The notes beneath the pieces were generated by a model. The model was not told the DNA's origin and searched no databases. It was given only the letters and a program-made list of their open reading frames with translations. Shown here piece by piece: positions 1 to 39,233 of a DNA stretch of 39,233 nt. The stretch is from IMG/VR virus record IMGVR_UViG_3300046558_000150, positions 1 to 39,233 of that record. One strand, written 5' to 3'. This DNA comes from a virus. A program made the translations under genes and the position numbers. Each line of letters opens with the position of its first letter. Position 1 is the stretch's first letter.

Positions 1-144
1 CTTCGTCTGTTCGCGTCCGGTACCTCTGCAGTCGAGGCACCGCTGTGAGTACTCGTAGTCGGTGCCCTTGCCGACGATGTGTCCGCCCCAGCCACGGCAG
101 GAGGTGCACGGGTTGTTGTCGCGTGCCCAGGCGCGCTCTTTCAC
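1..144 (-). CDS. DnaJ-type zinc-finger protein, partial at left edge
   Basis: The frame is open from a GTG at 144 to the window edge (48 codons). It contains two CxxCxGxG motifs, CTSCRGWG and CLDCRGTG, the signature of the DnaJ central zinc finger. There is no J-domain, so this is a stand-alone zinc-binding protein as is common among small phage genes, not a chaperone. The GTG overlaps the stop of the upstream gene (GTGA), so translation is probably coupled. No stop appears before the edge. Joined circularly to the right end of the window it stays open and in frame with the last minus-strand gene (38484-39173). Function is unknown; binding to nucleic acid or protein is an inference. Confidence 0.7.
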   Translation of the reverse strand, partial: MKERAWARDNNPCTSCRGWGGHIVGKGTDYEYSQRCLDCRGTGREQTK

Positions 145-668
145 TGGGTGACCTTCTCGGGTCTGGGGTTCTGGTCCCAGAGCTCCTGGGAGGTCCAGAG
201 GACGGTGCGGATGCACGCGAACCCTGTGCTGTCGGTGACGGCGGATACGGCGATGCGGTCACCGACGTACAGCCACGCAGCATGGTTCGTGGCCCACAGC
301 ACTCGGGTGGGGGCACGGAGGGCGATGAGTACCTCTTGGAAGGTGAGGTCCGCCTGGCGTCTCATCAGGTCGAACCGTTCACGCGCATGCTCCGACGTGG
401 AGAGCCGTTCTAGGTCGATCACGGGTGCGCCTGGTCGTTTCTCGGTGAAGCCGAGCGGGTCGAAGTTCGTTGCCCCGTACCGGTCCTGCATCGACCGGAG
501 AATCAGGCGGGCCTTCCCTGCGGTGATGTTCGTGGGGACGAGGCGTCTCGCCCCATCCGGGAACCGGTACGTCACATTCGCTGACGTACGCTCCACCCTG
601 TCCGCACCCATCGCACGGAACTCCCGGTCTAGGCGCTTCGCCGGATGGCGGAAGAACTCACTGCCCAT
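141..668 (-). CDS. hypothetical protein, weak HicA-like N-terminal region
   Basis: A 175-residue soluble protein. Its start overlaps the stop of the polynucleotide kinase gene (TGATG), so the two are co-translated. Residues about 10-60 (RLDREFRAMGADRV, then YRFPDGARRLVPTNIT) have the strand-strand-helix look of small HicA/dsRBD-like folds, but the usual catalytic His is not clear. The C-terminal half (about 110-165) is rich in Trp and hydrophobic residues. I do not recognise a family with certainty. The position in the early part of the minus-strand run, next to a nucleic-acid kinase, suggests a role in DNA or RNA metabolism, but this is context only. Confidence 0.75.
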   Translation of the reverse strand: MGSEFFRHPAKRLDREFRAMGADRVERTSANVTYRFPDGARRLVPTNITAGKARLILRSMQDRYGATNFDPLGFTEKRPGAPVIDLERLSTSEHARERFDLMRRQADLTFQEVLIALRAPTRVLWATNHAAWLYVGDRIAVSAVTDSTGFACIRTVLWTSQELWDQNPRPEKVTQ

Positions 669-1081
669 CAGACGTACCCCTTGTACTTGTCGTGGAAGTC
701 ACGGATCACGCGCTCTCCGACCGGCGTCGGGCGCTTCGCATCCCGCTGAATCGCGAGGTCAAGGTCGACCTCGAAGTCACGGACGGAGACCACTGCACCG
801 AGCGAACGAATGAAGCTCGTCAGCTTTCCGGCGTGATCCGGGTTGAGGTTCGTGTTGTCGATCACGATGTCCTTGCCCGCGTCGATCAGCGCCCGGATTG
901 TCGCGTTCTGGACGCGAGTCACGACCTTCTCGTCTACCCGGTGAGGCCGACCGAAGACAGCCATGCGGATGTCGTCACGGTTGACCCTGCCGCGCTCGTT
1001 GGGAAGCTCAGCAACCCACGCCCTCGCCCACGTGCTCTTGCCCGACCCGGGGATGCCCCGCGTCAAGATCACTTCGACCAT
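668..1081 (-). CDS. polynucleotide 5'-kinase (P-loop AAA_33 family)
   Basis: A 137-residue kinase that would transfer the gamma phosphate of ATP to a 5'-OH nucleic-acid end. The P-loop RGIPGSGKST lies at residues about 8-17 and is followed by the NRDDIRMAVFG segment typical of T4 Pnk-type kinases. IVIDNTNLNPDHA around residue 75 matches the family's NTN motif. The conserved region RDAKRPTPVGERVI lies near the C-terminus and resembles the lid. It has only the kinase domain; the phosphatase half of T4 Pnk is missing. The ATG at 1081 is chosen because AAGGAG sits about six bases upstream. It is the first gene after the structured non-coding stretch at 1082-1787. Phage kinases of this type repair host-nicked tRNA or prepare ends for ligation; no ligase is visible here. 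Confidence 0.9.
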   Translation of the reverse strand: MVEVILTRGIPGSGKSTWARAWVAELPNERGRVNRDDIRMAVFGRPHRVDEKVVTRVQNATIRALIDAGKDIVIDNTNLNPDHAGKLTSFIRSLGAVVSVRDFEVDLDLAIQRDAKRPTPVGERVIRDFHDKYKGYV

Positions 1082-1111
1082 CACCAACTCCTTCATTCGT
1101 AGTAGTGAGGA

Positions 1112-1141
1112 GGGCCCAGACGATCCCCGCCGTCCGGGCCC
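1112..1141 (-). terminator. hairpin in front of the kinase gene
   Basis: GGGCCC at 1112-1117 pairs with GGGCCC at 1136-1141, and the stem is extended past one mismatch by GACG/CGTC. No U-run follows in the minus-strand transcript, so it is a stable hairpin rather than a proven terminator. It lies about 30 bases before the start codon of the kinase gene and could act as an attenuator or pause site. Confidence 0.4.
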
Positions 1142-1203
1142 TACCTGTTGCGTCGCGGTTCCCCAGAAACCGCGTGGCACCCCAGATGCCGTTGTGCGAC
1201 CGC

Positions 1204-1245
1204 ACCCCACGTGGGGTCGCTGGTATCCCCGCACCCCAGTGCGGG
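1204..1245. promoter_or_regulatory. two palindromes: ACCCCACGTGGGGT and a CCCGCAC stem-loop
   Basis: Positions 1204-1217 form a perfect 14-bp palindrome around CACGTG. Positions 1228-1245 form a 7-bp stem (CCCGCAC/GTGCGGG) with a CCCA loop. They may be protein binding sites or RNA hairpins in the untranslated stretch before the kinase gene. Nothing in the sequence decides between these. Confidence 0.4.
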
Positions 1246-1255
1246 AAGAGAAGGT

Positions 1256-1281
1256 GGGGCCGGTGCTGACGCACCGGCCCC
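1256..1281. terminator. strong 11-bp stem-loop
   Basis: GGGGCCGGTGC (1256-1266) pairs perfectly with GCACCGGCCCC (1271-1281) across a TGAC loop. It is the most stable hairpin in the region. The minus-strand side is followed by a C/U-rich stretch without a true U-run, so termination is possible but not certain. Confidence 0.45.
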
Positions 1282-1343
1282 GAGGGGTATGCCGGGAGAG
1301 ACAGCAGGTATCCAGCCCGCTTGTCTCTCAGAACCGTCCCCGT

Positions 1344-1390
1344 GTGCGCAGCCGGGATTCGAACCCGGGAAACCCCTCACGGCTCTGCGC
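1344..1390 (-). ncRNA. tRNA T-arm/acceptor-like element (partial or degenerate tRNA)
   Basis: On the minus strand the element has a perfect 5-bp T-stem (CCGGG/CCCGG) around a TTCGAAT loop, then CTGCGC, which pairs with GCGCAG about 20 bases upstream of the T-arm. This is the 3' half of a tRNA. I could not fold a D-arm or a 5-bp anticodon arm, and the expected 5' acceptor strand is not at tRNA distance. It may be a tRNA-like minihelix, a decayed tRNA, or a phage-carried tRNA 3' end used as an attachment core. It is not a confirmed functional tRNA. Confidence 0.4.
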
Positions 1391-1394
1391 TGCG

Positions 1395-1498
1395 CCTTCA
1401 TCACCGGGCCACCCACTCGGGGCACCGCTTACGTGAACCATCAGCGCTGGACCTTCATCGACGGGCCACCCGTGGGCGCCACTTACACGAACCATCAG
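1395..1498. repeat. two diverged 47-50 bp direct repeats
   Basis: Copy A (1395-1444) and copy B (1452-1498) both begin CCTTCATC, share CGGGCCACCC and end GAACCATCAG. They differ by scattered substitutions and a 3-base length change. They abut the tRNA-like element. Read on the minus strand, each contains a stretch resembling the D-arm region of class II tRNAs (TGGCCC..GATGAAGG), so they may be tRNA-derived. A weak open frame also runs through both, but it has no ribosome binding site. Confidence 0.6.
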
Positions 1499-1512
1499 TC
1501 CGAAATCTGTTG

Positions 1513-1529
1513 CGCACCCAGTGGGTGCG
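1513..1529. repeat. 17-bp palindrome CGCACCCA-G-TGGGTGCG
   Basis: A perfect 8-bp inverted repeat around one central base. It lies directly beside the two diverged repeats. It could be an operator or, on the plus strand where TCTTTCCC follows, a weak terminator. Confidence 0.4.
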
Positions 1530-1787
1530 TCTTTCCCTTCGACCTGCTTCTCGGCTTCTCGCCTTCGCGGTCTCCCCCAGCCACTGCGATCGGCACACGT
1601 GAACCACCACGTCACCGCGAACAGAACCCTGCTGGGATTCGTCTCTATTGAGTTCGCCCCGCTCATTTCTGCCGGTGGTCGACCGGGATATGCGGGGATC
1701 AAGTTGTGTACTGCGAACCCGTTTCCGAGTACGCCGAGTACCGGTCCCAGCGGCAAGCCGGGAACGCGGCGGATCGTTTATCGGGGA

Positions 1788-1961
1788 TCAGCCGTGGCGG
1801 TGAACGCCTGTCTTCTCGAGACCGTCCAGAGCGAACGGTTCATCCGGGGAGACCGAGGGGCGAGTCACGGCCCGGTAGAGCAGGACAGCCGAACTGACCA
1901 TCCATGCCCATCCGACGAGTGCCGGCGGGAGCCAGAACCACAGCGGCAGGGAGTCGATCAT
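1788..1961 (-). CDS. small membrane protein, one Trp-rich TM segment
   Basis: A 57-residue protein with one hydrophobic, Trp-rich segment ([20 protein letters not shown]) at residues about 7-27, followed by a polar acidic tail. Its ATG overlaps the stop of the bL36-like gene (ATGA), so the two are translationally coupled. It is the third gene of the leftward operon that starts with the Cro-like regulator. The family is not recognised. Early, membrane-anchored proteins in this position are often exclusion or host-takeover factors, but nothing here proves it. Confidence 0.65.
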
Positions 1962-2074
1962 GATGACCGCCTCGCGCACGGGGCCGTGCCCGGGTGGACG
2001 ACCACCACGCGGCCGTGTCGTCGGATCACCTTGCAGTGGTCGCAGAGTGCGCGTGTGGTCGGGTAGACCTTCAT
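1958..2074 (-). CDS. ribosomal protein bL36-like zinc-binding protein
   Basis: A 38-residue basic protein starting MKVYP, with the core [17 protein letters not shown]. This closely follows bL36 (RpmJ) of actinobacteria, which starts MKVNPSVKP and carries CDKCRLIRRHGRV. In bL36 the zinc ligands are Cys11, Cys14, Cys27 and His32. Here Cys11 and Cys14 are kept, residue 27 is His, and a Cys lies at 33, so the last two ligands appear exchanged. The Lys/Arg/Gln-rich tail of cellular bL36 is replaced by CARRSS. The start has GAGGAG upstream. It overlaps the upstream HTH gene and the downstream membrane gene by ATGA. It could modify host ribosomes, or the fold may have been reused as an RNA- or polymerase-binding factor; the role is inferred only. 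Confidence 0.75.
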
Positions 2075-2415
2075 GAGGCTCTCCTCGACCGTGATCGGGA
2101 GGGTTGAGCCCATGCGTCCTGAGGCGGGGTGATCCGCGCGGCCTCAGGAATGCTGGTGTCCCGACCTCTTCTCTCGACGCGCATACGCGCGGAGTCGTTG
2201 AGGTCGTAGACAGTGATGCCGAGGAACGTCGCAACGTCCTCGAGTTCACCGGCGGTGTAGCCGGCGATGCCGTGCCATCTGCTTGCGGCCGTCGGGCGGC
2301 TCTTGCGGATGACTCTGGCCAGGTGGGTTATCGTGGTGCAACCAGCACTGCTGAGTTCACCTCTGACCGTGTCGGCCATGGACTGCTGGTAGTCCGTGTC
2401 AGTAATCCCTGTCAT
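2071..2415 (-). CDS. Cro-like HTH DNA-binding regulator
   Basis: A 114-residue protein with a helix-turn-helix region at residues about 25-70 ([20 protein letters not shown], then [15 protein letters not shown]), a lambda-type (XRE) fold. The C-terminus is basic and disordered. It diverges from the repressor gene across a 16-bp palindromic operator, the standard geometry of an immunity switch, so it is the likely Cro or lytic activator. ATG 2415 is chosen because a TAGCGT -10 box at 2428-2423 ends seven bases before it and there is no Shine-Dalgarno, which suggests a leaderless mRNA. It heads the long leftward operon and is coupled to the bL36-like gene. Confidence 0.8.
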
Positions 2416-2422
2416 GACCACG

Positions 2423-2451
2423 ACGCTACATCAGTAATTACTGATCGTCAA
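2423..2451 (-). promoter_or_regulatory. leftward early promoter of the Cro-like gene
   Basis: On the minus strand, -35 TTGACG (2451-2446), a 17-bp spacer and -10 TAGCGT (2428-2423). The start point falls at or next to the ATG at 2415, giving a leaderless transcript. The spacer is filled by the 16-bp operator palindrome, so a bound repressor would block RNA polymerase. Confidence 0.65.
2430..2445. promoter_or_regulatory. repressor operator, ATCAGTAATTACTGAT
   Basis: A perfect 16-bp palindrome between the divergent repressor and Cro-like genes. Related sites: TCAGTAATC at 2399-2407 (inside the Cro-like gene start), TCAGTAATTGG at 2470-2480, TCAGTAATTGC at 3396-3406, CAGTAATTCC at 3450-3459, and an 18-bp version around GTAATTAC at 5267-5284. 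The repetition in front of several promoters marks it as the phage repressor/Cro binding site. Confidence 0.75.
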
Positions 2452-2469
2452 CGCTTCATCCCAGATCGG

Positions 2470-2488
2470 TCAGTAATTGGCGTAACCT
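2470..2488 (+). promoter_or_regulatory. repressor promoter -10 and second operator
   Basis: TCAGTAATTGG at 2470-2480 is a partial operator. TAACCT at 2483-2488 is a TANNNT -10 box placed seven bases before ATG 2496, consistent with a leaderless repressor mRNA and autoregulation. No good -35 is visible. Confidence 0.5.
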
Positions 2489-2495
2489 GATGGGC

Positions 2496-2915
2496 ATGGG
2501 AGCTAAGTCACACATGGAACCGCAGGGGTTCTCGGCCGATCTGAACGCGTACCTGAAGAAGGTTCTCGCGGACAACGGCAGGGAAGACCGCAGCGGCCGA
2601 TGGCTCGAAGAGGTCACTGGATTCGTCCGCAGCTACGACTACTGGTCGAAGATCGCGAAGGACTCGCGCGCGATGACGACGAACGACATCGACGTTCTGG
2701 CGAAGGCTTTCGGGATCACCGCGTTCGAGTGGGTCGACCGCACCCAGCAGTACGCGAAGGGCGAAGACGTGCCGGCGCTCGTCCTGAATGTCGGCGACCC
2801 CGTGCAGGATGGCGACACGCTCACAGCAGAGCAGGAGCAGGCGCTCCGGAAGAGCGATCACGAGCTCGCCGCTTACCGTGGCGAGAATGATGCGGAGATC
2901 CCGCACGCAGAGTAG
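2496..2915 (+). CDS. immunity repressor (HTH, ImmR/CI-like)
   Basis: A 139-residue protein. Residues about 40-85 (VRSYDYWSKIAKDSRAMTTN, then DIDVLAKAFGITAFEWV) form a helix-turn-helix related to XRE repressors. The C-terminal 50 residues are acidic and lack the Ser/Lys autoprotease domain of LexA/CI, so RecA-type self-cleavage is unlikely. An ImmA-type metallopeptidase gene follows eight bases later, the pairing known from ICEBs1 and phi105-like elements in which the protease destroys the repressor. An ATG at 2490 is in frame, but ATG 2496 fits the -10 box better. It is expected to bind the TCAGTAATTACTGA sites and maintain lysogeny. Confidence 0.8.
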   Translation: MGAKSHMEPQGFSADLNAYLKKVLADNGREDRSGRWLEEVTGFVRSYDYWSKIAKDSRAMTTNDIDVLAKAFGITAFEWVDRTQQYAKGEDVPALVLNVGDPVQDGDTLTAEQEQALRKSDHELAAYRGENDAEIPHAE

Positions 2916-2923
2916 GGGGATGC

Positions 2924-3373
2924 ATGCGCGACTTGATCCATCACGCCTCGAAACTGGGAGTGAGAGTTCATTTCGCGCACATCGACGATGACCCCAACCT
3001 GCTCGGGTACTACTCCCCTAGGCACAAGGTCATCGTGGTCCGCCTCGGGATGACCTACGCACAGTCACGATGGGTCCTCGGCCACGAGTGCGGACACGCG
3101 CACCACGGACATCGGTGCACCGGGCCCCGCTCTCGAAGCTCAGCAGAGCGCCAAGCGAATGCGTACGCTGCCCGCCTGCTCATCGATCCGATCGAATACG
3201 AGCGGCTCGAGCGGATCAATCCCGATCAGCACTGGCTCGCTGACGAGTTCTCCGTGCACGTCGACGGCATCCACGCGTACGAGGAACACTGCCTCACGAG
3301 GCTCCGCGGCGTGACATACACCGGCGCCAAGATGGGCATCGGCCAGTGGGCGCATCGCGCAGTCCCCGCGTAG
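2924..3373 (+). CDS. immA: ImmA/IrrE-type zinc metallopeptidase
   Basis: A 149-residue protein of peptidase family M78. The catalytic motif HECGHAHHGH (HExxH) follows the hydrophobic strand VIVVRLGMTYAQSRWVLG, and QANAYAARLLID further on is the conserved downstream acidic/helix motif of ImmA. In ICEBs1 the homologue cleaves the ImmR repressor after DNA damage and releases the lytic or excision programme. It lies directly behind the repressor, with AGGGGG as ribosome binding site, so co-expression in the lysogen is expected. How it is activated is not visible. The family assignment is firm; the substrate is inferred from neighbourhood. Confidence 0.9.
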   Translation: MRDLIHHASKLGVRVHFAHIDDDPNLLGYYSPRHKVIVVRLGMTYAQSRWVLGHECGHAHHGHRCTGPRSRSSAERQANAYAARLLIDPIEYERLERINPDQHWLADEFSVHVDGIHAYEEHCLTRLRGVTYTGAKMGIGQWAHRAVPA

Positions 3374-3445
3374 GCCGCGCCTACATCCGGCGATGTCAGT
3401 AATTGCAGGCGTGCCTAAATCACTTAGAAAAGACCCCGTCCCACC

Positions 3446-3475
3446 TTGCCAGTAATTCCTAGCAGGGGTTACACT
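3446..3475 (+). promoter_or_regulatory. rightward promoter with repressor half-site in the spacer
   Basis: TTGCCA (3446-3451), an 18-bp spacer and TACACT (3470-3475). CAGTAATTCC (3450-3459) overlaps the spacer and matches the repressor operator half-site; another (TCAGTAATTGC) lies at 3396-3406. The transcript would cross the attP region toward the small genes and the integrase, so integration genes would be shut off once repressor accumulates. Confidence 0.5.
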
Positions 3476-3580
3476 CGGAGGACATAGAAATCCGCGTGAT
3501 TCTGCGGCAAAACAGGCTTTCACTGGGTGTGTACGTAACAGTTTCGAGTCCCGTTACTCACCCCAGTAAGGAGTAGGGCG

Positions 3581-3602
3581 GGCGGGGGATAAAACCCCCG
3601 CC
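3581..3602. terminator. 8-bp GC hairpin with A-rich loop
   Basis: GGCGGGGG (3581-3588) pairs with CCCCCGCC (3595-3602) across an ATAAAA loop. No T-run follows on the plus strand, so it may pause or partly terminate transcription from the 3446 promoter before the gene at 3657. Confidence 0.45.
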
Positions 3603-3656
3603 GCCTACATCCCCGCCTACATAGCTTCGGATCACGCCTCAATCGAGGGAGTGATC

Positions 3657-3848
3657 ATGACCGTCTTTGGTCTTCGCCGAGGCATTGGCTCACGTCGTCG
3701 CCGCGCACACCTCTGCTCTGGGCCGCTCCAAGCGTCGATGTGCGGTCGCCCGATCAACATGACCGCCAACGTCCCGTTCGGCCGTCCAACCTGCAGGGAC
3801 TGTCTGCGACTCTCAGTGTCCGGACCCCAGGGTAGGAATGGGGAGTGA
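3657..3848 (+). CDS. small Cys-containing basic protein upstream of integrase
   Basis: A 63-residue, Arg-rich protein with four Cys residues (LCSGP, SMCGRP, PTCRDCLRL) that could hold one zinc ion. GAGGGAG lies six bases before the ATG at 3657. The stop overlaps the next gene by GTGA. It sits between attP and the integrase, the usual place for an excisionase or directionality factor, but no winged-helix or MerR-like excisionase fold is evident. Function is unknown. Confidence 0.55.
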   Translation: MTVFGLRRGIGSRRRRAHLCSGPLQASMCGRPINMTANVPFGRPTCRDCLRLSVSGPQGRNGE

Positions 3849-3850
3849 CG

Positions 3851-4033
3851 ATGACTGAGGATGAGATTGCGGCCCTTCCTGATGGGGCAGTTCTTCGAGC
3901 CTCCAACGGAGACACGCTCACGATGGACCGGTATTCACCAAGGCCATGCATGCGCATCAGCGACGGGTCCTACCTCTTCCTCTACAACCTGCATCTCGAG
4001 TACGACCTCAGCGACCTTCGGCGTGAATCCTGA
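3851..4033 (+). CDS. hypothetical small protein upstream of integrase
   Basis: A 60-residue acidic protein beginning MTEDEIAALPDGAVLRA, with the look of a small beta-strand domain. GGGGAG precedes ATG 3851; a GTG at 3845 is also in frame and overlaps the previous stop. Its TGA overlaps the integrase ATG (TGATG), so it is translated together with the integrase. A role as a recombination accessory factor is possible but unproven. Confidence 0.65.
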   Translation: MTEDEIAALPDGAVLRASNGDTLTMDRYSPRPCMRISDGSYLFLYNLHLEYDLSDLRRES

Positions 4034-5253
4034 TGGCTAGTGTCGGGCACCGCATTCTCTCCACCGGAGAAGTCCGATGGCGGGTACAGGCTCGCGTCAG
4101 CGGAAAGGTCAAGCAGACGACCTTCGAGAACAAGGAGGGCGCCGATCAGTTCGCCGATCTCGTCGATAGGCACGGATGGGCCGCGGCCGATGAAGTACGA
4201 CTGCGGCGCATGGAACGCTCGAACGGTGTCCCCACGCTTCGCGAGTACACCGCCCGCTACCTAGACCCGTCGAGCGGCCTGCTCACTGGTATCGAGAAGG
4301 GAACCCGTGAGGGGTACGCGGCCGAAGCTGAGCGCTCTTTCCTGCCCCGCCTCGGCGAGCTCCCGATCGATGCAATCATGAAGCCCGACATCGGGTCATG
4401 GATCGCATGGCAGGAGACGCAGCCCGTCTGGCGCGACCGCAACAAGCCACCCGCGGAGCAGAAGCACGTCTCAGCGAAGACCGTGAAGAACTACCACGCG
4501 CTGCTGTCGGCGATCCTCAAGGCCGCGGTCGACGAGGGCATCCGCAAGGACAACCCCGCGTTCAAGATGCGCATCACTCGAGGTACGAAGCGCGAGAACG
4601 TGTTCCTCTCCCCCGGCGAGTTCTCGACCGTCCTGCATTTCATCCCCGAGCGCTACCAACGCCTCGTCCTGTTCCTCGCCGGCACCGGCCTGCGTTGGAG
4701 TGAGATGAGCGCACTGACGTGGGCAGACGTGAACCTGCACGGCAACCCGCCGACCGTGCGCGTCACGCGCGCGTGGAAGAAGTCCAAGGGCGGGCCCCTG
4801 CTCAAGTACCCGAAGACGTCGAAGTCACGACGGTCCGTCTCCCTGTTCCCAGACCTCGTGGCGATCATGGGCGAACCGGGCGCATCCGACGAATGGGTGT
4901 TCCCCGCGCCGCAGGGCGGTCACATGTGGCACGGCGCGTTCTACACGCGCATCTGGCTCACAGCGATCGCGAAAGCGTCCGACGCGGACGTATGCGCAGC
5001 GCTCGGGCTCGAGCCGCTGCGACGGAAGCCAACCGTGCACGACCTGCGGCACACTCACGCGTCCTGGCTGATCGCTCAGGGCATCCCACTCCCCTACATT
5101 CAGGCACGCCTCGGGCACGAATCGATCACCACCACAGTCGGCACATACGGGCACCTCGTGGCAGACGCGCACGACCAGATGGCGACGGCGATCGCTCTGA
5201 CGCTGACCGACGTCCGCAGGCCCTTTTCGCTAACCCAAGGAGACGATTCGTAA
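4033..5253 (+). CDS. int: tyrosine integrase
   Basis: A 406-residue site-specific recombinase. The N-terminal arm-binding region lies at residues about 1-60 (RVQARVSGKVKQTTFENKEG), the SAM-like core-binding domain at about 70-175, and the catalytic domain at about 190-390. Catalytic residues visible: Arg in TGLRWSEMSALTW, Lys in the following beta-hairpin region (KTSKSRR), His-x-x-Arg in HDLRHTHASW, His in LGHESITTT, and the nucleophile Tyr in VGTYGHL. Length and motif order are complete. It would integrate the phage at a bacterial attB, probably a tRNA gene given the core-like sequence upstream. It is co-translated with the preceding small gene. Expression is probably repressor-controlled from the 3446 promoter. 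Confidence 0.95.
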   Translation: MASVGHRILSTGEVRWRVQARVSGKVKQTTFENKEGADQFADLVDRHGWAAADEVRLRRMERSNGVPTLREYTARYLDPSSGLLTGIEKGTREGYAAEAERSFLPRLGELPIDAIMKPDIGSWIAWQETQPVWRDRNKPPAEQKHVSAKTVKNYHALLSAILKAAVDEGIRKDNPAFKMRITRGTKRENVFLSPGEFSTVLHFIPERYQRLVLFLAGTGLRWSEMSALTWADVNLHGNPPTVRVTRAWKKSKGGPLLKYPKTSKSRRSVSLFPDLVAIMGEPGASDEWVFPAPQGGHMWHGAFYTRIWLTAIAKASDADVCAALGLEPLRRKPTVHDLRHTHASWLIAQGIPLPYIQARLGHESITTTVGTYGHLVADAHDQMATAIALTLTDVRRPFSLTQGDDS

Positions 5254-5260
5254 AGCCGAC

Positions 5261-5290
5261 TTGACATGTCCGTAATTACAGACACATAAT
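5261..5290 (+). promoter_or_regulatory. strong repressor-controlled promoter
   Basis: TTGACA (5261-5266), an 18-bp spacer and CATAAT (5285-5290). The spacer is an almost perfect palindrome, TGTCCGTAATTACAGACA, sharing GTAATTAC with the operator at 2430-2445. The start point falls at or beside ATG 5297. It is the best consensus promoter in the window and would be silenced by the repressor. Confidence 0.75.
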
Positions 5291-5296
5291 TGGCAC

Positions 5297-5401
5297 ATGG
5301 ACAGGAAGAACGACTCGGGCCGGCGGGTAGTGATGATCGCCAGAAGATCCTTAGGGGTCAACGGTGACCCCGCCAACGGCACGAAGCAGCAGCACCAGTA
5401 G
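5297..5401 (+). CDS. 34-residue leaderless mini-gene under repressor control
   Basis: The open frame starts at an ATG six bases after the -10 box, so the mRNA would have no leader. It encodes MDRKNDSGRRVVMIARRSLG followed by a polar tail ending in KQQHQ. It is basic, has no Cys, no TM segment and no recognised family. A bidirectional terminator follows at 5435-5464, so the transcript would be only about 170 nt. The functional product may be this peptide or the RNA itself. The operator in the promoter suggests expression only on induction or early infection. Confidence 0.5.
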   Translation: MDRKNDSGRRVVMIARRSLGVNGDPANGTKQQHQ

Positions 5402-5434
5402 AACTGAGACGGTGTCGTCTCCCGTATACGCAGA

Positions 5435-5464
5435 AGAACCCCCGCCCAACTGGGCGGGGGTTCT
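5435..5464. terminator. bidirectional terminator, 14-bp stem
   Basis: AGAACCCCCGCCCA (5435-5448) pairs perfectly with TGGGCGGGGGTTCT (5451-5464); the stem ends are A/T-rich in both directions. It closes the mini-gene transcript on the plus strand and the two-gene DUF3263 operon on the minus strand. Confidence 0.85.
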
Positions 5465-5471
5465 GTGGTTT

Positions 5472-5627
5472 CTAGGCCGAGTCCCATGGGTACTCGTCTT
5501 CCGGCTCGAAGTCGAAGACGCATCGGGTTCCTCCGTCAGGCATGGGCCCGTCGTAGTAGTCCACCTTGTCCTCTGGCTTCACGGGATGCTCAGTGATGAG
5601 CGGCCGGCCATCCCTACGCGCCATCAT
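5472..5627 (-). CDS. hypothetical acidic small protein
   Basis: A 51-residue protein with a basic start (MMARRDGRP) and a long acidic tail (FDFEPEDEYPWDS). Its ATG overlaps the stop of the DUF3263 gene by ATGA, so the two form a co-translated pair. It ends just before the bidirectional terminator. No family recognised. Confidence 0.6.
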   Translation of the reverse strand: MMARRDGRPLITEHPVKPEDKVDYYDGPMPDGGTRCVFDFEPEDEYPWDSA

Positions 5628-5851
5628 GCGACTCGCTCCTCTCGTCGACGAGCGCGATCGTAGGCCCGGTCGCGGATGACGCGTGCAGTGAACGGATCGG
5701 CGGCGATGCCCTCCGATGACTCTGCGGCTCGAGCGAGCATCGCGTAGTAGCGGATGTCGCTGATGCCGAGTTCGTGGCGGATGCGCTCGTGCTTCTCGGG
5801 GGTCGCGGTGGGGTGTTGTCGTTCGAAGTCGAGCAGTTGTGAGGGCGTCAT
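5624..5851 (-). CDS. DUF3263 domain protein
   Basis: A 75-residue protein matching the actinobacterial DUF3263 family: LLDFERQH near the N-terminus, then the helix pattern IRHELGISDIRYYAMLARA, which looks like a helix-turn-helix core, and a basic tail. The ATG at 5851 is chosen because it gives the family's normal N-terminus. It is the first gene of a two-gene minus operon facing the plus-strand cassette at 5964 across two TGTAGGTACACC sites, so it may regulate or be regulated by that promoter region. Function of the family is unknown; DNA binding is inferred from the helix pattern. Confidence 0.8.
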   Translation of the reverse strand: MTPSQLLDFERQHPTATPEKHERIRHELGISDIRYYAMLARAAESSEGIAADPFTARVIRDRAYDRARRREERVA

Positions 5852-5888
5852 GGGGTGGATGTTGCCATGAGGGTCGGACGTTTGGGGG

Positions 5889-5917
5889 TTGTGGGTGTAG
5901 GTACACCGACGTAGACT
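5889..5917 (+). promoter_or_regulatory. promoter of the plus-strand accessory cassette
   Basis: TTGTGG (5889-5894), a 17-bp spacer and TAGACT (5912-5917), a TANNNT box. One operator sits in the spacer and the other immediately after the -10 box. A divergent minus promoter (TTCCGA, 17 bp, TACAGT at 5920-5915) is also possible. Confidence 0.5.
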
Positions 5918-5928
5918 GTAGGTACACC
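5894..5928. promoter_or_regulatory. twin operators, TGTAGGTACACC x2
   Basis: GGTGTA-GG-TACACC (5894-5907) and TGTA-GG-TACACC (5917-5928) are inverted repeats whose TACACC halves are 21 bp apart, two helical turns, so two dimers would bind the same face. They occupy the divergent intergenic region. The ribbon-helix-helix protein (6598-6768) or the DUF3263 protein is the obvious candidate to bind them. Confidence 0.65.
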
Positions 5929-5963
5929 AACCGAACGTCGGAAGGTGCTGGGAGGGTGAGGAA

Positions 5964-6488
5964 ATGAGCGATCTGCACATTCAGCCTCGACGCTACACGC
6001 CGACCACTGGCGAGGTGCGCGAGCAATACTGGGCGGCATCGGGTGACCGTCGACGTGGATCGGAGGCCTGGGGCGAGTTCGACCGGTGGCTGGCAGATCA
6101 CGATATGGAGGTCCGCGCACAGACACTTGTGCAGGCGCGCCAGATCGCAGAGGTTAGGGCTCCAGAGCCAGACCTGATGGACCGTCTCAAGGCTTCCCTC
6201 GCTCCTGCTGTCGATGCGCAGGACATCGCCGCCGAGACGATGGGCAACTGGGTCAAAGACATTGCGGACGATCGAACCGTAGTGCAGATCATCGTCCAGG
6301 CGATTGAGGTGGATCGTGCTGCTACCCGCTCCGTCGCCACATACCAGCAGATCAGCGATGCGGAAGAACGTCTTAGCGCTGGGGTGAATGAGTCGCGGTG
6401 GCCGTGCGGATGCCGTTACTCCTTCTACGAACTCACTCACCCGGACGAGGGGCACGTAGACGGTGACCACCGACCGGGCGGAGCATGA
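5964..6488 (+). CDS. hypothetical protein, first gene of accessory cassette
   Basis: A 174-residue soluble protein. Residues about 20-140 are largely helical (RGSEAWGEFDRWLADHDMEV, then alternating charged and hydrophobic helices). The C-terminus carries PCGCRYSFYELTHPDEGHVD, a possible metal-binding CxC..H..H cluster. GAGGGTGAGG precedes the ATG. The stop overlaps the next start (ATGATG), so it is coupled to a tiny CxxC gene and an RHH gene. Family not recognised. The cassette has its own promoter, operators and terminators, as moron-type insertions do. Confidence 0.75.
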   Translation: MSDLHIQPRRYTPTTGEVREQYWAASGDRRRGSEAWGEFDRWLADHDMEVRAQTLVQARQIAEVRAPEPDLMDRLKASLAPAVDAQDIAAETMGNWVKDIADDRTVVQIIVQAIEVDRAATRSVATYQQISDAEERLSAGVNESRWPCGCRYSFYELTHPDEGHVDGDHRPGGA

Positions 6489-6601
6489 TGGGTAGCGCAG
6501 AGTTCAGCACTGACCACGCGTTCCAGAGCGATGGAGCTTCGCCCTACTGCTCGTCCTGCGAACTGCTCGCCTGGATGCATTCAGACTTGGACGGTGCATG
6601 A
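6485..6601 (+). CDS. 38-residue CxxC protein
   Basis: A short frame starting MMGSAEFSTDHAFQS, with YCSSCELLAWMHSD near the C-terminus: a CxxC plus His that might bind zinc. It overlaps the preceding stop and, through ATGA, the following RHH gene. The tight coupling on both sides supports that it is translated. No family recognised. Confidence 0.6.
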   Translation: MMGSAEFSTDHAFQSDGASPYCSSCELLAWMHSDLDGA

Positions 6602-6768
6602 TGGTCACTGTGCCGAACAAGCCCAAGACGACCCTGCGCAACGTGCGCATCGACGATCAGCTCTGGGGCGATGCGCAGAAGGTTGCGGCTGGGAATGGCA
6701 CCAACGTGTCTGAGGTCATCCGCAGTCAGCTGCAGGCGTATGTAGATGAGAATCGGAATCTGCTGTGA
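6598..6768 (+). CDS. ribbon-helix-helix (CopG/Arc-type) DNA-binding protein
   Basis: A 56-residue protein. The sequence TTLRNVRIDDQLWGDAQKVA is a classic RHH beta strand plus helix, and GTNVSEVIRSQLQAYVDE is the second helix with the conserved turn. Such proteins bind short inverted repeats as dimers, often controlling their own operon or acting as antitoxins. The two TGTAGGTACACC sites 0.7 kb upstream are the natural target. It overlaps its neighbours by ATGA and GTGA. No toxin partner is recognised among the adjacent genes. Confidence 0.75.
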   Translation: MMVTVPNKPKTTLRNVRIDDQLWGDAQKVAAGNGTNVSEVIRSQLQAYVDENRNLL

Positions 6769-6926
6769 AGTACCCCTGCGCGGGCGATCCGTACTCGACT
6801 CAACTCGAAGCGTCGATCGCGGCGACACTCGAGTCTCTGCGACTAGCCGAGGCGCACTACTCCCCCATTCGTCTCGACACGTACCACTGCATCGACGGGC
6901 ACTTCCATGTCGCGCCTCTCCCCTGA
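6765..6926 (+). CDS. 53-residue hypothetical protein with C..H..H
   Basis: GTG start overlapping the RHH stop (GTGA). Contains LEASIAATLESLRLAEAHYS, a helix, then YHCIDGHFHVAPLP, a short beta hairpin of the kind seen at the end of small zinc-ribbon phage proteins. It overlaps the start of the next gene by 20 bases in another frame. No family recognised. Confidence 0.5.
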   Translation: MKYPCAGDPYSTQLEASIAATLESLRLAEAHYSPIRLDTYHCIDGHFHVAPLP

Positions 6927-7227
6927 CACGCTCCTGTCGATCCATCTGGGTGCGATCATGTCTCGCGCGCGGTACACATCGGATACCGCATTTGTGATCG
7001 CCGAGTTGACCGAGACGGCAGGCGATCGCCTCGAGGTGTTGCAGGAGGCAGTGGGCACGTGGATCGGTTTCTACGAGGACGACTACACGCGCACGTTGGC
7101 TGACGCACTGCGGGATATCCCTGGTGTTGAGCCGTGGATTGCCGTCGGGGTGGAGCGTCGGGCCATACCCGATCACCGCACACCGAAAGCGCATGAGGGC
7201 GCGTCGTGGCCTCAGCGCGACGCATAG
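6907..7227 (+). CDS. hypothetical protein of the accessory cassette
   Basis: A 106-residue protein. Residues about 15-75 are helical (SDTAFVIAELTETAGDRLEV, then VGTWIGFYEDDYTRTLADAL), with a proline-rich, basic C-terminus. The start overlaps the previous gene. I do not recognise a family. Its place in a coupled operon with an RHH regulator suggests a small accessory effector, but there is no direct evidence. Confidence 0.65.
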   Translation: MSRLSPDTLLSIHLGAIMSRARYTSDTAFVIAELTETAGDRLEVLQEAVGTWIGFYEDDYTRTLADALRDIPGVEPWIAVGVERRAIPDHRTPKAHEGASWPQRDA

Positions 7228-7236
7228 GCTGGCCTG

Positions 7237-7512
7237 ATGCTCATCGCCATGATTCGACCGCTCGAGACCAGCACCGCCGATGTGATCGGAACCACGCTCG
7301 AGGACGTGATCGAGCAGCTCGAAGAGCACCGTCAGCCTGGATTCGATCTGGTCTCCGCTCCGGTGCGGATGCTCAAAGGTGAGGCGAAGATGGAAGCGAC
7401 GGGCACGTTCTCACGCGTCGACGGCATCCGCGAGATCGAGGCCGACGACATGGCGTCGCTCGAGGCGAAGGTGCCGGACGGGTGGCGGATGCTGTCCGTC
7501 CGTCGCGTCTGA
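7237..7512 (+). CDS. hypothetical protein, last gene of accessory cassette
   Basis: A 91-residue acidic protein with an alpha/beta pattern (LEDVIEQLEEHRQPGFDLVS, then EIEADDMASLEAKVPDGWRM). No clear Shine-Dalgarno precedes it, but it starts nine bases after the previous stop, so reinitiation is likely. It is followed directly by the bidirectional terminator at 7528-7563. Family unknown. Confidence 0.7.
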   Translation: MLIAMIRPLETSTADVIGTTLEDVIEQLEEHRQPGFDLVSAPVRMLKGEAKMEATGTFSRVDGIREIEADDMASLEAKVPDGWRMLSVRRV

Positions 7513-7527
7513 CCCCAGGTACGACGA

Positions 7528-7563
7528 AAGACCCCCACCCGCCCTAAGGCAGATGGGGGTCTT
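7528..7563. terminator. bidirectional terminator at end of late operon
   Basis: AAGACCCCCA (7528-7537) pairs with TGGGGGTCTT (7554-7563). It separates the convergent plus-strand cassette (ending 7512) from the minus-strand structural operon (ending 7570) and should stop transcription from both sides. Confidence 0.8.
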
Positions 7564-7569
7564 CTGTTG

Positions 7570-7851
7570 TCAGTCGAGGTCAGCGCGTACCAGCAGCTGC
7601 GCGTAGCCATCGTTCGGGAAGGTGATGACCTCTCCCCCGACCGAAGCTTCGAGCTCGACACGGTAGGCGCCGATCGGCAGCGTTCCGTCCAGGACGTGCC
7701 GGACGATCCCTTCGGGCCCGTCGGACACATCGCACGCCAGCGGGATGGGAACGCCGGCGCGCGTCTTCGCGACGAGTCGCACCTCGGCGCCGGTGAGGTC
7801 GAGGTTGGCTTTCCACTCGATCGGGTGGGTGTCTCCGGACTTGACGATCAT
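7570..7851 (-). CDS. BppU-like Ig-fold baseplate/tail protein
   Basis: A 93-residue beta-rich protein: MIVKSGDTHPIEWKANLDLT, then VRLVAKTRAGVPIPLACDVS and LPIGAYRVELEASVGGEVIT. This matches the N-terminal domain of BppU-type upper baseplate proteins in pattern. It is the last gene of the late operon, overlapping the tail fibre gene by ATGA. It probably helps mount the fibre at the tail tip. Assignment from pattern and position. Confidence 0.65.
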   Translation of the reverse strand: MIVKSGDTHPIEWKANLDLTGAEVRLVAKTRAGVPIPLACDVSDGPEGIVRHVLDGTLPIGAYRVELEASVGGEVITFPNDGYAQLLVRADLD

Positions 7852-9914
7852 GCGTCCTCCAATGTCCTGCGCGGCGATGCCTCGGTGAGCGTGTGGTGGA
7901 TCTCGATTGCCGTCAGAGTCCGCAACTCAGGCACTGGGACCGTCGGCCCACCACTGAGAACGCCGCCGAATGACAGCACCAGCTGCAGAGCAGCCGTACG
8001 GCCGACGCCGACCACCGCCGACGCTCCGAGCCCGACAACCATGGCGAACGATGCGACGCGGTCGACATTCACCGCACGGGTAGCGGAGAGGCCGAGAGCC
8101 ATGACGATGTCTGCTGTGCGGGAGATCGTGCCCGTCTCGAGCACGCCGCCCAGCGTCACGCCGAGAACGATCCCTGCGGAGCGCACGACGTCGACGCCAC
8201 GAGTCGCCGACAGCCCGATGGCGAGTTCGATCGAGGCTGTGCGAGCCACGTCCACGGCGCGGGTGCCGCCGAGTGCGACGGCCAGTGCCGTGTCTGCTGC
8301 CCGCGCTGTGTTGACCGTGCGCGCTGCGGACAGTCCCACCCCGAGGCCGATGGCCGCGGTCCTCGCGACGTCGACCGTGCGCGCCGCAGAGAGAGCGACC
8401 ATGAGCGGGATGCTCCCGCTTATGTTCGATGCCCCGACTGCAGTGACGCTGGCGACGTTGGCGACCTGCACCATGCGGGCACCCTTGGCGATCGCGGTGT
8501 CGTAGTTCGCCTGGGACGCCGCGATGTGCCCGACGACGGGCTTCCCGTACGACAGGACGGCATCCCAGGATGCCTGGGTGGCACCGTACTCCATGCCGAG
8601 GATCGACCAGTGGGACTGGTCGGCGGCGAGGTCTCCGTCGGCGACGTCGGCCTCATAGAAGTACCCCCACGTCTGGTAGCCCTTCGCGGCCGCGGCGTCG
8701 GCGAGAGCCGTGGAGCCGCTGCCGACGCCGAAGAACTTGACGACGATCTTCGTGTTCCCGCCGTGTGCGTCACAGATCGCCAGGAACTCCGCGATCCGGC
8801 CGACGTCGTTCTTCGGGTCAACGATGCACACGTGGGTGGGCGTGTACTTGTCGAGGAAGTCGTCGAGCCGGTAGTACGGCCGCGGTGTCCCGGCGCTCGT
8901 CAGCGAGTTCATGTACGTCTGCACCTGAGCCCACGTCATCGCGCTGATGTTCGGCAGCCCTGACGTCTGCGAAGTGCGGTTCAGGGACGGGTCGTGCGAA
9001 CCGATCCACACACCATCCGACGTGCGGTGTGCAGAGAACTCGAGTGCACCGTACCCGGCGAGCACAGCCTGGTCGTAGGCGTACTCCGACATCTCAGGCC
9101 AGTTAGTCGACCCGCCACGGTGAGCCCACGTCGCCCCGGGGGTCGCGAGCATCTGAGCGACGCTGGCGAAGCCCGGTCGGCGGGGCACCGTTGCGGTGCC
9201 ACCGACAGCGGCGGTGAGCGCGAAATTCGCGGTGCGCTCGATGGGCCCAGCGGATGCGGTGGGGATGACGATCTGCACGCCCATGCCGTTGCTGGCCTGC
9301 GTCGGCACGTAAGTGCCCGTCACGGCGCCTGTCGCGCCCGCAGCGGGCGTTGCGTAAGCGATCGTGTGCTGCTCGATGACGGGCGACGCATCGCCGCTGT
9401 TGAGCCACACGGTCGCACCGGCCACGGTCGGGTCGCCGACCGCCGTTGACACTTCGACAAGCACGGAGAGCACGAGCGCATCCGCCGGTGCGGTGACCGA
9501 AGGTGCGACCGACGTCGTCGCCGATCCAGCCTGCACCGACTGCCCAGACACGACGTCGCCGGCAGCGCGAACGCCGATGGGGCCGAAGATCCAGGATGAG
9601 ATCGGCGCGGAGCCGAGCCCGTGGAAGACGGTCAGACGCTTGTACGCCGACGCCGCACTGTTCCACGACACGGTCGCGTCGCCGGACTGCTTGATGCGCG
9701 CAGCGATCGCCGTGCGCCGCGTGCCGGTAGCCTGCTGCGCCCCCACGGGAAGCAGCGACGTCCACCCTGCGGGGGCCGTGCCGACACCGTTCGAGTCCGT
9801 GGTGAAGACGGCGAGCATCCAGGAACCGACCGCGGCGGCGCTGATGTCAGCGGACGCCGCGGTCGTGCCTGATGCCGTCGTGGTGACCGCGTTCACTCGA
9901 GTTGGTGCGGCCAT
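7848..9914 (-). CDS. tail fibre with GDPD-like domain and 20-residue repeats
   Basis: A 688-residue protein; ATG 9914 is chosen because AGGGGAG precedes it. Residues 1-220 form a beta-rich tail domain (NAVTTTASGTTAASADIS). About 262-500 is a glycerophosphodiester phosphodiesterase-like domain with AHRGGSTNWPE (His265, Arg266, Glu274), LEFSAHRTSDG (Glu292) and GSHDPSLNRT (His307). The usual E-x-D metal motif reads E-F-S here, so activity is uncertain. About 500-655 holds roughly eight 20-residue repeats of the type VGLSAARTVDVARTA; one lone copy (ERTANFALTAAVGGTATV) precedes the enzyme domain. GDPD domains in phage tails are thought to cut teichoic-acid-like cell-wall polymers. Probably the receptor-binding or wall-degrading tip. 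Confidence 0.85.
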   Translation of the reverse strand: MAAPTRVNAVTTTASGTTAASADISAAAVGSWMLAVFTTDSNGVGTAPAGWTSLLPVGAQQATGTRRTAIAARIKQSGDATVSWNSAASAYKRLTVFHGLGSAPISSWIFGPIGVRAAGDVVSGQSVQAGSATTSVAPSVTAPADALVLSVLVEVSTAVGDPTVAGATVWLNSGDASPVIEQHTIAYATPAAGATGAVTGTYVPTQASNGMGVQIVIPTASAGPIERTANFALTAAVGGTATVPRRPGFASVAQMLATPGATWAHRGGSTNWPEMSEYAYDQAVLAGYGALEFSAHRTSDGVWIGSHDPSLNRTSQTSGLPNISAMTWAQVQTYMNSLTSAGTPRPYYRLDDFLDKYTPTHVCIVDPKNDVGRIAEFLAICDAHGGNTKIVVKFFGVGSGSTALADAAAAKGYQTWGYFYEADVADGDLAADQSHWSILGMEYGATQASWDAVLSYGKPVVGHIAASQANYDTAIAKGARMVQVANVASVTAVGASNISGSIPLMVALSAARTVDVARTAAIGLGVGLSAARTVNTARAADTALAVALGGTRAVDVARTASIELAIGLSATRGVDVVRSAGIVLGVTLGGVLETGTISRTADIVMALGLSATRAVNVDRVASFAMVVGLGASAVVGVGRTAALQLVLSFGGVLSGGPTVPVPELRTLTAIEIHHTLTEASPRRTLEDA
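7955..8414 (-). repeat. array of about eight 60-bp coding repeats
   Basis: Within the tail fibre gene, units of 20 codons read like xIxLxVGLSAxRxVxVARTA. Seven to eight copies lie in tandem; one unit is a residue longer. Divergence between copies is high, so it is an old array, probably folding as a repetitive beta structure or stalk. Length variation by recombination is possible. Confidence 0.75.
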
Positions 9915-9927
9915 GATCACTCCCCTG

Positions 9928-10269
9928 CTAGCTGACGGTGACGGTCGGCGTGACGGTGACCGTCTGCTGACCGGGCAGCGCACCTGTCGAGGACGACAGC
10001 GGTGCACCACCGAGGAACGTCGAACCGTTCCAGAGACCCAGATACGTGTAGGTGCCAGCGGGGACGTCGAACACGACGGCCGTACCGGTTACGACACCGT
10101 CCGACGTGCCACCCGTCCAGCTGGTCGTCTTCCGCGCGTAGGCGGGAGATCCGCCCGTAACCTCGTTCGCCCCGGTTGTGCCAGGGTCGCCTGTGTGGAG
10201 GCTGACCGATGCGCCGAGCGCGGAGACTGCGAGAGCCGCGGTCTCCTTCGTTGCGTTGGTGACAGGCAT
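9928..10269 (-). CDS. minor tail / fibre-associated protein
   Basis: A 113-residue protein with VSLHTGDPGTTGANEVTGGS and AYARKTTSWTGG, then Ig-like strands (VVFDVPAGTYTYLGLWNGST) and a Thr/Val-rich tail. This small family is frequent beside tail fibres in actinophages. It starts one base after the holin-like gene's stop region and precedes the fibre by 13 bases. Probably part of the tail tip; no catalytic motif. Confidence 0.65.
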   Translation of the reverse strand: MPVTNATKETAALAVSALGASVSLHTGDPGTTGANEVTGGSPAYARKTTSWTGGTSDGVVTGTAVVFDVPAGTYTYLGLWNGSTFLGGAPLSSSTGALPGQQTVTVTPTVTVS

Positions 10270-10270
10270 G

Positions 10271-10627
10271 TCAGTCCTCCTTGTTCTTCAGATCGCGTCG
10301 GAGGTACACGCGCTGCACGGCACTCTCCTGGTCGGCGATCGCTTCCGACTGCGTGACGACCGCCTGAGTCACGAGAGTCACATCCGCGTAGTCCTTCGGG
10401 ATGCCGTTCGACACGATGTTGAGTGCCGACTGTGCACCGTTCACGACCGCGTTGAACACCAGGCCTGCGACGCCGACGCCGAGCGCGAGAAGCCCGTCGC
10501 CCGTGAAGACGAGAGTCAGCGCTCCGGGGACGGCGAAGCCGGTGGCGAGGGACTGGGAGGCGGTGCGGATGAAGCCGCGCTTCGCGGCGAGCTGCACCGC
10601 GGCGGGGATGAGGGAATCAGTGCTCAT
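10271..10627 (-). CDS. holin-like membrane protein
   Basis: A 118-residue protein with hydrophobic stretch FAVPGALTLVFTGDGLLALG and continuing VGVAGLVFNAVV at residues about 30-65, probably two TM helices, and a charged C-terminus (LRRDLKNKED). The family resembles actinophage holins placed after lysis genes. The ATG at 10627 overlaps the upstream gene's stop. It would form the membrane lesion at lysis. The neighbouring TM proteins are alternative holin or antiholin candidates. Confidence 0.65.
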   Translation of the reverse strand: MSTDSLIPAAVQLAAKRGFIRTASQSLATGFAVPGALTLVFTGDGLLALGVGVAGLVFNAVVNGAQSALNIVSNGIPKDYADVTLVTQAVVTQSEAIADQESAVQRVYLRRDLKNKED

Positions 10628-11268
10628 GGGGTTAGTCCTTCGATGAGAGTGGTTCGGCACACGCCCGCGTCTGCAGTCGTGCTGTCGGTGTAAAAGACCG
10701 TCCAACGGCCTGTGGTGTCGTCGCAGTACAGCGACTGGATGCCGCGACCGTCGGCGCCAGCGGGTCCCTGCGGTCCGGGTACGGTCGAGTCCTGCCCCGC
10801 TGGGCCCTGAGGCCCGGCCGGGCCGATGCCGCCCTGCTGACCGGTGTCGCCTTTGTCGCCCTTCGGTGCCGAACACGCTCCAGATTCGAAGCACCGTCCG
10901 ACGGCCGTCAGTATCTCCAGAGCGGTCGGGCTTGCTCCCGGAGGACCAGCGGGACCGCGTGCCCCGTCGTCCCCGTCACGCCCGTTCTCAGGCACTACGG
11001 TCACGACGTCGTCGGGCGCCTCACCGTCTGGGCTTTCCCCAAGCGCCAGGAGCTGGTCGTACAGCTGCTGCGCGTTCTCCTGCGAAGCGTGGAGGTCGTC
11101 GAGGAGCTCACTGATCTGGTCAGACTGGGCGGCGTTTCGATCGTTCGCCGACTGCACCCGCGTTGCGAGGTTGTTGAGCGTGAACCCACCCAACGCCAGT
11201 AGAGCCACGATGAGGATCACGACGATCGCGGTGAACGCGACCCTTGAGCGAATAGCGCGTGTCATCAT
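10624..11268 (-). CDS. membrane-anchored coiled-coil/collagen-like protein
   Basis: A 214-residue protein. TM helix at residues about 10-32 (FTAIVVILIVALLALGGFTL), coiled coil at about 35-78 (NNLATRVQSANDRNAAQSDQ), collagen-like Gly-X-Y runs at about 93-170 (GPAGPPGAS, GPQGPAGQD), then a small C-terminal domain with two Cys (LYCDD, GVCRTT). Collagen repeats suggest a trimer standing off the membrane. It lies between the XhlA-like and holin-like genes. It may be a lysis regulator or spanner of the thick wall rather than a virion protein, since it has a TM anchor. Function is unproven. Confidence 0.7.
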   Translation of the reverse strand: MMTRAIRSRVAFTAIVVILIVALLALGGFTLNNLATRVQSANDRNAAQSDQISELLDDLHASQENAQQLYDQLLALGESPDGEAPDDVVTVVPENGRDGDDGARGPAGPPGASPTALEILTAVGRCFESGACSAPKGDKGDTGQQGGIGPAGPQGPAGQDSTVPGPQGPAGADGRGIQSLYCDDTTGRWTVFYTDSTTADAGVCRTTLIEGLTP

Positions 11269-11618
11269 CCACCTCCGAGAGGGGGGATCAGGTCACGGAC
11301 AAGTCCGAGCACGACGCCGACGACAGAAAGGATGATCGCGATGCCCGTGTTGTACTTCCGAGCTTCCATGCGATCCTCGACCGTCTGAAGACGGCCGGCG
11401 ACCTTCCCGACCTCTTCCTTGCGCTCCTTGCGCTCGGCCGAGACCTCAGCCTTACGCTCAGCGGCTTCCTTCTCGAGAGCACCGGTCAACGAAGCGATCC
11501 GAGCGTCGATGTGCGCCTGGTCCGTCTTCGTCGCCATGTTGTTCTTGATGTCGGTGACGTCGTCCTGAACGTTCTTGATCCGTTCGACGATGACCGGGAT
11601 GGATGGTTCCTCACCCAT
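11265..11618 (-). CDS. XhlA-like hemolysin/holin accessory protein
   Basis: A 117-residue protein: coiled coil at residues about 5-88 (VERIKNVQDDVTDIKNNMAT, then ALEKEAAERKAEVSAERKER) and one C-terminal TM helix (GIAIILSVVGVVLGLVRDLI). This is the architecture of PBSX XhlA and related holin partners. ATG 11618 is preferred over an in-frame GTG at 11624 because GGGGGTGG precedes it. It probably works with the neighbouring membrane proteins in lysis timing. Confidence 0.75.
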   Translation of the reverse strand: MGEEPSIPVIVERIKNVQDDVTDIKNNMATKTDQAHIDARIASLTGALEKEAAERKAEVSAERKERKEEVGKVAGRLQTVEDRMEARKYNTGIAIILSVVGVVLGLVRDLIPPLGGG

Positions 11619-11648
11619 AGCCACCCCCGATCATGGTCTTTGTCGGCA

Positions 11649-12404
11649 TCAGCTCGGCCGAAGGTGTTCGTTCAGGAACGCGAGCACGCGCTGATGGTCG
11701 ACGGCGTTGTAGCTGTCGAAGTCGTGCCCCGAGGGCAGTGCGACGAGCTCCCTGTTCGTGGGATCGGCGGCGGCGAACGCTTCCGTCCACTGCGGGAGGC
11801 AGAGGGTGTCGGTGAGGCCGTAGAAGATCAGCATTGGGATGCCGGCGAGCTTCGCGGCGGCACGCATCGTGTGCGGGTTCTTCGTCGCGCCGAGGGCCGC
11901 TTCGTTGTACCCGCCCGCGTAGGCGGCGTTGACCGACGCCCCGTACCCTCCGCGGTTGTTCGCCCGGATGTCTTCCGGGTTGATGACCGGGATCACCATG
12001 ACGATCGCTTTCGGCTTGACCGTCGCCTGCGCGGCGTAGACGAGGCTGTTCAGCCCGCCCATGCTGTCACCGATGAGGGCGTAGTCAGCGTTCACGTCGG
12101 GCCGTGCGGCGAGGCGGGCGAGGTACCCACCCAGGCGGGTCACCGCGAGGTCGTTGCCCCACGTGAACACGCCGCCGTTGTCGCCCGCGATACCCGGGAA
12201 CACGCTGCTCACGGTGTTCGTGCGTGCGCCCTGGTTGCCGAGCGGGGCCAGGCAGTAGTCCGCCCTCGACCCGGCGCCGTGGACGTAGGAGACTCCTGCC
12301 ATCTCGGCGGCGTACGGGTACTTCGGGGAGATGTCGATGCACTGCTCGCCCGGGTACACCACGGGGGCGCCGGGGAGGCCTTCGTTGAGTCGCGTAGAGA
12401 TCAC
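11649..12404 (-). CDS. alpha/beta-hydrolase (esterase), tail- or lysis-associated
   Basis: A 251-residue protein starting at GTG 12404, overlapping the previous stop (GTGA). Nucleophile elbow GDSMGG at residues about 140-145; a likely acid in FYGLTDTLCLP and catalytic His in LPSGHDFDSYN, the order Ser-Asp-His of the fold. YVHGAGSRADYC near residue 50 looks like the oxyanion region. It lies between a minor tail gene and the lysis membrane genes, so it could be a virion esterase acting on wall or capsule, or a LysB-like enzyme. LysB normally acts on mycolate-bearing hosts; no evidence here that the host has mycolates. Confidence 0.75.
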   Translation of the reverse strand: MISTRLNEGLPGAPVVYPGEQCIDISPKYPYAAEMAGVSYVHGAGSRADYCLAPLGNQGARTNTVSSVFPGIAGDNGGVFTWGNDLAVTRLGGYLARLAARPDVNADYALIGDSMGGLNSLVYAAQATVKPKAIVMVIPVINPEDIRANNRGGYGASVNAAYAGGYNEAALGATKNPHTMRAAAKLAGIPMLIFYGLTDTLCLPQWTEAFAAADPTNRELVALPSGHDFDSYNAVDHQRVLAFLNEHLRPS

Positions 12405-12928
12405 GCAGTCACCACCTGAATCGTGTTGGGGTTGGTGTCGTCGCCCGAGGTGCGGGCGATTCCGGCCTGAAGGGCACCGCGGGCGATCCACACGCTGATC
12501 GTGTGGGTGCTGCCCGGGGTGAGGCCTCGGAGGCGACGTTCGACATACGCGGTCTGCCACACGTCCGCACCGACCGCGCTCGACTCGAGACGTGCGACCT
12601 CGACACCGTCGAGACGGATCGACGCGAACGCGCGGGAGCCCGCCACGCTCACGGCGAGGCGCATGATCGTCTTCACGACGACGGGACGCTCGCCGACGAC
12701 GAACGTGGTCAGCAGGCCAGGCACCTGCACGAGCGTGTCGGTGGCGTTGACCATCGGGTAGACGTGCTCGGCGTGGCCGATCTCATCCCCGCCACCACCG
12801 AGGACGTGCCATCGTGCGCCGTCGGAACGGTACAGCTCGGGCACGTCATCGGGGGCGTACAAGGTGTTCGGGTCCACGGTGCCGGCGGCGGGACGGTCGA
12901 CGTACCGGCCGGTGAGGATGGAGTTCAT
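12401..12928 (-). CDS. minor tail protein
   Basis: A 175-residue beta-rich protein. The N-terminus NSILTGRYVDRPAAGTVDPN with LYRSDGARWHVLG is the short motif often seen where tail spikes or appendages attach. The rest resembles a jelly-roll/carbohydrate-binding domain (FASIRLDGVEVARLESSAVG, then STHTISVWIARG). Probably an adhesin of the tail tip. Coupled to the esterase gene. Confidence 0.65.
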   Translation of the reverse strand: MNSILTGRYVDRPAAGTVDPNTLYAPDDVPELYRSDGARWHVLGGGGDEIGHAEHVYPMVNATDTLVQVPGLLTTFVVGERPVVVKTIMRLAVSVAGSRAFASIRLDGVEVARLESSAVGADVWQTAYVERRLRGLTPGSTHTISVWIARGALQAGIARTSGDDTNPNTIQVVTA

Positions 12929-12957
12929 GCGCGATGGTGTCCTTGCTGGTAGTTCGG

Positions 12958-13824
12958 TCAGAGGGCGGCTTTGAGGGCGGCGATCGTCTCCGCGGGGAGC
13001 TGCGCGAGCCGCTGCTTCACCCCGTCGAAGTCGTCCTTCAGCGCGGCGTCGATACCCGCCACAGCAGCAGCCGACAGCTGCCCTGCGATTGCTGCGGCCT
13101 GCGCGTCGGTGAGCTGCACGGTGCCGTTCTTCGACGCCTCGAGGATCGCCTTGAGCGAGTACGGCGAGACGACGTGCACGTAGTTCAGGTCAGCGCGGAT
13201 GACGGCGACCGCTGAGGCGATGTCCAAGTGCAGGTTGGCCACCGCATCGCTCGTGTTCGTCAGCCAGTCCGCAGCGCGACCGAAGATCGCACCCGCACCG
13301 CCCTGCTTGTTGGCGATGCTGTGTGTCCAGACCGCCTGCGCGATCTCTTCGGGTGTTGGCATGTCTTCCTCCTCAGGAATCGCGCCGCCTCCAGCGGCAG
13401 AGCCACCCATGCGGGCAGCCAGAAAAGCAACAGGGTCGACCTGTCCCGTATTCGAGTAGTGGACGTCGCCGGGAGTGATCTCGAGGTGCAGGTGAACGTC
13501 ACTCGCCGTACCCGTCCGCCCCATCACGCACAGAGGGTCACCCTCCCGAACGAACTGCCCCACCTTCACCAGCAGGCCCGCCGAGTGCAGCGACTTCGAG
13601 AAGAACCCGTCATGCTGTAGCCACACCTGAGTGCCACCGCCAGGCCACCCGGATGGCGTGCCAGCAACCTTCACCTGACCTGCCGCCACCGCCCGGATAA
13701 TGCTGAACGTGTGTGAGAAGTCGGCGCCCTTGTGGTTCTTTGAAGCGTTCGGGACATTGATGTTCCGAGGCCCGAACGCACTCGACACGTAGGGCTTGGT
13801 CTTCGATCCATTCGGCCACAACAC
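12958..13824 (-). CDS. endolysin, M23 metallopeptidase
   Basis: A 288-residue protein starting at GTG 13824 behind a perfect AGGAGG. Residues about 1-135 are a LytM/M23 peptidase: SSAFGPRN at the start, zinc ligands His and Asp in NHKGADFSH, and the HLHLEI motif, with IRAVAAGQVKVAG between. M23 enzymes cut peptide cross-bridges in peptidoglycan. Residues about 140-288 form a helical C-terminal region (EEIAQAVWTHSIAN, AAIAGQLSAAAVAGIDAALK) found on many actinophage lysins and perhaps used for multimerisation. No signal peptide, so a holin is needed; candidates lie 2-3 kb downstream. Confidence 0.9.
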   Translation of the reverse strand: MLWPNGSKTKPYVSSAFGPRNINVPNASKNHKGADFSHTFSIIRAVAAGQVKVAGTPSGWPGGGTQVWLQHDGFFSKSLHSAGLLVKVGQFVREGDPLCVMGRTGTASDVHLHLEITPGDVHYSNTGQVDPVAFLAARMGGSAAGGGAIPEEEDMPTPEEIAQAVWTHSIANKQGGAGAIFGRAADWLTNTSDAVANLHLDIASAVAVIRADLNYVHVVSPYSLKAILEASKNGTVQLTDAQAAAIAGQLSAAAVAGIDAALKDDFDGVKQRLAQLPAETIAALKAAL

Positions 13825-13832
13825 GATGCCTC

Positions 13833-14558
13833 CTACGCGCGCCCGTAGACAGTCAGCGAACCGGTGATCGTTCCCGCAGACGGGAAGTAGGTGAATCCAT
13901 CAAACGACGACGCAACGTTGTGGCGACCCCACATCTGCGATCCCCAGTTGGTTGCCGGGTCGAGCACGGACTGTGCACTCACATCCACTCGGGTGACCGC
14001 GGCAACAAAGGGCCTCGTGAAGTCGATCTTGATGCTGTGCTCGACACCATTCAGAGGCAACATCGGGAACGCTGACAGGTTCGCGTTCCTAGGTGCCGTG
14101 ACAGACCCGTTGTTCGCGACAAACTGCTGCGCCGTGTACTGCGTTGCAGAGTTGTCCGTACTGCCCGAACGGAGCCGCATCGTGCCGCCCGAAGTCGTGG
14201 AGGATGCGTTGATCTCGAGCACGGCGCGATAGTTCTCGAACAGTGCCGAGAAACCCGTGAACACCACACTGCTTGCGGTCGTGAAGTTGATCCGCTGGAG
14301 CTTGTAGTCGCCATCGACGGCAAGCCGCCAGTCGGTCCCATCGTGCACGTACCGACGGTCCGTGTCTTTCGCGTACCCCTGCAGGCCCTCGCGCTTGTAC
14401 GCATACGAGACCAGTGCTGCGAGGTCCGCCCGGACGATGTAGTTGCCCACGTCCGCCGCGTAGTCCGCGGCAAGCTGAGGGTCAAGCTTGATGTCAGGCG
14501 GCGCCGTATCCAGAAAGCGCGGGGCTCCAGTGACCGGATCGAGAGAGCTTGCGGCCAT
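13833..14558 (-). CDS. minor tail protein
   Basis: A 241-residue protein. N-terminal MAASSLDPVTGAPRFLDTAP, a short trimerisation-like helix (LAALVSYAYKREGLQ), then DRRYVHDGTDWRLAV as a fibre-tip motif and a C-terminal beta domain (EHSIKIDFTRPFVAAVTRVD). It starts between two tail genes and precedes the endolysin. Likely a tail appendage; no enzyme motif seen. Confidence 0.65.
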   Translation of the reverse strand: MAASSLDPVTGAPRFLDTAPPDIKLDPQLAADYAADVGNYIVRADLAALVSYAYKREGLQGYAKDTDRRYVHDGTDWRLAVDGDYKLQRINFTTASSVVFTGFSALFENYRAVLEINASSTTSGGTMRLRSGSTDNSATQYTAQQFVANNGSVTAPRNANLSAFPMLPLNGVEHSIKIDFTRPFVAAVTRVDVSAQSVLDPATNWGSQMWGRHNVASSFDGFTYFPSAGTITGSLTVYGRA

Positions 14559-14617
14559 CAGTGGGCCTCCTTAACGTGAAAACGCCCACCCGAGGGTGAG
14601 CGGAAGAATGGGAAGAG

Positions 14618-15490
14618 TTAGCGGACGCCGATGAGGCGGAGTGCGCCAGAGAGTGGATCGCCGGCAGTGCCGCGCCATTTGCTGTGCCCGGCACCACCAG
14701 GAGCGAGAACACCGATGCCACGGTTGCCAACCGCGAGGTACTGGCCGAATGCTGCGGGGATGGGAACCCAGCCGGAGCGACCAGCACCGCCCGCCATGCC
14801 CACCGCGTCGTGAATACCAGGCGCGCCACCAGGGATCGCCCCATGGTCATGTACACCGATAGCAGCAGCGCCCACGTCCTGCATCAGCGGCAGGTAGACG
14901 TAGCAGGCATGAACCACACCCGCACCGACAGCATCACGAACCGTCGCGCCGTAGACCCAGATGCCGTCATTGCTTGACGACGCCCACGGATCGTTACCCC
15001 ACCACGACCCCTGGTAACGGCCCGAGTTGGACGCCCGCACGACAAGATCGAACGGAACCGCGCCACCGCCTCCGGACTCCCCCGGATCTGTCGGGGTCGT
15101 CAGACCTGTCACCTTCCCCTGAATGACGCCCGTCGCCCAGTTGATCTCCACGTCATCATTCACGGCCGGCGTGTATCCGCTGCGGTAGAAGAGCAGGTAG
15201 GCGACCCCATCGACGGTGACCGTCGCGCGCGGTGTCCCCGTGGCGCTGATCTTCCCCAACGGGTTCAGCGGTTTCATCGGCCCCGTGACCGCTGGGGAAC
15301 TGTTGACCCAGTCAACGCGGACAGCCATACCCGCAATGGGCGGGTAGAACCCTATGCATGGGATTGTGACAGTGGATGTGCCGATGTTTACGACCGCGAA
15401 ACGGCCATCCATCCGCACGAAGATGCCAGTCTCCGAACGCGACGAACCGCCCTCAGCGAACCTACGAGCGACGTCATCGGCATCACTCAT
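14618..15490 (-). CDS. minor tail protein
   Basis: A 290-residue Gly-rich protein. OB-like N-terminal region (IFVRMDGRFAVVNIGTSTVT), a central linker (TDPGESGGGG) and a C-terminal beta domain with GVHDHGAIPGGAPGIHDAVG. The arrangement is typical of actinophage tail-tip proteins next to the hub protein. Overlaps the upstream gene by ATGA. Confidence 0.65.
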   Translation of the reverse strand: MSDADDVARRFAEGGSSRSETGIFVRMDGRFAVVNIGTSTVTIPCIGFYPPIAGMAVRVDWVNSSPAVTGPMKPLNPLGKISATGTPRATVTVDGVAYLLFYRSGYTPAVNDDVEINWATGVIQGKVTGLTTPTDPGESGGGGAVPFDLVVRASNSGRYQGSWWGNDPWASSSNDGIWVYGATVRDAVGAGVVHACYVYLPLMQDVGAAAIGVHDHGAIPGGAPGIHDAVGMAGGAGRSGWVPIPAAFGQYLAVGNRGIGVLAPGGAGHSKWRGTAGDPLSGALRLIGVR

Positions 15491-16599
15491 GACAACTCCC
15501 GGACAACCCTGAGGGTCACATTCATGTACGCCGAATCAGACAGCGACACCTTCCGCGCCTGCCCCACCAGTGGACGCTTCCACCCCTCAAGGGCAATCAC
15601 GTCGCCCTCCTCAACAAGGGGGTTCACGATGCACTGAACCTGCACGTCGTATGCCTGCGAACCGATAGACAGATCAAGGACGGACCGCACAGCCGCATCC
15701 GCTTGCTCCTGCGTCTTCACCAGATCAGATGCGTAGTAGCGAGTGTTCGGCTTGTAGTCCCCATCAACAGACAGGTCGCCCGCTTCGACGAATGCGACAG
15801 CATGGATCGGGTTGCCGTTCACGTCCTCGAACGTTCCGACGACCTCGTTGTACACCGTGTCCGTGTCGATCTCATCCGCCACGTCCAGGACGGTGCCCAT
15901 CTCGCCCAGCCGCAGGGTCGCAACAGGTTCACCAATCTCGTCGGGGACGATCACCCATGCGCCACGACTGTTCACCCGCGCGGAACCACCCAGAATGCGA
16001 CCCAGCTCGAGCACCGCATCCAAGCGTCCCCCCTGCTTCGCCTCCCACACCTTCGCAGACGGCAACGCAACATCCTCGACCGTCTCCTCCACAGGCATGC
16101 CGGTGATGCGCCGCAGCTCCTCAAACGCCGAAGCGCCGGCCAGCGACTGCTCCGGGAAACGGAGCCCCCACCGGTTCACGTCCTCATCAAGAGAGAAGAA
16201 CGTCAACCCCACCTCAGAGGCGACCACCAACTCTTGCCCTTCATACGTCGTGGTGGTGTCCTTCGTGTACGGGTTGCCTGTCACCCGGTAGATACCTAGG
16301 GACACCGACTCCTCGAAGCCGCCCGCCCGGATCGTCATCACCGGCTCGACCCGAGCACGGAACGCAGACAGCACGCCCTTAGTTCCCTCAGGACTCACCG
16401 ACTCGCCATTCTGCGACTGGTGAACGATCGTCCCAGAACCCGACGAGCACACCTTGCCACCCAGATCGGACGACAATTGCCAGGCCTCGAACCGCTCACC
16501 CTCCATCACGCGTTCCGAACCGTTGAAAACATTCACTGCCAGGTCACGCTCAAACGAACCCGTCAGCACCTTCACCAACTCAGCACTCCCCTGCCGCAT
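15487..16599 (-). CDS. tail hub / minor tail protein
   Basis: A 370-residue protein. Beta-rich N-terminus (VLTGSFERDLAVNVFNGSER), a central region with LRRITGMPVEETVEDVALPS and VLELGRILGGSARVNSRGAW, and a C-terminal strand domain. This resembles phage hub proteins (Tal/gp27-like) that sit below the distal tail protein. It follows the distal tail-like gene by ten bases. Assignment from order and general composition. Confidence 0.65.
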   Translation of the reverse strand: MRQGSAELVKVLTGSFERDLAVNVFNGSERVMEGERFEAWQLSSDLGGKVCSSGSGTIVHQSQNGESVSPEGTKGVLSAFRARVEPVMTIRAGGFEESVSLGIYRVTGNPYTKDTTTTYEGQELVVASEVGLTFFSLDEDVNRWGLRFPEQSLAGASAFEELRRITGMPVEETVEDVALPSAKVWEAKQGGRLDAVLELGRILGGSARVNSRGAWVIVPDEIGEPVATLRLGEMGTVLDVADEIDTDTVYNEVVGTFEDVNGNPIHAVAFVEAGDLSVDGDYKPNTRYYASDLVKTQEQADAAVRSVLDLSIGSQAYDVQVQCIVNPLVEEGDVIALEGWKRPLVGQARKVSLSDSAYMNVTLRVVRELS

Positions 16600-16608
16600 G
16601 ACGCCCCC

Positions 16609-17439
16609 TTATCCGGCCGCGCCGGCCAAGTCATACCTACGGTTCACATCACTCGCTCGAAGATGCGCCGTGTTGACGGCTGCAGCCGTGGCGAACGACA
16701 CGTTGATGTCCTTCGCCCTGAGCAGGGGCACGAAGAGCCCGGGAATCGGCGGGTCAACTTCGTCACCATTGATCTGGTGCGAGATCTCGCCGCCACCCCA
16801 CTGGTAGGTGATATCCAGTTCAGGCACGTCGAGGACAGAGAGGAACAATGGCTGAGGAACACGCATGATCCCGTAATCCGCACCCAGCCGGATACACACC
16901 ACTGGCGGCATCCCGGCGTCACCACACATCGCCCGTACTGCGTCCGCTTCGGTGTCGGTAGTTGTGCGCACGTCAAGCTCCAGACCAACGACACCTTGTC
17001 GCGGCTCAGAAAGAACTACACCCGTGCGTCGCCCCTTCGGCCGCGCAACCACACCTGGAGTTGGGCGCAGAATCCGAACAGCCGACTCCCCACCCAGCAA
17101 GATTTTCACTGCGTTCTGAGGATCTAGCGGATTATGCATCCACGAGCTCGACACCGAAACAGTCACCGCAGCTGTAGGGGTGAACCCCAATGACTGTCCC
17201 GCAGCGTTGAACTGCTCCGCTCGGTAGGACACTGGGCGGTTGAACGGCACCTCGAAATCAATCCGTGTCAACGTGCCGCCCGTGGCGGCATCCACTGCGC
17301 CACGCATCTGCTGCTCGGTACCGCCAGACAACCGATACACCGTCACCGACGCCGTGCCCACGGTAAAGCTAGGGAAGAACACCTCCACCCGCGGGCATGG
17401 CGCCTCATCGACATAAGGCGTCAGAGTCGGAGCGCTCAT
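16609..17439 (-). CDS. distal tail-like minor tail protein
   Basis: A 276-residue beta-rich protein directly downstream of the tape-measure gene (ATGA overlap), the standard position of Dit-type proteins in siphophages. Strand-rich segments include VEVFFPSFTVGTASVTVYRL and LELDVRTTTDTEADAVRAMC. The C-terminus carries LFVPLLRAKDINVSFATAAA. No catalytic residues seen. Confidence 0.7.
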   Translation of the reverse strand: MSAPTLTPYVDEAPCPRVEVFFPSFTVGTASVTVYRLSGGTEQQMRGAVDAATGGTLTRIDFEVPFNRPVSYRAEQFNAAGQSLGFTPTAAVTVSVSSSWMHNPLDPQNAVKILLGGESAVRILRPTPGVVARPKGRRTGVVLSEPRQGVVGLELDVRTTTDTEADAVRAMCGDAGMPPVVCIRLGADYGIMRVPQPLFLSVLDVPELDITYQWGGGEISHQINGDEVDPPIPGLFVPLLRAKDINVSFATAAAVNTAHLRASDVNRRYDLAGAAG

Positions 17440-20309
17440 ACAGTCCTCACTCCCCTGCGCGTCGTCTGGGACCGCGAGTTGTCATATCCGACGATCTGCT
17501 CCTGCACGATCGCCCGAACAGGGTTGCCGTCCACGAGCATCGTGAACTCAGCCCCAGCAAGAGACACCGAGACGTCCGAGGAACTCAGCCCCTGAGTCGC
17601 CCCGGATGCCGATGGGCCCACCCATGACCCGGAGCGCAGAGACGCGCGGTATGCCTCGATACCAGCATGGCCACCAGCCGCATCGACTTCGCGCGCAGTG
17701 ATGACATGCTCACCTGGAGCGAGCATGCGGAGTTCAGAGTCGACACCCTTGGTGCCACGGCCGATGACAGGGCCACCCGTTGCCTGCCCGGGCGGTTTCA
17801 GAACCGTCCCCGCCCCCACCACCGTCGTCGAGACCGGAATATTGAGGGACTTCGGCAGGCTGTTGAACGCGTTGTTCAGATCCTGCAGGTTCCACTTTGC
17901 TTGAGCTGTCTCTACGAGCATTCGCGTGATGTGCTCAGGCGGGGTGTTGAAGATCTCGCCAGCGAGCGCGTTCACTTCGTCCGCGTTGTATCCGGCGGCG
18001 AGAGCAGCATCAACGAACGCCTGTCGTTGGCTCGCGAGCGTGCCAAGGTACTTCTGGGTTGCCTCGTCAGCGCTCATCGTGTTCAGGTCCTGCTGAAGCT
18101 GGGCGTCAGCAGCAGATATGGCTGCGGCTGCCACATCCGACAATGAAGCGGCATTCGCCGCACCAGAGACAGTCGCCTGATCGAGAGAGAGGATGAAACC
18201 ATCCAAGGTTCCGTTAGCTTCCTCGTACTGGTCCCTCTGTCTTTGAACCTCTTCAGAGACTCCCGACAAAGCGGTGAGCCACCTCGAGTTCGCCGTCACC
18301 GCGTCCTGTGCGATACCGTTCGCCTCATTGATCTGATCGATCAGGTCCGTCAGATCAGAGTGCAAGTCAGCGACGGCATCAGCCTGCTTGATGTAAGCCT
18401 CAGCGGCAGTGTCCGCCGCCTCCGCGGAGTCCTCCATCGCGAACGCGAGGAGAGCCGTCATGTCGATCTGGCCGTCTTTGGTGGTGACGTCCCGCTGCTG
18501 TGCGTCGGCTACCCGCACGAGCTCGTCGCGGTAGGGCTTCATCGCGTTGAGGAGATCGATCTGCTCGGACTTCGACAGCCCCATCTCTTCGGAGAGCATC
18601 CGGAAAGATCGGGCAGCGGCTGGCGCATCGGTCTTGGCGAGCTTTCCCATCTCCTCACCCATGGTGGTGAGGACCGCAGAGAGCTGGCTCGTTTCCCCCC
18701 GCAGCCCTCGAAGGAAGTCGTTGTGGGCGATGATGTCCAGGTTCTCCCGGAACTTCTCAGCCGACGACACTGCCTCGTTGAGACGGGACAAGAACGGCAC
18801 GGCGGAATCGCCTGCCTCGAAGAGCTCGGCTGAGGACTTCGCGTTCTTGAGGACGTTCTGGAACACCTCTGTCGAGGTGCGCAGCTTCTCCTGCGCCACG
18901 GACAGCCCGACGACAGCGGCCGTAGCGGCAATCATCGCGATCCCGTAAGGGCCCGTGAGGAACTGCCACATGGACGAGAGTGCCGCCTTCGACGAGGCCC
19001 CGGTGATGCTGAGCGTCTCGAGTGCGATCTTCAGCTCTACGAGCTTCGGAACTGCGAGAAGCGCGCTCCCGCCGAGAAGCGCCACCACCCCGACAGACGA
19101 CGTCAGAACTGCGATGACGCCCTGAACAGGGTCCGGCAGGTCAGCCATGAAACCCGAGAACGCCGCGACGGCATCCGCAGCGCCAGCAACGGCCGGGAGG
19201 AACACCTGGCCAAAGTCGATCGCGGCATCACGCACAGCGTTGCCGGCGATCTGGATCTTCGCCTCAGTCGTCTCGTATCGCTTCGCCGCTTCTTCCGCCA
19301 GAGCGGTGTTCTCGTCCCACGCCTCGGAACCAAGCTCGAGCGACTTGCGCAGCAGGTCTCCCGAGTTGGCCATCCCAAGCAGGGCCTGAGACACACGGAT
19401 GTCTGTCTGTCCGAGGTTCGAGAGAGTCTGGAAGACATCGCCGCCCTGAGCGTTGATTCGCCCGAGTCCTTCGACGAAGGTGGCGATCGCGTCGGCCGGA
19501 GCCTCTTTGAAAGCCTTCTGGAAGTCTGTGGAGGACATCCCGGCGACCTTGGCGAACTCGTCGAGCTTCTCGCCACCGGAGGAGACCGACATTGCGATGT
19601 CCGTCATGATGCGCGAGATAGCCGAGCCACCAGCCTCAGCTTCGATGCCCACCGATGCCAGTGCGTTGGCGAACCCGAGAACCTGAGCCTCGGTCAGGCC
19701 GACGACGGCTCCGGCGCCTGCGATTCGCTGAGCCATCTGGATGATGTCACGCTCAGTCGACGCTCCGTCGTTACCAAGCGCGACGAGAGCAGCGCCAAGG
19801 TTGTCGACGTCTTCGGGCGCGGTCTGCATGACGTTCATCAGCTGCGCGATCGACGTTGCGGCCTCGTCAGCGGACAGGTTCGTGGTCTCAGACAGGTCGA
19901 TCATCGTCTTGGTGAAGTCGACGACGTCCTGACGCTTGACGCCAAGCTGGCCCGCTGCCTCTGCGACCGCTGCGATCTCCTGGTGGGTAGCCGGGAGGGT
20001 CTGAGCGAGAGAGCGGAGCCCGTCCTCGAGCTCCGCCATCTGCTGCTCGTTGCCGTCAACTGTCTTGGTGACGCCCGCCCACGCCGACTCCCAGTCCAGA
20101 GCAGCCTTCACCGAGAGCGCCGTGACAGCAGTGAGTGCTGATCCGGTTAGGACAAGTCCCTGGCCGACGCGTTCGAATGCCTGCTTCTTCTGCTCGAGCT
20201 TCTCCGCTTCAGTGCCGACCGTCCGGACGGCACGCGCGGCGTCGAGCATGCCCTTCTCAAGGTCAGACACCTGTGCGGTGAGCTTGACTGATACAACCCT
20301 CTGCGCCAT
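17436..20309 (-). CDS. tape measure protein
   Basis: A 957-residue protein, the longest gene. Residues about 1-60 are a coiled start (VSDLEKGMLDAARAVRTVGT). About 75-330 is the TP901-type tape-measure core (ATHQEIAAVAEAAGQLGVKR, LSADEAATSIAQLMNVMQTA). Hydrophobic helices follow near 390-480 (GVIAVLTSSVGVVALLGGSA, GIAMIAATAAVVGLSVAQEK). At roughly 1.5 angstrom per residue the tail would be about 140 nm (inference). No peptidase or transglycosylase domain is evident. GGAGG precedes the ATG. The plus-strand lipoprotein gene begins only 42 bases upstream in the opposite direction. Confidence 0.93.
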   Translation of the reverse strand: MAQRVVSVKLTAQVSDLEKGMLDAARAVRTVGTEAEKLEQKKQAFERVGQGLVLTGSALTAVTALSVKAALDWESAWAGVTKTVDGNEQQMAELEDGLRSLAQTLPATHQEIAAVAEAAGQLGVKRQDVVDFTKTMIDLSETTNLSADEAATSIAQLMNVMQTAPEDVDNLGAALVALGNDGASTERDIIQMAQRIAGAGAVVGLTEAQVLGFANALASVGIEAEAGGSAISRIMTDIAMSVSSGGEKLDEFAKVAGMSSTDFQKAFKEAPADAIATFVEGLGRINAQGGDVFQTLSNLGQTDIRVSQALLGMANSGDLLRKSLELGSEAWDENTALAEEAAKRYETTEAKIQIAGNAVRDAAIDFGQVFLPAVAGAADAVAAFSGFMADLPDPVQGVIAVLTSSVGVVALLGGSALLAVPKLVELKIALETLSITGASSKAALSSMWQFLTGPYGIAMIAATAAVVGLSVAQEKLRTSTEVFQNVLKNAKSSAELFEAGDSAVPFLSRLNEAVSSAEKFRENLDIIAHNDFLRGLRGETSQLSAVLTTMGEEMGKLAKTDAPAAARSFRMLSEEMGLSKSEQIDLLNAMKPYRDELVRVADAQQRDVTTKDGQIDMTALLAFAMEDSAEAADTAAEAYIKQADAVADLHSDLTDLIDQINEANGIAQDAVTANSRWLTALSGVSEEVQRQRDQYEEANGTLDGFILSLDQATVSGAANAASLSDVAAAAISAADAQLQQDLNTMSADEATQKYLGTLASQRQAFVDAALAAGYNADEVNALAGEIFNTPPEHITRMLVETAQAKWNLQDLNNAFNSLPKSLNIPVSTTVVGAGTVLKPPGQATGGPVIGRGTKGVDSELRMLAPGEHVITAREVDAAGGHAGIEAYRASLRSGSWVGPSASGATQGLSSSDVSVSLAGAEFTMLVDGNPVRAIVQEQIVGYDNSRSQTTRRGVRTV

Positions 20310-20339
20310 TTGGAACCTCCGATGTCGCAGGTGCCGGGA

Positions 20340-20345
20340 TAAGAT
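20340..20345 (+). promoter_or_regulatory. -10 box of the leaderless lipoprotein gene
   Basis: TAAGAT ends six bases before ATG 20352, so the transcript would start at the start codon. A TTGGAA at 20310-20315 is too far (24 bp) for a standard -35, and no Shine-Dalgarno is seen. This is the spacing of leaderless actinobacterial genes. Confidence 0.55.
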
Positions 20346-20351
20346 CCGGGC

Positions 20352-20750
20352 ATGCGGAAGAAACTGATCGCGCTAGTAGGCGCAGGACTCGTGCTGACGG
20401 GGTGCGCTGCGGGCGTCAGCGCTGAGCCGACCCCGACTCCGACGCCATCAGCGGACCCGAACATCGCGGCCTGCGCTGACTTTGAGAGCACTTTCTTGGC
20501 GGGCGCTCTGGAGATGCCCGAGTACCTCGCTGACTGGGAGGCAACTCGCGATTCCATCGACGCGATCTCGCTGACCGCTCAAGGGGATGTGAAGACCCGG
20601 ATTCAGACCTTCGTCTCGAACTGGCCCGAGATGGGTGACTTCTTCATCTGGCATGAGTTCGACGAATCGAACCGCATGCTCGGCGATATCGAGCGAGCAT
20701 GCGCGGCGTCAGGCGCCGACATCGCAGTGCAGCTCACGACCAGCGACTAG
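20352..20750 (+). CDS. secreted lipoprotein (moron) antisense to the late operon
   Basis: A 132-residue protein with a complete lipoprotein signal: basic MRKKL, a hydrophobic core (IALVGAGLVLTG) and Cys18 in a LTGC lipobox. A Pro/Thr linker (PTPTPTPSADP) leads to an acidic helical domain (residues about 40-130) with two further Cys. It is the only plus-strand gene inside the minus-strand structural operon, between the tail chaperone and the tape-measure gene. It has its own -10 box and no leader. Its stop TAG shares the palindrome CTAG with the stop of the convergent chaperone gene. Such genes are usually prophage-expressed and alter the host surface. Superinfection exclusion is the leading guess; the family is not recognised. 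Confidence 0.85.
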   Translation: MRKKLIALVGAGLVLTGCAAGVSAEPTPTPTPSADPNIAACADFESTFLAGALEMPEYLADWEATRDSIDAISLTAQGDVKTRIQTFVSNWPEMGDFFIWHEFDESNRMLGDIERACAASGADIAVQLTTSD

Positions 20751-21555
20751 TCCTTCATCTCGACGCGCCACAACGTGTCGTGCATGGCTTCCTTGCCCCA
20801 ACGTTTCTCGTAGGCATCCTGCGTCTTGCGCAGCGCCTTTCCGGCGAAGTCGGTGATCGGAAGCGGGACCGTGAACGCGTCCTTGTTCTTGGGGTCCGTT
20901 GCGTCGGAGATCAGGACGCCGTGACTTCCGCGGGGCGCTTTCTCCGCGCGCCGCGAAGCAAGCAACCGAGCTACCTCCAGCGGCGTGAACCGCGACTCCG
21001 TGACAGACACCGAGATCACGTTCCCACCAGCGTCTAGGGTCACGGTGCGCGGCGTCCACCCGTGCAACTCACGGATGGTGACATGAAGCTCTCGGGCTAG
21101 CTGGGCTTCTTCTTCCGCGAGCCCGGTGAGGCTTTTCCCGCGTCGACGACCAGCCGTTCGGGGGCTCGCTCGTGTGCCGCCCACATTGACGCCGTAACGT
21201 CGTCCAGGCCGGTCTTCGTCAGCCGCGCGTACACCTTCGGCCACACCGAATAGTCGTTGCCCTTGGCGTCCGTCCGGATGAGGCTGACGACCTTGTCGCC
21301 GTCGATCAGGACGACGTCTGTATAGGCCGCGGCGACAGCATCGACGTTGTAGCCGAGGTTCAGGTCCTGGCGAATGTCGGGGCGTGGTGGGTGCTTCAGC
21401 GTCAGCGTGCGCCAGTCTGTGCCCGACATCGGCATGTACCGGACGCCCACCATGCGCTTTCCGAGCTTGACGTCTACGAGCTCGGGTTCTCGGTTCGCGA
21501 TCAGGTCGTCTGCTTCTGCGAGCAGCGCGTCGAGATCGAAGTCTTCGTTGTTCAT
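20747..21555 (-). CDS. tail assembly chaperone, long -1 frameshift form
   Basis: Translation starts as for the short chaperone, slips back one base on GGGAAAA (minus strand, 21139-21133), and continues in the second frame (SLTGLAEEEAQLARELHVTI and onward) to TAG at 20747. The fused protein is about 269 residues; the extension is helical and ends EAMHDTLWRVEMKD. In siphophages this GT-type product binds the tape measure and recruits tail tube subunits. The second frame has no convincing start of its own. Its stop codon overlaps that of the lipoprotein gene. Confidence 0.85.
21097..21555 (-). CDS. tail assembly chaperone, short (G-type) form
   Basis: A 152-residue acidic protein (NNEDFDLDALLAEADDLIAN, then SVWPKVYARLTKTGLDDVTA) located between the major tail and tape-measure genes, as expected for gpG. 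ATG 21555 is preferred to GTG 21561 because GAGGTGAG precedes it. It ends SPGSRKKKPS shortly after the slip site. It would coat the tape measure during tail assembly and is absent from virions. Confidence 0.85.
   Translation of the reverse strand: MNNEDFDLDALLAEADDLIANREPELVDVKLGKRMVGVRYMPMSGTDWRTLTLKHPPRPDIRQDLNLGYNVDAVAAAYTDVVLIDGDKVVSLIRTDAKGNDYSVWPKVYARLTKTGLDDVTASMWAAHERAPERLVVDAGKASPGSRKKKPS
21133..21139 (-). promoter_or_regulatory. -1 ribosomal frameshift site GGGAAAA
   Basis: On the minus strand the zero frame reads GCG GGA AAA GCC; the X-XXY-YYZ heptamer G GGA AAA permits a -1 slip to GGG AAA. Sixteen codons later both frames remain coherent, the short one ending at 21097. This is the conserved tail chaperone recoding signal of siphophages. 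Confidence 0.9.
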
Positions 21556-21590
21556 TCTCACCTCTCACCGTGTTCTCACCAGAAGGAAGA

Positions 21591-21624
21591 CCGGGGCGGG
21601 ATGGGTGAGGGCATCCCGCCCCGG
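21591..21624 (-). terminator. perfect 13-bp hairpin after the major tail gene
   Basis: CCGGGGCGGGATG (21591-21603) pairs with CATCCCGCCCCGG (21612-21624) across an 8-base loop, seven bases after the major tail protein stop. No U-run follows in the minus transcript. It probably protects the 3' end of the abundant tail message or attenuates read-through. Confidence 0.6.
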
Positions 21625-21630
21625 CGGTTG

Positions 21631-22137
21631 TTACGCGACGATCGCGGACTCGAGGAGGATCTCTCCGGTGATCTCGGGGATCATCTGCTTCATCAGCTCG
21701 GTGTTCGCGGTCGGGGGCACGTCCGTTGACGTTCCGATGCGGGCCGGGATGATCGCGTTCACGATGTCGCCGGCGGCGAAGGTGTGACCGTTCGGGTAGC
21801 CGAGGATGTGCACGAACGCTCCGGCGGTGCCCTTCGCGCCGAGGACGAGCTCGGCGTCGGTCGGCTCCTCACGGTTGTAGACGTAGCGAGTCGTAAGCGT
21901 GAAGTCCTTCGTGCCCTCGAGCTTGAGCGCCTGTGCCAGCGTGTAGCGGCTTGAGGTGATCGAGTTGATCGTCACGGCGAGGTCGAAGCCGTCGCCGGAC
22001 AGGCCGTAGGTCAGGCGCTTGTTCGCGATGTTGTTGACATCGGCGACCGCCAGGGGTCCGCCGTCGTAGCCGGGGACCCACATGACGATGCCGTTGCCAT
22101 CGGAGGCAGTACCTGCCTGTACGGGTTCGTTTGCCAT
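21631..22137 (-). CDS. major tail (tube) protein
   Basis: A 168-residue protein: MANEPVQAGTASDGNGIVMW at the start, a beta-rich body (LTYGLSGDGFDLAVTINSIT, FTLTTRYVYNREEPTDAELV) and IPEITGEILLESAIVA at the end. This fits the tail tube fold family and the position between terminator/completion genes and the chaperones. Hairpins on both sides of the gene suggest separate control of a high-level message. Confidence 0.85.
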   Translation of the reverse strand: MANEPVQAGTASDGNGIVMWVPGYDGGPLAVADVNNIANKRLTYGLSGDGFDLAVTINSITSSRYTLAQALKLEGTKDFTLTTRYVYNREEPTDAELVLGAKGTAGAFVHILGYPNGHTFAAGDIVNAIIPARIGTSTDVPPTANTELMKQMIPEITGEILLESAIVA

Positions 22138-22156
22138 TTCTTCTCCTTGAGGGAAT

Positions 22157-22194
22157 GCCCCTCGGAGGGGCTATGTACCCAGCACCGGCCGGTG
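22157..22194. terminator. hairpin and palindrome upstream of the major tail gene
   Basis: GCCCCT/AGGGGC (22157-22171) with a CGG loop, then the perfect palindrome CACCGGCCGGTG (22183-22194). They occupy the 110-bp gap between two minus-strand genes, just ahead of the major tail protein start, and could be a processing or attenuation site. Confidence 0.45.
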
Positions 22195-22247
22195 TCCAGG
22201 CATGCAAAAGGCACACACCGGACGGTGCGGGCCTTCGCGAGTTCGGG

Positions 22248-22397
22248 TTACTCTGCGGTCTTCGCCGCAGGCTTCGTGGCAGGCTTCTTCGGCTCCACCA
22301 CTTCGTAGTCATCGGGGTACTTCTCGACGAGGCGCTTGTCCACCAGGAACTGCTTGCGCTTGCCCTTCGCGGATCGGACGTTCACCAGTTCAGCCAT
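22248..22397 (-). CDS. 49-residue Lys/Ala-rich protein
   Basis: Starts MAELVNVRSAKGKRKQFLVD and ends in a Lys-Pro-Ala tail (EPKKPATKPAAKTAE) like a histone-type disordered tail. It overlaps the tail terminator stop by TGATG. Small proteins of this kind precede the major tail gene in many actinophages; role unknown. Confidence 0.7.
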   Translation of the reverse strand: MAELVNVRSAKGKRKQFLVDKRLVEKYPDDYEVVEPKKPATKPAAKTAE

Positions 22398-22825
22398 CAG
22401 GCCCTCCTTGACATGAATTCGTAGGTCTCGTCGACGAAGAACAGGTTCGCGTCGCGATCGTGCTCGTACGCGCCCTCTTCGACCGGGTCGACGAGTCGGA
22501 TTGGCTCGCACCGACGCCCTTGGACGCTGAGGCGCACGCCGCCCTCAGGGATGAGGTTCTCTTGCCCGCGCTGCTGCCACAGGAGCACCGCGGCCACGGA
22601 TGTTCCGACGTATCGGACGTCGTATCGAAACAGAGAGTCGGAGAGGACCGAGTTGATGACCATGAAACGGTCGTCCTCGCGTTTCGGCGCTCCTGGGTAC
22701 AGGACGGCGTAGTTGTCGCGGACCGCGGTGTCTCCGTTGTAGCGGACGACGTCAGACACCTTGTTGGTGAGGATGCCGCGCGCGAGCTGCGCCTTGAACG
22801 CTTCGTAGTGGTCAGCGAGGGTCAT
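22397..22825 (-). CDS. tail terminator / minor tail completion protein
   Basis: A 142-residue protein (MTLADHYEAFKAQLARGILT, AVLLWQQRGQENLIPEGGVR). It lies between the HK97 gp10-like gene and the tail tube gene, the usual position of tail terminators. Alpha/beta composition fits. Overlaps the upstream gene by ATGA. Assignment chiefly from gene order. Confidence 0.6.
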   Translation of the reverse strand: MTLADHYEAFKAQLARGILTNKVSDVVRYNGDTAVRDNYAVLYPGAPKREDDRFMVINSVLSDSLFRYDVRYVGTSVAAVLLWQQRGQENLIPEGGVRLSVQGRRCEPIRLVDPVEEGAYEHDRDANLFFVDETYEFMSRRA

Positions 22826-23211
22826 GTCGCGACCTTGTCGATCACGGCATCGGTGGCGGCGATCTCGAGTCCGCGGAAGAAGTCGTCCTTGTTCGCCTCG
22901 TACGCGTCTCGACCTGCGTGCTGCGGGGAGGAACGCACCTTCCCGCCGCCTGCCTCGACGAGACCGAACTTTCCCTGTCGCTTGCCGAGGTTCGGGCCGA
23001 TCTCGGATTCGATCGCGCCGCCCGGGTATTTGATGTCGAAGTCGATCGACGCGGCGTAGCCCTCGAGGCCGGTAGCCTCGGCGCCCTGCTGCCAGTCGTC
23101 TTTGATCTCGACTGAGGTGAACTTCATGGCCTTGTCGATGTTCCGGTTCGCTTCGGCGGGCACGTCAGTGAGGTCCGCGGCGAGTTCGTACAGCTCGGAG
23201 AAGTCACTCAT
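22822..23211 (-). CDS. HK97 gp10-like head-tail component
   Basis: A 129-residue protein with NRNIDKAMKFTSVEIKDDWQ near the N-terminus and SSPQHAGRDAYEANKDDFFR at the end, which matches the HK97 gp10/minor tail family pattern. It follows the stopper gene with ATGA overlap. It joins the neck during head-tail connection. Confidence 0.75.
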   Translation of the reverse strand: MSDFSELYELAADLTDVPAEANRNIDKAMKFTSVEIKDDWQQGAEATGLEGYAASIDFDIKYPGGAIESEIGPNLGKRQGKFGLVEAGGGKVRSSPQHAGRDAYEANKDDFFRGLEIAATDAVIDKVAT

Positions 23212-23609
23212 GACAGCTCCTTCAACGGGTAGCGGTGGGATGTCGTCTGCCCTGCCTGCGGCGCACCCTCGACGGAATACGTACGGTCGACGAGCAGGCC
23301 GTCCGCTGAGGATGCGACGACCTTCACTTCGTCACCGTCATGCAGCAGCGGCGACGTGACAGGGACACTCAGCAGCGGGCGTTGCACGGCGACGACCTGG
23401 GCAGACTTGTCCGTGTCGGTCAGCGTGAGCGACTCATACTTGATGCGACCGATGCCGGAATAGCGCGACACCACCGGTACACGGATCGGTGCACCGTCGG
23501 AATCGACATCGTCCTTGAACGTGCCCACCTCGACGGTCTCCGTCATCCGCACCTCAGCATTGCGACGCCCCCGCTCGAGCGTCGCCGCGACGTCCTCCGC
23601 GCGAATCAC
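23208..23609 (-). CDS. head-tail stopper protein
   Basis: A 133-residue beta-rich protein starting at a GTG that overlaps the previous stop. RMTETVEVGTFKDDVDSDGA and LSVPVTSPLLHDGDEVKVVA are typical of actinophage head closure proteins. The place between adaptor and gp10-like genes supports the stopper role. Confidence 0.7.
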   Translation of the reverse strand: MIRAEDVAATLERGRRNAEVRMTETVEVGTFKDDVDSDGAPIRVPVVSRYSGIGRIKYESLTLTDTDKSAQVVAVQRPLLSVPVTSPLLHDGDEVKVVASSADGLLVDRTYSVEGAPQAGQTTSHRYPLKELS

Positions 23610-24013
23610 GTCTGCCCCAACCTGATCGTGAACGCCCCACGACGCTGCCGGCGCCGAGGCACCAGGCGGTCGATGTCTGCGTCCACGAAGAACAGGTTCC
23701 CGCTGCCCGCTTCACGCTTCCGTGTGGCGTCGTAGTCGTCGATCGACTCGCGCTCTTCCGTCCACCCATCGGCGTTCAGGAAGTAGCGGCGCACCGATGC
23801 GACGACCGTGGCGACGTAGAGCGTCTCCCAGTCGGCGAGCTCCCCCGCGGTCTCGAACGTTGGTGTGCCGTCGAGACCACGGAGGCGGAGTGCGGTGTTG
23901 AGTTCGGCCTGAGCGTCAGCGATCCGCTGAGGCGCGGTGATTTCCTCCTCCGGGGAGAGAGGACGCCACCGGTCGGTGATGTCTGCGGTATCAACGTCAG
24001 GCCACATGCTCAC
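23606..24013 (-). CDS. head-tail adaptor protein
   Basis: A 135-residue protein with a helical core (ITAPQRIADAQAELNTALRL, ETLYVATVVASVRRYFLNAD) and a basic tail, the usual look of the gp15/gp6 adaptor that binds the portal. Starts at GTG 24013 (GTGA overlap); an ATG at 24007 is the alternative. Second neck gene after the capsid. Confidence 0.7.
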   Translation of the reverse strand: MSMWPDVDTADITDRWRPLSPEEEITAPQRIADAQAELNTALRLRGLDGTPTFETAGELADWETLYVATVVASVRRYFLNADGWTEERESIDDYDATRKREAGSGNLFFVDADIDRLVPRRRQRRGAFTIRLGQT

Positions 24014-24357
24014 TCCGTGGGGATCTTGGCCTCTTCGAGGGCCGTGATGATGTCGTCGCGCGAGGCGTCGTCAGGGATCTCGATGTTCAGGCCACGCTGC
24101 TCGACCTCCGCGACGGCGTACGTGCGCCATGCGTCGGCACCCGAACCGGGCCCACCCTTCGGAGGGATGACGACCTCGACCGGCTTCGAAGCGGCAGCGT
24201 CCTTCTTCGAGAGCTTGCCCTTCGGCTCCTCCGAAAGAAGATGTTCGCCGACCGCCAGCCCCTTGGGGACCTCCGCGCCGGCGCTGAGAATGTGATCTTC
24301 GCCAGCATCGTCTCGAACGATGGTGACGCCGATGAGGTCTTCGCGGATCTTCGCCAC
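24010..24357 (-). CDS. head-tail region protein
   Basis: A 115-residue protein starting at GTG 24357 behind AAGGAG. The N-terminal half is beta-rich; the C-terminus (LNIEIPDDASRDDIITALEE) is a short helix-extended-helix motif like HeH/Rho N domains. Frequent between capsid and adaptor genes in actinophages; function unknown. Confidence 0.65.
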   Translation of the reverse strand: MAKIREDLIGVTIVRDDAGEDHILSAGAEVPKGLAVGEHLLSEEPKGKLSKKDAAASKPVEVVIPPKGGPGSGADAWRTYAVAEVEQRGLNIEIPDDASRDDIITALEEAKIPTE

Positions 24358-24376
24358 GTTGTTCTCCTTCTATAGG

Positions 24377-24404
24377 GGGCGGGGCACCCGTAAGCGCCCC
24401 GCCC
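24377..24404 (-). terminator. 9-bp hairpin after the capsid gene
   Basis: GGGCGGGGC (24377-24385) pairs with GCCCCGCCC (24396-24404), seven bases after the capsid stop. No U-run. It may stabilise the capsid message or attenuate downstream transcription, as the similar hairpin after the tail gene may. Confidence 0.5.
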
Positions 24405-24410
24405 GACTAC

Positions 24411-25424
24411 TTAGAGGACCTTCGCCGCCAGCGAGAGGTCCGCGTTGGCGAGCACCGGGAGGGCGATCGCGTCCGAGATGACCTCGGCGATGAGCGGGGG
24501 CTTCTCGCCGCGGTACACGCCCGCGACGACACCCGGCTGCTCCGACTCTTCGATGCCGTAGCGCTCGTCCGTGGAGGTCAGCGTCTGACCCCAGAACGTT
24601 GCGCCGAGCTCCGTGCCCTCCGAGTCGGTCGGGTCGACCGGCGCAGGGAGCAGGAACAGCTTGGAGTCGTCGAGCACCTTGCCCGCCGAGGTCCGGCGGT
24701 CGTACCGGATGATGTCCGGCAGGCCAGCACCGGTCACGATGCCACGCACGTCAGCCTCGGTCGCGGGACGCGATGCGCCGTTGATCAGCTGGGTGCGGAA
24801 CTGCGTACCGGCCGCAAGGGCACGGAACACGCGGTTCGTGACGACGATCGCACCCGGGTCGACACCGTTCGACTCCCGGTAGACATCGATGATGCCTTCC
24901 AGGAACGCGAGACGGTCCGCAGCCGGGTCCGACCACAGGGTCGGCGCCGTGACGTCGTGCGTCACCGAACGGCCGAAGCTGTCCGACGCAGCGAGCTCCG
25001 GGATCGTCGCGATGCCCGTGTTGATGACGATGCCGCGGAGACGCTCGATGCGATCCGCGACGGCCCGCACGACGCGATCCGTGGTGCGGAGGATCGACTT
25101 CTCCACGATCTCGTCCGAGGAGTTGCGGGTGCGCAGCTGCTCGTACTCCGAGACCGGGATGTTCTGTCCCAGTGCGGGGAGTTCGAGGATGGTGCGCTTG
25201 CCCGGCGCGCCCTTGCCGACCTCGGGCTCGGCGTCGTAGGCACGGAATCGTGCCTCTTCGACGAGACCCTTCTGGCCGGACACGAAGCGCACGACGGTGT
25301 CGGCGACCTCGCGGTTAGGGAGCCAGCGAGCGAGCGAGCCCTTCTCGGCTTCGTACTCCTCGAGGGAGCGGCGAGCGTACCCGGTCAGTGTGGCCGGGTC
25401 GATCAGATCAGTCCAAAGTGCCAT
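24411..25424 (-). CDS. major capsid protein
   Basis: A 337-residue HK97-fold capsid protein of the phage capsid E-like group: VRFVSGQKGLVEEARFRAYD, TILELPALGQNIPVSEYEQL as the E-loop region, DRIERLRGIVINTGIATIPE as the spine helix, and GAIVVTNRVFRALAAGTQFR in the P/A-domain. Scaffold and decoration genes lie directly upstream, neck genes downstream. No N-terminal delta domain is obvious, in line with a separate scaffold. Confidence 0.9.
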   Translation of the reverse strand: MALWTDLIDPATLTGYARRSLEEYEAEKGSLARWLPNREVADTVVRFVSGQKGLVEEARFRAYDAEPEVGKGAPGKRTILELPALGQNIPVSEYEQLRTRNSSDEIVEKSILRTTDRVVRAVADRIERLRGIVINTGIATIPELAASDSFGRSVTHDVTAPTLWSDPAADRLAFLEGIIDVYRESNGVDPGAIVVTNRVFRALAAGTQFRTQLINGASRPATEADVRGIVTGAGLPDIIRYDRRTSAGKVLDDSKLFLLPAPVDPTDSEGTELGATFWGQTLTSTDERYGIEESEQPGVVAGVYRGEKPPLIAEVISDAIALPVLANADLSLAAKVL

Positions 25425-25438
25425 GATCTACTCCCTTC

Positions 25439-25828
25439 TTAGATGTAGACGATCGTGGCCGCGAGCTTCGCGGCGATGGGCTTCACGAACCCCGTGTAGA
25501 TCGCCGCAACCTTCGCGACGTTCACACGGCCGTGGTCGAGGATCGGGGCACCGAAGTCCGCCGTTCCGACGACCTGCTGGTCCGTCAGGATGTGGCCGGC
25601 GAGGATGCCAGCACCGGTCGTAGTGCCCACGGTGACGTCGTACGGGACGTAGACGCCGCCGACGAGAGCGACCGGGGTTCCGGAGCGGAGGTAGCCGTCC
25701 GGGTAGTGGGTTCCCGCGGTGAACGTGGAGATGTCGATGATGCCGGTCCGTGCGTTACGGATTCCGTGCGTCGACCCGAGCCACGACTGGTCACCGGGGC
25801 CGAAGTTCTCCGTGCGGAGCTTAGGCAT
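25439..25828 (-). CDS. head decoration protein
   Basis: A 129-residue beta-rich protein (TGIIDISTFTAGTHYPDGYL, SGTPVALVGGVYVPYDVTVG, TDQQVVGTADFGAPILDHGR) between scaffold and capsid, matching the lambda gpD-like decoration proteins of actinophages. It would sit at the capsid three-fold axes and stabilise the filled head. Confidence 0.8.
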   Translation of the reverse strand: MPKLRTENFGPGDQSWLGSTHGIRNARTGIIDISTFTAGTHYPDGYLRSGTPVALVGGVYVPYDVTVGTTTGAGILAGHILTDQQVVGTADFGAPILDHGRVNVAKVAAIYTGFVKPIAAKLAATIVYI

Positions 25829-25830
25829 GG

Positions 25831-26460
25831 TTATTCCTTTCGAGTGGGTTTCTTGGCGCTGTCGAAGAGTTCACGTCCGGCCTGGACGCTTCCTCCGGTC
25901 GCGTTTGAATCGCGTTCGCCCTGTCCGCGGAGACGACGAGGGGACGGCCCGGCGACTTCGGTCGAGTTCTCTTCGACCCAGGTCTTGAGCGCGTCCTGGT
26001 CGACGTTCTTGCCGTCGTCCTTGATGAACTGCTCGCGATCGAGAGCGAAGAGCTTCGACGCGGAGACGTTGCGTCCCTCGAGTGCCTTGTCGAGACGGTC
26101 GGAGACGCGCTCGAGAGCGAGTTCCTTGCGCTCGGCTGCCAGAGCGTCGTTGATCTGCTTCTGGACGTCGTCCGTGGACAGGCTGGAGGGCTTGTCGTTG
26201 GTCTTATCCGTCGGCTTGTCGTCGGGCTTCGGCTTGTTGGAATCGGCCTCGTGGGCATCCCACTTGTTGGCCTTCTCCTTGAGGGGCTCGTACTGCTTGT
26301 GCGTGCGAGCCACGGCACCGTTGATGAGCTTGTTCAGCTCCTCCTGCGACTCCGGCGCTTTGAACTCGCTGTCGCCGCCCGTGCCGGTGTCGTCCGTGGG
26401 GACAATGAACCGGAGTCGGGGGGTTGCGGGAACCAGCTGACCGAATGCGTTGCGCTTCAT
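25831..26460 (-). CDS. capsid scaffold protein
   Basis: A 209-residue, highly charged and mostly helical protein (ESQEELNKLINGAVARTHKQ, DDVQKQINDALAAERKELAL) with a basic C-terminal tail (LFDSAKKPTRKE), the typical head-binding end of scaffolds. GGAAAGG precedes the ATG. Immediately upstream of decoration and capsid genes. Confidence 0.85.
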   Translation of the reverse strand: MKRNAFGQLVPATPRLRFIVPTDDTGTGGDSEFKAPESQEELNKLINGAVARTHKQYEPLKEKANKWDAHEADSNKPKPDDKPTDKTNDKPSSLSTDDVQKQINDALAAERKELALERVSDRLDKALEGRNVSASKLFALDREQFIKDDGKNVDQDALKTWVEENSTEVAGPSPRRLRGQGERDSNATGGSVQAGRELFDSAKKPTRKE

Positions 26461-26566
26461 GCGTGACCTTTCCGTTTAGGCACCGTCGTGCACCGTTTCA
26501 ACCCCGTCGGGCACCGCGACACGCTCGCGTAGCGTCCCCACCGTGCGGCAGGAAGTATGTGGGGGC

Positions 26567-27826
26567 TCAGAGGCCCAGGAGTCGCGCGAGGCGGCGGACA
26601 GAGTCCGGTGTGCTCGTGCGGTTGAGGAGCGCGACCTGCATCCGTAGCTCTTCACGGAGCTCGGCGATGCGGGCGGGCGTCGCCACTATCGGTTGCGCGT
26701 AGATGTCGGCCGACGAGGTGCCGATCGCACGCGGGACGTTGCCGGTGCGCAGTGCGTAGTCGAGCCGGTAGTTCGCGTCGTAGAGGCGTCGTTCCGCGGC
26801 CGTCATCGTGGACCGCGCCAGCGGGTCGCGGGTACCCGAGGTGACAGCGTCGAAGCGTGTCGCCCGAGCCGTCGTGACCCGTTGCCCTGCGATGGTCACC
26901 GCGCCCTTGCCACGCCCCGCCGCGATGACCTGTGCGTCAGTCAGCACCCCCGGCGACCGTGGAACGACAACGCGCCCGCGGTCGAGGATGAACCCTTGCT
27001 GCTGCAGCATCTTGATCGCGTTGGTGCGGGTGCCAGCGTTGCGGTAGATCGTGTCGATCGCCGAGTTCGCGGTGGATAGCTTCCGGTTCGACTGGTTCAC
27101 GACCTTGTAGATGTCCGCGCCCTCGCGAAGCGCTCGCGCCTCACTCCGCCCGAACACCCGCTCCTGCTCGGCGGGGGTCATGGAGTCGAACATCGCGTTC
27201 GGGTCGGTGCGGAAGTCCCCGGCGACGTTCTCCGCAGCGGGGATGTGGATGCAGTCGCAGTTCGGGTGACGCTCGAACCCTTCGTTCCACCGGAACCATT
27301 TCCCGGCGAGGGCGATGCAGTCCTTGCACGACGGCGGGTTCAACATGCGCGTGAACCCGGTGAGCGTCGGGCGCTGCATGATGTCGGCCTGGTAGACCAT
27401 CCTGCGGGTGTCGGCGAGTGTCGTGAGCGTGGCCATGGTCAGCCACTGCCCTGCACCCGTGAGTGCACGCTCTGTGGTCATGCCGGAGCCGACGGCGACT
27501 TTCGCCTTGATGACGGACTGCTCGAACAGCGAATCGACGGGACGGCCGTCGGGGGCTGATGCAAGGAACGCGGATGCGCTCAGCACACCGACCGGGTCTG
27601 CGGACTGTCCTGTCTCGGCGAGAACGGCGGTCGTGTACGGGACGGCTACCGCGACAGCGGCAGCGCGTCCCGTCTCGACGACTTCGAGCATCTGCGGTCC
27701 GATGCTTGACCAGGAGGCGTCGAAGTCGGCGCCCATGCGAGCCCAGAGCCGGGAGACTGCTTTCGCAGTGGTCCCGGTGATGGCCTGCTGTACCCGGTAC
27801 TGGTTAGCTGACGCCTCCGGCAACAT
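26567..27826 (-). CDS. MuF-like minor capsid protein
   Basis: A 419-residue protein overlapping the portal stop by 23 bases. The central CKDCIALAGKWFRWNEGFER followed by HPNCDCIHIPA is the Cys/His signature of the SPP1 gp7/Mu gpF family. The C-terminal 200 residues are helical and basic and show no obvious toxin domain. These proteins are injected or sit inside the head near the portal. Confidence 0.85.
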   Translation of the reverse strand: MLPEASANQYRVQQAITGTTAKAVSRLWARMGADFDASWSSIGPQMLEVVETGRAAAVAVAVPYTTAVLAETGQSADPVGVLSASAFLASAPDGRPVDSLFEQSVIKAKVAVGSGMTTERALTGAGQWLTMATLTTLADTRRMVYQADIMQRPTLTGFTRMLNPPSCKDCIALAGKWFRWNEGFERHPNCDCIHIPAAENVAGDFRTDPNAMFDSMTPAEQERVFGRSEARALREGADIYKVVNQSNRKLSTANSAIDTIYRNAGTRTNAIKMLQQQGFILDRGRVVVPRSPGVLTDAQVIAAGRGKGAVTIAGQRVTTARATRFDAVTSGTRDPLARSTMTAAERRLYDANYRLDYALRTGNVPRAIGTSSADIYAQPIVATPARIAELREELRMQVALLNRTSTPDSVRRLARLLGL

Positions 27827-29255
27827 TGTCCAGTCCCCTCATCGCTGCGGCGATCTGAGCGTCCTGCACGGCGTTTTCGTCCCAGTCCCGCATGCGGTCC
27901 TGTTCGATGTCCGTGTAGCCGAGGTCCTCGCGTGCCTGCTCGATCGGGAGGATCGAACGGCCCGAGTTGTCCTTGGCCTGGACGAGCTTCACGATCGCGT
28001 CAGCTTTCTGAGCGATCGTCGGAGTCGAAGGGTCACGCCATGTCGTCTCGATCATCTTCGGACGTGCGTCCTCAGACCGGCCGAGCTCCATCAGCGCGAG
28101 ACGCTGCACCATCTCCCACCGGGTCGACAACGCCTGCTGCTTGCGCTCAGCACGCTTCACCAGCTGCGCTTCCGACGAACGGATCGCATCCGCCGACGGC
28201 GGGTTGTCACCCTGGAAGAGGAGGTAGTGAGAAGGGAGGCCGAGCTGCATAGCGACGACCTGCATGAGCAGCTTCATCGTGTTGTGGAAGTTCGTCAGCT
28301 CCGCCTCGGGGAACTGCCCGAACTTCGCATCCTTCGCTTCGGTTCCCCACATGCGGCCGGCGATCATCGAGAACGTCTCGAGGGCCTTGCCCGTCGCCTC
28401 GTCAACGAAGTCGTCTTCGTTGAGGCCGGTCCCCCAACGTCGCGGGAGGGCGTGGAACTCAGCGGACACCATCATGTCGCTGGCGATCTTGTTCAGAGCA
28501 TCCAGCGGAGAGATGATCGGCGAGAACACAGAGCGTCCGAGACGCTGGTCGAACTTCCCAGGCCGGGACCGTCCGAGCACTCGAACGTCGTTCGTGAGCG
28601 GGACGAGCGCGCAGAGCTTCTGATCGTTCGCGTCGGTGGCGTCGTTGGTCTCTTCGACCCACGCGCCACCCTTCTGGAACCAGGTGATCGTGCTGCCGTC
28701 GCCGCGGAGCAACGTCATCCACTTCGTCTTGTCCGGGTCGGTCCACTTCTTCAACCCGTGGCGAACTTTCTTCGTCCTGGGGTCGTCTTCGTGGATCGCG
28801 TCGAACGGCGACTCGATGGTGATGACTGGCGCGTCGCCGGCGGAGTCTCCCCCACCGACCATCGCGTAGGCGCGGCCGAGCGCGAGGCTCTCACGGTGCG
28901 CCTGCTGCGAGATGAAGGGCCCGTCGTTCTCCTGCCACGTGTCACGAACGTCCGCATCAGCCGACGAGTTCGCAACCACAGACTTCGTGAACAGCCCGTC
29001 AGCGCCGACCGTGGTCCGCTCCGTCGACTGCACACGGAATCCCTCGATGTCGAGGCGGTTGTCGTACACGTCGACGGCGAACAGTGCCAGGTTGATGACG
29101 ATCGGCGACAGCCGGAACCCGAGCTCCTGCTGAAGGATCGGCGACAGGAACCGCAGCGGCTGCTCACCCTCGAAGTACAGGTCGTTCTTCTCGAGCGGCC
29201 TCTTCTCCCGGGAGAGGATGCGGGACAGTCGCATTGCGTCATCGAGATCGGTCAC
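27804..29255 (-). CDS. portal protein
   Basis: A 483-residue portal of the SPP1 gp6-like group. LYFEGEQPLRFLSPILQQEL and INLALFAVDVYDNRLDIEGF form the start; SPLDALNKIASDMMVSAEFH and MQLGLPSHYLLFQGDNPPSA match conserved portal blocks. GTG 29255 is chosen because GAGGGGG lies six bases upstream. It lies between terminase and MuF genes as usual. It forms the dodecameric DNA entry ring. Confidence 0.9.
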   Translation of the reverse strand: MTDLDDAMRLSRILSREKRPLEKNDLYFEGEQPLRFLSPILQQELGFRLSPIVINLALFAVDVYDNRLDIEGFRVQSTERTTVGADGLFTKSVVANSSADADVRDTWQENDGPFISQQAHRESLALGRAYAMVGGGDSAGDAPVITIESPFDAIHEDDPRTKKVRHGLKKWTDPDKTKWMTLLRGDGSTITWFQKGGAWVEETNDATDANDQKLCALVPLTNDVRVLGRSRPGKFDQRLGRSVFSPIISPLDALNKIASDMMVSAEFHALPRRWGTGLNEDDFVDEATGKALETFSMIAGRMWGTEAKDAKFGQFPEAELTNFHNTMKLLMQVVAMQLGLPSHYLLFQGDNPPSADAIRSSEAQLVKRAERKQQALSTRWEMVQRLALMELGRSEDARPKMIETTWRDPSTPTIAQKADAIVKLVQAKDNSGRSILPIEQAREDLGYTDIEQDRMRDWDENAVQDAQIAAAMRGLDNVAGGVS

Positions 29256-29268
29256 GACCGTCCCCCTC

Positions 29269-31005
29269 TCACCGCCAGACGCGGACCTTGCTGGACTTCT
29301 TGGGCTTCCACCCGGAGGCGAGAGCATCCATCGCCGCCTCATGGGCGAGCACGCTGGACATGGCGTAGTCGATCTTTCGGTGGTCTTCGCCGAAGGGCTT
29401 CCCGATCACGTACCGCTTCACGCCACTGGTCTTGTCGACCGTGGTGGGACGGATTCGAGCGTTCCGCATGTGCGTGCGCACTTCCTCGTCACCGTCGTGG
29501 GTGAAGTCCGAGTCGTCGTTGTCGAGATCGACCTTCAGCCGCTCGAGAGCGGCATGCATCGGCACAGGCCGGTTGGTCGCCCACTTCACGAACACGTCGT
29601 CACCGAACTCCGCGGCAAGCGAGTCGATCTCGCTGTCATAGAGGAACGGGTCGAGGTATACGCGGATCAGGTCGAACCTTTTCGCGATCTCCCGCCACGC
29701 GACCATCACTTCACCGCGAGGAATCTGCCCACCCCATTCGGCGGGGTTCCAGAGCGTCTTCCGCTCGTCGGGACCATACGTGGGGGTGAACTGGAACAGA
29801 TCCGGGAGCAACTCGAGCCGAATGCCGGTGTAGTCGTCGTTGTTCGACCCGTCGAAACCACCAGTGACCGGTGCCCGCTTCGCGAGCGTCCGGCCCGGGG
29901 CGGCTTTCGCTTCCCACTGCCCGTCTTCGAGCCATTTACCGTGGCCGGCGACGAGCCGGTTACCGAAGAACCGCTCAGCCTGTTCCGGATCTCGCTTCAT
30001 CAGCTTCCGCGCGAGTGCCTCAATCGAATCGAGGTTCACCCACCAGGAACCCTCATAGGCGTATTCGTGGATGCGGCGACGATCAGCGACCTTCTTGTAG
30101 TCGAGAGGCCGTCCATCCTCACCACGCAACGCCTTGTCGGGGTCACGGTAGAAGATGAACACGTCGGGCTCTTGAGCCTCAAAGATCATCTGCGCGTACG
30201 AGTTCTCGGACGGGTCCCACGCGTTCGTGGTCAGGTGGGTGCGACCACCCATACCTGCAGCGCCACGCGCCTGCGTGTCGGCGACGTCGACCATCTTGTT
30301 CGACTTCGTGTACAGGCCCGCCTCGTCCTGCTCGGCATCCGAGATCGGGTTACCGAGTCGCGACCGCGCAGAGGACGTGACAACGTCGATGCGGTCGAGG
30401 TCGTCCTGATCGGACAGCCCGAGGATGCGAATGAACCCCTCACGCACCGCCAACAGGTGACGGAGCGGCCCGAGGTTGATCATCGCGCGCAGCGGCTTGT
30501 AGATGTTGTCCGCTTGCTCGGCCGAGTTCGCGGTGATCTGGATCAGGGGCGACGGATGCCGCATCCCCATCGGCTCACCCTCGAGGTACACGTACCGATC
30601 GGCGGCGTCCTCCCACCCACAGGGGCAACCGTTGTCAGCGCACGAGTAGACCTCGCCACCAGCCGCCCACCCGCCGAACACGGACGGGCCAGCTGCTTCG
30701 AACGCCACCTGCGAAGCCGAGAACGGGCCCTTGCCCGTCTTCTGCGGGGCGACTACGAGCGTCTGCTGGTAGAAGAACGCCTGGTTCAGCACCGGGGGCT
30801 TGTCAGGACCGACGAGCTCAGGCGGAACGAACGACGCATCCGGGCGGATGCGGTACCGGTTCGCGTGGCACCAGAACTGCCAGTCGGCCATCTGGAACGC
30901 ACGACCACGGGTAAAACCATCCGGAACCCGGCAATGACGTGTGATCCACGCATCACCCAGGTCACCGAGCGTCGGAAAGTCAACGACGAACTCAGCCTGC
31001 TCCAT
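29269..31005 (-). CDS. terL: terminase large subunit
   Basis: A 578-residue packaging motor. Walker A-like VVAPQKTGKGPFSASQ at residues about 84-99, a Walker B-type acidic stretch (DAEQDEAGLYTK) near 225, and a C-terminal RNase H-like nuclease with GGFDGSNNDDYTGI and VYLDPFLYDSEIDSLAAEFG. Its start overlaps the small subunit by 14 bases. HNH genes adjacent to the terminase are common in cos-type phages. Confidence 0.93.
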   Translation of the reverse strand: MEQAEFVVDFPTLGDLGDAWITRHCRVPDGFTRGRAFQMADWQFWCHANRYRIRPDASFVPPELVGPDKPPVLNQAFFYQQTLVVAPQKTGKGPFSASQVAFEAAGPSVFGGWAAGGEVYSCADNGCPCGWEDAADRYVYLEGEPMGMRHPSPLIQITANSAEQADNIYKPLRAMINLGPLRHLLAVREGFIRILGLSDQDDLDRIDVVTSSARSRLGNPISDAEQDEAGLYTKSNKMVDVADTQARGAAGMGGRTHLTTNAWDPSENSYAQMIFEAQEPDVFIFYRDPDKALRGEDGRPLDYKKVADRRRIHEYAYEGSWWVNLDSIEALARKLMKRDPEQAERFFGNRLVAGHGKWLEDGQWEAKAAPGRTLAKRAPVTGGFDGSNNDDYTGIRLELLPDLFQFTPTYGPDERKTLWNPAEWGGQIPRGEVMVAWREIAKRFDLIRVYLDPFLYDSEIDSLAAEFGDDVFVKWATNRPVPMHAALERLKVDLDNDDSDFTHDGDEEVRTHMRNARIRPTTVDKTSGVKRYVIGKPFGEDHRKIDYAMSSVLAHEAAMDALASGWKPKKSSKVRVWR

Positions 31006-31546
31006 CGACAGCCCTCAGGCGACGCGGCGCCCTCGAGGATGCCGGTGCCGCTTCCACTTTCTCGTCACGCTTCACGCCAACTTCGTCGACAGCGATCGCC
31101 CACCCGTTCTCCCTCAGACCAGCCGGCGTCAAACCGATCTGATCCCGGTACCGATGCAGCTGAGCAACCAGAGCAGCCGACGCCGACGGATCGAGCTCAA
31201 CAACCGTCTTGAGGCGGCAGTACTCGGCCACGATCGGCCACCGCCACGACTGCATCGACCACGCGCATGCCTGCGGGGTGCGCCAGGCCTCAGCCCAAAC
31301 ATCAGCCTCACGATCACGGAACGACGCCGTAGCGCCCTCATCGCGATCCTTCTTCTTCTCCCGATCCGCACCGCTGCCTTCCCAGTACTCCAAGAAGAGA
31401 ACGATCGGCTCGAGCGGGAACTCAGGCGCCTCCTCTGTGAACCCCTCCGAAGGCAGAGCCGTCAGCTTGAACCCACGCCGATCAGAACGCCCCGAATTCG
31501 GGTCAGCCTGAGGACCAGAACGATTCCGTGCACCACCCTTAGCCAT
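30992..31546 (-). CDS. terS: terminase small subunit
   Basis: A 184-residue protein upstream of terL. N-terminus MAKGGARNRSGPQADPNSGR is the common basic Gly/Arg start of actinophage TerS; the middle has VWAEAWRTPQACAWSMQSWR and an oligomerisation helix (SASAALVAQLHRYRDQIGLT). ATG 31546 has GAGGGCGG upstream. It should recognise the packaging site. Confidence 0.8.
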   Translation of the reverse strand: MAKGGARNRSGPQADPNSGRSDRRGFKLTALPSEGFTEEAPEFPLEPIVLFLEYWEGSGADREKKKDRDEGATASFRDREADVWAEAWRTPQACAWSMQSWRWPIVAEYCRLKTVVELDPSASAALVAQLHRYRDQIGLTPAGLRENGWAIAVDEVGVKRDEKVEAAPASSRAPRRLRAVDGAG

Positions 31547-31568
31547 GGCTGCACCGCCCTCGATATCG

Positions 31569-32234
31569 TCAGGCGACCTTCGCACCCTTCTGAAGGTTGC
31601 AGCGAAGGTGCGCGAGCTGGGTGTTCGCCCAGGTGTGGGCTCCACCGCGGGATCGCGGAAGAATATGGTCCACTGTGCGGCCCATGGCATTGCGACCGTT
31701 CAACGAAAAGTCGATCGAGTCGCCACAAATACCGCACTGGTCGCCATCGCGCTCTCGGAGGCCGTCGATGGTGACGTCATCGCCATTTCGGAGCCAGTTC
31801 TTGCGTTCGTAGTAGCGACGCATCCGCGCACCGTCGAAGGCCTGAGGCTTGTAACCAATCTCGGCTGCGCGGGCACGCTTCCAATGCATCGAGCAGAGCC
31901 CGCGTGCTCGAACCGGTCGCGCACACCCATCAGTTCCGCAGGTCGAGCGGGAGCTGTCCCTCGCCGCGACGCGTCCGCACCGCAGCGAGCAGAACTTCTG
32001 CTTGAGCGAATTGATCGGCGAGAATTCGACCTTGCACACCGGGCATTTGACGACCGTCGCCGCACGCGCCGCGGACCGCTTGGCGGACCGCTTAGCGAGG
32101 ATCGCCTCGCGCTGCCTCAGGTAGGAGGCTCGACGCTTGTGCTCAGGGGAACAGTACAGCGGCGAGGGCCCAGAGGGTCGGTCTGGCAGTCGCGGCAGCT
32201 CGCACTCGTCTAGCGCGCAGGTATCATCGAACAC
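31569..32234 (-). CDS. HNH endonuclease with zinc-finger modules
   Basis: A 221-residue protein from GTG 32234, chosen because GAGGAG lies five bases upstream (an ATG at 32258 is in frame). N-terminal Cys clusters (PLYCSPEHKRR, KCPVCKVEFSP, KFCSLRCGRVAA, GLCSMHWKRA) make two or three zinc fingers. The C-terminal HNH module shows CGICGD, RTVDHILPRSRGGAH and LAHLRCNLQKG, complete with the catalytic DH, Asn and His. It is larger than the terminase-partner HNH next door, so it might be a homing nuclease or a second packaging factor. Confidence 0.85.
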   Translation of the reverse strand: MFDDTCALDECELPRLPDRPSGPSPLYCSPEHKRRASYLRQREAILAKRSAKRSAARAATVVKCPVCKVEFSPINSLKQKFCSLRCGRVAARDSSRSTCGTDGCARPVRARGLCSMHWKRARAAEIGYKPQAFDGARMRRYYERKNWLRNGDDVTIDGLRERDGDQCGICGDSIDFSLNGRNAMGRTVDHILPRSRGGAHTWANTQLAHLRCNLQKGAKVA

Positions 32235-32258
32235 ATCGACTCCTCGAAAGTCGGTCAT

Positions 32259-32446
32259 CGCCCCGGGCTGTTAGCGCAGTCGCGGGGCTCTTCTATGGTC
32301 TCACGGGCTGCCGACACCGAAAGTTCTGAACCCTTCGCGGGGTAGACGGCCCTCCCCGGCGGTCCGATGAGGATGGGGCCTGAGGGGTGACCCCCCACCC
32401 CCTCTGGGGCGTCTGCGGGGTGCCCCCTCGGGTCTCTTGCTTCTTG
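32259..32446. other. 188-bp GC-rich gap beside the terminase cluster; possible cos/pac
   Basis: The largest non-coding gap in the packaging region, between two HNH genes. It contains CCTCCCCGGCGG and CCCCCCACCCCCTCTGGGG runs. Actinophage cos sites are often GC-rich and lie next to an HNH gene, so a cos or pac site is plausible. No direct proof; both ends of this window lie elsewhere. Confidence 0.35.
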
Positions 32447-32767
32447 TCAGCGAGAGTGTGCCTTGGTACCACCTGCGCTGGTGTTGCAGTGCTGGTGTGA
32501 GGGCCCTAGATATGTGGTGCGGTCGTCTGTGTGGTCTAGGTGCCATGCCTGACCGGGGGTGATGGGGTTGTGGCAGCGTGCGCAGTTCACTGTGCCTGTC
32601 GCTACGCGTGGTTCCCATTGCGTACGCGTGCGGTCGTGCGTGGCGTCGTAGCCTCGCTGCTGTCGTGTGCCTCGACGCTTCTCGTGTGCGCTGCGGTGTG
32701 TCTTGCAGCGCATGCCCTCGTCCTTCGGGAGGAGCGTGGGACATCCGGGTTCGGAACAGACACGCAC
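32447..32767 (-). CDS. small HNH endonuclease
   Basis: A 106-residue protein from a GTG. N-terminal CSEPGCPTLLP and MRCKTHRSAHEKRRG, then the HNH core NCARCHNPITPGQAWHLDHT and GPSHQHCNTSAGG with the DH, His and Asn of the nuclease. Size and position match the HNH proteins that assist TerL cleavage at cos sites in many phages. Starts two bases after the previous stop. Confidence 0.85.
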   Translation of the reverse strand: MRVCSEPGCPTLLPKDEGMRCKTHRSAHEKRRGTRQQRGYDATHDRTRTQWEPRVATGTVNCARCHNPITPGQAWHLDHTDDRTTYLGPSHQHCNTSAGGTKAHSR

Positions 32768-32768
32768 C

Positions 32769-32927
32769 TCAGTCGTCTTCCCAATAGGAAGCGGGGCGCA
32801 TCACTGACCGGACTGGTCGTCGTGCGTCCTTCTCCTCGGCGATGTCGCGTTCTTCGCAGAGGAAGGCTGCGCGCATGGATGAGTAGGTGTCGCCGCACAT
32901 CTCGCAGTCGAAGGCTTGCACGGTCAC
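32769..32927 (-). CDS. small CxxC zinc protein
   Basis: A 52-residue protein from GTG 32927 (GTGA overlap with the previous gene): FDCEMCGDTYSSMRAAFLCE, then acidic and basic blocks ending PASYWEDD. One CxxC plus a third Cys. Frequent among actinophage early genes. Function unknown. Confidence 0.7.
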   Translation of the reverse strand: MTVQAFDCEMCGDTYSSMRAAFLCEERDIAEEKDARRPVRSVMRPASYWEDD

Positions 32928-33055
32928 GGGGTTGCCTTCCGCTGTTGTGTGGCGTGGATGCGGACACCGCAGGAGCACGTCATTGTGCCGGCGGTGGGGT
33001 AGGTGATGGGTCGGTGGCAGCGTGCGCAGGTCGATGACCTGGGTTCAGTGGGCAT
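32924..33055 (-). CDS. 43-residue zinc-ribbon protein
   Basis: A frame from ATG 33055: STCARCHRPITYPTAGTMTC, then SCGVRIHATQQRK. CxxC...CxC is a compact zinc ribbon. Overlaps both neighbours (11 bases upstream, GTGA downstream), which supports translation. Function unknown. Confidence 0.65.
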   Translation of the reverse strand: MPTEPRSSTCARCHRPITYPTAGTMTCSCGVRIHATQQRKATP

Positions 33056-33188
33056 GCTGTCGTTCGAGTTCCACTATGTGGGTGATCAGCTCGGGCTTCG
33101 TCAGCTTCTTGAGCTCGCGGCGCCTGATGAGTTCGTTCCGGGCCGCGTCAACGTCAGGGCCGAGTGCAGCAGCCAGCTTGTCAGCCAC
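33045..33188 (-). CDS. 47-residue hypothetical helical protein
   Basis: From GTG 33188: VADKLAAALGPDVDAARNEL, then RRRELKKLTKPELITHIVEL. Two amphipathic helices, no Cys. Overlaps the upstream gene by eight bases and the downstream zinc-ribbon gene by 11. Unknown function. Confidence 0.6.
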   Translation of the reverse strand: MADKLAAALGPDVDAARNELIRRRELKKLTKPELITHIVELERQHAH

Positions 33189-33495
33189 GATTCGACTCCC
33201 TCGCCATGACGCGGTTCGCGATGCGCTCAGACAGTGACCGGGTGACGATGTAATAGGCGATGTCTCGCTTGCGGAAACCTGAGACGTATCCGAAGGCGGC
33301 GTCCCAGATGGCTCGTCGTAGACCGTATTGCGCTGTCCGAAAGACGCCAACACCAAGATCCATGTCTGCGGTCACGGTGCGGTGAGTGCCGCCCCACCCG
33401 AGGTAGTTGACCTCCATCGGGTCGAACGGGCCGTCAAGGTACGTGACTTGCGCTTCAGGGTAGAAGGTCGCGGTGACCTTGTCATTCGCTCCCAT
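33181..33495 (-). CDS. hypothetical protein
   Basis: A 104-residue protein from ATG 33495 (MGANDKVTATFYPEAQVTYL). Contains THRTVTADMDLGVGVFRTAQ and a basic helical end (RSLSERIANRVMARESNRG). No family recognised. It follows the metallopeptidase gene, overlapping it by 14 bases. Confidence 0.65.
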   Translation of the reverse strand: MGANDKVTATFYPEAQVTYLDGPFDPMEVNYLGWGGTHRTVTADMDLGVGVFRTAQYGLRRAIWDAAFGYVSGFRKRDIAYYIVTRSLSERIANRVMARESNRG

Positions 33496-33904
33496 GATCT
33501 GCTCCGTCTTCTTCGAAGATTGGTATGCCGCACCAGATGAGCGAGGTGAGGTTCCCGATGGTGACGGCGAGTTCTTCGGGGTGTTCACGTGTCCAACGCT
33601 TGGCGCCGATGCGGCTTTCGATCAGCCGGCCGTGGTGGAACATGCCGATATGGGCTGCTTCGTGGGCGATGATGCTGACCCAGAGTTCGGTCTTCACAAG
33701 GAAGACGAGTGCACCGATGCCGTCGACGTCGGGTTCGTCGTATGTCTGTGACCAGCCGTTCGCGTCTGCGTGGCCGCACGCCGCTTGAAGCTGGGCGTGG
33801 GTGTGGAAGATGAAGACCTGTGTGCGGAATGGCACGCCGTGACCCGAGTCGATGACTCCCTGCCATGCGACATCCTCGGTCGACCAGTGCATGGTTTCGC
33901 TCAC
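33482..33904 (-). CDS. zinc metallopeptidase-like protein (HEAAH)
   Basis: A 140-residue protein from GTG 33904 (GTGA overlap). SIIAHEAAHIGMFHHG contains the HExxH zinc-peptidase motif, preceded by a hydrophobic strand (ALVFLVKTELWV) and followed by EHPEELAVTIGNLTSLIW with an acidic third-ligand candidate. It is not linked to a repressor, unlike the ImmA gene. Such genes are common in actinophage early regions. Substrate unknown. Confidence 0.75.
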   Translation of the reverse strand: MSETMHWSTEDVAWQGVIDSGHGVPFRTQVFIFHTHAQLQAACGHADANGWSQTYDEPDVDGIGALVFLVKTELWVSIIAHEAAHIGMFHHGRLIESRIGAKRWTREHPEELAVTIGNLTSLIWCGIPIFEEDGADHGSE

Positions 33905-34095
33905 CACGGCCCTTCGGTCATGACGCCCTTGTGCCAGCTGCGGAAGCGCGGCTGGCAGTCGGGGTGGGCCTGAACCTCCACCCGCGTGAACACCCATCGG
34001 AGGAAGTGACCGACGTGGTCGAGTGTGGGTTGCTTCACCGCGTAGACCACGATCGAGAGGGTGATGCCGGCGGCGATGCCTGCGAGGATCTTCAT
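33901..34095 (-). CDS. small membrane protein
   Basis: 64 residues from ATG 34095 behind AGGGAAAAGG: one TM helix (MKILAGIAAGITLSIVVYAV) and a basic, Trp/His-rich cytoplasmic or outer part (VEVQAHPDCQPRFRSWHKG). Coupled to the metallopeptidase gene. Function unknown. Confidence 0.65.
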   Translation of the reverse strand: MKILAGIAAGITLSIVVYAVKQPTLDHVGHFLRWVFTRVEVQAHPDCQPRFRSWHKGVMTEGPW

Positions 34096-34169
34096 GCCTT
34101 TTCCCTGCATAAGTCTCGGTTGATGCCCCATACGGTTATGGGCGCCGGGGTTTCCGACGCCCCGACCGT

Positions 34170-34382
34170 CTACTCGTCAGCGCCGAAGGTGGCGTCTCGT
34201 GCACGTCGCAGTGAGCGGATCATTCGATTGATGCCTGACCGATCGAGCTCAATCCCCGACGCCGCTTTCCCGATGACGAGAGTTGCGTGCACACCGGGGT
34301 AGTCGCGATGCCATGCGATCTCGAGATGATCGCTGGGCTGTCCTTCGATGGCCGTGGCTGGGTAGAACTTCTCTGCGGGCAT
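34170..34382 (-). CDS. hypothetical small protein
   Basis: 70 residues: HLEIAWHRDYPGVHATLVIG as a beta hairpin, then a helical basic end (NRMIRSLRRARDATFGADE). A small conserved-looking actinophage protein with no assigned role. Confidence 0.7.
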   Translation of the reverse strand: MPAEKFYPATAIEGQPSDHLEIAWHRDYPGVHATLVIGKAASGIELDRSGINRMIRSLRRARDATFGADE

Positions 34383-34455
34383 GACTGACCCTTTCGCTCG
34401 ACAGCATCACGCTGTCTCACCCGGCATCGCGCCGGGGAGCTTGTAGCCGTATTCG

Positions 34456-34662
34456 CTATTCGTGTACGAGGTGCGAGAGATCCAATATCGTCGCGCCTTT
34501 GGCGATGAGGGCGGCTCGGTGTTCGCGTCCGTGGTGGGCGCAGAACGCGGCGGTCAAACCTGACGGGTACTTCGCGTAGACGTAGGCGCGGACCTTGGCG
34601 GGCGCGTCCGTGTTGTTGTCGCACGCGAGACAGGTGTCGTCAGTGACCTCAATGACATACAC
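34456..34662 (-). CDS. DUF7455-like zinc protein
   Basis: 68 residues from GTG 34662 with GAGGAG upstream. DTCLACDNNTDAPAKVRAYV, then LTAAFCAHHGREH: CxxC...CxHH, a zinc ribbon like the small actinobacterial DUF7455 proteins. Ends with helix ALIAKGATILDLSHLVHE. Function unknown. Confidence 0.75.
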   Translation of the reverse strand: MYVIEVTDDTCLACDNNTDAPAKVRAYVYAKYPSGLTAAFCAHHGREHRAALIAKGATILDLSHLVHE

Positions 34663-34863
34663 GATCGTCTCCTCAGAGTGAGGGTGAGGGCCGAAGGGAA
34701 AGAGAAGTGTGAGGGCCCCGATATCTACCGTCGGGACAAGCGCGTGTTCAGTTCGCCGCACCATGGGTGCGTGTTCGCCGCGTTGCTTCGCGGCTTCCCT
34801 GCGACCGCGCTAGCCAGGACTGGGGATCAACCGGCACGACGGGAGGGGTTCTTAACGACGAAA
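34663..34863. other. intergenic region, possible promoter for the packaging operon
   Basis: A 200-bp stretch after the terminator at 34864-34884 (reading the minus strand). A weak -35 TGAACA and TAGATA with 17 bp between lies around 34720-34750. No convincing gene. Transcription of the 34.6-7.6 kb block may restart here. Confidence 0.35.
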
Positions 34864-34884
34864 CCCCCGGACGTGGTCCGAGGG
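34864..34884 (-). terminator. rho-independent terminator after the MerR-like gene
   Basis: On the minus strand CCCTCGGAC pairs with GTCCGGGGG (one wobble/mismatch), loop CAC, followed by TTTCGTCGTT. It lies about 50 bases after the stop of the gene at 34933. Confidence 0.6.
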
Positions 34885-34932
34885 TGGTGGGTAGAGAGAA
34901 CTCAACCTAGATGAACTCTATCAGGCTAGCGG

Positions 34933-35187
34933 TCACTCTGTTCGACGGTGCCAGCGTGTCGAATGTGATTCTTTCGATGGGATATCCCCATATCGAATCG
35001 CCCGATCCGGCATCCCCGGTCGGGTCTGTTCCGTTGGGTGGTCGAATGTGGTGATGTCGTCGGCGCGTATCCACCGTCGGATCGTGGACTCGGACACGTT
35101 GAAGAGTCTCGGCAGCCATGCGATCGGGACGGCCGCTTCGTCGAGTTCGTCGGATCTGATGTAGTCGGCTTGGGTGTCATGCGTCAT
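34933..35187 (-). CDS. MerR/excisionase-like HTH protein
   Basis: 84 residues from ATG 35187. PIAWLPRLFNVSESTIRRWI followed by RADDITTFDHP is the helix-turn-helix and wing of MerR-type excisionases and small regulators. It may be the phage directionality factor or a transcription regulator. It overlaps the DUF3039 gene by 11 bases and is followed by a terminator. Confidence 0.75.
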   Translation of the reverse strand: MTHDTQADYIRSDELDEAAVPIAWLPRLFNVSESTIRRWIRADDITTFDHPTEQTRPGMPDRAIRYGDIPSKESHSTRWHRRTE

Positions 35188-35416
35188 TGTCGAGCAGCTT
35201 CCTGTCGTCGTTGATGATGTCTTCACATTCGGGGCAGACAGGGAACTTCTCGGGATCGCGCCCGGGCACCCATCGTTTGCCGCAGAGTGCAATCACCGGG
35301 ACACCCGACCAGGCGGACGCGAGGATGTCGCCCTTTCGGACGAAGTGTGCGAAGCGGTCATGATCGCCGGCGTCTGTGGTGATCGTGTCGGGCTTCTCGA
35401 TGGTGTCGGTGCTCAC
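35177..35416 (-). CDS. DUF3039 family protein
   Basis: 79 residues from GTG 35416. HDRFAHFVRKGDILASAWSG, then PVIALCGKRWVPGRDPEKFP and VCPECEDI match the actinobacterial DUF3039 family with its Cys...CPEC zinc site. Found in actinobacterial chromosomes and phages; function unknown. Confidence 0.9.
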   Translation of the reverse strand: MSTDTIEKPDTITTDAGDHDRFAHFVRKGDILASAWSGVPVIALCGKRWVPGRDPEKFPVCPECEDIINDDRKLLDNDA

Positions 35417-35640
35417 TGGTCCTCCTTGGTGATTGGTGTGGCGTTGAGGATCGCGTCTGCTTCCTCGGGGGTGATCACCTTCACGAGCTCGATCTTGATC
35501 ATGACCTCGTCACCCCATGCCTCCATCGACCACCCTTCGCGGGTCATCTTCCTGCCCGCGTTTGGGAGGTCGAACAGGAGGCCGATGCGTTCGGCCTGAT
35601 TGTCGCGTTGCTCCTGCGTGTAGTGCGTGATGATCGCCAT
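35413..35640 (-). CDS. hypothetical protein
   Basis: 75 residues from ATG 35640 with GGGGGAG upstream: MAIITHYTQEQRDNQAERIG, GDEVMIKIELVKVITPEEAD. Mixed alpha/beta, no known motif. Overlaps the upstream stop (TGATG) and the DUF3039 start (GTGA). Confidence 0.65.
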   Translation of the reverse strand: MAIITHYTQEQRDNQAERIGLLFDLPNAGRKMTREGWSMEAWGDEVMIKIELVKVITPEEADAILNATPITKEDQ

Positions 35641-35930
35641 CACTCCCCCGCCCATATCTCTTCGATGCGTCGTTCGATACGCGAGTCGAGGTGCTTCCAG
35701 CGCCCGAGTTCGATAACGAGTCGCATGTCGCTCGACATGCCGCGAGAGATGACCTCAGCAAGGTCGTCAGGCTTCAGGCCACATTGCGAGACGATGACCG
35801 CTGCTTCGAGCAGCTCGGCGCGTTGCTCCGGCGATGTAGTGAGCATCCGCAGCTGATTCTCGAGTTCGCCTTCGCGGGCGACCTCGTCGACGGGCACGAG
35901 TCCTAGTGCACTGATAAGCCAGCGGATCAT
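35640..35930 (-). CDS. hypothetical helical protein
   Basis: 96 residues from ATG 35930 behind a perfect AGGAGGAG. MIRWLISALGLVPVDEVARE may be an N-terminal membrane-associated helix; the rest is helical and acidic (RAELLEAAVIVSQCGLKPDD). No family recognised. Confidence 0.7.
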   Translation of the reverse strand: MIRWLISALGLVPVDEVAREGELENQLRMLTTSPEQRAELLEAAVIVSQCGLKPDDLAEVISRGMSSDMRLVIELGRWKHLDSRIERRIEEIWAGE

Positions 35931-36058
35931 GTCTCCTCCTTGATGTCGTGGCATGCGTGTTCGCACGAGGTGGGTTCGTCGGTGGTGTCATTCCATGCGT
36001 CACCGATACAGGCAGCACACTTCCCGTCTCTGCAGTCGGGGCTGAGGATGTCAGTCAT
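35927..36058 (-). CDS. 43-residue Cys-rich protein
   Basis: From ATG 36058: DCRDGKCAACIGDAWNDTTD, then SCEHACHDIKEET. Five Cys and two His suggest a zinc knuckle pair. The stop overlaps the next start (ATGA), and its own end carries that gene's ribosome binding site. Related small Cys proteins are frequent in actinophages. Confidence 0.7.
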   Translation of the reverse strand: MTDILSPDCRDGKCAACIGDAWNDTTDEPTSCEHACHDIKEET

Positions 36059-36539
36059 CGGTGTCCTCCCGGGGTTCGAGCTCCACGTTGCAGGTGGTGC
36101 ACCGGCGACCGATCAGGCTGCTCGCGAACGTGGGGATCTCGACGATCTTGTGCCCCTCGTGCGCTCCCTCCGCTTCTTCCTGCTTCACCGGCACCCTGCA
36201 CGGCGAGAACCATCCCTCGGGGTCGCAATGAGCGAAGCACCCGTCACGTCGAGCCCATGGTGCGGCGGATTCGTCCACCACCCACGACGACTCGGGGCGT
36301 CCGAGCTTGATACGGCGCTGGTGAGTCGAGTAGTTCTTGCCGCGGTGCTCGACGATGAAGATGCCGCCTTTGAGCAGATGCCCATACTCGATCTCTTCTG
36401 TCTCCCATTCCGGTTCCTCGGCTACGACACCAGCGCGCATCGCCGCATCCCAACCTGCGAGGAAATCGACACGGGTCTGCGCATCTCCGTGCTTCGAGAC
36501 GTATTCGTTCGCGCGCTTCTCGCGATCCTCTGCGGTCAT
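36051..36539 (-). CDS. hypothetical protein with C-terminal Cys pair
   Basis: 162 residues. N-terminal helix (DREKRANEYVSKHGDAQTRV, then FLAGWDAAMRAGVV), a central beta region (EYGHLLKGGIFIVEHRGKNY), and Cys motifs (GCFAHCDPEG; RRCTTCNVELEP). The N-terminal half looks like phage proteins that carry a GWDAAM signature. Overlaps both neighbours. Function unknown. Confidence 0.7.
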   Translation of the reverse strand: MTAEDREKRANEYVSKHGDAQTRVDFLAGWDAAMRAGVVAEEPEWETEEIEYGHLLKGGIFIVEHRGKNYSTHQRRIKLGRPESSWVVDESAAPWARRDGCFAHCDPEGWFSPCRVPVKQEEAEGAHEGHKIVEIPTFASSLIGRRCTTCNVELEPREDTDD

Positions 36540-36676
36540 CGCCCCTCACCCCCTGCCTCAGGAGCAGGTTCGGCCATATTTTGCTTGCAGTAGACGTTGC
36601 CGTTCTCGTGAGTCCAACCGTTGTCGTACTTCGAGAAAGACGGCTTGATCGCGCGGCCACAGTGCTTGCAGGTCAT
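36536..36676 (-). CDS. 46-residue CxxC protein
   Basis: From ATG 36676: MTCKHCGRAIKPSFSKYDNG, then GNVYCKQNMAEPAPEAGG. A half zinc ribbon with a third Cys. Its TGA overlaps the next ATG. Unknown function. Confidence 0.65.
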   Translation of the reverse strand: MTCKHCGRAIKPSFSKYDNGWTHENGNVYCKQNMAEPAPEAGGEGR

Positions 36677-37089
36677 AGCCCCTCACCCCCAGCAGCACGC
36701 AAAGCCTCGACGATCGACGCGGCCAGACGCGATAAGTACGTGACGTTCATCGAACCGCCGTGGTCCTCCCGGAGCACCTCGAAGACGATGCGAGTCGCGT
36801 CGGACGGTTCGCCCTGCGGCTCGGAACGACGGAAGCCAGCAGCGAGACGATCCAGTGCGGCGAACCTCTCAGCGTGGTTGTCGCCGGGGTATGCCTCCAG
36901 ATATGCGTCCTTCGCACCCTGGACGATCGCCAGCGCTTCCCGCTCGTCGTCGGTCGGGGTGTACGCCTTCTCGGCGGATTCGAGTGCGTCAGCCAGGCGG
37001 CGCGCAATGTCGATCGCGTCACCCTCGTTCTGCCCCCAGTCCCTTTCCAGTGCTCGGGCGTCCTCGATCAGCTTCTCGTTGTCGGTCAT
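36673..37089 (-). CDS. hypothetical helical protein
   Basis: 138 residues from ATG 37089: MTDNEKLIEDARALERDWGQ, then IDIARRLADALESAEKAYTP and ERFAALDRLAAGFRRSEPQG. Helical and acidic throughout. No known family. Overlaps neighbours by ATGA. Confidence 0.65.
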   Translation of the reverse strand: MTDNEKLIEDARALERDWGQNEGDAIDIARRLADALESAEKAYTPTDDEREALAIVQGAKDAYLEAYPGDNHAERFAALDRLAAGFRRSEPQGEPSDATRIVFEVLREDHGGSMNVTYLSRLAASIVEALRAAGGEGL

Positions 37090-37613
37090 CGCCGTGCTCC
37101 CATCCGGAGGTCGTGAAGTTCCTGCGGGGTGATGTCGGGCTTCCACTGGCGGCACGTGCGCTGCCAGATGGCAGACAGCGCCGATTCGGTGCGCTGTGCG
37201 TAGTTCCCGAGGTCGCCGAGCTTCCCGTGACGCGACCCGACGAGGTCTCGCTCGAGGCGGTCGAGACGAGTGTGCGCGGTGCGGACGACTCGGTCCATCG
37301 CGACCGTCAGCCGGTTCTCCCACGTGTCTTCCATCGGCGCGAGGTGCGTGTCCGCCGAGTGGTCTTCACACCACTGGCAGTAGCGTTCCCCGTCGTCTTC
37401 GACCATGCCCGCTTCGGGGCAGTCGATGGTGACGACGTGCGCTGGGCAGTACGAGCGGTCCGAGTCCGAGTCGACGAGCCACCCGATCTCTTCGGCCCGC
37501 CACCCGTTGTCGTACGGGTCGAGCGTGTACGTGTAGTCGTCGCCGTCGTAGAGCTCCCCGCATTCGGGGAAGTCGCACTGGATGGCGTGGAATGTCTCAG
37601 CCTTGAGGCTCAT
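37086..37613 (-). CDS. hypothetical protein with zinc-binding N-terminus
   Basis: 175 residues from ATG 37613. Two Cys pairs, QCDFPECGELYDG and RYCQWCEDHSADTH, with SYCPAHVVTIDC between, suggest a zinc-bound N-terminal half. The C-terminal half is helical (VMDRVV-type segment AMDRVVRTAHTRLDRLERDL). Family not recognised. Confidence 0.7.
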   Translation of the reverse strand: MSLKAETFHAIQCDFPECGELYDGDDYTYTLDPYDNGWRAEEIGWLVDSDSDRSYCPAHVVTIDCPEAGMVEDDGERYCQWCEDHSADTHLAPMEDTWENRLTVAMDRVVRTAHTRLDRLERDLVGSRHGKLGDLGNYAQRTESALSAIWQRTCRQWKPDITPQELHDLRMGARR

Positions 37614-37903
37614 GGTTGGTTCCCTTCTTCGGGGTTGGCGATCGCCAACAGGACGTCGGCATGGCACGGTTCGCCATCGAACGGGCACCAGCACGCGAGG
37701 TCTTTCCCCCGCAGTGGGTCGAGCAGAGTCGGTTCGTCCCCGAGCTTCCACCGGATCATCTGCTCGAACCGGCGGACGGCCTCGTGACGTCCGAACTCTT
37801 CGACGGTGAACGGGTTGCCCCATCGGGACGGTCGTGCGACGACGACCGCCCCTTCGGGCTTCCGGTATCCGCGCCGGCGTGAGAGCTGCAGGCGCTCAGG
37901 CAC
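37610..37903 (-). CDS. DUF4326 family protein
   Basis: 97 residues from a GTG: YRKPEGAVVVARPSRWGNPF, then LRGKDLACWCPFDGEPCHAD are the two diagnostic blocks of DUF4326, with conserved WGNPF, CWC and CHAD. Widespread in phages and bacteria; suspected nucleotide or nucleic-acid role but function unknown. Overlaps the next gene by ATGA. Confidence 0.9.
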   Translation of the reverse strand: MPERLQLSRRRGYRKPEGAVVVARPSRWGNPFTVEEFGRHEAVRRFEQMIRWKLGDEPTLLDPLRGKDLACWCPFDGEPCHADVLLAIANPEEGNQP

Positions 37904-38204
37904 GGGGCACCTCCTTCGGTCGGGCGATCCACTCGGTGAGTTGATCGCGGAGTTCGGTGGCGGATGCTTCGGTGAGGACGGCGTCGCTCAGCGACACGCT
38001 CAGGCGCAGGTATGCCGCGACCGTGTCCCCCGACTCGTCGTCGCATCCCGGAACGCACCATGCGGGGATCGTGGCGAGCTCCACGATGGACGTCGGGTCT
38101 GTCGGTGATGGGAACCGGTGAGAGCCTCGGTACAGGAGCACTGTGCCGTCGCGATCGCCGTCCTCGGTCTCGCCGATGAGCGGCCATGACGAGTAGATGC
38201 TCAC
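37896..38204 (-). CDS. DUF6907-like protein
   Basis: 102 residues from GTG 38204. TIPAWCVPGCDDESGDTVAA, then LRLSVSLSDAVLTEASATEL resemble the small actinobacterial DUF6907 pattern (a WC..GC motif followed by a helix). Weak but reasonable match. Role unknown. Confidence 0.6.
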   Translation of the reverse strand: MSIYSSWPLIGETEDGDRDGTVLLYRGSHRFPSPTDPTSIVELATIPAWCVPGCDDESGDTVAAYLRLSVSLSDAVLTEASATELRDQLTEWIARPKEVPRA

Positions 38205-38491
38205 TGGGTCTTCTCCCGTGCGAGATCAGCGGTGAGCTCTGCGATCCACTGCTCGCGCTTCGCCTGGTCGACGCCGCCGAGCGCGCGGATGCGGTCGGCT
38301 TCGGCGTGCTCTTCCGTCGTGAGCTTGCGACCCCACCACTGGATGACGCCGGTCTTCTCTTCGCCGTCGGCGGTGACCCAGTGGTCGTGGCCCTTGTGCT
38401 TCCAGTGCCGCCCGGTCTTCTCGCACTCCCACACCTCGCCGCGCTTCAGCGCGTTCGGGTATGCCTCCTTGCACTGCTCGAGGTCAGGCAT
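38201..38491 (-). CDS. hypothetical protein
   Basis: 96 residues: ECEKTGRHWKHKGHDHWVTA and GVIQWWGRKLTTEEHAEADR. Rich in His and Trp, possibly metal-binding. Coupled to its neighbours (GTGA and 8-base overlap). No family recognised. Confidence 0.65.
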   Translation of the reverse strand: MPDLEQCKEAYPNALKRGEVWECEKTGRHWKHKGHDHWVTADGEEKTGVIQWWGRKLTTEEHAEADRIRALGGVDQAKREQWIAELTADLAREKTQ

Positions 38492-39173
38492 TCCGCTTCT
38501 CCTTCTTGGCCGCTTTCTCGCGGCGTTTCATGTCGTTCGCGAACCATTCGATGGCGGGGGCGTAGAGCTTCACCCACGCGTCCCAGGTGAGAGAGAACCC
38601 GCATTCTGGGGTGCGGCAGATGACGAGTAGGTCGTCGCCGAACTGTTCCGGTGCACGGCGCATCAGGTGCGGTTCGTTACACGTCGGACAACGAATTCCA
38701 GGGATGGGTCGGAGTTGTGCTTCCGAGTCCTGCCACCGTCTCAACGCCGTGTTCATGCGTCTCAACAGGACGACCGCCCATGTCGCACCCTCGATCGTGT
38801 TCACCCACTCGTCGACGTCGATGAACACGGCGGCATGGGCGAGTCGGATCGCCTCATCGATCGACGCGGACGACGGGATCACCCGGGCACCGAGTGCTTC
38901 CATGAGCTGGTCGGCCGCGATCCACGGGTCGGGCATGAGGATCGACTTCGTCAATGACGTGTCCACCCGTTCACCGATCGCAGTCGCGGGCCGGTCGATA
39001 CTTCGGAGGTGGGAGATCAACCAGGCGAGACGCCCCAGAGCATCCACCACCTGGTGGTAGCACGGGCCGCACAGGTACCCGTGGGTTGCCGACCTCGGGA
39101 TGCACCCACGGCAGGCCTCGTCCTCACAGGTCGCGTAGTGCGCTTCCGGGATACGCTCCCCCGCCGGAGTCAT
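38484..39173 (-). CDS. zinc-finger protein, open upstream to the window edge
   Basis: 229 residues from ATG 39173 (GGGGG upstream); the frame stays open to the right edge. N-terminal CEDEACRGCIPRSATHGYLC with GPCYHQV is a Cys4-5 zinc finger. A helical middle (QLMEALGARVIPSSASIDEA) follows. A second Cys cluster (GIRCPTCNEPHLM; VICRTPECGFSLTWDAW) with a basic Lys-rich end closes it. Likely DNA- or RNA-binding early protein. If the genome is circular, it is in frame with the DnaJ-type zinc finger at 1-144. Confidence 0.75.
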   Translation of the reverse strand: MTPAGERIPEAHYATCEDEACRGCIPRSATHGYLCGPCYHQVVDALGRLAWLISHLRSIDRPATAIGERVDTSLTKSILMPDPWIAADQLMEALGARVIPSSASIDEAIRLAHAAVFIDVDEWVNTIEGATWAVVLLRRMNTALRRWQDSEAQLRPIPGIRCPTCNEPHLMRRAPEQFGDDLLVICRTPECGFSLTWDAWVKLYAPAIEWFANDMKRREKAAKKEKRNA

Positions 39174-39233
39174 CCCCCGACGCCGGCACGGGGACGGACG
39201 ATCCGACCTGTGGACCGCGCCCATCGACTCGTG

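Follow-up and report, generated by a model that had tools for sequence, protein, structure and literature searches.

Genomic context of the lipoprotein gene

The window analysed here, a 39.2-kb virus record (IMGVR_UViG_3300046558_000150; 39,233 nt), has as its closest relative found a prophage in Microbacterium sp. Leaf320, to which it is 95.3% identical over 13 kb. Genome analysis led to a tyrosine integrase at 4033-5253 on the plus strand, which marks a temperate phage, and to an IrrE/ImmA-like metallopeptidase of the lysogeny region at 2924-3373 on the same strand. Judged from these two genes the phage is temperate, in line with the lysogen-forming phage of the original prediction, and an integrase is also present in 33 of the 36 related contigs. 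The tail genes lie on the minus strand. The tail tube protein (Phage_TTP_16) is located at 21631-22137 and the tail assembly chaperone gpG at 21097-21561, between the tail tube gene and the tape measure. The gpT part (20747-21139) is joined to it by a -1 frameshift at the slippery sequence GGGAAAA (21139-21133), and the resulting 271-aa gpGT fusion ends in ...RVEMKD. The tape-measure gene at 17436-20309 encodes a 957-aa protein that matches PhageMin_Tail (5.9e-20) and the PHROG tape-measure family (1.2e-145). An endolysin-like gene is found at 12958-13824, and a late-strand gene near it (11649-12560) presents weak matches to alpha/beta-hydrolases of the esterase-like kind.

Between the chaperone and tape-measure genes (hereafter the slot) lies a plus-strand gene, antisense to the late operon, which starts with ATG at 20352, ends at 20750 and encodes a lipoprotein of 132 aa. 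It had been placed at 20310-20750; the gene is real and adjoins the tape-measure gene as claimed, but position 20310 is the edge of the intergenic region. The further claim that it is the only plus-strand gene between 7.6 and 39 kb is likely right, as the few other plus-strand ORFs that a codon-position GC screen returned in that interval are likely shadows of the minus-strand genes they overlap.

In the 42 bp that precede the start of the tape measure lie both the Shine-Dalgarno sequence of the tape-measure gene (GGAGG on the minus strand, CCTCC on the plus strand, 20316-20320) and, downstream of it on the plus strand, a putative antisense promoter. The latter consists of the -10 hexamer TAAGAT at 20340-20345, separated from the ATG by the 6-nt spacer CCGGGC (20346-20351). 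No Shine-Dalgarno-like motif was found for the lipoprotein gene, so that the arrangement first described, TAAGAT six bases before the ATG and no ribosome-binding site, is exact. The two marks by which a leaderless gene is recognized in sequence, a -10 box that ends 6-7 nt upstream of the ATG and the absence of a Shine-Dalgarno, are thus both present. A search for a TTGACA-type -35 element, or a sigma-70 promoter with such a box, was negative for this gene. At the other end, the tetranucleotide CTAG (20747-20750) provides the overlapping stops of the two convergent genes, with gpGT ending at 20747 and the lipoprotein gene at 20750, as had been noticed. No T-tailed intrinsic terminator was found near the gene in a scan limited to that terminator type. 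An own terminator, which is one criterion of a moron, is not essential for a convergent gene.

The predicted lipoprotein and its relatives

The full lipobox signal reported for this ORF is indeed present. The N-terminus reads MRKKLIALVGAGLVLTGC, followed past the cleavage point by AAG..., and comprises a basic n-region, a hydrophobic core and the lipobox LTGC. The signal itself is MRKKLIALVGAGLVLTG, with Cys18 as the predicted site of lipidation, and the residues after MRKKLIALVGAGLVLTGC begin AAGVSAEPTPTPTPSADPNIAACADF. Past the signal there is a linker rich in P, T and S and then a mature domain of about 95 aa, which appears helical in a low-confidence single-sequence AlphaFold2 model (pLDDT 55.7). 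Compared with the Leaf320 prophage, the gene differs at 4 of 399 positions, all of them synonymous third positions; these changes are few, and they give a hint of purifying selection on the protein.

Full-length homologues were identified in three other Microbacterium genomes (L029, L157 and L158). The homologue of L029 is antisense and occupies the same slot in another prophage, and those of L157 and L158 lie on Microbacterium chromosomes, away from phage tail genes. Both chromosomal copies have TACGCT 7 nt before the ATG, which indicates that the leaderless design travels with the lipoprotein family. Genes identified nearby by eye, one for a HigA-like antitoxin (L175) and one that may be PIN-like (L176), suggest genomic islands.

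Beyond these relatives, no match above chance was obtained among 50,697 phage records, and no Pfam family matched at an E-value of 1 or better, the Ltp model (Lipoprotein_Ltp) included. Searches against PHROG gave weak matches alone (E-value 0.016 and worse) to RNA ligase, Cor and spanin families, partly of the signal-peptide type. Thirteen weak matches to staphylococcal phages (E-value 0.08 and worse) were judged to be due to chance. The slot lipoprotein of L003 matches at the N-terminus, but its mature domain aligns poorly; signal peptide aside, we treat it as another protein or, at most, a very distant relative.

An antisense slot in related phages

Related loci were gathered through the N-terminus of the tape-measure protein, among viral contigs, within the genus and within the order, and the gap before the tape-measure start was inspected in each. 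At many of them an antisense ORF runs from a start some 42 bp away from the tape-measure ATG to the chaperone stop. Counting loci where the start of the tape measure is well placed and the upstream sequence long enough, we find somewhat fewer than half to be occupied. The 35 slot proteins fall into 21 sequence clusters by Blast, and they are small, membrane-anchored and mutually unrelated. As assigned by a simple hydrophobicity script and not by a trained predictor, the occupants are lipoproteins (the window, L003, L029, L047, L058 and L063), proteins with one TM helix (L046, L084, L091, L119 and L120) and proteins with two or three (L006, L007, L054, L064, L073, L083, L094, L097, L106, L109, L111, L115 and others). 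Pfam recognized DUF732 in L047 and, below its curated cut-offs, a DUF4190-like segment in L006 and a DUF2510-like segment at the N-terminus of L119. We therefore take the window gene to be one occupant of a widespread slot whose contents are unrelated to each other.

Many slot products are small proteins with one to three TM helices, as would be expected of holin-type lysis proteins or lysis inhibitors. We consider such a role highly improbable. Lipoproteins with soluble domains fill the same slot, the genes run antisense to late transcription at the very time when lysis genes must be expressed, and the window has its endolysin-like gene elsewhere (12958-13824).

A slot gene can also be recognized in Microbacterium phage Footloose, where gene 15, like the window gene, lies on the reverse strand between the chaperone and the tape measure and shares a 4-nt stop overlap with the chaperone gene. 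It encodes a 56-aa protein with two TM helices, annotated as hypothetical and unrelated in sequence to the window lipoprotein, and has TAAAGT 7 nt before its ATG. Weak matches to this protein in Microbacterium genomes (E-value 0.001-0.01) lay inside longer ORFs and were set aside. Gene 15 is separated from the tape measure by an inserted HNH endonuclease gene, Footloose gene 16 (L039, 2337-2933), so that a homing-type gene has been drawn to this gap as well.

The promoter design is shared by slot genes that have no sequence in common. Of 26 distinct slot genes, whose start codons were picked by position if several were possible, 21 have the pattern TANNNT at a distance of 6 or 7 nt upstream of the ATG, compared with 10 of 2363 control antisense ATGs from the same loci; at other offsets of up to 19 nt it occurs once among the 26. 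This is far above chance, and the claim that the window gene is leaderless agrees with a promoter placed for a leaderless mRNA whose design is conserved across unrelated occupants. A clean TANNNT at either distance is missing from 5 of the 26. It is also missing from the order-level slot genes L131, L133, L137-L139, L145, L146 and L150, from which it follows that the design is strongest close to Microbacterium.

Leaderless position and membrane anchoring go together in the slot. Antisense ORFs that combine a leaderless start with a hydrophobic segment (lipobox or TM) number 25 in 72 kb of slot sequence (0.35 per kb) and 7 in 770 kb elsewhere (0.009 per kb). Two of these seven are themselves of slot type, namely Footloose gp15, displaced by the HNH gene, and an ORF of L118 homologous to the slot gene of L120. 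Put otherwise, 25 of the 26 leaderless antisense ORFs in the slot are membrane-anchored, as against 7 of 30 elsewhere (Fisher p 1.4e-8), with counts that are not fully independent, as some loci are related and a 60% 16-mer filter let through a few near-duplicates (L006/L060/L062 and L073/L075).

Exchange of the slot contents

Pairwise comparisons point to a cassette that is replaced between stable borders. In L003 and L073 the flank that reaches to the chaperone stop is 86.6% identical and the one that begins with the first base of the tape measure 83.7% identical, and between these borders their slots are completely different, with a lipoprotein in one and a two-TM protein in the other. In the pairs L111/L117 and L094/L109 the slot genes are different or diverged, and homology is back 44-50 bp before the tape-measure start. 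Occupied and empty slots also alternate between homologous flanks, with 75% and 82% identity for L083 (occupied) and L027 (empty) and about 67-71% for L029/L026 and L054/L025. Since the flanks stay alike while the contents swap or vanish, the slot gene can be classified from sequence as a moron, inserted between genes that are adjacent in relatives. A further moron criterion, an own promoter independent of the surrounding operon, is present as far as sequence can tell in the form of the conserved TANNNT on the opposite strand. Of the original description as a lipoprotein moron, both words hold, the second through clean presence/absence and replacement between homologous flanks, and the likeness to Ltp stands as an analogy.

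The position between chaperone and tape measure could be that of a component of the virion or of tail assembly whose gene happens to face the other way. We regard this as extremely improbable, given a strand opposite to the late operon, an own promoter, a secretion signal with lipobox, and products that show no relationship from phage to phage and that many close relatives lack. A conserved virion protein is specifically unlikely from the opposite strand and the presence/absence polymorphism.

It might also be the antisense promoter or transcript itself that matters, dampening leaky late transcription at the chaperone in the lysogen, with the proteins secondary. The promoter stays beside the tape-measure start while the ORF swaps, and flank homology resumes 40-50 bp before that start in L094/L109 and L111/L117, which would suit such a role. 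A pure antisense RNA would, however, show neither membrane anchors in 25 of 26 slot ORFs nor exclusively synonymous changes between the window and Leaf320, and many relatives do without the cassette; we find this explanation improbable.

The slot family does not clearly follow the type of tape measure, and tape-measure identity does not predict it. The window and L029 share a slot family and have divergent tape measures, and L003 and L073 have different slot proteins next to tape-measure N-termini that are 95-97% identical in protein. The tape measures of the latter two differ mainly at residues 400-600, where identity falls to 45-66% from about 96% in the preceding 400 residues. Presence of an integrase does not discriminate either, as it is found in 33 of the 36 contigs, with or without a slot gene.

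Comparison with known exclusion and defence proteins

Three membrane proteins, HK97 gp15, Ltp and Sie2009, prevent long-tailed phages from injecting their DNA (PMC10883804). By position, gp15, the superinfection exclusion protein of Escherichia phage HK97, is a closer precedent than Ltp. Like the window gene, it encodes a small membrane-anchored product and sits exactly between a -1 frameshifted chaperone gene and the tape-measure gene. It differs in running with the late genes and having a terminator of its own, whereas the window gene is read in the antisense direction, converges with the chaperone gene, is preceded by a leaderless promoter and is devoid of a terminator-like site. Also, gp15 has a TM helix, while the window protein has a predicted lipid anchor and matches nothing significantly in Pfam or PHROG. 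The block by gp15 is overcome by replacing the tail tube and tape measure (PMC10883804; PMC3952083).

Ltp of Streptococcus thermophilus phage TP-J34 resembles the window protein as a prophage-encoded surface lipoprotein of a Gram-positive host. It blocks DNA injection (PMC3952083; PMC10883804) and is overcome by changes in the tape measure (PMC10883804; PMC3952083). A lipobox signal peptide and a predicted surface lipid anchor, a feature of Ltp-type exclusion lipoproteins, are present in the window protein. The ltp gene belongs to the lysogeny module (PMC3952083), whereas the window gene is in the tail region; the window protein lacks a match to the Ltp family of Pfam, and the poor model (pLDDT 55.7) precludes a comparison of folds. 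More generally, no known exclusion protein was matched in sequence by the Pfam and PHROG searches or, with confidence, in structure by the AlphaFold2 model.

Two further prophage or host defence proteins are tied to the tape-measure protein, as is proposed here for the slot products. SNIPE is a membrane-bound defence nuclease that contacts the tape-measure protein during injection (PMC13190303), and Tab of the P. aeruginosa prophage JBD26 is a moron within the late operon linked to the tape-measure protein (PMC10884400). Unlike the slot genes, neither is leaderless and antisense, and Tab, encoded between the terminase genes, acts on the assembly of virions.

Putative function of the slot genes

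In actinobacteria it is common for transcripts to start at the start codon itself. Given the distance of 6-7 nt between the -10 box and the ATG, the slot mRNA would begin at or next to the ATG and be made and read in leaderless fashion by the host RNA polymerase and ribosomes. Because it has its own promoter and is oriented against the late operon, the gene could be transcribed with the late genes off, and we infer that it is active in the lysogen, where the late operon is silent. The product would be exported and lipid-anchored on the outer face of the cytoplasmic membrane, and there most likely interfere with DNA entry of superinfecting siphoviruses, the target probably being the tape-measure protein of the incoming phage or its host membrane partner. 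In the lytic cycle, the slot gene would be traversed by convergent late transcription, and its silencing in this way, as originally proposed, is a reasonable expectation. What the sequences show is the gene with its signal peptide, the geometry of the promoter, the exchange of the cassette and membrane anchors in nearly all slot products; each of the steps above, from leaderless translation and lysogenic expression to exclusion, the tape-measure target and silencing, is inferred.

For this exchangeable antisense moron slot of temperate actinobacterial phages, we somewhat favour a reading in which its membrane proteins are expressed by the prophage and most likely exclude superinfecting siphoviruses, in line with the original prediction. 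Exclusion is preferred because gp15, Ltp and Sie2009 all block injection and gp15 shares the position between chaperone and tape measure.

The main rival, which we hold to be unlikely though worth serious attention, is lysogenic conversion without phage exclusion, in which host-derived membrane proteins would alter the lysogen in its envelope properties, its tolerance of stress or its binding of nutrients. A host-surface role of some other kind is possible in view of the chromosomal homologues and of slot proteins resembling the host families DUF732 (L047), DUF4190 (L006) and DUF2510 (the N-terminus of L119), and the chromosomal relatives in L157 and L158 share the leaderless -10 (TACGCT-N7-ATG). 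Yet exclusion proteins can be host-derived too, which weakens the evidence from host families; what unites the slot contents is small size and membrane anchoring and not a metabolic theme, and the position beside the tape-measure gene parallels that of HK97 gp15.

Within the preferred reading, exclusion from an exchangeable slot, a more specific version is tentative and somewhat doubtful as a whole: a dedicated antisense site next to the tape measure, with a lysogeny-active leaderless promoter lodged in the tape-measure leader, would receive interchangeable, unrelated exclusion proteins and be switched off by the late transcript on induction. If true, this would be a phage locus for exclusion cassettes, similar to hotspots of anti-CRISPR or defence genes. 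Each single element, whether moron, exclusion lipoprotein or leaderless gene, is already known. An antisense slot for leaderless membrane proteins between chaperone and tape measure, common to many phages, is not described in the open-access literature searched, and the portions consulted of genome surveys of Microbacterium and Arthrobacter phages make no mention of an antisense gene at this place. Were exclusion the function, position and promoter alone could flag candidate exclusion genes in actinobacterial prophages without sequence similarity; the 35 proteins in 21 clusters are such candidates, nearly all of them without known function. The blocking of genome injection by membrane proteins would then become directly testable in Gram-positive high-GC hosts, small reverse ORFs left hypothetical or missed in phage annotations would be explained, and the choice of phages against lysogenic actinobacteria would be concerned as well.

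Other leaderless ORFs and repeats

The leaderless antisense ORF of L118, homologous to the slot protein of L120, is located in the late operon, roughly 2.7 kb upstream of where the tape measure starts, and there may be a second insertion site in that operon. Leaderless antisense ORFs with N-terminal membrane segments were also observed downstream of the tape measure and far from the slot in L005 (+5986) and L006 (+7735). In L003, a 30-bp inverted repeat (CGAAGCCCCCAGC..GCTGGGGGCTTCG) lies at about 5930-5970, between the tape-measure start and the slot promoter. Finally, the -10 box of L119, TAGAAT, sits in the loop of a GCCCCC/GGGGGC repeat.
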